Below, one piece after another: positions 1-32,013 of a stretch of DNA of 32,013 bases. The stretch's first letter is position 1. Each line of letters starts with the position of its first letter. A model generated the notes under the pieces. That model had not been told where the DNA came from and did not search any database. It worked only from the letters and a program-made list of their open reading frames with translations. The translations under genes and the position numbers were made by a program. Origin of the DNA: a virus. The stretch covers positions 1-32,013 of IMG/VR virus record IMGVR_UViG_3300008261_000263. One strand, given 5' to 3'.

Positions 1-1
1 G

Positions 2-934
2 AACGAATTGAAGATTGTTGTGTACCCTGCGGTAAACGGTAAAACTGAAATCTTGTTTAACGACAAGAAAGTCACCACTGGTAAAACTGGTCGTGGTCTG
101 GAAGAAGTGGTTGAGTTCCACTACAAAAAGATCACTGGTAACAAGAAGAATTATGCCGAGATCGTTGGCTCCACAACCGAGATGGTTGAGTCTAAAGCTG
201 AAAAGTTTGACATCAATACTCGCTTCGGTTTCGTTGAGAAACTCGTGACCATGGTTGCTACTGGTGTTCAGCCCTCCGCTGTTGTGACTGGCGAAGGTGG
301 TCTCGGTAAAACCTACACCGTGACCAAGACTCTTGAGTCAAATGGTTACAAAGACATTTCTGACCTCGCTGACTTTCAAGTCGGTTCTGTGATTAACACT
401 CGCAAATGCTTTACTTTTGTTAAGGGTTACTCTACCGCTAAAGGTTTGTACCGTACCCTGTTCGAGAACAACAAGTCAATCATCGTGTTTGACGACTGTG
501 ACGCTGTGTTGAAAGACCCAGTTGCCCTGAACCTGCTTAAAGGTGCTCTTGATTCTTACGGTAAGCGCATCATTAGCTGGAATGCTGACTTTAAAGACGA
601 AGACCTGCCTAAGAGCTTCAACTTTGAAGGTCGTGTTATCTTCATCAGCAACATGCCTCAGTCTAAGATTGACCAAGCCATCCGTAGTCGTTCTATGATG
701 ATCGACCTGAGCATGACTCTGGACCAGAAGATTGACCGTATGGAGCACATCGCTCTGTCTGATGAGTTTATGCCTGAGTATGATGCTACAGTTAAGGCTG
801 ATGCATTGGCTCTGATTCGTGAGATTAAGGACGACTGTAAAGAAGTTTCTTTGCGTACTCTTATCTCTGTGTGTAAGATCCGTGCAGCCAATAAAGACTA
901 CAAAGACTTGGCTACATACATGTTGACTGCTTAA
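2..934 (+). CDS. AAA-type ATPase, 5'-truncated at window edge
   Basis: The reading frame is open to the left edge, so the true start probably lies outside the window. A TTG at position 8 is the first possible in-frame start, but no ribosome binding site is visible. A Walker A motif (GEGGLGKT, about residues 96-103) is followed by a Walker B motif (SIIVFDDCD, about residue 158) and a sensor-like segment (VIFISNMP). A pair of arginines (IRSRSMM) could supply the arginine finger. Together these define an AAA+ ATPase of roughly 300 or more residues, a kind often seen in T4-like phages of aquatic bacteria. Its substrate is unknown. A string of tiny genes follows it on the same strand. Confidence 0.85.
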   Translation, partial: NELKIVVYPAVNGKTEILFNDKKVTTGKTGRGLEEVVEFHYKKITGNKKNYAEIVGSTTEMVESKAEKFDINTRFGFVEKLVTMVATGVQPSAVVTGEGGLGKTYTVTKTLESNGYKDISDLADFQVGSVINTRKCFTFVKGYSTAKGLYRTLFENNKSIIVFDDCDAVLKDPVALNLLKGALDSYGKRIISWNADFKDEDLPKSFNFEGRVIFISNMPQSKIDQAIRSRSMMIDLSMTLDQKIDRMEHIALSDEFMPEYDATVKADALALIREIKDDCKEVSLRTLISVCKIRAANKDYKDLATYMLTA

Positions 935-946
935 TTGGAGAATAGA

Positions 947-1090
947 ATGCATACCATTACACTGACTGAAGAAGAGATGATGCTCTTGGAGATGTGCCTT
1001 GTGGATACAATGGAACGACTCATGGATTCACCTGATGATGAAGAGACCTATGTTTCAGTGAGCCAACTATTGGATAAAGTAACAGCATGA
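947..1090 (+). CDS. small hypothetical protein, 47 aa
   Basis: A short acidic, methionine-rich ORF begins 12 nt after the ATPase stop, with a ribosome binding site (TTGGAGAA) at good spacing. The protein starts MHTITLTEEEMM and is predicted to be mostly helical; no family was recognised. Its TGA overlaps the ATG of the next gene in an ATGA arrangement, which suggests translational coupling. Support is the ribosome binding site, the spacing and the overlap, not homology. Confidence 0.6.
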   Translation: MHTITLTEEEMMLLEMCLVDTMERLMDSPDDEETYVSVSQLLDKVTA

Positions 1091-1218
1091 ACATAGTAAA
1101 GCTATTGGTAATCAAACGCATAATCCTAAAGGGATTATCAAAACCAATGACATTTTTGTTATGGGGATTCATAATCCTGTTCGCATTGGCCACCGCACTT
1201 GACACAATTTTAAATTGA
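1087..1218 (+). CDS. small membrane protein, 43 aa
   Basis: The gene is coupled to the preceding one by an ATGA overlap. The N-terminus is basic (IKRIILKGLSK) and is followed by one hydrophobic stretch (TFLLWGFIILFALATAL) able to span the inner membrane. No family was recognised. It is one of five single-span micro-proteins in the first 10 kb of this window. The function is unknown. Confidence 0.55.
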   Translation: MNIVKLLVIKRIILKGLSKPMTFLLWGFIILFALATALDTILN

Positions 1219-1383
1219 CCCCCATATGGCTATGTAGAATTATGACCCCATAAAACAGTGTCCAGGGACTCCTAGCGTTTGGCAAAACCCGCCAAGCGTG
1301 ACCGATCTCTTAGATTTTCAATATCACGACACCTCCCCTACGAAACCCCGATCCACACCACCCCCTATAAACCCCATAGAATT
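1219..1383. repeat. noncoding segment with degenerate repeats
   Basis: No convincing gene lies here. A motif TAGAATTATGACCCC followed by ATAAA occurs at 1235-1254 and again at 1377-1397, just before and at the next ORF start. AGGGACTCC occurs at 1264, and again at 1428, 1455 and (as CGGGACTCC) at 1615. An ORF can be forced from a TTG at 1279, but it lacks a ribosome binding site and its N-terminal part reads as low-complexity noncoding sequence. Confidence 0.5.
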
Positions 1384-1424
1384 ATGACCCCCATAAACCC
1401 TGACACCCCTACCCCCACCACCCC
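1361..1424 (-). other. potential G-quadruplex tract on minus strand
   Basis: Seven C-runs of three to five bases lie within 64 nt on the plus strand (1361-1365, 1372-1375, 1388-1392, 1398-1400, 1406-1409, 1412-1416, 1421-1424). On the minus strand the last four runs give G-tracts separated by loops of 5, 2 and 4 nt, which meets the usual G4 pattern of four tracts with loops up to 7 nt. The surrounding genome is AT-rich, so the tract stands out. A role in replication or transcription is inference only. Confidence 0.5.
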
Positions 1425-1533
1425 TACAGGGACTCCAGAAATGGATACCGATACAGGGACTCCTGACTATGATGAATACGATGGACAGCCCGATGAAGCC
1501 CAAGAGTGGCATGACTTTGACCCAGACTGTTAA
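1384..1533 (+). CDS. Thr/Pro/Asp-rich small hypothetical protein
   Basis: The ORF encodes 49 residues, beginning MTPINPDTPTPTTPTGTP and ending in an acidic stretch (EWHDFDPDC). TGTP is repeated because the DNA motif ACAGGGACTCC is repeated. The start lies inside the second copy of a TAGAATTATGACCCC repeat and has no clear ribosome binding site, so the gene may be unexpressed or start elsewhere. The low-complexity composition could simply be translated repeat DNA. No family was recognised. Confidence 0.35.
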   Translation: MTPINPDTPTPTTPTGTPEMDTDTGTPDYDEYDGQPDEAQEWHDFDPDC

Positions 1534-1542
1534 GGAACACAT

Positions 1543-1818
1543 ATGATAAACTTACACATTGCCATAACCAACCCCCATAACAATAGATACAGCCATGTAT
1601 TTTCAAAAGCTGGCGGGACTCCTTTTACCAACCAGTATTGGGAGTTTGAAGGTATGAGAACTAACGAGATTGTTTCATTCTTATTCTGCATAACTACCAA
1701 GTGTAGCCATTCGGGATTTGAAATCGGTCTAGGATTCCTTGGTTATGGGATTCGCTTTCAGTGGTATGATAACCGTCATTGGGACTATAAGGAGAAACGC
1801 TATGAACGCACGAATTAA
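1543..1818 (+). CDS. conserved phage hypothetical protein, 91 aa
   Basis: The start has a good ribosome binding site (AAGGA seven bases before ATG). The protein has an NPH motif near its N-terminus, then a TPFTNQYWEFE segment, and ends with LGYGIRFQWYDNRHWDYKE. This arrangement, with a C-terminal YDNRHWxY signature, matches a small protein family I recall from many tailed phages. Its function is not known to me. It overlaps the following gene by 17 nt, consistent with a co-translated early operon. Confidence 0.8.
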   Translation: MINLHIAITNPHNNRYSHVFSKAGGTPFTNQYWEFEGMRTNEIVSFLFCITTKCSHSGFEIGLGFLGYGIRFQWYDNRHWDYKEKRYERTN

Positions 1819-2008
1819 AGAACTAGCTGAACAGGCTGGAATATATAAATTAGATTTGTCTGATGAAACAGAATATTGGATTGTAGAAAAGTTCGCCCAG
1901 TTAATTGTAGAAGAATGTATGAATGTTTTAGATCCAGGTGAGCATCAATTGATAGCACGTTTTCAAGCAAGGAAATGGTTAGCAGAACATTTTGGAGTTA
2001 CAGAATGA
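1802..2008 (+). CDS. conserved phage hypothetical protein, 68 aa
   Basis: The start at 1802 is chosen because AAGGAGAAA lies at ideal spacing. The protein starts MNARIKELAEQAG and ends in WLAEHFGVTE, a widespread small early-phage protein pattern in which a helix (EKFAQLIVEECM) precedes an HFGVE-like tail. It overlaps the preceding gene by 17 nt and the next by 4 nt (ATGA). The function is unknown. Confidence 0.8.
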   Translation: MNARIKELAEQAGIYKLDLSDETEYWIVEKFAQLIVEECMNVLDPGEHQLIARFQARKWLAEHFGVTE

Positions 2009-2223
2009 GTAAAGAAATTAAATTAGAAATTCCATTTGAAGTGGCAGACGGTATTGTGCTTGCTGCCCTAAAGAATCATATTGGTTATCTACGGGAAGAA
2101 GTACGTGCCCATGTTGAAGACGGTGCGTATCTACATCCTGAGGATTATCATAATAATATGGTAAAGTTGATTCCAGCCATGGAGTTGATCATTGAGTATT
2201 ATGGGGGCGATCCCCATGAATAG
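2005..2223 (+). CDS. hypothetical protein, 72 aa
   Basis: The start ATG overlaps the upstream TGA, so translation is probably coupled. The protein is mainly helical (VADGIVLAALKNHIGYLREEVRAH) with an HPEDYHNN segment and a conserved-looking C-terminus (LIPAMELIIEYYGG). Small phage proteins of this type are common in T4-like and T7-like phages, but I cannot name a function. Its C-terminal codons overlap the next micro-gene by 8 nt. Confidence 0.75.
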   Translation: MSKEIKLEIPFEVADGIVLAALKNHIGYLREEVRAHVEDGAYLHPEDYHNNMVKLIPAMELIIEYYGGDPHE

Positions 2224-2338
2224 ACTAATAGAATTCTGGGAAGACCTTAACCTTAACCTACCGAGTGTCGCTGTAATTGTTGTGGCATTTGTTCTAGAGA
2301 TAAGTTTTGTTATTTTTATGATTGGATCAATGTTATGA
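2216..2338 (+). CDS. small membrane protein, 40 aa
   Basis: The ATG lies inside the end of the preceding gene. The N-terminus (MNRLIEFWEDLN) is short and amphipathic and is followed by a single hydrophobic span (VAVIVVAFVLEISFVIFMIGSML). Its stop forms an ATGA overlap with the next gene. No family was recognised. Support is the overlap pattern on both sides and the clean transmembrane composition. Confidence 0.5.
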   Translation: MNRLIEFWEDLNLNLPSVAVIVVAFVLEISFVIFMIGSML

Positions 2339-2592
2339 GTGGTGGTCACTTTCAGTACAAGCAGTGGGAGATCGGTAATATTGCCGATGAGGTAGAACAG
2401 CTGATTCTGGATAACGACTCTAAGGGTTATCACTTCACTCCCGAAACCATAGCCGAGTTTAAGCTGGGATTAAAGATTCTACGCTGTGCGCATGTCTATG
2501 CTCAGCGTATCGATTGGTTGGTCAGCGGAGATGATGGTGAGGATTCATTTCACCGTCGTTTAAAGCATGACATGGAGAAGTTGCATGAGTGA
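2335..2592 (+). CDS. conserved phage hypothetical protein, 85 aa
   Basis: The protein starts MSGGHFQYKQWEIGNIADEVEQLI, an N-terminal signature I recall from a small family found in many tailed phages and some bacteria. The rest is helical, with charged ends. It starts by an ATGA overlap with the preceding membrane peptide and overlaps the next ORF by 8 nt. The function is unknown. Confidence 0.82.
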   Translation: MSGGHFQYKQWEIGNIADEVEQLILDNDSKGYHFTPETIAEFKLGLKILRCAHVYAQRIDWLVSGDDGEDSFHRRLKHDMEKLHE

Positions 2593-2683
2593 TGCATTGT
2601 TCTATGGTTGCATTATTGCATTGGCTCTAGTAATAACTGGACACCCATGGCTTGCAATCTTGGTGTTCTTTTTAGTATTATAA
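2585..2683 (+). CDS. micro membrane protein, 32 aa
   Basis: A 32-codon ORF starts within the last codons of the preceding gene. Nearly all of it is hydrophobic (FYGCIIALALVITG, then WLAILVFFLVL), so it could form one or two short membrane helices. No family was recognised. The overlap and membrane character resemble the other micro-genes in this operon. It is the last gene before a strong promoter. Confidence 0.45.
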   Translation: MSDALFYGCIIALALVITGHPWLAILVFFLVL

Positions 2684-2706
2684 AAAATGCCAGACCTTGG
2701 AAACCA

Positions 2707-2735
2707 TTGACAAAAATAGCGATTTGATGTATAAT
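2707..2735 (+). promoter_or_regulatory. sigma70-type promoter (consensus)
   Basis: A perfect TTGACA (2707-2712) is followed after 17 nt by a perfect TATAAT (2730-2735), within GTATAATAACT. This should be a strong promoter for the host housekeeping RNA polymerase. It lies about 40 nt upstream of the ATPase gene at 2775 and is probably an early promoter. Confidence 0.85.
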
Positions 2736-2774
2736 AACTGCGAGTTTGTGATTTAACCTTTTTGAAAGTTTATT

Positions 2775-3839
2775 ATGTCGTATTTTATTCGTAACGGTAA
2801 CACCTTTAGGGTAGCCGATGAAAAGTCCGTTGATATCTTTGACCTTTTGCCTGTTGGAAACTATACGGTAAAAGAAGACATGTTTGGTAACCTGTTCTTG
2901 GAAATGATTGATAGCTTTGAGTTGCCCAACAAGCTATATGGCGATACCACTAAAAACAGTGGTCGCATTCTAAATACCTACTTTGATCGTAGTGCCTCAA
3001 CAGGTGTGTTGTTGACTGGCGAAAAGGGTAGCGGTAAAACCTTGTTGGCAAAAAGTTTGTCCATTGAGGCAGCTAAACAACTAATTCCCACAATTGTAAT
3101 CAATGCTCCATGGCATGGCGATAAGTTCAACAAACTTATTCAAGACATTGTACAACCATGCATTGTGTTGTTTGATGAGTTTGAAAAGGTATATGACCAA
3201 GACGAACAACCGTCTATGTTGACATTGCTTGATGGCGTATTTCCCACAAAGAAATTGTTTGTGTTGACCTGTAACGACAAGTGGCGCATTGATAGTCATA
3301 TGCGTAATCGTCCAGGGCGTATCTTTTACAGCTTGGACTTTAAAGGTTTGGATCAAGACTTTATCGTTGAATACTGTGAGGACAATCTAAAAGCCAAAGA
3401 ACACATTGATAAGATTTGTCAGGTAGCATCCTTGTTCTCAGAGTTTAACTTTGATATGCTAAAGGGTTTGGTTGAAGACATGAATCGTTACAACGAAACA
3501 CCGCAAGAAGTTCTACGTTTGTTGAATGCCAAGCCAGAGTACGATGCTGGTGCTCGATACAAAGTTGATGTGTTGCTTAAAGGTAAACAACTTGGTGAGA
3601 ATTACATTGACCCACAGTACACAGATGGAAGCCCACTAAACCCAAAGGGAGTTCGTCTGGGCTGGGACTCGGAACCAAACAACCCAGACGCAGCCGACAG
3701 CTGGCGCAACGAGGTGTTTATGCAAGAGAATATAGTATCTATGCTGCCGAAAGAAGGAAAGTTCGTGTTCGAGAAAGGCGACGTCAAAGTTACACTGTCA
3801 AGAGTAGTTGAACAACAATTTCACTGGGATGCATTTTAA
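2775..3839 (+). CDS. AAA+ ATPase, conserved in T4-like phages
   Basis: The 354-residue protein has a Walker A motif (GEKGSGKT, about residues 82-89), a Walker B motif (CIVLFDEFEK, about residues 130-139), a sensor 1 asparagine in FVLTCNDKW, and an arginine-containing RNRPGRIFY segment typical of AAA+ proteins. The C-terminal third is helical and ends with a region of unknown role. I recall similar proteins as conserved ATPases in T4-like phages of vibrios and marine bacteria. The substrate is unknown. It follows a consensus promoter and its TAA overlaps the next ATG (TAATG). Confidence 0.88.
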   Translation: MSYFIRNGNTFRVADEKSVDIFDLLPVGNYTVKEDMFGNLFLEMIDSFELPNKLYGDTTKNSGRILNTYFDRSASTGVLLTGEKGSGKTLLAKSLSIEAAKQLIPTIVINAPWHGDKFNKLIQDIVQPCIVLFDEFEKVYDQDEQPSMLTLLDGVFPTKKLFVLTCNDKWRIDSHMRNRPGRIFYSLDFKGLDQDFIVEYCEDNLKAKEHIDKICQVASLFSEFNFDMLKGLVEDMNRYNETPQEVLRLLNAKPEYDAGARYKVDVLLKGKQLGENYIDPQYTDGSPLNPKGVRLGWDSEPNNPDAADSWRNEVFMQENIVSMLPKEGKFVFEKGDVKVTLSRVVEQQFHWDAF

Positions 3840-4171
3840 TGGATAACAATTACACACCAGACCGTTGGGTAGTTATTGAGTTTTCTGACAATGGCGAAAA
3901 GACACGTAAAGTGTTGGCTGGTTGGATTGGTGGTTATGCCAAGGCTGACACATGGCGTATGAATAGCGGTATCACTGAAGTTAAGGACGAGGGTGACTTC
4001 TTTCTCTTCAGTGGTTATAGTGGTAGTGTTTATAAATGTTGGAAACAATCTGAGGGTATGACTTCATTGTCTGCTGACATTTATGAGAGTTTCCTAAAGC
4101 AAGTGCAAGAAAGTGCTGGCGAATACACGCTAGAAATGATTACACCTTTTAGGATTGATAATGATGCTTGA
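3839..4171 (+). CDS. conserved phage hypothetical protein, 110 aa
   Basis: The start overlaps the ATPase stop as TAATG. The protein begins MDNNYTPDRWVVIEF, continues with KVLAGWIGGY and DTWRMNSGITEV, and has SGYSGSVYKC followed by a helical tail. This pattern (PDKWVVIE, LAGWxGGYxxxDxWRxNSG, SGSxYxC) is a family present in many tailed phages. Its biochemical role is not known to me. It overlaps the next gene by 11 nt. Confidence 0.85.
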   Translation: MDNNYTPDRWVVIEFSDNGEKTRKVLAGWIGGYAKADTWRMNSGITEVKDEGDFFLFSGYSGSVYKCWKQSEGMTSLSADIYESFLKQVQESAGEYTLEMITPFRIDNDA

Positions 4172-4448
4172 TATTTTTGGACCAACTTTACAATGGATAC
4201 ATGATGATTTTAAATCTAACCGCATTCGCTTTGTTATTGAGCTTCTTGCTTGGGCTATTAGTATTGGTTGCTCCATTACTATGGCGGTTACCGTACCCAA
4301 CCCTCCGCTACTTGCTCTTTATCCCGTATGGATCCTTGGTTGTGCTCTTTATGCTTGGGCTAGTTGGACTAGGAAATCTTTTGGCATGCTCGCTAACTAC
4401 CTCTTGTTGGTAACTATCGATATGTTTGGTTTGTTTAGGATGTTATAA
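4161..4448 (+). CDS. conserved membrane protein, about 95 aa
   Basis: Two adjacent ATGs (4161 and 4164) could start this gene; a GGAT lies just upstream. The protein has a short amphipathic N-terminus (LQWIHDDFKSNRIRF) and three hydrophobic segments (ELLAWAISIGCSITMAV, LLALYPVWILGCALYAWASW and MLANYLLLVTIDMFGLF), so it is predicted to cross the inner membrane three times. I recall near-identical motifs in T4-like phages of marine bacteria, always unannotated. The function is unknown. A TATAAATA late-type promoter overlaps its stop codon. Confidence 0.85.
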   Translation: MMLDIFGPTLQWIHDDFKSNRIRFVIELLAWAISIGCSITMAVTVPNPPLLALYPVWILGCALYAWASWTRKSFGMLANYLLLVTIDMFGLFRML

Positions 4449-4451
4449 ATA
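4444..4451 (+). promoter_or_regulatory. T4-type late promoter candidate
   Basis: An exact TATAAATA, the T4 late promoter core, lies 31 nt before the ATG of the gene at 4482. The gp33 gene in this window shows that T4-style late transcription is likely. A single 8-mer can occur by chance, so the call is moderate. Confidence 0.5.
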
Positions 4452-4481
4452 GTTTCTCTGGTCATAACTAAGGAAATCAAA

Positions 4482-4691
4482 ATGGCACTAATCGCTACCG
4501 TAACAGACAATTCAACTTCAAGCATGAATGGAGTATGGACAGATGTACAAACAATTGCAGGATTTGACGCTGGACGTGTTTTAATCCGTGGCACCAAAGA
4601 TAATGAAACCAAAGAATTTATTTGCAACCGATCTGACATTTCTCCAGCAGAAGCAGAAGTAGTGGAAGAGCCAGAGGTTGCTCCAGAGTAA
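4482..4691 (+). CDS. hypothetical protein, 69 aa
   Basis: A ribosome binding site (AAGGAAA) precedes the ATG. The N-terminal part (ALIATVTDNST, then VLIRGTKDNETKEF) looks like a small beta-rich domain, and the last 15 residues are glutamate- and proline-rich. No family was recognised. It stands alone between a late-type promoter and a sigma70-type promoter, so it may be a separately transcribed small late gene. Confidence 0.7.
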   Translation: MALIATVTDNSTSSMNGVWTDVQTIAGFDAGRVLIRGTKDNETKEFICNRSDISPAEAEVVEEPEVAPE

Positions 4692-4700
4692 TTTGCAAAC

Positions 4701-4729
4701 TTTACTTATATTGAGTGATAGGGTATAAT
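4701..4729 (+). promoter_or_regulatory. sigma70-type promoter
   Basis: TTTACT (4701-4706), a 17-nt spacer and TATAAT (4724-4729) lie in the same GTATAATAACT context as the other promoters in this window. It is 27 nt upstream of the metallophosphoesterase start and probably serves that gene and the cluster after it. Confidence 0.75.
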
Positions 4730-4755
4730 AACTCTATTACTGGAGAAATTACATT

Positions 4756-5670
4756 ATGAAAATCGCTATCTGTTCCGACTTACATCTAGAGTTCGGCGAC
4801 CTGTTCTTTACGAACACTGACAACGCAGATGTGCTTATTCTTTCTGGCGATATTTGCAAAGCCAGCGAAGTCAAACAACGTGACATCTATGAAATCATGG
4901 AAGGTACACGTTCCTCTCGTCTTCACGACTTCTTTAAACGCTGCACGTTTCAGTTCCCACATGTTATCTACGTGATGGGTAACCACGAACATTATGATGG
5001 CGACTTTGCCACCACAGTTACTAAACTTAAAAACAACTTATCATATCTACCAAACCTTTACATCCTTGATAAAGAGATGAAAGAAATTGATGGTGTTAAG
5101 TTTCTTGGTGGTACGATGTGGACTGACATGAACAACGAAGATCCGTTGACGTTGTTTCACATCAAGTCTGTTATGAACGACTTTAAGGTTGTTGATAACA
5201 GTAACCGCACTGTGCAACGTAGAGTTCCAATCTATGAGTATAACGCTGATGGGTCGTTGAAGAAAGACGAACGTGGCTACAATATTCCAGTTGGTCATAA
5301 GTTCAAAGAATCACCATCATCTTTTTGTCCTGAGGATTCTGTTGAAGACCATCGCAAGATGATTGAGTTTCTTAAAGTTATGACAGCTGAAAAGCATGAT
5401 GACAAGTTTGTTGTGTGTTCACATCACACTCCAAGTTTTCAAAGTTGTGCCGATTACTACAAGAATGATAAGATAATGAATGGTGCTTACCACACTAATC
5501 TTGAAGAGTTTATTCTTGACCGTCCACAGATTAAACTTTGGACACATGGTCATACGCATGAAGACTTTGATTATATGATTGGAGATACTCGTGTTGTTTG
5601 CAACCCACGTGGTTACATCAAGTATGAGAAACGTGCATCATCTTTCGAGGTGAAATATGTGGATATCTGA
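4756..5670 (+). CDS. calcineurin-like metallophosphoesterase
   Basis: The 304-residue protein shows the ordered metal-binding motifs of the calcineurin-like superfamily: SDLHLE near the N-terminus (Asp8, His10), SGDI (about residue 30), GNHEH (about residue 75), SHHTP (about residue 220) and HGHTHE (about residue 259). These residues bind the two metal ions and identify a phosphodiesterase or phosphatase. The substrate cannot be told from sequence; phage members act on nucleic acid ends, RNA or small phosphoesters. A GGAGAA ribosome binding site and a sigma70-type promoter lie just upstream. Confidence 0.92.
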   Translation: MKIAICSDLHLEFGDLFFTNTDNADVLILSGDICKASEVKQRDIYEIMEGTRSSRLHDFFKRCTFQFPHVIYVMGNHEHYDGDFATTVTKLKNNLSYLPNLYILDKEMKEIDGVKFLGGTMWTDMNNEDPLTLFHIKSVMNDFKVVDNSNRTVQRRVPIYEYNADGSLKKDERGYNIPVGHKFKESPSSFCPEDSVEDHRKMIEFLKVMTAEKHDDKFVVCSHHTPSFQSCADYYKNDKIMNGAYHTNLEEFILDRPQIKLWTHGHTHEDFDYMIGDTRVVCNPRGYIKYEKRASSFEVKYVDI

Positions 5671-5830
5671 TGACGATATCCGTAGTTCTACCAGTATCAG
5701 ATTTAATGCTGCCGATAACAATTATCGTGTAGTTGTTAAGAATGATACTGGTAGTTATTTTAGTGCTACCTTTGATACGTTCGAGGAAGCTGAACTTTTT
5801 GTTAATGAATGGAGTAAACAAAATGGGTAA
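5657..5830 (+). CDS. small hypothetical protein, 57 aa
   Basis: The ORF starts within the last codons of the phosphoesterase gene, with GAGGTGAA as a likely ribosome binding site, and overlaps the following gene by 8 nt. The sequence alternates short strands (SIRFNAADNNYRVVVKND) and ends with a helix (TFEEAELFVNEWSKQ), a compact alpha/beta fold like other small phage proteins with a trailing FxxFEEAxxFxxxW motif. No named family. Confidence 0.65.
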   Translation: MWISDDDIRSSTSIRFNAADNNYRVVVKNDTGSYFSATFDTFEEAELFVNEWSKQNG

Positions 5831-6266
5831 ATCATGGGTTGTTCCTGTTGAGGAAGGTGAAGATGGAGACTTCTATATCACTTTTAATGAAGAAATGTTA
5901 GAAGGGTCTGGTTTCAAGATCGGCGACAATTTAGATTGGATTGATAACAAAGATGGTACTTTTATGCTAACTAAAAAGAAAGACAAAGTCTGGGTTATGG
6001 TAGAGTGCATCTCCACTTTCCGTCAACGCTATATGGTAGAAGCGCCAGCTGATCATCCTGAGTATGCTCTTGATGACGTTACATGTGAAACTCCAAAAGA
6101 GTTTTCACAGTCACATCTCGGTGAACAGATTGTTAGCCATCGTGTTGTCACACAAGAAGAAGCCTTGCGTATCTGTGATGAGGATAACGAATACTGTAAA
6201 ACTTGGAATGATGAAAAGAAGATTGAAGTATTTTTCACTAAAGAAGGTGAAAAGCGTGACTACTAA
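5823..6266 (+). CDS. conserved phage protein with AbrB-like N-terminus
   Basis: The start at 5823 is preferred over an upstream in-frame ATG because the protein then begins MGKSWVVPVEE, as in homologues I recall. Residues 1-50 resemble a swapped-hairpin AbrB/SpoVT-type segment (FYITFNEEMLE, GDNLDWIDNKDGTFMLTKK). Residues 55-147 form a second unit with MVECISTFRQRYMVEAP, FSQSHLGEQIVSHR and a helix ending in DNEYCKTW. This two-part arrangement is common in T4-like phages. A DNA-binding role is only suggested by the N-terminal fold. Confidence 0.8.
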   Translation: MGKSWVVPVEEGEDGDFYITFNEEMLEGSGFKIGDNLDWIDNKDGTFMLTKKKDKVWVMVECISTFRQRYMVEAPADHPEYALDDVTCETPKEFSQSHLGEQIVSHRVVTQEEALRICDEDNEYCKTWNDEKKIEVFFTKEGEKRDY

Positions 6267-6468
6267 ACTAGACATTAATCCAATACTTGGTTATCTTTCC
6301 ATTATTGCATTATGTGTTGGTGCTATCTGTTTGACTTTACATTTCGCAGACGAGATAGATGGTTTCGCACCGAAAGGTACTTACTACGATTGTAGGATGG
6401 CAGAGATCAGTCCAGACTTTCCTATTCAAGTTAAAGAGCAATGTAGACAGTTAAGGAAAACCACATGA
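6256..6468 (+). CDS. small membrane-anchored protein, 70 aa (GTG start)
   Basis: The gene starts with GTG inside the end of the preceding gene, with GAAGGTGAA as ribosome binding site. A single hydrophobic segment (ILGYLSIIALCVGAICLTLHF, about residues 9-29) is followed by a hydrophilic domain with two cysteines (YYDCRMAEISPDFP and EQCRQL) that could pair in the periplasm. This Cys-spaced form resembles small phage membrane proteins of unknown function. Its stop overlaps the next start as ATGA. Confidence 0.7.
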   Translation: MTTKLDINPILGYLSIIALCVGAICLTLHFADEIDGFAPKGTYYDCRMAEISPDFPIQVKEQCRQLRKTT

Positions 6469-6842
6469 GTAAAGTATTTACAGACGTAAGTGTGTTCTTA
6501 TCGGCAGTTGGTCAAAAGGTTCCATCAGTTCCACAACAAATGGTTTCTGATCAAGCAGAGTTGTATAAGAAACTTATCAAAGAAGAAGTTGAAGAATTCT
6601 GGGAAGCTGAAGCTGCTTCCGATGACGTAGAGCAGATTGATGCATGCTTTGATATGATTTGGGTTATTGTTGGTTATATGAAATCCCGTGGATGGAATTG
6701 CGAGGGTATCTGGGACGAAGGTGCCAAGAGTAACCTTACTAAAATTGATCCAACGACTGGTTCAGTTCGTCGTCGTGAAGATGGTAAAATTCTTAAACCA
6801 GAAGGCTGGAAACCACCAGACTTCACTAAATTTGTGAGGTAA
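6465..6842 (+). CDS. MazG-like nucleotide pyrophosphohydrolase
   Basis: The 125-residue all-alpha protein has the metal-binding pattern of the MazG / phosphoribosyl-ATP pyrophosphohydrolase-like superfamily: KEEVEEFWEAEA (about residues 39-50), then DACFDMIWVIVGY (about residues 59-71). A C-terminal segment (GAKSNLTKI, EGWKPPDF) resembles phage members proposed to hydrolyse dNTPs or related nucleotides. Such enzymes are common in T4-like phages and are thought to tune nucleotide or alarmone pools in infected cells. It is coupled to the upstream gene by ATGA. Confidence 0.85.
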   Translation: MSKVFTDVSVFLSAVGQKVPSVPQQMVSDQAELYKKLIKEEVEEFWEAEAASDDVEQIDACFDMIWVIVGYMKSRGWNCEGIWDEGAKSNLTKIDPTTGSVRRREDGKILKPEGWKPPDFTKFVR

Positions 6843-6843
6843 T

Positions 6844-7242
6844 ATGATTGACTGTCTTATCATGGGTGATAGTATTGCAGTAGGCACGGCTCAGGTGCGC
6901 CAAGAATGTGTATCATATTCTAAAGGTGGTATTAACAGCCATCAGTGGTTGAACACGAATGTAAGTAAAAGTCCTTACCTTGCCAAAACAGTTATCATCA
7001 GCTTGGGATCTAATGACCACAAATATGTTAAAACAGAATCAGAACTACAAGCCATTCGACAGTTAACAAAAGCTGATAGGGTATATTGGATTTTACCTGC
7101 TATCAAACCAGACATTCAAGAAATTGTTAGAAAGGTAGCAACTCAATATGGAGACACTGTGTTACCAATCACACGTTTACAGAAAGATGGTATCCACCCA
7201 AGTTGGGCTGGGTATAAAGACTTAGCCGAGAAAACAAAATGA
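6844..7242 (+). CDS. SGNH-family hydrolase
   Basis: The 132-residue protein carries the ordered SGNH motifs: GDSIA with the nucleophile serine (about residue 10), a glycine in SKGGINSH, SLGSND (about residues 54-59) and a final DGIHPS with the Asp/His pair (about residues 115-120). This identifies a GDSL-like esterase or lipase fold. It is shorter than typical cellular enzymes but close to phage versions. The substrate is unknown; possibilities include cell-surface acyl groups. It has a GAGGT ribosome binding site and overlaps the next gene as ATGA. Confidence 0.85.
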   Translation: MIDCLIMGDSIAVGTAQVRQECVSYSKGGINSHQWLNTNVSKSPYLAKTVIISLGSNDHKYVKTESELQAIRQLTKADRVYWILPAIKPDIQEIVRKVATQYGDTVLPITRLQKDGIHPSWAGYKDLAEKTK

Positions 7243-7739
7243 TTATGTTGTACCTTGATATGGATGGTGTGCTTGCTGACTTTCACAAAGCATATCGTGT
7301 TTATGACCCAGCATTTGATAGGAAGAAGTTCCGTCAGGCTGTTATCGACTATAAAATTTTTGAAGATCTTGAGTTTATGCCAAACACTCAGAAACTTCTT
7401 AACCATGTCTGTAAACTTCCAGTGCGTATTGAGATTTTATCTTCAAAGGGTACGTTCGATCCATTCCAAGGTAATGAAGCTGCTCGACAAAAACAGGTAT
7501 GGCTCAATAAACATAACCTTCCATGGAAAGCAAACTTCGTTCGCACCAAGAGTGAGAAGGCGCAGTACGCAACTCCATATTCAATACTAGTTGACGACTC
7601 TGTTGGTTGCGTTGACCCCTTTACTGCTAAAAGTGGTCATGGCATTCTACATCTTGATTCCAAAGTTCAAGAAACCATTGATACCATTGATAGACTACTG
7701 TTGCAAATTCCTGCAATGGATGCACTTAACGGAAAATAA
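7239..7739 (+). CDS. HAD-family 5'(3')-nucleotidase-like protein
   Basis: The 166-residue protein begins with the HAD nucleophile motif DMDGVLADF (Asp7/Asp9). A conserved serine follows in EILSSKG, lysine in RTKSEKAQ, and the acidic motif in LVDDSVGC. This order fits the deoxyribonucleotidase (NT5C) branch of the HAD superfamily, which removes phosphate from nucleoside monophosphates. With the MazG-like enzyme two genes upstream, it probably belongs to a nucleotide-recycling group. The ATG overlaps the preceding TGA. Confidence 0.88.
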   Translation: MIMLYLDMDGVLADFHKAYRVYDPAFDRKKFRQAVIDYKIFEDLEFMPNTQKLLNHVCKLPVRIEILSSKGTFDPFQGNEAARQKQVWLNKHNLPWKANFVRTKSEKAQYATPYSILVDDSVGCVDPFTAKSGHGILHLDSKVQETIDTIDRLLLQIPAMDALNGK

Positions 7740-7741
7740 TT

Positions 7742-8290
7742 ATGAACATCTTTTATCTAAGCGAAGACCAACGTGACTGCGCACAACAACATGTAGATAA
7801 ACACTGCGTGAAAATGATTCTAGAATATGCACAACTTTTATCTACTGCCCATCGCTATCTTGATGGTGACAAATTTGTAGGTAAGTCGTCTACTGGTCGT
7901 AAGACGACCAAATATATTCTTGACGGTGAGCGTGACTCTATTCTTTATTCTGCTACTCATATCAACCATCCTTCTGCTATTTGGTGTCGTGCCAACGTGC
8001 AGAACTATATGTGGTTAGCAGAGATGTTGGAAGTTCTGTGTGGTGAGTATACGCATCGTTATGGTAAAGTGCACAAAGTAGAACGTGATGGGTTGATGCA
8101 GTTCCTTAAAAACAACTTCCCACGCAACCTTCCTATCGGTCCATTTACCGAGCCAACCCCAGCTATGCCTGAACATTACAAAGTGGCAGGTGACTCTATT
8201 CAGTCCTATCGTAACTATTACCTTGGTGATAAGCAAAGAATGTTTAACTGGAAGAACCGTCCAACCCCAGCATGGACGCTAAATACATAA
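7742..8290 (+). CDS. conserved T4-like phage protein, 182 aa
   Basis: The protein begins MNIFYLSEDQRDCAQQHVDK, followed by CVKMILEYAQLLSTAHR. Further on it has THINHPSAIWCR, NYMWLAEML, EYTHRYGKVHK, and a C-terminal SYRNYYLGDKQRMFNWK. I recall this family from many T4-like phages and jumbo phages, where it is unannotated or loosely called a DNA repair glycosylase; I cannot confirm that activity. The many conserved His, Asp and Arg residues suggest an enzyme. The upstream ribosome binding site is weak. Confidence 0.85.
   Translation: MNIFYLSEDQRDCAQQHVDKHCVKMILEYAQLLSTAHRYLDGDKFVGKSSTGRKTTKYILDGERDSILYSATHINHPSAIWCRANVQNYMWLAEMLEVLCGEYTHRYGKVHKVERDGLMQFLKNNFPRNLPIGPFTEPTPAMPEHYKVAGDSIQSYRNYYLGDKQRMFNWKNRPTPAWTLNT
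8279..8285 (+). promoter_or_regulatory. CTAAATA late-type promoter candidate
   Basis: CTAAATA sits inside the end of the preceding gene, 25 nt before the ATG at 8311. The same 7-mer lies before the gene at 11505 and, on the minus strand, before the gp4 block. It resembles the TATAAATA core of T4 late promoters; activity is inferred. Confidence 0.3.
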
Positions 8291-8310
8291 GTGACTTGAC
8301 AAGGAAACAG

Positions 8311-8544
8311 ATGCCGACTTACACATTCCGCAATAAAGAAACTGGCGAGCAATTTGACCAGTTCATGAAGATATCAGAACTAGATGAATATCGAAACCAA
8401 AATCCCCAACTAGAAAGTCTAATCACAGGTGCTCCAATGTTGATGGATCCTATGAGAGCAGGTGTACGCAAAATCGATAATGGGTTTAAAGATGTTCTTC
8501 AACAAATACATGCTCGTACACCAGGGAGCATGTTAGATCTATAA
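8311..8544 (+). CDS. conserved phage protein starting MPTYTF, 77 aa
   Basis: The start at 8311 is chosen over an upstream in-frame ATG at 8272 because CAAGGAAAC lies at good spacing and the family starts with MPTYTFRNKETGE. The remaining sequence (FDQFMKISELDEY, then a C-terminal segment with GFKDVLQQIHARTPGS) matches a small protein widely found in T4-like phages of marine and freshwater bacteria. Its N-terminus resembles an FmdB-type fold without the cysteines. The function is unknown. Confidence 0.82.
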   Translation: MPTYTFRNKETGEQFDQFMKISELDEYRNQNPQLESLITGAPMLMDPMRAGVRKIDNGFKDVLQQIHARTPGSMLDL

Positions 8545-8560
8545 CAACAGGAGTTACCAC

Positions 8561-9388
8561 ATGGCAAGAAAAAATACTACGCCAGCCGATACCACATTAC
8601 CACCAGAAGTTGCTAGACGTGGAGCAGGAGGCGTAGCAACGAATGCATTAAAGATTCGTTTAGATCACTTAAAAACCTTCCAGCCATTAACAGACAATCA
8701 GAAGAAATTCTTTGATGCTTATAAAAGAGGAGATTATTTCGTTGCACTTCATGGTGTAGCAGGTACTGGTAAAACTTTCTGTGCTTTGTATAAAGCAATT
8801 GAAGAAGTGCTTGATAAGAGCAACCCCTTCAATAAAATTATCGTTGTACGTTCCGCAGTTCAGTCTCGAGAGATTGGTCACTTGCCTGGAGACGTTAATG
8901 AAAAGATGGAGATCTTTCAACAACCATATAGACAAATTTGCGATACTCTGTTCGATAGGAAAGACGCATGGGATCGTCTTGAAGAACAGGGTCACATTTC
9001 ATTTATCTCCACTTCTTTCATTAGAGGTATGTCCTTCGATGATGCTATCATTATCGTTGATGAAATGCAAAACTTAACATTCGAAGAAATTGACACTGTT
9101 ATGACACGTGTCGGATATCGTTCCAAGATTATGTGGTGTGGAGATTATCGTCAAACTGATCTAAATAAGAAAAAGAATGATATGTCTGGTATTCTTAAAT
9201 TCTTCGACATTGCATACCACATGGGTGCGTTTACAAAAATTGAGTTTACTCCTGATGATATCGTTCGTTCATCGCTCGTAAAGGATTATATCCTTGCGAA
9301 ATTAAAGTTTGAAGATCTCTCTGAAGGAGGCGACAATGATCACAGCAGAACAGTTTCAACATCTTTTTCCAAGAGCTCAAGATCCTGA
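8561..9388 (+). CDS. phoH: PhoH-like ATPase
   Basis: The 275-residue protein contains Walker A (GVAGTGKT, about residues 66-73), Walker B (IIIVDEMQN, about residues 164-172) and the PhoH signatures VVRSAVQSREIGHLPGD and WCGDYRQTDL. These define the PhoH ATPase domain, which is frequent in phages of aquatic bacteria. The role in phages is unresolved; RNA metabolism or phosphate stress have been suggested. An AGGAG ribosome binding site precedes the ATG. The last 18 codons overlap the start of the endolysin gene in another frame. Confidence 0.93.
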   Translation: MARKNTTPADTTLPPEVARRGAGGVATNALKIRLDHLKTFQPLTDNQKKFFDAYKRGDYFVALHGVAGTGKTFCALYKAIEEVLDKSNPFNKIIVVRSAVQSREIGHLPGDVNEKMEIFQQPYRQICDTLFDRKDAWDRLEEQGHISFISTSFIRGMSFDDAIIIVDEMQNLTFEEIDTVMTRVGYRSKIMWCGDYRQTDLNKKKNDMSGILKFFDIAYHMGAFTKIEFTPDDIVRSSLVKDYILAKLKFEDLSEGGDNDHSRTVSTSFSKSSRS

Positions 9389-9956
9389 GTCTTGGGCTAC
9401 CTCAATGAATGAGGTATTTCCTACATATGACATTAACACACCAGAACGTGTAGCAGCATTCCTTGCGCAATGCGGACATGAGTCGGGTGGTTGGACTGTC
9501 TTCGAGGAAAACCTTAATTACTCTGCCAAAGGATTGGCTAGCATTTTCAAGAAGTACTTCCCAACCGAAGCAGACGCTAAACCTTACGAGCGTAAGCCAG
9601 AAATGATTGCTAACAAAATCTATGCTAACCGCATGGGTAACGGTGCTCCAGAATCTGGTGACGGATATAAGTATCGTGGACGTGGACCGATTCAGTTAAC
9701 TGGTCGTGCCAACTATACAGCGTTTGCAAAAGAAATGTTTGATGACTGGCAAAACGTAGTAAACAATCCAGACTGGGTTACTGCAGATCGTGACTTTGCG
9801 TTGATGTCAGCTATTTGGTTCTGGAATAAAAACAAACTAAACGTACAAGCAGATTCTGGTGACATCAAGTTGATGACCAAGAAAATTAACGGTGGATACA
9901 TTGGTTTGGAAGATCGAATCAAACACTATAACGAAGCAATACACTTACTTACATAA
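9336..9956 (+). CDS. glycoside hydrolase family 19 endolysin
   Basis: The start at 9336 has a strong ribosome binding site (GAAGGAGG) inside the end of phoH. The 206-residue protein has the GH19 (chitinase class I-like) catalytic region: CGHESGGWTVFEENLNYSA with its two glutamates (about residues 47-66), then a YRGRGPIQLTGRANY segment (about 110-124) and AIWFWNKN. Phage GH19 proteins cut peptidoglycan and act as endolysins. There is no signal peptide, so release needs a holin; a candidate lies at 20987-21427. A membrane micro-gene follows at once. Confidence 0.9.
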   Translation: MITAEQFQHLFPRAQDPESWATSMNEVFPTYDINTPERVAAFLAQCGHESGGWTVFEENLNYSAKGLASIFKKYFPTEADAKPYERKPEMIANKIYANRMGNGAPESGDGYKYRGRGPIQLTGRANYTAFAKEMFDDWQNVVNNPDWVTADRDFALMSAIWFWNKNKLNVQADSGDIKLMTKKINGGYIGLEDRIKHYNEAIHLLT

Positions 9957-9971
9957 GTTGGGAGAAATAAG

Positions 9972-10088
9972 ATGTTAGAAACATTATTTTGGTTAGCACT
10001 TGGTGCATTTATCGGATGGAATTTTCCACAGCCACCATGGGCAAAAGTTATTCAAGAAAAAATTCAAGCAATCATTGCTAAGAAATAA
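9972..10088 (+). CDS. small membrane protein, 38 aa
   Basis: The ribosome binding site GGGAGAAA precedes the ATG. The peptide starts with a short hydrophobic span (LFWLALGAFIGWN) and continues as a basic, amphipathic helix (AKVIQEKIQAIIAKK). I recall similar small proteins, with the same LETLFW...GAFIGWN pattern, next to structural or lysis genes in T4-like phages of aquatic bacteria. Its position right after the endolysin could mean a lysis role, which is only a guess. Confidence 0.65.
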   Translation: MLETLFWLALGAFIGWNFPQPPWAKVIQEKIQAIIAKK

Positions 10089-10098
10089 TTACATAATT

Positions 10099-10752
10099 AT
10101 GTTTGAACATATATATCATGATATACCCAAACTTGAACGTGATACCGCTGCCGATGGCTCAAGAGTATATCGAACGCCATCGGGGAATGCTTATCCCAGT
10201 GTCACCACCGTCACAGGTTTGCTGGGAAAAGAAGCAATCATCGCATGGAGAAAAAGAGTCGGAGAAGCAGAAGCCAACCGAATCTCAACTACCGCAGCAA
10301 AAAGAGGAACAAGAGTTCATACCCTCTGCGAGAATTATCTTAACAATGAGCAAGTTGAACCAGACTTCTTCGAGTACCACATGTGGCATTCGCTTGTACC
10401 AGTCCTTAATGACATTAACAACATCAGAGCGTTAGAGAAACCACTATACTCTGATCATTTGCAAGTTGCTGGTACTGTTGATTGTATTGCAGAGTTTAGA
10501 GGTAAGTTGTCAGTCATTGACTTTAAAACTTCTAAACGTCTTAAGAGTCGTGATGACATTCATAACTACTTTATGCAATGCTCAGCTTATGCTGTTGCAT
10601 TTGAAGAACGAACAGGACTATCTGTTCCAAGGTTAGTAATTATTATGGCAGTTGATGATAACGATCCACTTGTCTTCGTTGAGAAGCGTGATGATTGGGT
10701 TGGAAAGTTTATTGAAGTGCGCAAGCAATATAAATCATTGCGTGGCGTGTAA
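10099..10752 (+). CDS. PD-(D/E)XK family nuclease
   Basis: The start at 10099 gives MFEHIYHDI and avoids overlap with the micro-gene upstream. The 217-residue protein has an RGTRVHTLCE segment (about residue 77), then AGTVDCIAEF and LSVIDFKTSKR (about residues 123-146), which carry the Asp and Asp-x-Lys of the PD-(D/E)XK active site. A downstream QCSAYAVAFEE helix fits the RecB/MGME1-like exonuclease branch. The likely role is DNA processing in recombination or degradation of host DNA. A sigma70-type promoter for the tmRNA locus starts just after the stop. Confidence 0.85.
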   Translation: MFEHIYHDIPKLERDTAADGSRVYRTPSGNAYPSVTTVTGLLGKEAIIAWRKRVGEAEANRISTTAAKRGTRVHTLCENYLNNEQVEPDFFEYHMWHSLVPVLNDINNIRALEKPLYSDHLQVAGTVDCIAEFRGKLSVIDFKTSKRLKSRDDIHNYFMQCSAYAVAFEERTGLSVPRLVIIMAVDDNDPLVFVEKRDDWVGKFIEVRKQYKSLRGV

Positions 10753-10755
10753 TGC

Positions 10756-10784
10756 TTTACTTCTGAGAAGAAGTGAGGTATACT
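10756..10784 (+). promoter_or_regulatory. sigma70-type promoter of the tmRNA locus
   Basis: TTTACT (10756-10761), 17 nt, and TATACT (10779-10784) place a transcription start near 10791, just upstream of the tmRNA acceptor piece. No other gene lies between, so this promoter most likely makes the tmRNA precursor. Confidence 0.7.
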
Positions 10785-10801
10785 AAAGGAATGGTTGTAA
10801 T

Positions 10802-10855
10802 CCCTTCAAAATGAAGGACTTCTGGACGTGGGTTCGACTCCCACCATCTCCACCA
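10802..10855 (+). ncRNA. ssrA: tmRNA acceptor piece (3' tRNA-like half)
   Basis: The piece holds a CCTTC/GAAGG hairpin (10803-10817), the P2 strand, the conserved GGACG, a 5-bp T-stem (GTGGG/CCCAC) with loop TTCGACT, the 3' acceptor strand and an encoded ACCA end at 10855. The tmRNA-like GGACGTGGGTTCGACT segment and the lack of any D-arm or anticodon arm upstream exclude an ordinary tRNA. Confidence 0.9.
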
Positions 10856-10866
10856 ATAGAGGTTTT

Positions 10867-11058
10867 ATGGAACTTGTAAAATATAGAGACAACGGTATGC
10901 ATTCTCATACATACTTTTGGAAAAATAAGAATGGGAATATTGTTTCACCTTATTTCGATTCATCTATAGATGCCATAGAATGGGTAAAGACTTTTATTGA
11001 TGGGGATGTACTGGTTTCGACAGAGGTAGATAGTAGAGACGGCAACTCGGGAATGTGA
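10867..11058 (+). CDS. 63-aa ORF nested in the permuted tmRNA gene
   Basis: The ORF starts 12 nt after the CCA of the acceptor piece, with a good ribosome binding site (AGAGG). The first 46 residues look like a real small phage protein: HSHTYFWKNKNGNIVSPYFDSS, then IDAIEWVKTFIDG; I recall a similar NGxIVSPYF and W-rich pattern in small phage proteins. The last 17 codons read through the tmRNA 5' piece (acceptor strand and D-loop region) and stop at a TGA inside it. Translation would need the unprocessed precursor or the excised segment, so the mRNA and tmRNA functions compete. Function unknown. Confidence 0.6.
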   Translation: MELVKYRDNGMHSHTYFWKNKNGNIVSPYFDSSIDAIEWVKTFIDGDVLVSTEVDSRDGNSGM

Positions 11059-11187
11059 AACCCGTAGGACTGGGGTAACTCGGTCGCAGAAGCAAAAAAC
11101 GTAAACGCAAACGACGAACTGTTCGCATTAGCAGCCTAAACACTGCTTAGGGTTTCGGTAGGTTTCCTCGTAACAGAATAACCTACC
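11002..11187 (+). ncRNA. ssrA: tmRNA coding piece (5' half with tag)
   Basis: It starts GGGGATGTACTGGTTTCGAC, the conserved tmRNA 5' end. A CGGG/CCCG hairpin and a GC/GU-rich hairpin (ACTGGG, GTAA, CTCGGT) could form the first pseudoknot region. The resume site (GTAAAC before GCA at 11107) and the tag follow. A CCTAA/TTAGG hairpin spans the tag stop, and an 8-bp hairpin (GGTAGGTT 11157-11164 with AACCTACC 11180-11187) closes the piece. Confidence 0.92.
11107..11139 (+). CDS. ssrA: tmRNA tag peptide ORF (ANDELFALAA)
   Basis: Codons GCA AAC GAC GAA CTG TTC GCA TTA GCA GCC TAA encode ten residues. The ALAA end is the classic proteobacterial ClpXP degron. The resume codon GCA follows the conserved TAAAC. 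The tag resembles the ANDE...ALAA tags of beta- and gammaproteobacteria. Confidence 0.92.
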   Translation, partial: ANDELFALAA

Positions 11188-11212
11188 ACCGATTAACTTT
11201 AAGGACTAACTT

Positions 11213-11425
11213 ATGAAACAGATACTAGCAGCATTCGTATTGGTATATCTATTGGTTTCTTCAGCCTTTGCAGCAGAGCCAGCAAAGACTCCAGCCCCTG
11301 CAGTGAAAGAACAACCTAATTGCGTGACCAAGGATAAGAAGGGTAATTGCCCACCACCACCAAAGTCTGCGAAACCTACACCGAAGAAAAAAGTAGAAGA
11401 TAAAAAAGAAGAAGTAAAGAAATAA
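11213..11425 (+). CDS. secreted Lys/Pro/Ala-rich small protein
   Basis: The N-terminus is a typical signal peptide (MKQ, hydrophobic core ILAAFVLVYLLVSS, then AFA-A as a likely signal peptidase I site near residue 20). The mature part of about 50 residues is low complexity, with proline, lysine and glutamate runs (CPPPPKSAKP, KKKVEDKKEEVKK) and two cysteines in CVTKDKKGNC. There is no lipobox, so it is not an obvious spanin. A periplasmic role is likely; nothing more specific can be said. The ribosome binding site is AAGGA. Confidence 0.75.
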   Translation: MKQILAAFVLVYLLVSSAFAAEPAKTPAPAVKEQPNCVTKDKKGNCPPPPKSAKPTPKKKVEDKKEEVKK

Positions 11426-11430
11426 GTTGC

Positions 11431-11437
11431 CTAAATA
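11431..11437 (+). promoter_or_regulatory. CTAAATA late-type promoter candidate
   Basis: CTAAATA, followed by ATTATG, lies in the gap before the gene at 11505. It matches the 7-mers at 8279 and on the minus strand at 23276. An inverted repeat (TGACGG ... CCGTCA, about 11449-11472) sits in the same leader. Activity is inferred. Confidence 0.3.
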
Positions 11438-11504
11438 ATTATGTGGGTTGACGGATCCCAATAAAACCGTCATTACACTACACATCACAACTAAGGAGAA
11501 AACT

Positions 11505-11780
11505 ATGGCAAACCTAACGCCATTTGAAATCCGTCTTGAACTTCTCAAGATGGCAAAAGACATGCTTAACGATGACTACTACGGTAAGCGTGAACAAATT
11601 AGCAACGACTGGCAAATGAAAGTCGAATCTGCTAAACTCAATGGAGGCGTAATTCCTGATCATCCAGGATTTCCCGCTATCCCAACAGAGACTGATATCA
11701 TTGCAAAGGCATCTGCCCTAAATGGTTTCGTTTCTAACATTCCCCAAGATACACTAAAGACTACTAAGAAGTCCACCTGA
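11505..11780 (+). CDS. conserved T4-like phage protein, 91 aa
   Basis: The start has AAGGAGAAAA as ribosome binding site. The protein begins MANLTPFEIRLELLKMAKDML, then DDYYGKREQISNDWQ, and ends with a short region after FPAIPTETDIIAKA. I recall this N-terminal signature from small conserved proteins of T4-like phages of marine bacteria, with unknown role. It is predicted to be mostly helical. A stem-loop terminator follows it. Confidence 0.82.
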   Translation: MANLTPFEIRLELLKMAKDMLNDDYYGKREQISNDWQMKVESAKLNGGVIPDHPGFPAIPTETDIIAKASALNGFVSNIPQDTLKTTKKST

Positions 11781-11790
11781 TACGGGATCG

Positions 11791-11817
11791 GAGTGTGCAG
11801 TCACATGCACACTCTTT
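11791..11817 (+). terminator. stem-loop terminator
   Basis: A perfect 9-bp stem (GAGTGTGCA with TGCACACTC) has a 6-nt loop and a short T-run (TTTAA). The T tract is weak but the stem is strong, and it lies right after a stop codon and before a new ribosome binding site. Confidence 0.65.
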
Positions 11818-11838
11818 AACTAATTAAGGAGATCGATT

Positions 11839-12504
11839 ATGTTCAACATAACATCTAAAACAATTATACTATCTACACTTATTTTTATACTGGCATCAAT
11901 AACAACAATTAACATAATTTTAAATAACACGTTTGAAGCACCCATGAAGGCAACATGGTCCCAGTTAACAACTGGTGCAAAACAAGAAGTGAAGTGTTTA
12001 GCCGACAACATCTTTTACGAAGCAGCATATGAACCGCATGACGGTAAAGTCGCAGTTGCAATGGTCACTCTAAATAGAGTTATCAGCAATCATTATGAAG
12101 ACACGATATGTGGAGTAGTGAAAGAAAAGATTAGAGGTACATGCCAATTCTCATGGTGGTGTCAGGATAAAGAGCGCAACGCTGCTATTACCCATGACCT
12201 GACTCCACGACAAAAACAAGTATACGATGATATCTTAGCCATTGCTTTGAACGTCTATATGAATTATGGTAGACTAGAAGATCCAACTAAAGGTGCTCTA
12301 TTCTATCATGCTGACTACGTTCGTCCTAATTGGAAGAACCTAAACGTCACTACAAAAATTGGAAGACATATCTTCTACGTTAAGAGTGATAACTTTAAGA
12401 AAGGTGATGTTCGAAATGGCACAAATGATGCAGAAATTAAATCTCGATTTGCTGAGCAAGGAGCAGTCCAACCACTCGTTTTACTTGCTTATGGAGGAAG
12501 TTAG
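11839..12504 (+). CDS. SleB-like cell wall hydrolase, membrane-anchored
   Basis: An N-terminal hydrophobic segment (TIILSTLIFILASITTINIIL, about residues 8-28) acts as signal anchor. The catalytic domain (about residues 48-190) shows the SleB / Hydrolase_2 pattern: CLADNIFYEAAYE with its glutamate, GKVAVAMVTLNRV, ICGVVKEK, and CQFSWWC. The family includes spore-cortex lytic enzymes and other peptidoglycan hydrolases. In this phage it could help lysis from the periplasmic side, alongside the GH19 endolysin. The 3' end overlaps the ClpP gene by 89 nt. Ribosome binding site AAGGAGA. Confidence 0.87.
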   Translation: MFNITSKTIILSTLIFILASITTINIILNNTFEAPMKATWSQLTTGAKQEVKCLADNIFYEAAYEPHDGKVAVAMVTLNRVISNHYEDTICGVVKEKIRGTCQFSWWCQDKERNAAITHDLTPRQKQVYDDILAIALNVYMNYGRLEDPTKGALFYHADYVRPNWKNLNVTTKIGRHIFYVKSDNFKKGDVRNGTNDAEIKSRFAEQGAVQPLVLLAYGGS

Positions 12505-12985
12505 CCTAAACACATTAAGGGCACCGATCGAGTGGATTCTCGAAGCTAACTTTGCTGAAGAAAAGCCAGAGTTATTAAACTTGATTATTTGCAGTCCAGG
12601 TGGCGATATGCATGCAGCATTCGCATTGATTGATGTTATCAGAGGAAGCTCAATTCCTGTCCGTACTATTGGACTTGGTCTTATCGCTTCAGCTGGCTTG
12701 CTGATTTTCATAGCAGGTAAAAAGGGTTATCGTATTCTTACACCGAATACTTCAATCTTGTCTCACCAATACAGCTGGGGTTCATTTGGTAAGGAACATG
12801 AGTTGATGGCTCAAGTCAAAGAATATGACTTAACCACGCATCGAATGATTTCTCACTACAAGAAATGTACTGGCTTAAAAGAAGAAACGATTCGTAAGTT
12901 CTTACTTCCACCGCAAGACATCTGGTTGTCACCAGAAGAAGCAATGGAGTTAGGGATTTGTGATACAGTCAAAGATCTAAAATAA
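12416..12985 (+). CDS. ClpP-like serine protease
   Basis: The protein carries ClpP features: IICSPGGDMHAAFALIDVI (oxyanion-hole region), GLIASAGLLIF with the nucleophile serine, SILSHQYSWG with the catalytic histidine, and a C-terminal LGICDTV with a candidate aspartate. At about 189 residues it has normal ClpP-fold length. Start at 12416 is preferred because homology-like sequence (SNHSFYLLMEEV) begins before the ATG at 12491 and an AAAGG lies upstream; ATGs at 12425 and 12428 are alternatives. Phage ClpP-like proteins may process head proteins or degrade host proteins. The overlap with the SleB-like gene is long but plausible. Confidence 0.87.
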   Translation: MAQMMQKLNLDLLSKEQSNHSFYLLMEEVSLNTLRAPIEWILEANFAEEKPELLNLIICSPGGDMHAAFALIDVIRGSSIPVRTIGLGLIASAGLLIFIAGKKGYRILTPNTSILSHQYSWGSFGKEHELMAQVKEYDLTTHRMISHYKKCTGLKEETIRKFLLPPQDIWLSPEEAMELGICDTVKDLK

Positions 12986-12996
12986 GGAAAACAAAA

Positions 12997-13245
12997 ATGA
13001 ATATTGATGTTAAACACTTAGCTATCGTTTGCGGTACTATTGCTTTTACAACCCTAGTTGGTTGTGTTGCTTACTACGAAGTGAAGCGTGATGAACTTAT
13101 GTCACGTAACATTGAGTCTGCCATTGTAAAGGGTGTTGACCCGATGGCTGCTCGCTGTTCTTATTCTAAACCTACCGATACGATTTGCGTGGTTTATGCC
13201 TCTGGTACTCACCGCCCAGATGCCCCCACTCTATCCAAAAAGTAA
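12997..13245 (+). CDS. membrane protein, 82 aa
   Basis: A ribosome binding site (AAGGAAA) precedes the ATG. One hydrophobic segment (LAIVCGTIAFTTLVGCVAYY, about residues 8-27) is followed by a charged linker and a segment IESAIVKGVDPMAARCSY, then a second cysteine in DTICVVYA. I recall this GxDPMAxRCSY motif from small phage membrane proteins of unknown role. Orientation is probably N-in, with the Cys pair outside. Two hairpins, at least one a good terminator, follow. Confidence 0.8.
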   Translation: MNIDVKHLAIVCGTIAFTTLVGCVAYYEVKRDELMSRNIESAIVKGVDPMAARCSYSKPTDTICVVYASGTHRPDAPTLSKK

Positions 13246-13263
13246 ACCTTTCGTTTTCTACCC

Positions 13264-13290
13264 AAAACCCTCTCTTGTAGAGGGTTTTTT
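13264..13290 (+). terminator. Rho-independent terminator
   Basis: A stem of CCCTCT with AGAGGG, extended by AAAA/TTTT, encloses a 5-nt loop and runs into six T. This is a classic intrinsic terminator after the membrane protein gene. Confidence 0.88.
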
Positions 13291-13303
13291 GCTTTGGAAA
13301 AGC

Positions 13304-13322
13304 CCCTACAAACTGTAGGGTT
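13304..13322 (+). terminator. second hairpin, possible weak terminator
   Basis: CCCTACA and TGTAGGG form a perfect 7-bp stem with a 3-nt loop, followed by TTATT. It sits 14 nt after the first terminator and just before a promoter, so it may back up termination. Confidence 0.45.
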
Positions 13323-13334
13323 ATTAAAATAATG

Positions 13335-13399
13335 CTTTACAAATAATCACACTTCCTGTATAATAACTCTAAGTTAGTCGAAAAAGGAAATGAAAAATG
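13335..13399 (+). repeat. promoter-leader module, copy 1
   Basis: This 65-nt segment runs from the -35 region to the start codon and recurs with only a few differences at 13603-13666. Both copies share the promoter, the leader TTAGTCGAAAAAGGAAA and the start-codon region, but drive unrelated small genes. Confidence 0.85.
13336..13364 (+). promoter_or_regulatory. sigma70-type promoter, module copy 1
   Basis: TTTACA (13336-13341), 17 nt, TATAAT (13359-13364), again followed by AACT. It lies between terminators and the small gene at 13397. Confidence 0.8.
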
Positions 13400-13570
13400 A
13401 ATGAATACTCTACGTTCTCCGCTGGTGTTAATGACGCTAAAAATGACTTGGCTGAAGGATGGGTTCCTAAATCTGTTTCTATTGATTTTATTGGGAATCA
13501 ATTGCGTGTGATGGTGGGTGCTTCTGATGCTTATATCGCTGGTTACCTCTCGGTGGTGTTCGCTGAATAA
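13397..13570 (+). CDS. small hypothetical protein, 57 aa
   Basis: The ATG at 13397 lies about 9 nt after AAGGA; an earlier ATG at 13390 runs into a stop after four codons. The protein starts MNEYSTFSAGVNDAKNDLAEGW and ends in a hydrophobic tail (YIAGYLSVVFAE). No family was recognised. It has its own promoter and is followed by a weak hairpin, so it is a single-gene unit. Its leader is shared with the gene at 13664. Small promoter-proximal genes like this often encode host-takeover proteins, which is speculation here. Confidence 0.65.
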   Translation: MNEYSTFSAGVNDAKNDLAEGWVPKSVSIDFIGNQLRVMVGASDAYIAGYLSVVFAE

Positions 13571-13591
13571 CCTTACCAAAAGTAGGGTTTT
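13571..13591 (+). terminator. hairpin, possible terminator
   Basis: CCTTAC and GTAGGG pair (one G-U) across a 5-nt loop, followed by TTTT. It begins immediately after the stop of the 57-aa gene and precedes the next promoter copy. Confidence 0.5.
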
Positions 13592-13602
13592 GTGATAAAG
13601 TT

Positions 13603-13666
13603 CTTTACAAATAATCAGACTTCCTGTATAATAACTACAGTTAGTCGAAAAAGGAAAATGAAAATG
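13603..13666 (+). repeat. promoter-leader module, copy 2
   Basis: This 64-nt segment is nearly identical to 13335-13399. Differences are a C/G change in the spacer, a small change after TATAATAACT and a one-base shift near the ATG. The match stops at the start codon. Confidence 0.85.
13604..13632 (+). promoter_or_regulatory. sigma70-type promoter, module copy 2
   Basis: TTTACA (13604-13609), 17 nt, TATAAT (13627-13632), followed by AACT. It drives the gene at 13664 and probably the three coupled genes after it. Confidence 0.8.
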
Positions 13667-13864
13667 GGTTTTGAAAAAGTGGTTCTGAATGAGGTTGCCA
13701 AGGTTCTCAAGTCTGATAGCGCTGCGTCGTTCACTTGCGGTACTTTGTTTGTTGAATGTTCTGTTGACGAAGCTGTGAAAATCGAAACTGCCTTGTTGAA
13801 AAAATTTCAATGCGGTATCGTTCTTAGCCGCATCGGTGATGAATCTGCGTTTGACTTTGTTTAA
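13664..13864 (+). CDS. small hypothetical protein, 66 aa
   Basis: Start at 13664 is chosen because the shared leader places AAGGA at the same distance as in the first module copy; the ATG at 13658 is too close. The protein starts MGFEKVVLNEVAKVLKSDS, then FTCGTLFVECSVDEAVKIETALL and a short C-terminal strand region (GIVLSRIGDESAFDF). The pattern suggests a small alpha/beta fold. I recognise no family. Confidence 0.7.
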   Translation: MGFEKVVLNEVAKVLKSDSAASFTCGTLFVECSVDEAVKIETALLKKFQCGIVLSRIGDESAFDFV

Positions 13865-13874
13865 GGAAAATATT

Positions 13875-14264
13875 ATGTTAGCTACCGAAACCGAAACCCT
13901 TCTCAGCTGGGAAGATATGTCCCCTCTTGAGCAAGCCCAGTGCCAATATTGGGATATGTACAAGGATGCCTACGGTGTTCGCCCACGTGGCATTGACACC
14001 AGCGCATGGACGCTGGCAGACTTTGATGCGGAGTTCGAAACTCTAGCCAACGCTATTCAGCGTGAAGAAGTGCAACGTAAAATTGACCAAGCCGAAGCTG
14101 CTGTTCGCTTCGAAGCACAGATCGCTTCGCTGTTTGATGCAGGCGCAGTGTCACGTGAAGCTGCGATCAAGTGGATTCACGAAGCCGAAGGTAGCGATGG
14201 TGACGATGATTACCTGTGCTTCTTACTGGGTTTGCCTTATGGTTATTTTAGAAAGGCTGCATGA
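13875..14264 (+). CDS. hypothetical protein, 129 aa
   Basis: A ribosome binding site (AAGGAAAA) precedes the ATG. The protein contains EQAQCQYWDMYKDAYGVRPRGID, reminiscent of the YKDxYGxRPR motif of a widespread phage and plasmid hypothetical family, followed by a long helical, glutamate- and alanine-rich part and an acidic GSDGDDDY loop. It ends with a short hydrophobic segment. The DNA here is visibly richer in GC and in Ala/Glu codons than nearby genes, so recent acquisition is possible. Function unknown. Confidence 0.75.
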   Translation: MLATETETLLSWEDMSPLEQAQCQYWDMYKDAYGVRPRGIDTSAWTLADFDAEFETLANAIQREEVQRKIDQAEAAVRFEAQIASLFDAGAVSREAAIKWIHEAEGSDGDDDYLCFLLGLPYGYFRKAA

Positions 14265-14446
14265 TGGACTTTGCACTCAAAATTATCCCCAGCGTGGGTG
14301 AAGCAGGACTGGATACAGAAGCCAGTCCAGGCAACGGAGCATTCTATGTCCGACTCTACGATGGATCCTACGATGTGTGTGGTTTTGACACCATCGAAGA
14401 AGCCTATGAAGAACTGTTGGATATTGCAACTGAAAAGGCAGCATAA
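14261..14446 (+). CDS. small hypothetical protein, 61 aa
   Basis: The start overlaps the preceding stop (ATGATGG); the ATG at 14264 is an alternative. GAAAGG acts as ribosome binding site. The protein has an NGAFYVRLYDGSYDVCGFDTIEEAYEEL pattern: two short strands then a helix, a compact domain seen in many small phage proteins. No function is known. Another frame is also open in this stretch but lacks a ribosome binding site. Confidence 0.65.
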   Translation: MMDFALKIIPSVGEAGLDTEASPGNGAFYVRLYDGSYDVCGFDTIEEAYEELLDIATEKAA

Positions 14447-14676
14447 TGGTTGCTAACGTCAACTTCCTACGTAAACTTGCATCTGATGAGTTGCGAGACA
14501 CCGTGTTCTTTGCAACTGGTCAGGTTCCTTCCAAAGAACGAGACCCAAAATTTGTCATACTTAAAGCCGACTGGCTGAACGTCAAGATTTTTACAAACCG
14601 TAACATCACCGTCAATGGCAACAAGTGCAAGTCTGTTTATGAAGCTAAAGTTGCTATCCAACAACTTATTGCTTGA
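14446..14676 (+). CDS. small hypothetical protein, 76 aa
   Basis: The ATG overlaps the upstream TAA (TAATG). The protein begins MVANVNFLRKLASDELRDTVFF and has a central strand-rich part (KFVILKADWLNVKIFTNRNITVNG) with a C-terminal helix (SVYEAKVAIQQLIA). It is the last gene of the module-2 transcription unit. No family was recognised. The next promoter overlaps its stop codon. Confidence 0.65.
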   Translation: MVANVNFLRKLASDELRDTVFFATGQVPSKERDPKFVILKADWLNVKIFTNRNITVNGNKCKSVYEAKVAIQQLIA

Positions 14677-14701
14677 CATTTATTCAACTTTAGGGTATAA
14701 T
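14673..14701 (+). promoter_or_regulatory. consensus sigma70-type promoter, likely leaderless
   Basis: Perfect TTGACA (14673-14678), 17 nt, perfect TATAAT (14696-14701). The expected start of transcription, about 7 nt after the -10 box, falls at or next to the ATG at 14708, so the message would have little or no leader. Confidence 0.82.
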
Positions 14702-14707
14702 AACTGT

Positions 14708-15058
14708 ATGACAATTATTCACACCACTCTTCAGAAAAGTAAGAAACGTAAACCAAACGCTAAGCAGCGTGAACTTGATGCAAGCTGGGAAAAAATTATG
14801 ACAAAATATGGTCCACCAAAGAAAAGTATTAACCGTGCGTCGTCGCTGAGTGAGTCTGGTTACAGCTTGTCCGTTCCTGCTGATCGTAGCAGCAAACAGT
14901 ATCCATCACGTGATACTGGTGTAGGTAGCACTGCGTTACGTGCACCAAACGTGTACACTGGTACAGCAATGCTAGGTGTTGCCACCATGCATAAAAGCAA
15001 TTCTGTTCCTGTGTTCTCGAGCCAAGAGGCTGTCGAAATTTCATCAATGCGTCGTTAA
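14708..15058 (+). CDS. conserved phage protein, 116 aa, probably leaderless
   Basis: The N-terminus is basic (SKKRKPNAKQRELDASWEKIM), the middle is Ser-rich, and the C-terminus (NVYTGTAMLGVATMHKSNSVPVFSSQEAVEISSMRR) matches a signature I recall in many T4-like and other phages: a short MLGI..MHKSN.VPVFS segment and a final MRR. The ATG lies 7 nt after a perfect -10 box, with no ribosome binding site in between. An internal ATG (at about codon 31) is less likely since the upstream part also looks protein-like. Function unknown. Confidence 0.82.
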   Translation: MTIIHTTLQKSKKRKPNAKQRELDASWEKIMTKYGPPKKSINRASSLSESGYSLSVPADRSSKQYPSRDTGVGSTALRAPNVYTGTAMLGVATMHKSNSVPVFSSQEAVEISSMRR

Positions 15059-15068
15059 GGAGAAACCT

Positions 15069-15359
15069 ATGTTTAATCGTCACTCAATCGAATCAAAAAT
15101 GCTTGACCTCACCATTCAACGTGATGTCGCTGGACTAAATAATCTACTTTCTGACTTGCTAAAGCAGCGCAAGAAAATGGACGTATGGTTTGACAAGTAC
15201 TTGGACGCTGTTGACAAGCAAATGAAATCTTCAGAGCCTGATAGCCCTGTGTGGAAATTGTATAACAGTAAGTTCACTGAGTACGAAGACCTTCAGGCAT
15301 CTATCAAGAGCGTAAACTACTTCCGTGAGAAATATAATGTCGCAACCACTTCTGTTTAA
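15069..15359 (+). CDS. hypothetical protein, 96 aa
   Basis: AAGGAGAAA gives a strong ribosome binding site. The protein is helical and charged: MLDLTIQRDVAGLNNLLSDLLKQRKKMD, WFDKYLDAVDKQMKSS, then YEDLQASIKSVNYFREKYN. It looks like a small coiled-coil or helical bundle. No family was recognised. It overlaps the gp33 gene by 23 nt, so it probably belongs to the gp33-gp59-gp32 transcription unit. Confidence 0.75.
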   Translation: MFNRHSIESKMLDLTIQRDVAGLNNLLSDLLKQRKKMDVWFDKYLDAVDKQMKSSEPDSPVWKLYNSKFTEYEDLQASIKSVNYFREKYNVATTSV

Positions 15360-15570
15360 AGACTCAAACTCTTTTTCTACCTACATCGAAAATGCTGTTA
15401 GGCAGAAGAAGGGTTTGACCCACCTCGAGGCTGTACTTGAATACTGTCGTGTCAATTTCATTGACCCTGCTGAAGTCAAGAGCCTAATCAATAAGTCACT
15501 GAAGGAAAAGATGCGAATCGACTTCCAGAATGATGGCTACCTTCCTAAGACTGCAACACTAGATATATGA
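15337..15570 (+). CDS. gp33: gp33-like late transcription coactivator
   Basis: In T4, gp33 bridges RNA polymerase and the sliding clamp gp45 at late promoters. This 77-residue protein matches the T4 gp33 pattern: FSTYIENAV, then LTHLEAVLEYCRVN (compare YLEATTAFLEEN in T4), FIDPAEVKSLINKSLKEK, and a C-terminal NDGYLPKTATLDI (compare TNTLDFLL). The acidic-hydrophobic end is where T4 gp33 contacts the clamp. The position before gp59 and gp32 agrees with T4-like order. The start at 15337 lies in the preceding gene and has a weak GAGAAA. Confidence 0.82.
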   Translation: MSQPLLFKDSNSFSTYIENAVRQKKGLTHLEAVLEYCRVNFIDPAEVKSLINKSLKEKMRIDFQNDGYLPKTATLDI

Positions 15571-15571
15571 C

Positions 15572-16204
15572 ATGGATGGCTTTAGAGCTTACAAGTACTA
15601 CATTGCAACTAAGCTACATTTTACCAATGATAAGTTCAATGTATTTGAAAACCCAAATGTGAAAGGATCGAGAGATGCCTTCTTTAACCGAAACGACAGA
15701 TATGTATTTGAGAAACTTGCACGAAAGTTTACAAGTGACCACGATCTTATACAGTACTATGTGGCAAACTTCGCTTACGGCAATGATGCCGTCGCTTATC
15801 ACGATAGCGAGTCTGACACAAACCTAACTGTATGGACTAAACGTAAACAGTCTATCACTCGAATCTTTGAGAACGACCTGTCTGCAATTATTCTTCATCT
15901 TGAGAAAGAGAAGAAAGGTAAGACTGAGTTGTTCACCTTTGATGATAACAATTTTCCAGAACTATTTAAATTATATCTTGGTCACTATGTTACAATTGAA
16001 TCCCTTTCGATTCTCAATTACTTCCAACCATATTTACTATCTTGGAGGCGAAATGCAAACTTGATTTGGGACGAAGAATGCCGTAGAATAGAAAAGGTAA
16101 AGGGTTTCGTTAAATACGATGAGTCTAAATTGACTCCAGTATATGCGAAGTTTTTAGTAGATTTAAGCGAGTTAACAAATGGGACGCACGTACAGGAAAG
16201 ATAA
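15572..16204 (+). CDS. gp59: gp59-like replicative helicase loader
   Basis: T4 gp59 loads helicase gp41 onto gp32-coated forks. This 210-residue protein has about the T4 length (217) and matching features: an N-terminal YKYYIATKLHFTNDKFNVF (compare YKLYLMIKQHMNGKYDV), RDAFFNRNDRYVFEKLARKF (compare RRDKYFFQKLSEKY), an all-helical composition, and a C-terminal half with LSILNYFQPYL. The gene lies between gp33 and gp32, as expected. Its 3' end overlaps the next small gene by 26 nt. Confidence 0.88.
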   Translation: MDGFRAYKYYIATKLHFTNDKFNVFENPNVKGSRDAFFNRNDRYVFEKLARKFTSDHDLIQYYVANFAYGNDAVAYHDSESDTNLTVWTKRKQSITRIFENDLSAIILHLEKEKKGKTELFTFDDNNFPELFKLYLGHYVTIESLSILNYFQPYLLSWRRNANLIWDEECRRIEKVKGFVKYDESKLTPVYAKFLVDLSELTNGTHVQER

Positions 16205-16379
16205 TTCTTGGGAAGATGATAACCGCAAGCAACGTGGTTACAGCCAGAAAAAAAGTAATAAAAGTTTTAGTACCTCTGGTATGAAAGTACTAAATAACTT
16301 TGTCGAAGAAGAAGTCGAATACACAGACTTTAACCAAGACGAATCTCATACTAAACATACATCCAAACATACGAAATAA
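16179..16379 (+). CDS. small hydrophilic protein, 66 aa
   Basis: The gene starts within gp59. The protein is almost wholly hydrophilic: basic at the N-terminus (MGRTYRKDN, KQRGYSQKKSNKS), with a short GMKVLNNFVEEEVE segment, and ends in a His/Thr/Lys-rich tail (ESHTKHTSKHTK). I recall similar short basic proteins between gp59 and gp32 in T4-like phages of marine bacteria. Possibly unstructured and nucleic-acid associated; unproven. Confidence 0.7.
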   Translation: MGRTYRKDNSWEDDNRKQRGYSQKKSNKSFSTSGMKVLNNFVEEEVEYTDFNQDESHTKHTSKHTK

Positions 16380-16390
16380 AGGACATACAA

Positions 16391-17332
16391 ATGGATATTC
16401 AAGCACTTCGCAAAATGCGCAATCAAGACTTCAGCAAAATCGCTGGAGAGTTTGACAAAATCGCCAACCCAGATTCAGCTGGTGGCAAATCTTATAAAGA
16501 CGACCGTGTCTGGAAACTAGAACCAGATAAAGCTGGTAACGCTACTGCCGTTATTCGCTTCCTTCCTCGATCAGAAGGTGATGAACTTCCTTGGGTTCGT
16601 GTCTTTAATCATTCCTTCCAAGGTCCAACAGGCAAGTGGTATATCGAAAACTCCCTAACAACTTTAGGTGAGAACGATCCAGTGGGCGAACTGAATTCAC
16701 GTTTGTGGAACAGTGGCTCCGAAGCCAACAAAGAAATTGCTCGTAAGCAAAAGCGCAAGCTGACTTACATCGCAAACGTATTGATCATCTCCGATCCTAA
16801 GCATCCAGAAAACGAAGGACAGGTTCGCTTGTTTAAGTTTGGTAAGAAAATCTTTGATAAGATTATGGATAAAGCCAAGCCAACCTTTGAGGATGAAAAG
16901 CCAGTCAACGTGTTTGACTTGTGGGAAGGTGCCGACTTCAAATTGCGTATGCGCAAAGTTGACGGTTACTCTAACTATGATCAGTCTATGTTCTCTGAGC
17001 CAGCTGAGTTGTTTGGTGGTGATGAAGACAAGTTGCTAGACGTTGTGTCTAAGCAGCACAAGCTGTCTGAGTTTGTTGATCGCAAGAACTTCAAATCTTA
17101 TGATGAGTTGTCTAAGAAGTTGAATGATGTGTTGAGTGAGACTGCTTCAGCACCACGTGCTTCTGCTGCTAAGATGGCTGACGACATGGAAGACTATACT
17201 CCTCCAACACGTAACGTACCTTCTGCTTCTGCACCAAAGTTGGTAGAGAAGGCAGCACCTGCGCCAGCAGCAAGCGCTGATGAAGATGACGATATGATGG
17301 GATATTTCCAGAAGATCGCAAACGAGAAGTAA
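16391..17332 (+). CDS. gp32: gp32-like single-stranded DNA-binding protein
   Basis: The 313-residue length matches T4 gp32 (301). The N-terminal basic segment (MDIQALRKMRNQDF) is the cooperativity region, the core (about residues 30-245) holds the OB-fold with ATAVIRFLPRSEGDE, PTGKWYIENSLTTLG, RKQKRKLTYIANVLI and FDLWEGADFKLRM, and the tail is acidic (ASADEDDDMM) as needed for contacts with gp59 and other replication proteins. The T4 zinc-binding cysteines are absent, as I recall for aquatic T4-like phages. Ribosome binding site AAAGGA. The last 186 nt are antisense to the tape measure ORF. Confidence 0.94.
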   Translation: MDIQALRKMRNQDFSKIAGEFDKIANPDSAGGKSYKDDRVWKLEPDKAGNATAVIRFLPRSEGDELPWVRVFNHSFQGPTGKWYIENSLTTLGENDPVGELNSRLWNSGSEANKEIARKQKRKLTYIANVLIISDPKHPENEGQVRLFKFGKKIFDKIMDKAKPTFEDEKPVNVFDLWEGADFKLRMRKVDGYSNYDQSMFSEPAELFGGDEDKLLDVVSKQHKLSEFVDRKNFKSYDELSKKLNDVLSETASAPRASAAKMADDMEDYTPPTRNVPSASAPKLVEKAAPAPAASADEDDDMMGYFQKIANEK

Positions 17333-19660
17333 AATACTCGGTGTAAAAAAAGTAACTGCTGGCGCTGGAGTAGATTTACCAGCATCAACTGCTTTAGAGT
17401 CTGTAGCAACTTTATTAGCAGCCTTAGGCATATCACCTGCAACTTTTCCCTTTTCTGGTAGTGATAAATCCGTAGCCTTAGCATAACCAACGTCAACTTT
17501 AAGTTTATCAAAGAAACTTAACTTTTGATAAGCATCATCTTCCTTGACAATCTCGGCAATCTTAGATTGGTCACCACCATCCTGTGCGTTAGATTTAATC
17601 TTTCTAAACGCACGTTTACTAATTTCTCTACTTTCTTGCCCAGCTGCTAGTGTACCTTCTCGTTGATCGAGTACCGTATCACCATGAAGCATTGCTTTAC
17701 CAGTCTTTGGATCAAAGGTAGCGAAATCTTGTTTATGGCTAAATGTGTTTACTGATTTTCCATCTTTATCGATCGTCTCAGTTGACTGAGCACCTGTAGA
17801 TAGTACTCTAGTTTCATCTTTGTTTCTTGCTTTTGCTGCAGCGATTTGCTCTTCAGTCTTACCTCTTGCTCTCATCGTCTCTTCATCAACAGTACCAGCT
17901 CCGCTTGATACGATATTTTTCTTAAATTTCTCGTCGTTTTCATAACCTTTTTCTCCACTTGCACTGTCGGTGACGCCAGCCGATGTCTTTAGTCCAGTAT
18001 TACTAGCAACACGTACAGTTCCCTCATCTGGTCGGAACGGATAGAATGGACCGATCGAAACTTTCTTATTGATAATAGGAATAGTGAAACCAATCTCAGG
18101 TATACCAAAGTCTTCAAGGAAACCAAACACCTGATCCTTAATCTTCTTGAAGAAGTCTGCGATTGGTGCAAAGATTTCTTTCAACGGATTCAAGATATAC
18201 TCAGTAAACAGGTTACCTACCATCTCAAATGCTGCACTAATAGGTTCAGCGATGTATGTGTTAAATGCGTCACCTAAGAACGTGAAGAATTTTGTTATTG
18301 GTTCAATAATATATTCACCAACGAAACCAGTTAACCACTCTACAACGTTACCAATAACCTTGGCATCGATCAAACCAAAGGTTAAAAATTCTAACATACC
18401 GCCAAGTCCAGCGATAAGAGCTTCTCCGATAGTTCCACCGTCCATGAATACTTTAAAACCATCCATCAAACCGTTGACTATTGAGCCAACGATTGCTAAT
18501 GGAAGTAGCACTTTACCGAATAACTTCATCAGCATCTTAGGATTGAATAAGAATTTTAATGCTGCAGTTAGACCAGACATTAACATGCTACCAACGCTTG
18601 ATAGCACACCCATTAAACTTGATATTAACCCAGACAAGAACTTCTTTGGACCGCCAAGTAAATTCCCCAGCAAACCACCAGATTCTTTTTTCTTGTCGTC
18701 ATCCCCAGCAGAAACTTTACCACCAATACGAGTGTTCTCTTCGATCTTGACTAATAGATCTGTTTGCAATGCCATGAGCCTTGCATTTTCCATCTCTTCT
18801 TCACTGGTAGCCATTGCGTCAGATAACCCACCTGATTCTTCTTTATCTTGTTTCTTAAAGAGAGGAATTACGTTATCAGCTTCACTAGAAGGTTCTTTTT
18901 TAAACAGAGGAATTACGTTATCAGCTTTACTGGAAGGTGCTTTCTCAACTTGTGGTTGACCGCTTGGGGTTCTTGCAACAACTTCACGGAATCTACTGTC
19001 TACCTTGGCTAGATTTGCTTCAAGACCAGCCTGGTTACCAGCTTCTGTCGATCTACCAACCTGTGCACTAAAGCCACGATCAACCAAACCAGCCATGGCT
19101 TTGTTATTCTCTTGCACTTTTATAAGTGCATCATTACCCTTGTCAAACTGATTTGCGAAAGTTTTAGATGCCTTAGCCTCACCTCCACCAATACCTTTGA
19201 CGTAATTCTTGTCTACGTTTAAACGGTCTTTAACATATTCTTGTCTGGCTTCACGTTTCTCAAGAGCAGCATCAGCGATACCACTAATGAAACCAGTACT
19301 ACCTTTTTCAACGATACCAGTCTTATCTAAAAAGCCACGTAGTGTGAATAACTTCTTGAAGTCATCGACACGTTCTTTAACTGCACCACCTGCGCCTTTG
19401 TAAGATTTAACTTTGTCCGCTTTATCTCCAATCGCACCTTGCACGCCACCTTGAGATTTAATCTGTTCCTTAATGGTACTAGTTAAATTCTTAAGCGTCA
19501 TGTTAAGAATCTCTGTGGCGCTAAGATTTTTCTTCTCAACCTCCACTGAGTCTTTTGCAAGTTTATCCGCAACGCCATCGTTATGGGTTTGTGCAGTTAG
19601 ACTCGCCCCACCCATCTTGGCTTTGTAGTCGGATAATTTGGTAATTGCTGCCTTTGTCAT
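17147..19660 (-). CDS. gp29: tail tape measure protein (gp29-like), odd 3' end
   Basis: This is the longest ORF (837 codons). Residues 1-330 are helical and charged. Residues about 333-440 contain long hydrophobic segments (LISSLMGVLSSVGSMLMSGL, LLPLAIVGSIVNGLMDG) and 440-530 amphipathic ones (FFTFLGDAFNTYIAEPI), typical of tape measure proteins, which set tail length and may pass into the host membrane. The gene follows gp26 and the gp51-like ORF, as gp29 does in T4-like order. The last 62 or so codons run antisense through gp32 and give an implausible Cys/Trp-rich tail, so the real end is probably near 17340 or was lost. A T7 run (17345-17351) lies at that point. Confidence 0.75.
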   Translation of the reverse strand: MTKAAITKLSDYKAKMGGASLTAQTHNDGVADKLAKDSVEVEKKNLSATEILNMTLKNLTSTIKEQIKSQGGVQGAIGDKADKVKSYKGAGGAVKERVDDFKKLFTLRGFLDKTGIVEKGSTGFISGIADAALEKREARQEYVKDRLNVDKNYVKGIGGGEAKASKTFANQFDKGNDALIKVQENNKAMAGLVDRGFSAQVGRSTEAGNQAGLEANLAKVDSRFREVVARTPSGQPQVEKAPSSKADNVIPLFKKEPSSEADNVIPLFKKQDKEESGGLSDAMATSEEEMENARLMALQTDLLVKIEENTRIGGKVSAGDDDKKKESGGLLGNLLGGPKKFLSGLISSLMGVLSSVGSMLMSGLTAALKFLFNPKMLMKLFGKVLLPLAIVGSIVNGLMDGFKVFMDGGTIGEALIAGLGGMLEFLTFGLIDAKVIGNVVEWLTGFVGEYIIEPITKFFTFLGDAFNTYIAEPISAAFEMVGNLFTEYILNPLKEIFAPIADFFKKIKDQVFGFLEDFGIPEIGFTIPIINKKVSIGPFYPFRPDEGTVRVASNTGLKTSAGVTDSASGEKGYENDEKFKKNIVSSGAGTVDEETMRARGKTEEQIAAAKARNKDETRVLSTGAQSTETIDKDGKSVNTFSHKQDFATFDPKTGKAMLHGDTVLDQREGTLAAGQESREISKRAFRKIKSNAQDGGDQSKIAEIVKEDDAYQKLSFFDKLKVDVGYAKATDLSLPEKGKVAGDMPKAANKVATDSKAVDAGKSTPAPAVTFFTPSILLLVCDLLEISHHIVIFISACCWRRCCLLYQLWCRSRRYVTCWRSIVFHVVSHLSSRSTWC

Positions 19661-19803
19661 CGGTTAGCCTGTTCTTTTTGTCTTTGTTTTTCTTCTTCTA
19701 GATACTGGATCAACAGCGCTACATAAACGTCTCTCTCAAACGGAATCATATCTTCAATATCACTAAGCGCATATTTGTGATATTGCATCATAGCAAAGTT
19801 CAT
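19657..19803 (-). CDS. gp51: gp51-like tail chaperone segment, 48 aa or frameshift extension
   Basis: A 48-codon ORF (MNFAMMQYHKYALSDIEDM, then IPFERDVYVALLIQYLEEEKQ) lies between gp26 and the tape measure gene, and its TGA overlaps the tape measure ATG. The same frame is open upstream as far as the gp26 stop, giving 14 more natural-looking codons (CHEDLSNYYK). It is therefore more likely the C-terminal extension of gp26 made by -1 frameshifting than a free-standing gene; no clear ribosome binding site is present before this ATG. The T4 counterpart in position is gene 51, a baseplate hub assembly factor. Confidence 0.65.
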   Translation of the reverse strand: MNFAMMQYHKYALSDIEDMIPFERDVYVALLIQYLEEEKQRQKEQANR

Positions 19804-19841
19804 CTTATAGTAATTGGACAAATCCTCATGACAAAGGTTAA

Positions 19842-20555
19842 TTAAAAAAAACTGTCAAGTCCCTTTACTAAGACTGACTGTTCTTTGGAACACATTGGAC
19901 ATTTATAATCTAATCGTTTCTCTAGAGACGGCATTGTCTCAAAGAATCCTTGAATCTTCTTGAACTGATCTTGCGTAAGACTATCAAGAAACGCATTCAT
20001 CTCATCTTTCGTGTAATCTTTGGCATAGTGAACTTCTTCGCCAGCGTAGATGGTGTCAATTGAGTGGACAACAACTTCAAACACTGCTTCAACATCTTCT
20101 GTGCTAAGGTTTTCTAGTCGTTTAACTAAGTCAAGAGAAGGATACTTCATAATTACGCCAACGTCATCAAACAACTTGATGTTTCGATCATGCCCTTCTG
20201 GTGTTTCTACAATTAACTTAGTTAAGTCTACGGTAACCTTTACTTTAGCTTTCTCGTCTTCGCAGGTGTCGCAGCGTAAGATAAGATCTACAGTTTCTCC
20301 CACAGACTTAGCTCGAATCTGAGAAAAGATGTACTCAATGTCAAACATTGCAAGGTTATCTATTTCAATTTTGTCAAGAACACAACTTGTGATTAGAGAC
20401 TTTAGTGTATCTAACATAACGGTTGTATCTTCGCTTTGCTGCGCAATCAACAAAGACTTTTGTTCTTTAACTAAGAACGGTCGGTACTTAACAGTCTTCT
20501 TGGTAGAAGGAATGGTAAGTGTGTATATTGCGGTTTTCTGAATCGGTAGTGCCAT
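19842..20555 (-). CDS. gp26: gp26-like baseplate hub / tail assembly protein
   Basis: The zero-frame product has 237 residues. It starts MALPIQKTAIYTLTIPST and has KYRPFLVKEQKSLLIAQQSED, then IRAKSVGETVDLILRCDTCEDE, a helical middle, and a C-terminal YKCPMCSKEQSV. The two CxxC pairs could bind one zinc. I recall this layout from gp26-like proteins of T4-like phages (T4 gp26, 208 residues). The protein ends in DSFF at a run of eight T, where a -1 slip would read on for 62 codons. The start has AAAGGA within the end of gp16. Confidence 0.85.
   Translation of the reverse strand: MALPIQKTAIYTLTIPSTKKTVKYRPFLVKEQKSLLIAQQSEDTTVMLDTLKSLITSCVLDKIEIDNLAMFDIEYIFSQIRAKSVGETVDLILRCDTCEDEKAKVKVTVDLTKLIVETPEGHDRNIKLFDDVGVIMKYPSLDLVKRLENLSTEDVEAVFEVVVHSIDTIYAGEEVHYAKDYTKDEMNAFLDSLTQDQFKKIQGFFETMPSLEKRLDYKCPMCSKEQSVLVKGLDSFF
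19844..19866 (-). promoter_or_regulatory. probable programmed -1 frameshift site
   Basis: On the minus strand gp26 ends GAC AGT TTT TTT TAA. The heptamer T TTT TTT directly before the stop allows both tRNAs to re-pair after a -1 slip. A Shine-Dalgarno-like AAAGGGA (19860-19866) lies 8 nt upstream, as at known bacterial -1 sites such as dnaX. The -1 frame is open from here to the tape measure start. Product: a 299-residue gp26-gp51 fusion. Confidence 0.7.
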
Positions 20556-20561
20556 TTTATT

Positions 20562-20987
20562 TTATCCTTTAGTCATGTCTTTAATTAGTTTATTCAAGTC
20601 AGCGGTCGTTCCAACGAATAGATTGTTGTTAACAGTCTTAGAAAGACCAGAGTCCTTCTTCGATGGAGCTTCGATTTTCTGCTTCTGGTTGTGTAAGTCC
20701 AACAACTGTTGGTTCACGTCAGCCATTTGCTTCATCAAGTTACCTACTACTTCAAATGCTCTTGGGTGCTCAGATGATTGAGCTACTTCAAGGGCATGCT
20801 CTAGAGCTTTCTGTCCTGTTACCAGAAGTGCTCTTAAGTTCTCTCTTGTGTGGTTAAAGTCATCACCCACAATATCGTTAGATACAGTTGTGATGACTTC
20901 TCCAGTTGTTGCATCTATCATTTCACGTGTTGTCTCTGTCATAACTGGTACGTCAAAGACATCGGATAATGTATCATTAATTTTCAT
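20562..20987 (-). CDS. gp16: gp16-like small terminase subunit
   Basis: The small terminase recognises phage DNA and regulates the packaging motor (gp17). This 141-residue protein has MTETTREMIDATTGEVI near the N-terminus, a helical core (DDFNHTRENLRALLVTGQKALEHALEVAQSSEHPRAFEVVGNLMKQ) and an NNNLFVGTTADLNKLIKD end. These segments match gp16 of T4-like phages as I recall them; T4 gp16 has 164 residues. It lies between the holin and gp26 genes rather than beside gp17, which is not in this window. Start and upstream stop overlap (TAATG). Confidence 0.87.
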   Translation of the reverse strand: MKINDTLSDVFDVPVMTETTREMIDATTGEVITTVSNDIVGDDFNHTRENLRALLVTGQKALEHALEVAQSSEHPRAFEVVGNLMKQMADVNQQLLDLHNQKQKIEAPSKKDSGLSKTVNNNLFVGTTADLNKLIKDMTKG

Positions 20988-21427
20988 TAATCGTTCCTAG
21001 TGTTTCTTGTTGGCGGATCGTCTGCTTCTAACTCTAGTACTGGTGTTCTTGGTATTGGTCTAAATGCTGGTGGAGCAATCGGTGTTGGTGTTGTGTTACC
21101 ATACGTAGTTATGACACTTTGTGCAACAGGTTGCATACCACCATTGTTTGCTCCATTTAATTTTTCTTGAGTGCGACCGAATGCTGCAATACCAAGAACT
21201 GCGCCCATGGCGATGTGGAATAAACCAGCACCTTGTAGCGTTAGTGGGTTCCATTGTGTATTAACTGAACCATGTGTAGTTGCTTGTAACAAACTCCATA
21301 AGATTGGGAATACAACCATGTCCATCATACAAACTACCATATACATCCAACCCATCATTGGACGCCACTTACTGTTCATCCAATCTTCTTTTTTTGTTTC
21401 GCTTTCGCTTTTTACTTCTTCTGCCAT
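20987..21427 (-). CDS. putative holin / 3-TM membrane protein
   Basis: Start at 21427 (MAEEVKSESE) is preferred since GGAGAG lies 5-8 nt upstream; an ATG at 21439 has no ribosome binding site. After a charged N-terminus, WRPMMGWMYMVVCMMDMVVFPIL is a long hydrophobic segment and LTLQGAGLFHIAMGAVLGIAAFG another. The conserved KWRPMMGW start and the FGRTQEKLNG end resemble the 3TM holin family of gene-transfer agents and phages. The tail is Pro/Thr-rich (TPTPIAPPAFRPIPRTP). As a holin it would open the membrane for the GH19 endolysin. Confidence 0.75.
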   Translation of the reverse strand: MAEEVKSESETKKEDWMNSKWRPMMGWMYMVVCMMDMVVFPILWSLLQATTHGSVNTQWNPLTLQGAGLFHIAMGAVLGIAAFGRTQEKLNGANNGGMQPVAQSVITTYGNTTPTPIAPPAFRPIPRTPVLELEADDPPTRNTRND

Positions 21428-21447
21428 CTTACTCTCCATTTTTATTA

Positions 21448-22197
21448 TTATCCGAAAGAGAATCCACCAAAAGATCCACCAAGGTATGAACCCACTGGGT
21501 CTTTGGCGAAAGAGTTTAAACTGTCTTGGAAAGAATTAAACTGATTAACGTAACTAGACATTCCGCTATCTGAGAAATAGTTACCTACAAGGTCTCCTAG
21601 AATGTTATCCATATCAAGAGCAGCAAACGTATCACCATCTGCCAGTACTGGTGGGTTGTCAATATTTGACAACGCTGATTCAGATGCCGCTGCGTCACCA
21701 GCAACTGCTCTCCAATACTTGTACTGCATAGTCACTTGAAGTTTCATAAGTTCTTTGGATCCATAATCTAGTGAAACGGCACTAACTGATTTCGGGTAGC
21801 ACTCATATAGTGAAAGAGCATAAGTTCTTTTATCTTCTACGTTGTGTACCCAGATCTCAATTGGCTTTACATATTCTTCGTAGTAGTTTCCAGCACGTGT
21901 ATATGGATCGAAAATGCTATTGTGCCAATTATCAAAGTATTCTTTTACTTTAAAATCAGAGTCAACATAGAACGACATAGTGATTGGTTCATACGATCTT
22001 TCATATGGTACTTCTCTAGATTCCCCAAATATTTTTGAAGGTGTTGTTAGTATTGTAGATCCAGGTAGTTGAGTGTTTTCACAGAACAAACCAATCATTC
22101 TATCTGCGTCTGGCATTACTACGAAGTAACGATTACTTCTAGCAACCCCTTTTTGCATTTCAGCTACAAAGTCTTGGAGTAATGGTGCTTGGCTCAT
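21448..22197 (-). CDS. gp54: gp54-like baseplate tail tube initiator
   Basis: The 249-residue protein belongs to the T4 gp19/gp54 tail tube fold: SNRYFVVMPDADRM, LFCENTQLPGSTILTTP, EVPYERSYEPITMSFYVDSDFKVKEYFDNW, and CYPKSVSAVSLDYGS followed by the VTMQYKYWR strand. It is longer than a gp19 tube protein (163) and has an extra Gly/Ser-rich end (YLGGSFGGFSFG), which fits gp54, on which the tube polymerises. gp48, its partner, is encoded just across the divergent gap at 23295. gp19 itself is not excluded. The start ATG overlaps the upstream gene by 4 nt. Confidence 0.78.
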   Translation of the reverse strand: MSQAPLLQDFVAEMQKGVARSNRYFVVMPDADRMIGLFCENTQLPGSTILTTPSKIFGESREVPYERSYEPITMSFYVDSDFKVKEYFDNWHNSIFDPYTRAGNYYEEYVKPIEIWVHNVEDKRTYALSLYECYPKSVSAVSLDYGSKELMKLQVTMQYKYWRAVAGDAAASESALSNIDNPPVLADGDTFAALDMDNILGDLVGNYFSDSGMSSYVNQFNSFQDSLNSFAKDPVGSYLGGSFGGFSFG

Positions 22198-22793
22198 TTG
22201 GTAAGTTTCTTCCTGCTATCTGCCCACACTTTGGTGGTAGTGGCTTTCTTGAACTGTTCGACTGGTAGCATCATTGCTGTCATCCAATCTTCAGCTTCTA
22301 TTTTTCTGAACTGCGATCTAACATGATCAACTAGGTATTCTTTAACGCAAGGCTGAGCCAGCGCCAGCCTTGATGTGTTAGCCAATAGCTGCCAACTTAA
22401 CTTTAGTCTCGTGACTTCATCTAGGTTCTTATTGTTTGCATAAAGCATAAGTCTATCCAACAACATGATACGAAGTGGATACGGCAAGTAGTGCATATTC
22501 AAACCAAGAAATCCGTTTGGTGTTTTTGCAAAAGGAAACACTAGCGGAAAGGTATCATAGTAAGGTAGAGTTGCCTTGGTCTTTGGATCGTATACAAACA
22601 TGTATAAAAAACCAGGCATAACTCTTGGTCGAAGAGCAGTTTTATCTGCCCTCAACAGTTGTGCGGGAGTTACCTTCTCGGTTCGGAGAAGAGCAATTTG
22701 TCCTTGAAACCAACTTCTCGACTTCGTAACAGCTGTACGGTCGTATTTGTATTTATCAAAGACATCTTTAAATGATTTTCTAGTATTTGCCAT
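22194..22793 (-). CDS. conserved T4-like virion protein, possibly gp2-like
   Basis: The 199-residue protein has a basic N-terminus (FDKYKYDRTAVTKSRSWF), then RVMPGFLYMFVYDPKTKATLPYYDTFPLVFPF and NGFLGLNMHYLPYPLRIMLLDRLM, a signature I recall from small structural or DNA-end proteins of T4-like phages. In T4, gene 2 (DNA end protector) neighbours gene 4, and here the gene follows gp4 directly, so gp2-like is the best guess. The protein is shorter than T4 gp2 (274). Function is not proven by sequence. Confidence 0.8.
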   Translation of the reverse strand: MANTRKSFKDVFDKYKYDRTAVTKSRSWFQGQIALLRTEKVTPAQLLRADKTALRPRVMPGFLYMFVYDPKTKATLPYYDTFPLVFPFAKTPNGFLGLNMHYLPYPLRIMLLDRLMLYANNKNLDEVTRLKLSWQLLANTSRLALAQPCVKEYLVDHVRSQFRKIEAEDWMTAMMLPVEQFKKATTTKVWADSRKKLTK

Positions 22794-22804
22794 AAATATA
22801 TTTA

Positions 22805-23242
22805 TTACTTCAATCCGAGTTCTTTTTCAGTAATGATGATAAACTTCCAACCTCTGTCGGTTGCCCATGTCTTTGCTGCAGCCCATTTAGCCTGATTCAG
22901 CATAAACGTAGCAGACTCTTTCAGATACCTTTGAGTTTGACGTCCAGGGAACGGTGGTGGTTGGGTTTGCTTCAGTGGTTTTATCTCCACAAGATAGGTA
23001 GCCAACAATCCCTGACGGTTTTTCACTTGGATTCTGAAATCTATAAAATAACGATGGATAGTCTTTCTCATTGGGCATCGGTACGGAACGATAGTTTCCT
23101 CAGAAGACCAAGAGAGAATGTTTGGATTGTGGTCGCACCAAATTGCGAATTTAGTCTCCCAACTCGACCTCATAACTATATTTGTTGGGTCACCTTTATA
23201 CTTTTCAGGGTGTATTGGAACATATCTTCTTTTATGATACAT
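22805..23242 (-). CDS. gp4: gp4-like head completion protein
   Basis: The 145-residue protein aligns by eye with T4 gp4 (also called gp50, 150 residues): YVPIHPEKYKGDPTNIVMRSSWE (T4 KWVPKNISKYRGDPKKITYRSNWE), ILSWSSEETIVPY, YFIDFRIQ, LVEIKPLKQTQPP, and KWAAAKTWATDRGWKFIIITE. The Glu, Asp and ExK residues fit the PD-(D/E)XK-like nuclease fold proposed for this family. The protein completes heads after packaging so that tails can join. It is the first gene of the minus-strand block, opposite gp48. Confidence 0.92.
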   Translation of the reverse strand: MYHKRRYVPIHPEKYKGDPTNIVMRSSWETKFAIWCDHNPNILSWSSEETIVPYRCPMRKTIHRYFIDFRIQVKNRQGLLATYLVEIKPLKQTQPPPFPGRQTQRYLKESATFMLNQAKWAAAKTWATDRGWKFIIITEKELGLK

Positions 23243-23282
23243 AAATAACTCTATCGAATAAATAACAACTTTTTCTATTTAG
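23240..23282. promoter_or_regulatory. divergent late-type promoter region
   Basis: The 52-nt gap between gp4 (-) and gp48 (+) holds CATAAATA (23240-23247, +), AATAAATA (23257-23264, +) and CTAAATA (minus strand, 23276-23282). Each is close to the T4 late core TATAAATA. They could fire both structural blocks late in infection. No sigma70-type -35/-10 pair was seen here. Confidence 0.45.
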
Positions 23283-23294
23283 AGATCCAGAAAC

Positions 23295-24347
23295 ATGGCA
23301 GAACAGACAACTCCAAAAGATCCAGCTACAGGCACTAGAGCAGCAGTTCGCAAGCAAGAGAGCCGTAGTAATGACAAATACAGTATGGATCAACACACCT
23401 ATCCTTCGGATTTGTTGTCTAACCGAACTGCGTATGGTGGGAACTATGTTATTTTCTTCATCAACGTTGCCGAAGGTGGTAAGCTGGATCAATCTGGTGC
23501 CAAAACTATTTCAGCAGCAGACGTCCCTCCAAGAGAAGCTGGTGAGTTACACGGAAAAGATTATAGTAAGGAAGGTGCTGTTGGTGGCGCTGCAGCTTTG
23601 GGCTTTGTGTTTGGCAACGTAGCAGGAACAAGCGGTGTTGCCGCTGGTGGTATTTCTGCAGCTGGTGCAGCAGCCATTCCAACAAATGGAACATTGACCC
23701 GTGCAACTAAAAGACTTGAGACAGCCATTGCTCTTTACATGCCGAACCAAGTTGGTATTCGTTACGGTATGCAGTGGGAAGAAGAAAGTATGGGTAACCT
23801 AATTGCAATGATGGAAGGTGGTGAGGCATTAAAGAATGCTGTCACAGGAGATCTATCTAAAGCATCAAATACAGTTAGAAGTATTGCTGCTAACTTAGCT
23901 ATCAGTGCTGGCACGCCAGGTGCTGGTGCCATTGCTCGTGGAGGTGGTGTTGCTGCCAACCCAAGAAAAGAACAAGTGTTCAAAGGTGTTGACTATCGTT
24001 CCTTTCAATTTAACTATCAGTTCTTTCCCAAGAGTAGCACTGAAGCCAATCAGGTTATGGAAATTATTCATGCGTTTAAGTATCACATGCATCCAGAGTT
24101 TAAAGACGATAAAGGTTTCTTATACACTTATCCTTCGGAATTTGATATTATCTACTACAACGGTGGTAGCGAGAACAGCAATTTACATAAACACACTTCT
24201 TGCGTTTTAAAAGAGATGAACGTAAACTACACACCACAAGGGCAATTTAATGCTTTTGCGGACGGTACTCCAATGCAGATTAACGTAGACATGACGTTCT
24301 TAGAGTTGGCTCTATTGACAAAAGATTCTATCGACAAGGGCATGTAA
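23295..24347 (+). CDS. gp48: gp48-like baseplate tail tube cap protein
   Basis: The 350-residue protein has NYVIFFINVAEG and TKRLETAIALYMPNQVGIRYGMQWEEE, an Ala/Gly-rich insertion (about residues 95-130), VDYRSFQFNYQFFPKSSTEANQVMEIIHAFKYHMHPEF, YPSEFDIIYYNG and a final MQINVDMTFLELALLTK. The second half is a tail-tube-like domain, as in T4 gp48 (364 residues), which with gp54 starts the tail tube on the hub. The gene opens the plus-strand baseplate operon; its TAA overlaps the ATG of gp53. Confidence 0.87.
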   Translation: MAEQTTPKDPATGTRAAVRKQESRSNDKYSMDQHTYPSDLLSNRTAYGGNYVIFFINVAEGGKLDQSGAKTISAADVPPREAGELHGKDYSKEGAVGGAAALGFVFGNVAGTSGVAAGGISAAGAAAIPTNGTLTRATKRLETAIALYMPNQVGIRYGMQWEEESMGNLIAMMEGGEALKNAVTGDLSKASNTVRSIAANLAISAGTPGAGAIARGGGVAANPRKEQVFKGVDYRSFQFNYQFFPKSSTEANQVMEIIHAFKYHMHPEFKDDKGFLYTYPSEFDIIYYNGGSENSNLHKHTSCVLKEMNVNYTPQGQFNAFADGTPMQINVDMTFLELALLTKDSIDKGM

Positions 24348-24874
24348 TGACATACTTTACAAAATTTCCTCAGATCTATTATGACTTTAAAGTTGGTGGG
24401 CAAAATGACCCAACTACTTTGATGGTTATTAGAGATATTACGCACAATGTTCGTATCAGAAAAGAAGTTCTATCCAACGTAGTTCTGTATGACTATTACC
24501 ATATTCAAGACGGTGAGACTCCAGAAATTATTTCTGAGAAAGTTTATGGTAGCCCTTTTTATCATTGGGTCATTATGATGTCCAATGAAAGGTTTGATTA
24601 TATTGATGACTTTCCTTTATCTGCAGCAGCATTGGAAGTGAACATCGATAAGTTATATGGCGCTAACAGAAATGCTGTGCGCTATTACATGTATGATGGT
24701 TTAGTAGTTAACTCTGATTATCCAGGAGCAAACTCTGTAAGTAATGCTGATCATGAGTACGCACTTAATGAGCGCAAAGCTAGAATTAAACTTATTAAAC
24801 CTTCTTTACTACAACAAATTTTAAGAGAATATGATGGAGCATTTACCAAGGGACTAGTACCTACGGTTGCATAA
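24347..24874 (+). CDS. gp53: gp53-like baseplate wedge protein
   Basis: The 175-residue protein starts MTYFTKFPQIYYDF, has DITHNVRIRKEVLSNVVLYDYYHIQDGETPEIISEKVYGSPFYHWVIMM, the LysM-like wedge domain of gp53 that joins neighbouring wedges, and a YPGANSVSNADHEYALNERKARIKLI C-terminus. T4 gp53 has 196 residues. It is coupled to gp48 by a TAATG overlap and followed 2 nt later by gp27, an order found in T4-like phages of aquatic bacteria. Confidence 0.9.
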   Translation: MTYFTKFPQIYYDFKVGGQNDPTTLMVIRDITHNVRIRKEVLSNVVLYDYYHIQDGETPEIISEKVYGSPFYHWVIMMSNERFDYIDDFPLSAAALEVNIDKLYGANRNAVRYYMYDGLVVNSDYPGANSVSNADHEYALNERKARIKLIKPSLLQQILREYDGAFTKGLVPTVA

Positions 24875-24876
24875 CT

Positions 24877-26199
24877 ATGGCAGAATCTGAAAACTCAAAC
24901 AACGAAAATCTCCGTAACCCCAACATTCTTAGAAGTGCTGGGGATATTACTGTTGAGAAAATTGTAATCACGTCAAGTAAAGGTGTGCAACTTGACGTAG
25001 TTAATCAAATGATGCAGATTCAAATTTTTGAGGATATGTTTCAAACATTTACTTCTGGTAACATCGTTCTTGATGATTCGCTTGACCTAATCAATTTCTT
25101 TCCATTTATTGGTGAAGAATATCTTGAGTTGGACTTAAGAACACCAACCTTTGATGAAGACGGAAAGAAAATTACTGGCAGGTTTTACATCTATAAAATG
25201 ACTGACCGATATAAGCATAAAGAAAAGGCAGTATACTATACTCTGCACTTTATTAGCATCGAGGCATTGGTGGATATGAACATAAGATTCTCAAGAGCAT
25301 TTGAGGGATCGCCATCAGAACTGGTAGAACAACTTGTATCTAGTACTGATGGTATGAGGTCAACTAAGAAGATCGTGATTAAAGAGCCGACCACCAACAA
25401 GATTAAATTTATTGCATCTAATTGGAACCCATCTCGTTGTCTACTGTTTGTCACTAAAGCAGCACAAAATGATTTGCGTTCCAATTATTTATTTTTTGAG
25501 AACAGAGATGGTTTCGTGTTTGCCACTCCCAACTATTTGTATGGGACACAACCTGTTGCTCAAAATTTTACATACACAGCAAGAGACCGTGATATAGCAA
25601 CAAGCGGTTCTTCGACTAAAGATTTGAACTACGACTTTACTCGCATTCATGATTACAAATTGCCAGTTGGATTTAACTTTATCGATAGAGTTGCCAGCGG
25701 CATGTATGGCTCAAGAATGACTACTCATGATCTGGTCACCAAGAAATACTCAAGTACAGTTTACTATGCTCCAAACGAATGGGAAAAACATCCACACTTG
25801 AATGATTATCCTATATGGAGTAAAAATCTAGCAACATCAACTTCTGCTGTTCAGGTTGTAGAGCAAAAACATTATGGTATCTATAATGGATATGGAGATA
25901 TCACAAACACTAAGAACAATCTTTCTCGTATATCGATGATGCAGCAGTTCGAGGGATTTAAATTGCAGATTAAAGTTAGTGGTAGAACTGATTACACGGT
26001 TGGTATGAAAGTTACAGTTAAGTTACCTTCTCTTGAGCCAGCAGGTGAGAAAGATAGTTCTCAAACTATTGAAGATAAGATGTTCTCTGGTAATTACATT
26101 GTTGCTGCAATCAACCATAACATTAGACCAGATAAGCATGAATGTTATATGGAGCTTGTGAAAGACTCTCTTATTTTTGATTTGAACAAAGGCGCATAA
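24877..26199 (+). CDS. gp27: gp27-like baseplate hub protein
   Basis: The 440-residue protein has ITVEKIVITSSKGVQLDVVNQMMQIQIFEDMFQTFTSGNIVLDDSLDLINFFPFIGEEYLELDLRTP split over several strands (about residues 23-90), then YKMTDRYKHKEKAVYYTLHF, SPSELVEQLV, NWNPSRCLLFVTKAA and a FENRDGFVFATP strand. This matches the hub proteins that form a trimeric torus under the tail tube and bind gp5 (T4 gp27, 391 residues). gp5 follows directly, 2 nt after the stop. Confidence 0.87.
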   Translation: MAESENSNNENLRNPNILRSAGDITVEKIVITSSKGVQLDVVNQMMQIQIFEDMFQTFTSGNIVLDDSLDLINFFPFIGEEYLELDLRTPTFDEDGKKITGRFYIYKMTDRYKHKEKAVYYTLHFISIEALVDMNIRFSRAFEGSPSELVEQLVSSTDGMRSTKKIVIKEPTTNKIKFIASNWNPSRCLLFVTKAAQNDLRSNYLFFENRDGFVFATPNYLYGTQPVAQNFTYTARDRDIATSGSSTKDLNYDFTRIHDYKLPVGFNFIDRVASGMYGSRMTTHDLVTKKYSSTVYYAPNEWEKHPHLNDYPIWSKNLATSTSAVQVVEQKHYGIYNGYGDITNTKNNLSRISMMQQFEGFKLQIKVSGRTDYTVGMKVTVKLPSLEPAGEKDSSQTIEDKMFSGNYIVAAINHNIRPDKHECYMELVKDSLIFDLNKGA

Positions 26200-26201
26200 T
26201 A

Positions 26202-26816
26202 ATGTCTAAATTTTTTACTGGGGTGGTTGAGGATCGAATGGATCCGCTGAAGCTCGGACGCTGTAAAGTTCGAGTCGTTGGTGTACATACGCATGTGAAG
26301 TCAGTTCTTCCAACTACTGATTTACCATGGGCAATGCCTATGCAACCATTAACATCTGCTGGTGTCAGCGGTGTTGGTCATACACCAATGGGTCCAGTCG
26401 AAGGTACTTGGGTTATTGTATTTTTTAATGATATAGATATGCAGTTCCCAATTATGATGGGTTCGCTGGGCGGTATTCCTCAGAAAGATGGTACTGTCGA
26501 AGAAGATGATGGTACATTAAAACTAACACGTGATGGTGATGATGGTCCATCAGATAGTTCAGCTAAAGTTGATTCTAATGGTAACATCGTCAGAGACGGT
26601 GATACTACACCACCTCCTAAGAAAGTCGAACCAACTGCAAAAGACCAAGTTGTTAGCGGTGACACAAGTGGCTTAGGTAAGCCAGCTAATCAGTACACTA
26701 CTGTTTCTCAACGCTGTATTGATTTACTACATCAGTATGAAGGTCTTGCTAAAAAGATTGGTAACAACCAAGTTCAAGCATACTATCGGATATGGTACTA
26801 CGTTCTTGGACATTGA
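26202..26816 (+). CDS. gp5: gp5-like hub/lysozyme, N-terminal part (frame broken)
   Basis: The ORF starts with the gp5 OB-fold: FFTGVVEDRMDPLKLGRCKVRVVGVHT, DLPWAMPMQPLTSAG, PMGPVEGTWVIVFFNDID and IMMGSLGG (about residues 4-95). An acidic linker follows (about 96-165), then the beginning of a lysozyme domain (RCIDLLHQYEGLAKKIG). The frame ends about 20 codons later, while the matching continuation (TIGYGTTF) lies in the +1 frame. The catalytic Asp of the lysozyme domain is not visible at the join. Either a small deletion or sequence error broke the gene, or the protein is made by frameshifting. The spike gene belongs to the hub operon. Confidence 0.8.
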   Translation: MSKFFTGVVEDRMDPLKLGRCKVRVVGVHTHVKSVLPTTDLPWAMPMQPLTSAGVSGVGHTPMGPVEGTWVIVFFNDIDMQFPIMMGSLGGIPQKDGTVEEDDGTLKLTRDGDDGPSDSSAKVDSNGNIVRDGDTTPPPKKVEPTAKDQVVSGDTSGLGKPANQYTTVSQRCIDLLHQYEGLAKKIGNNQVQAYYRIWYYVLGH

Positions 26817-28761
26817 CAAAGGCATTAGAGTCAAGCAAGGAGACATTATCTCTATTGCTAAAGCTGAAGAACTGTTTTCTATTCAGTTAAAGAAAACATA
26901 TCTACCACAAGTAACTAAACGTATTCGTTCTGTGGTTACACAATCAATGATTGATGCATGCGTATCTTATACTTACAACGCAGGTGGCGGTGGTTTTGGT
27001 TCGTCTCCAATGTTGGCATTTATCAATCAAGGTAAGTATAAAGAAGCAGCAACAGCATTTCTTGATAGTAGAGTTACTGCTGGCGGTAAAGTTCTTGCTG
27101 GTCTTGTTAAACGTAGAAAAGCAGAATCAGAATTATTTCTTAAAGACGGAATCCCAGGAGAAGGTAAAAGTGTTACACCACCAGCAGAAGAAGATCCTGC
27201 ACAAGCAGCACCTGTTGGATCGCCTAACTCAGACGGGTCTACATCAGATGGTAAAGGTGGAGACGACCAAGTTGGATTTAAAGATCCAAACAAGAAGTAT
27301 CCAAAATATGTTGCCGAGCCAGATACAAATAGATTGGCTCGACATGAACAGATAGACAAGACTATCGTTATAAAGAAAGAAGCAGCCTTAATTAAAGGTG
27401 TGCCAGTTGCAGGTGGTAAAGCATGGACTCAATCAGATAATCCGTTTAATGCCGACTATCCATTTAACCATGTGTATGAATCTGAGTCTGGGCATGTTAT
27501 GGAGTTTGATGATACTCCAAATGCTGAACGTGTGCACCTTTACCATAAAGCAGGTACATATACTGAGATAGATCATAACGGTACACGTGTTAACCGTATT
27601 GTTGGTGATGGTTATGAAATCTATGAGCGTAATGGTTACATCTTTGTTAATGGTAATTACAATTTAACTGCAGCTGGTAACGGTAATGTTCTTTTCCAAA
27701 GCGGAATGAATCTATACGTTGGTGGTAATGCGCAAATCTCAGTTGCTGGTGATTGTAAAATAAACTCTACTGGTGCTCTTGATATTAAAGGTAAAACTGT
27801 TAACATTGAATCTGAGGGTGCAGTTAACCTCAAAGCTGGCGCAGGATTAAATATAGAATCTAGCGCTGCAATGAATCTTAAAGGTGGCGGTGCTTTAGCA
27901 ATGTCAGCTGGTGGTTCGATGAACATTAAAGCTGGCGGTACTATGAATATGGATTATAGTCGTGGTAATTTCGGACAAGGTGCGAGTTCAGCAGCTGGCG
28001 CTGAAAGTGCAAACGCTGGTCCAGCTGCAACTGAAGGCGAAGGTGCGCCAGAGCATGAAGCACTAAAGGTTAACTCTAGAAAAGACAGAGCAGCTGCCGA
28101 GTATGAAACTGAAGATGATGGTGATCCAACTGAGTTTACAAAGAATGCTACGTCAAATGGTTCTATTGATCCAACTGATCAAAACCCAGACCAAGCAGCA
28201 GAAGAAACTGCAAAACCAAAGAATAATGATAAACAACCAGCTGGTGCTAAGTGTGACGAAATCTATGGTATGACATCATACCCTAATAACATGAAGCTAT
28301 CGCCTAACTTTACAGTTGGAGCATTGACTAAGGGTGGTACTCGTCCTATTAGCGATACACAAGGTTTAGCTGCTAAAGAGATTGCATGTAACTTAAAGGG
28401 ATTGTGTGAACAAGTTCTTGAGCCAATCAAGAAAGCATATCCATCAATGACTATCACTAGTGGTTATCGTCGTCCAGGTGATGTTGGCGCATCAAGTGCT
28501 ACATCACAACACTATACTGGTCAAGCAGTTGATATTGTTATCTCAGGATTTAATCGTAAGAAACATTACGAAGCCATTCAGCAGATTCAACAATTGGTTC
28601 CATATGATCAGTTGATTCTTGAATATGATGGTTCGTCTACAGTTTGGATACACTGTTCATTTAAGTATAGCGGAAACAGAAAACAACACTTTACAATGTA
28701 TCACCATAAACGTAAAGGTAACATAGGTGAATTCCTTTACTTAGCTGAGGGGCAATCTTGA
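26737..28761 (+). CDS. gp5: gp5-like spike, C-terminal part with M15-type peptidase
   Basis: The frame is open from 26719 (TTG); ATG 26737 is the first ATG but lacks a ribosome binding site. Counting residues from 26719, about 25-145 complete the lysozyme domain (TIGYGTTF, YTYNAGGGGFGSS). A Pro/Asp linker follows, then a beta-helix spike of short G-rich repeats at about 310-415 (ALDIKGKTVNIESEGAVNL, MNIKAGGTMNM). A peptidase domain lies at about 545-670 with SGYRRPGD, SQHYTGQAVDIVI and VWIHCSF, whose His, Asp and His match M15-type zinc peptidases. The spike thus carries two wall-cutting domains, the first one broken. Confidence 0.82.
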   Translation: MKVLLKRLVTTKFKHTIGYGTTFLDIDKGIRVKQGDIISIAKAEELFSIQLKKTYLPQVTKRIRSVVTQSMIDACVSYTYNAGGGGFGSSPMLAFINQGKYKEAATAFLDSRVTAGGKVLAGLVKRRKAESELFLKDGIPGEGKSVTPPAEEDPAQAAPVGSPNSDGSTSDGKGGDDQVGFKDPNKKYPKYVAEPDTNRLARHEQIDKTIVIKKEAALIKGVPVAGGKAWTQSDNPFNADYPFNHVYESESGHVMEFDDTPNAERVHLYHKAGTYTEIDHNGTRVNRIVGDGYEIYERNGYIFVNGNYNLTAAGNGNVLFQSGMNLYVGGNAQISVAGDCKINSTGALDIKGKTVNIESEGAVNLKAGAGLNIESSAAMNLKGGGALAMSAGGSMNIKAGGTMNMDYSRGNFGQGASSAAGAESANAGPAATEGEGAPEHEALKVNSRKDRAAAEYETEDDGDPTEFTKNATSNGSIDPTDQNPDQAAEETAKPKNNDKQPAGAKCDEIYGMTSYPNNMKLSPNFTVGALTKGGTRPISDTQGLAAKEIACNLKGLCEQVLEPIKKAYPSMTITSGYRRPGDVGASSATSQHYTGQAVDIVISGFNRKKHYEAIQQIQQLVPYDQLILEYDGSSTVWIHCSFKYSGNRKQHFTMYHHKRKGNIGEFLYLAEGQS

Positions 28762-29411
28762 TATACGAAGTTTCTTACTACAACTATCCTCAGTCTAATC
28801 CTGAGTATGCAGTACCGCTTATTATTGGTGGCGGTGAGGGTGCTGCTGAAGAACGTTTTCTTTCTGTGTTCGAAATACTTGATGAGAACTGGGAAGTTAC
28901 TGTTACATTTTTTGAAGCAGAGGCAGGTGCATTGGGTGCTCCTCCAACTAAGTCATTAACAAGCCCAACTAAAGTGTTATCTTGGTCTATCGATCCACCA
29001 TCAACTACTATACAAGCTATTGTAGATAACACAGCAATACAAGGTAAGATTACGTTTAAGGGTACATGGACTAAAAGATTCGAACAAAGACAGTTTGACT
29101 TTAGAATGAATGATGAAACGCTTCTGCTTGATGGAGACGTTACTATAATTGGAGACAACTACTATGGTCCAATCAATTTTATTCCTGACACAAGAGTTTA
29201 CCTAGAGTCAACTTTTAGTGTAAACGTAGAAAGTACTCCAGTTATTGCAGGAGTGCCAACTGGTGGTAAAACTACCACAACATTCCAACGTAATCAAACT
29301 GTTTTAAATGACTGGGACGCAAACAGAAGAAAACTTCTTGAACTTAGAAATAACCCAAAACGCAAAGAACAAACGGATGCCGATAAGTTTAACACAACAG
29401 CAAATTCATAA
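28758..29411 (+). CDS. hypothetical virion-associated protein (TTG start)
   Basis: The start is a TTG overlapping the gp5 stop, with GAGGGG at ideal spacing and no in-frame ATG nearby. The 217-residue protein is rich in strands (WEVTVTFFEAEAG, VLSWSIDPPSTTIQAIVD, IQGKITFKGTWTKRFEQRQFDFRM) and ends in a charged, probably disordered tail. I recall a similar gene next to gp5 in T4-like phages of aquatic bacteria but no known role. The location between gp5 and the PAAR tip suggests a baseplate or spike accessory protein. Confidence 0.78.
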   Translation: MIYEVSYYNYPQSNPEYAVPLIIGGGEGAAEERFLSVFEILDENWEVTVTFFEAEAGALGAPPTKSLTSPTKVLSWSIDPPSTTIQAIVDNTAIQGKITFKGTWTKRFEQRQFDFRMNDETLLLDGDVTIIGDNYYGPINFIPDTRVYLESTFSVNVESTPVIAGVPTGGKTTTTFQRNQTVLNDWDANRRKLLELRNNPKRKEQTDADKFNTTANS

Positions 29412-29420
29412 GGAAACGAT

Positions 29421-29717
29421 ATGGCAGCAGTAGCATTGGCAGGTGGAAAATCTTCAGGGCATGGATGCTTTCCTCCAGTATCGCCCATCGGAGGATACTC
29501 AACTAAAACTTCTGTAGAAGGAAGATTGGTTCAATTAGTTGGTATAACCAATTATGGTCCAATTCATAACTGCGGAAAATCTGTTCATGCATGCGGTCCA
29601 GTGGTTTCAGGTTCCAGTAAAAATTTTGTGGACGGTGCTCCTGTGGCTAGAATTGGTGATCCAATTGCTTGTGGAGATATGGTTGCTAAAGGTGCTTCTA
29701 AAACTTTCTTTGCATAA
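29421..29717 (+). CDS. PAAR-domain spike tip protein (gp5.4-like)
   Basis: The 98-residue protein is Gly-rich with evenly placed His and Cys (SSGHGCFPP, THE-like GPIHNCGKSVHACGPVVSGSSKNFVDGAPVARIGDPIACGD in several short segments). VSGSSKNFVDGAPVARIGD is the typical PAAR repeat, and the His/Cys set would bind one metal ion. Such proteins form the pointed tip on the gp5 needle and help pierce the outer membrane. The neighbours gp5 and gp25 agree with this role. Ribosome binding site AAGGAAA. Confidence 0.88.
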   Translation: MAAVALAGGKSSGHGCFPPVSPIGGYSTKTSVEGRLVQLVGITNYGPIHNCGKSVHACGPVVSGSSKNFVDGAPVARIGDPIACGDMVAKGASKTFFA

Positions 29718-29736
29718 AGAGAATAAATAAACAATC

Positions 29737-30129
29737 ATGGCGATAAACACAAGAGTCTTTACAGACATAGACCTAAACTTTAGACCCCACCCTCTAACTG
29801 GCGATATCGTTAAGAGGGTGAACGATAGCGCAATCAAAGCATCTGTGCGCAATCTGGTTCTAACGAACAACTATGAGCGACCATTTCATAGCGATATTGG
29901 TGCTCCATTGAGAAGAATGTTGTTTGAGCTTCCTACTCCACTTACCAAATCTATGATTGAGAGAACTATTACGGATTTGATAAACACATATGAACCAAGA
30001 GTAGTACTTACTCAAGTTCAAGTAACTTATTCCCATGATACCTATGAAGTCTACGTTAGAATAGAATATAAAATAGTCAACACTTCTACCCAGCAGACGG
30101 TAGAGGTAACTCTAGAGAGAACACGATAA
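29737..30129 (+). CDS. gp25: gp25-like baseplate wedge protein
   Basis: The 130-residue protein equals T4 gp25 in size (132) and has its marks: FTDIDLNFRPHPLTGDIVKRVNDSAIKASVRNLVLTNNYERPFHSDIG in short parts (about residues 8-55), PLRRMLFELPTPLTKSMIERTI, and INTYEPRV followed by strands. In the baseplate it starts sheath assembly and contacts gp6 and gp53; related lysozyme-like proteins occur in type VI secretion. The TAA overlaps the gp6 ATG. No strong ribosome binding site; AATAAATA lies just upstream. Confidence 0.92.
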   Translation: MAINTRVFTDIDLNFRPHPLTGDIVKRVNDSAIKASVRNLVLTNNYERPFHSDIGAPLRRMLFELPTPLTKSMIERTITDLINTYEPRVVLTQVQVTYSHDTYEVYVRIEYKIVNTSTQQTVEVTLERTR

Positions 30130-31979
30130 TGGCAATAGATAACAATCGAATTAAGGTAAACGAGTTAGACTTTGATAACATTAAGTCTAACCTGAAGAAC
30201 TACCTAAGAGGGCAAAATCAATTCTCTGATTATGATTTTGATGGCGCAGGTATGAGTATTCTGTTGGATGTATTGGCATATAATACACACTACAATGCTT
30301 TGTATACAAACTTAGCCATTAACGAAATGTTTTTAGACTCTGCTTCTAAGCGTAGTAGCCTTGCTTCTATTTCTGCGCTAATGGGTTATACGCCAAAATC
30401 TATTACTTCATCTTCAGCTATTATTGATATAACTCTATCAAATGTTCCTAATAATCCTGCCACAGTAACCTTACCATCGAATCAACCACTTCAAGCTAGT
30501 GTGACTGATGCATCGGGAGCATCGACTGGTGTTGTTTTTTACACAAGAAGTAGTTATACTGCAGCACGATCCTCTCTTAACACATATGTATTTAAGAATG
30601 TAATAATTACAGAAGGTAGACCAATGACATATAGGTATGTCGTTGCAGATAATGTGCGTTATATTATTCCAAACGCTGATGTTGACATGTCTACTCTTGT
30701 AGTTCGTGTACAAGAGTCAGCTGAAGTCGGTACATACACTTCATACAATTTAAACACCTCTGTTGCAGATTCAGTTGCAGCAAGTAGAGTTTATTATACC
30801 AAAGAAATTGAAGAGGGGTTGTATGAAGTGTATTTTGGTGATAACATCGTTTCATACAAACCGTCTGTAGGTAATGTTGTAAACTTTGACTACTTTATCT
30901 CTAAAGGTAATAGCGCAAACGGTGCCAGAATATTTAATTACCAAGGGTTTACTGCGGGTGGAACAACTTCAATACTAACTGTTCAGGCAGCTGGTAATGG
31001 ATCAGATCCTGAAACAAATGATAGCATTCGTTTTAATGCACCAAAACAATTCGCTGCACAAAATAGAACTGTTACCGCAGAAGATTATAAAACACTAATT
31101 CCTAGATTGTATCCTAATACAGAAACTATTTCTGTATGGGGTGGTGAAGAAAATGATCCACCTATCTATGGTAAAGTCTTTATTTGCATTAAGCCACTAA
31201 GTGGGTCAGTTTTATCACAAGCTGCTAAAAATTATGTAACAGATGAATTACTATCTTCACGCAATGTAGTTTCTATTACTCCTACTATTGTAGATCCAAG
31301 ATATTTAAAGATTCTCTTGGATGTTTCTTTCTATTTCAATCCATTGAAGACACGTTACTCTGCCGACGGGTTAACCTCTATTGTTCGTCAAAGTATTGCA
31401 GACTATAATGATACAGACATTAAAAACTTTGACTCTGTGTTCAGATTGTCTAAGTTGCAGCGATTGATTGATACTTCAGAACAAGCTATCACTAACAGCG
31501 TAGTTAAAGTTAAATTAAGTTATGACTTAGAACCTAATTATAATTTTGAATCTTCATATACTATCAATTTATACAACCCGATCTATAATGAGCCAGGAAG
31601 TACAGCAGGTAGTAACGTAAACTCCACTGGGTTTACTGTAGCAGGAAACACAAACACTTTCTTCTTTGATGATGACACTCAGGGTAAATTACGAATGTAT
31701 TATCTGTCATCATCTGGTACAAAAATATACAGTAACAATAATGCGGGAACTATTGACTACGTAAACGGTAAGATTATTGTTGGAAGTATTAATATTGCTG
31801 CAGCGGTAAACAATATAATCACTTTCGTTATTGAACCATCATCTTATGACGTTATCTCTGTACGAAATCAATTAATAACTATTGCTGAAGATAAGCTGTT
31901 AGTATACCCAATCGTTGACAAAATTTCCTCTGGTGAATTTGTTAGCGGAAGTAACTACATCTTTACAGCTAACAGGTAA
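30129..31979 (+). CDS. gp6: gp6-like baseplate wedge protein
   Basis: The 616-residue protein (T4 gp6 has 660) starts with IKVNELDFDNIKSNLKNYLRGQ, then DYDFDGAGMSILLDVLAYNTHYNALYTNLAINEMFLDSA and KRSSLASISALMGYTPKS, the conserved N-terminal part. A baseplate J-like region (about residues 300-450) has FAAQNRTVTAEDYKTLI and ISVWGGEENDPP, and a C-terminal strand-rich domain follows. gp6 dimers form the inner ring of the baseplate with gp7 and gp53. It is followed directly by another gene start. Confidence 0.92.
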   Translation: MAIDNNRIKVNELDFDNIKSNLKNYLRGQNQFSDYDFDGAGMSILLDVLAYNTHYNALYTNLAINEMFLDSASKRSSLASISALMGYTPKSITSSSAIIDITLSNVPNNPATVTLPSNQPLQASVTDASGASTGVVFYTRSSYTAARSSLNTYVFKNVIITEGRPMTYRYVVADNVRYIIPNADVDMSTLVVRVQESAEVGTYTSYNLNTSVADSVAASRVYYTKEIEEGLYEVYFGDNIVSYKPSVGNVVNFDYFISKGNSANGARIFNYQGFTAGGTTSILTVQAAGNGSDPETNDSIRFNAPKQFAAQNRTVTAEDYKTLIPRLYPNTETISVWGGEENDPPIYGKVFICIKPLSGSVLSQAAKNYVTDELLSSRNVVSITPTIVDPRYLKILLDVSFYFNPLKTRYSADGLTSIVRQSIADYNDTDIKNFDSVFRLSKLQRLIDTSEQAITNSVVKVKLSYDLEPNYNFESSYTINLYNPIYNEPGSTAGSNVNSTGFTVAGNTNTFFFDDDTQGKLRMYYLSSSGTKIYSNNNAGTIDYVNGKIIVGSINIAAAVNNIITFVIEPSSYDVISVRNQLITIAEDKLLVYPIVDKISSGEFVSGSNYIFTANR

Positions 31980-31984
31980 TATAA

Positions 31985-32013
31985 ATGGCTAAGGTAAAAG
32001 CAAAAGTATCTAC
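31985..32013 (+). CDS. start of next gene, 3'-truncated at window edge
   Basis: An ATG 5 nt after the gp6 stop opens a frame MAKVKAKVS that runs to the window edge. AGGTAAT could act as a weak ribosome binding site. By T4-like order gp7 would be expected here, but nine codons are too few to identify it. Confidence 0.5.

Follow-up and report, generated by a model that had tools for sequence, protein, structure and literature searches.

A circularly permuted tmRNA locus at 10793-11195 of the window, the 32,013-nucleotide (32 kb) IMG/VR fragment of a T4-like phage analysed here, is probably a dual-purpose gene, in which a beta-type permuted tmRNA contains a spacer (IVS) that also serves as the message for a small phage protein. 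A preliminary description had already read the locus as a phage-encoded permuted tmRNA, which stands, with outer coordinates (10802-11187) that are about right, but it overlooked the conserved IVS ORF, and such RNAs, which it took to be rare or undescribed in T4-like phages, have been described. A two-piece tmRNA was published for the OM43 (Methylophilales) phage Melnitz in a paper whose survey covered 53 distinct two-piece phage tmRNAs (Buchholz 2022, PMC9004378); counting every form, the RF04321 paper lists 79 unique tmRNA sequences from phages (PMC11915505), Menderavirus GenBank records have a permuted tmRNA annotated as ssrA, and we found dozens more permuted tmRNAs in IMG/VR among the matches listed. 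Since phage permuted tmRNAs are already known, the headline claim of that description is ordinary. The unusual part of the locus is the protein gene nested in the IVS, and the open-licence literature on phage and permuted tmRNA spacers and on nested genes yielded no earlier account of a tmRNA IVS that encodes a protein. The features of the locus, all on the + strand, are as follows.

10756-10784, +: candidate sigma70-like promoter, TTTACT-17-TATACT (9/12 matches; fits a transcript start near 10790)
10793-10855, +: tmRNA 3' piece, the tRNA-like 3' half (RF04321 match start, ARAGORN)
10818-10824, +: P2 3' strand, within the 3' piece
10828-10844, +: T arm, within the 3' piece
10845-10851, +: acceptor 3' strand, within the 3' piece
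10853-10855, +: encoded CCA, end of the 3' piece
10856-11001, +: IVS, 146 nt, expected to be absent from the mature tmRNA (treated as an insert by the covariance-model alignment)
10856-10867, +: IVS closing helix, 5' strand, carrying the SD of the nested ORF; pairs with 10986-10997 (covariation)
10858-10862, +: Shine-Dalgarno (SD) AGAGG of the nested ORF (its position recurs in the IVS of other phages)
10867-11058, +: nested small protein gene, 63 codons, ATG at 10867 and stop at 11058 (homology, selection, AF2)
10986-10997, +: IVS closing helix, 3' strand, which would mask the SD (window folding; covariation)
10998-11001, +: conserved UGAU just 5' of the 5' piece; its UGA is out of the ORF frame in the window
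11002-11195, +: tmRNA 5' piece, including the tag frame and the 3' pseudoknot region (ARAGORN; beta_tmRNA match end at 11195)
11002-11008, +: acceptor 5' strand, within the 5' piece
11021-11027, +: P2 5' strand, within the 5' piece
11107-11139, +: tag reading frame ANDELFALAA* (ARAGORN)

The two-piece organization was borne out by two Rfam tmRNA covariance models that matched the locus above their cut-offs, RF04321 at 10793-11139 (133.9 bits, E 2.4e-26, gathering cut-off 47) and RF01850 (beta_tmRNA) at 10743-11195 (127.1 bits vs a cut-off of 84), and ARAGORN called a permuted tmRNA whose tag frame ends in small hydrophobic residues. The 3' half had been placed upstream with an ACCA end at 10855 and the 5' half from 11002, and both positions agree with the sequence (CATCTCC-A-CCA at 10845-10855; GGGGATG at 11002). 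The acceptor and P2 likewise match their earlier description as 7-bp helices with one G-U each: the G-U of the acceptor stem is the alanine identity pair G3.U70, present in 88/88 phage tmRNAs, and P2 joins ACTTCTG (10818-10824) to CAGAGGT (11021-11027). Co-variation was seen in both helices. Of 87 phage tmRNAs, chosen without regard to P2, almost all form this helix, with up to six pair types per position, and the acceptor underwent a compensatory A-U to G-C change between the window and a related locus, L003; the wider acceptor set was itself chosen by pairing, so that acceptor pairing there is no independent test. Judged from its sequence, the window tmRNA is a beta-type permuted tmRNA with a predicted function, sharing with this type (RF01850, RF04321) the order 3' piece, IVS, 5' piece, the 7-bp acceptor with G3.U70, P2, a tag ending in ALAA, the IVS closing helix and the UGAU ahead of the 5' piece. 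Earlier reports describe cutting of the permuted precursor by tRNA-processing enzymes and charging of the tmRNA with alanine (PMC11915505, PMC9004378, PMC3985003).

Unlike bacterial permuted tmRNAs, which in our sample have short spacers, the window tmRNA has a 146-nt IVS and, within it, a conserved protein gene with its own SD. In 87 of 299 Pseudomonadota genomes RF04321 had a match, and these matches cover 193-290 nt apart from two longer exceptions (332 and 336 nt), compared with 347 nt in the window; we compared covariance-model match spans because our pairing-based parser found just four bacterial tmRNAs. The Achromobacter exception, from Achromobacter anxifer (L469/L470), has an IVS of 131 nt, a length rarely seen in bacterial permuted tmRNAs, and this IVS contains no SD-led ORF. 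As a separate observation, the Listeria phage contigs OR847240, OR848174 and OR848209 have a 33-nt exact match to the tmRNA T arm near the contig start, which would fit an attachment site in ssrA.

The assignment to a T4-like phage is supported by gp6 baseplate and tail tube cap homologues in the window, which lie near the tmRNA together with homologues of a PhoH-like protein and a PDDEXK exonuclease. A sigma70-like site does lie well placed directly upstream of the tmRNA, as described previously, but sigma70-like sites are no more frequent in the region than expected by chance (3 vs 2.4 in shuffled sequences) and by eye L003 has no comparable site, so that the promoter is only suggestive. A MotA-box middle promoter (TGCTTTA, 10753) was rejected on its spacing to the -10 element, which does not match that of T4. 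No glutamine riboswitch like that of Melnitz was detected near the window tmRNA, even at E values up to 5, and no SmpB gene was found in 16 related phage records. Elsewhere in the window, an 837-aa ORF near the tail genes (17147-19660, - strand) has no significant match in Pfam or PHROGs.

The nested ORF runs for 45 codons, which encode the conserved domain, through an IVS that contains no in-frame stop, and then for 18 codons into the tmRNA 5' piece; its ATG lies a short 4 nt from the SD. The first 45 codons define a family, P0001, present in at least 48 viral or phage loci, mostly as stand-alone genes with an identical start position, and residues 1-42 of the window protein have all invariant columns of its core, LIKYRDAGMxTYTYFW...SPYFDSexEAxxWL. 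In six loci (L432, L433, L445, L449, L458, L459) P0001 stands directly upstream of a permuted tmRNA, and it lies inside the IVS in the window, the near-identical contig L002 and L003, so that among the matches listed the nested arrangement of this family is represented by two distinct loci only (window/L002; L003). Comparison of the window with L003 gave dN 0.276 and dS 0.98 for the nested ORF (Fisher p 0.0025) and no synonymous excess in the other two frames, a substitution pattern indicating that the ORF is under purifying selection. AF2 predicted a confident beta-beta-alpha domain over residues 1-40 (block pLDDT 88-92) and a poorly supported tail beginning about where tmRNA sequence is read, for which reason we mark the tail as run-on. 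The presence of a nested gene in the window IVS is thus well supported by homology, by selection and by the predicted fold. Searches of Pfam, PHROGs, PDB and BFVD for the function of the window protein gave no significant match; a resemblance to the DUF1508/UPF0339-like beta-beta-alpha fold is a weak lead. Homologues of the nested ORF were found neither in named phages by tblastn nor in bacterial genomes. We also considered a homing endonuclease, and no LAGLIDADG, HNH or GIY-YIG family matched.

ORFs recur in the spacers of phage permuted tmRNAs. We parsed 88 distinct phage permuted tmRNAs among the matches listed, so that the frequencies given here describe a sample; most of what pattern scans for long IVS picked up was tRNA clusters, and their output was filtered by pairing. 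The SD-led ORFs typically begin 9-15 nt past the CCA and fill the IVS. By a strict definition, 14 of the 44 IVS of at least 85 nt contained an SD, an ATG and an ORF, compared with 0.195 expected from 200 dinucleotide shuffles (maximum 2), as did 11 of the 22 of at least 125 nt (0.015 expected), all among the matches listed; in a scan that did not select on IVS length, 22 of 59 distinct tmRNAs among the matches listed had an IVS of at least 85 nt. The ORFs fall into several families with no detectable relation to one another. At nine other loci the ORF ends on the UGA within the conserved UGAU immediately 5' of the 5' piece, at about five its stop precedes that point by 11-12 nt and lies at the closing-helix edge, and in the remaining loci, including the window, the ORF runs on into the 5' piece. 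Besides Melnitz, named phages gave eleven tmRNA-like match regions, with no SD-led ORF among the parsable ones. Three further IVS protein families were each seen in two tmRNAs, MKYKIVVK... (L043 and L179), MFE[NT]WHW... (L053 and L142) and MTKKYNPISKEEWIEM... (L178 and L220), and the IVS of L009 and L014 encode very hydrophobic 24-residue peptides, MDDDLVRFLIGIVTVIVVGAIILF and MNDNLNSLAIGVVIVLIVFALVLL, behind strong SDs, possibly membrane microproteins.

A cultured example is provided by Melnitz, whose IVS contains an SD-led ORF, MFKWLSKTRLVVITRDYFRERNRKADAKIPKYLSGTRSVYD (L541:1584-1748), located in MZ577097 inside the annotated tmRNA (45984-46436); it has no annotation in that record, and we found no discussion of it in the passages of PMC9004378 that we consulted. 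Melnitz resembles the window in being a T4-like phage with a permuted ssrA downstream of a PDDEXK nuclease gene, and in the IVS ORF found in this analysis, which enters the 5' piece in the same frame as that of the window. It differs in that its tmRNA is alpha-type, under a glutamine riboswitch reported in PMC9004378, and its IVS protein is unrelated to that of the window. About 15 IMG/VR relatives of Melnitz among the matches listed keep the SD, the start and the protein, some with a 24-nt insertion that preserves the frame. The pooled pN/pS of the Melnitz ORF and its relatives is 0.33, and the comparison of L541 with L563, in which the ORF stop falls inside the closing helix, gave p 3e-5.

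The SD of the nested ORFs coincides with a conserved helix. The first nine IVS positions pair with the last ones before the UGAU, and across 18 IVS-ORF tmRNAs this closing helix was 94% paired, with compensatory pairs of several types, compared with 54-65% when the register was slid; in 15 of 17 cases it enclosed an SD-like motif at the IVS start, and folding of the window gave the same helix over the SD. The relation of nested-gene expression to tmRNA maturation is what we infer from these sequence features. A single transcript would run from the tRNA-like 3' piece through the IVS, including SD and ORF, to the 5' piece with the tag; host RNase P together with 3' processing would cut out the IVS, and host SmpB would use the mature tmRNA to tag stalled proteins. 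For ribosomes to reach the SD of the IVS, the closing helix would have to be open or, as during transcription, not yet formed. With the SD exposed mainly until the 3' strand of the helix has been made, translation and maturation would compete, each transcript giving the small protein or a tmRNA but not both. RNase P would cut at 11001/11002, 135 nt from the ATG and precisely at the boundary of codons 45 and 46, and since no stop precedes it in the IVS, the product would be a nonstop mRNA, itself a tmRNA substrate. A stronger version, which we consider conceivable though rather unlikely, is that the closing helix acts as a translational switch by hiding the SD and that in the run-on forms (window, Melnitz) the nonstop message made by RNase P is policed by the tmRNA in an autoregulatory loop. 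The stopless ORF of Escherichia coli arfA (PMC10107115), whose product is a substrate of trans-translation, is comparable, except that in the window the nonstop end would come from RNase P at the tmRNA's own 5' end. ORFs of group I introns, including the intron form of tmRNA (PMC11915505), likewise lie within a stretch that is excised from a structured RNA; unlike these, the IVS is no self-splicing intron, the pieces stay unligated, and the IVS proteins, of 24-70 aa, are without the endonuclease motifs of intron-encoded homing endonucleases.

A simpler alternative, to which we give nearly an even chance, shares the nested gene with our preferred explanation and differs in the regulatory link: recombination would have put a neighbouring small gene into the spacer for genome economy, where it is translated with no regulatory connection to tmRNA maturation. 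The P0001, L090 and PEYY families each occur both upstream of a tmRNA and inside an IVS. Close homologues of the L090 IVS protein in L118 and L037 end directly at the tmRNA 3' piece, and the PEYY...EWxRLGxxGPLPPER family lies upstream of the tmRNA in L004, L449 and L459 and inside the IVS in L042, L041, L020 and L098, in some apparently without a start. Small genes next to the tmRNA therefore seem to enter and leave the spacer, and the decayed look of the ORFs in L042, L041 and L020 suggests that a nested gene can be lost; unrelated proteins fill the same slot, so that what recurs is the slot and not the protein. Tuning is suggested, against this alternative, by an SD that is nearly always in the closing helix and by stops fitted to the UGAU or the helix edge, but the argument is weak because the closing helix is also present in tmRNAs without ORFs. 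It is very unlikely that only the small gene matters and that the tmRNA copy has decayed or acts as a decoy: a host tmRNA is available to the phage, and phages with a tag-less, inhibitory tmRNA are on record (DS6A, cited in PMC11915505), but here the tag, CCA, G3.U70, P2 and acceptor are all intact, the last with its compensatory change relative to L003. Finally, the many phage IVS without an ORF, including those of cultured Menderavirus, Samunavirus and XacN1, and the 60-codon ORFs expected by chance in AT-rich DNA would fit an ordinary phage permuted tmRNA with a non-coding spacer and a chance open frame, a reading that is already contradicted by the stand-alone P0001 homologues and left with hardly any credibility by the synonymous excess in the window/L003 and Melnitz comparisons and by shuffle means of 0.015-0.2 vs 11-14 observed among the matches listed.

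Phage tmRNAs have so far been treated as RNA genes only. Our results indicate that the spacers of permuted phage tmRNAs recurrently encode small conserved proteins from several families unrelated to one another; annotation pipelines overlook these proteins, since they label the region as tmRNA. The locus in the window is a compact case, in which a gene for an RNA and one for a protein share a strand and what would be a single transcript, and through it a link of ribosome rescue to the expression of phage genes can be tested, for which Melnitz is an isolated phage with a cultured host.
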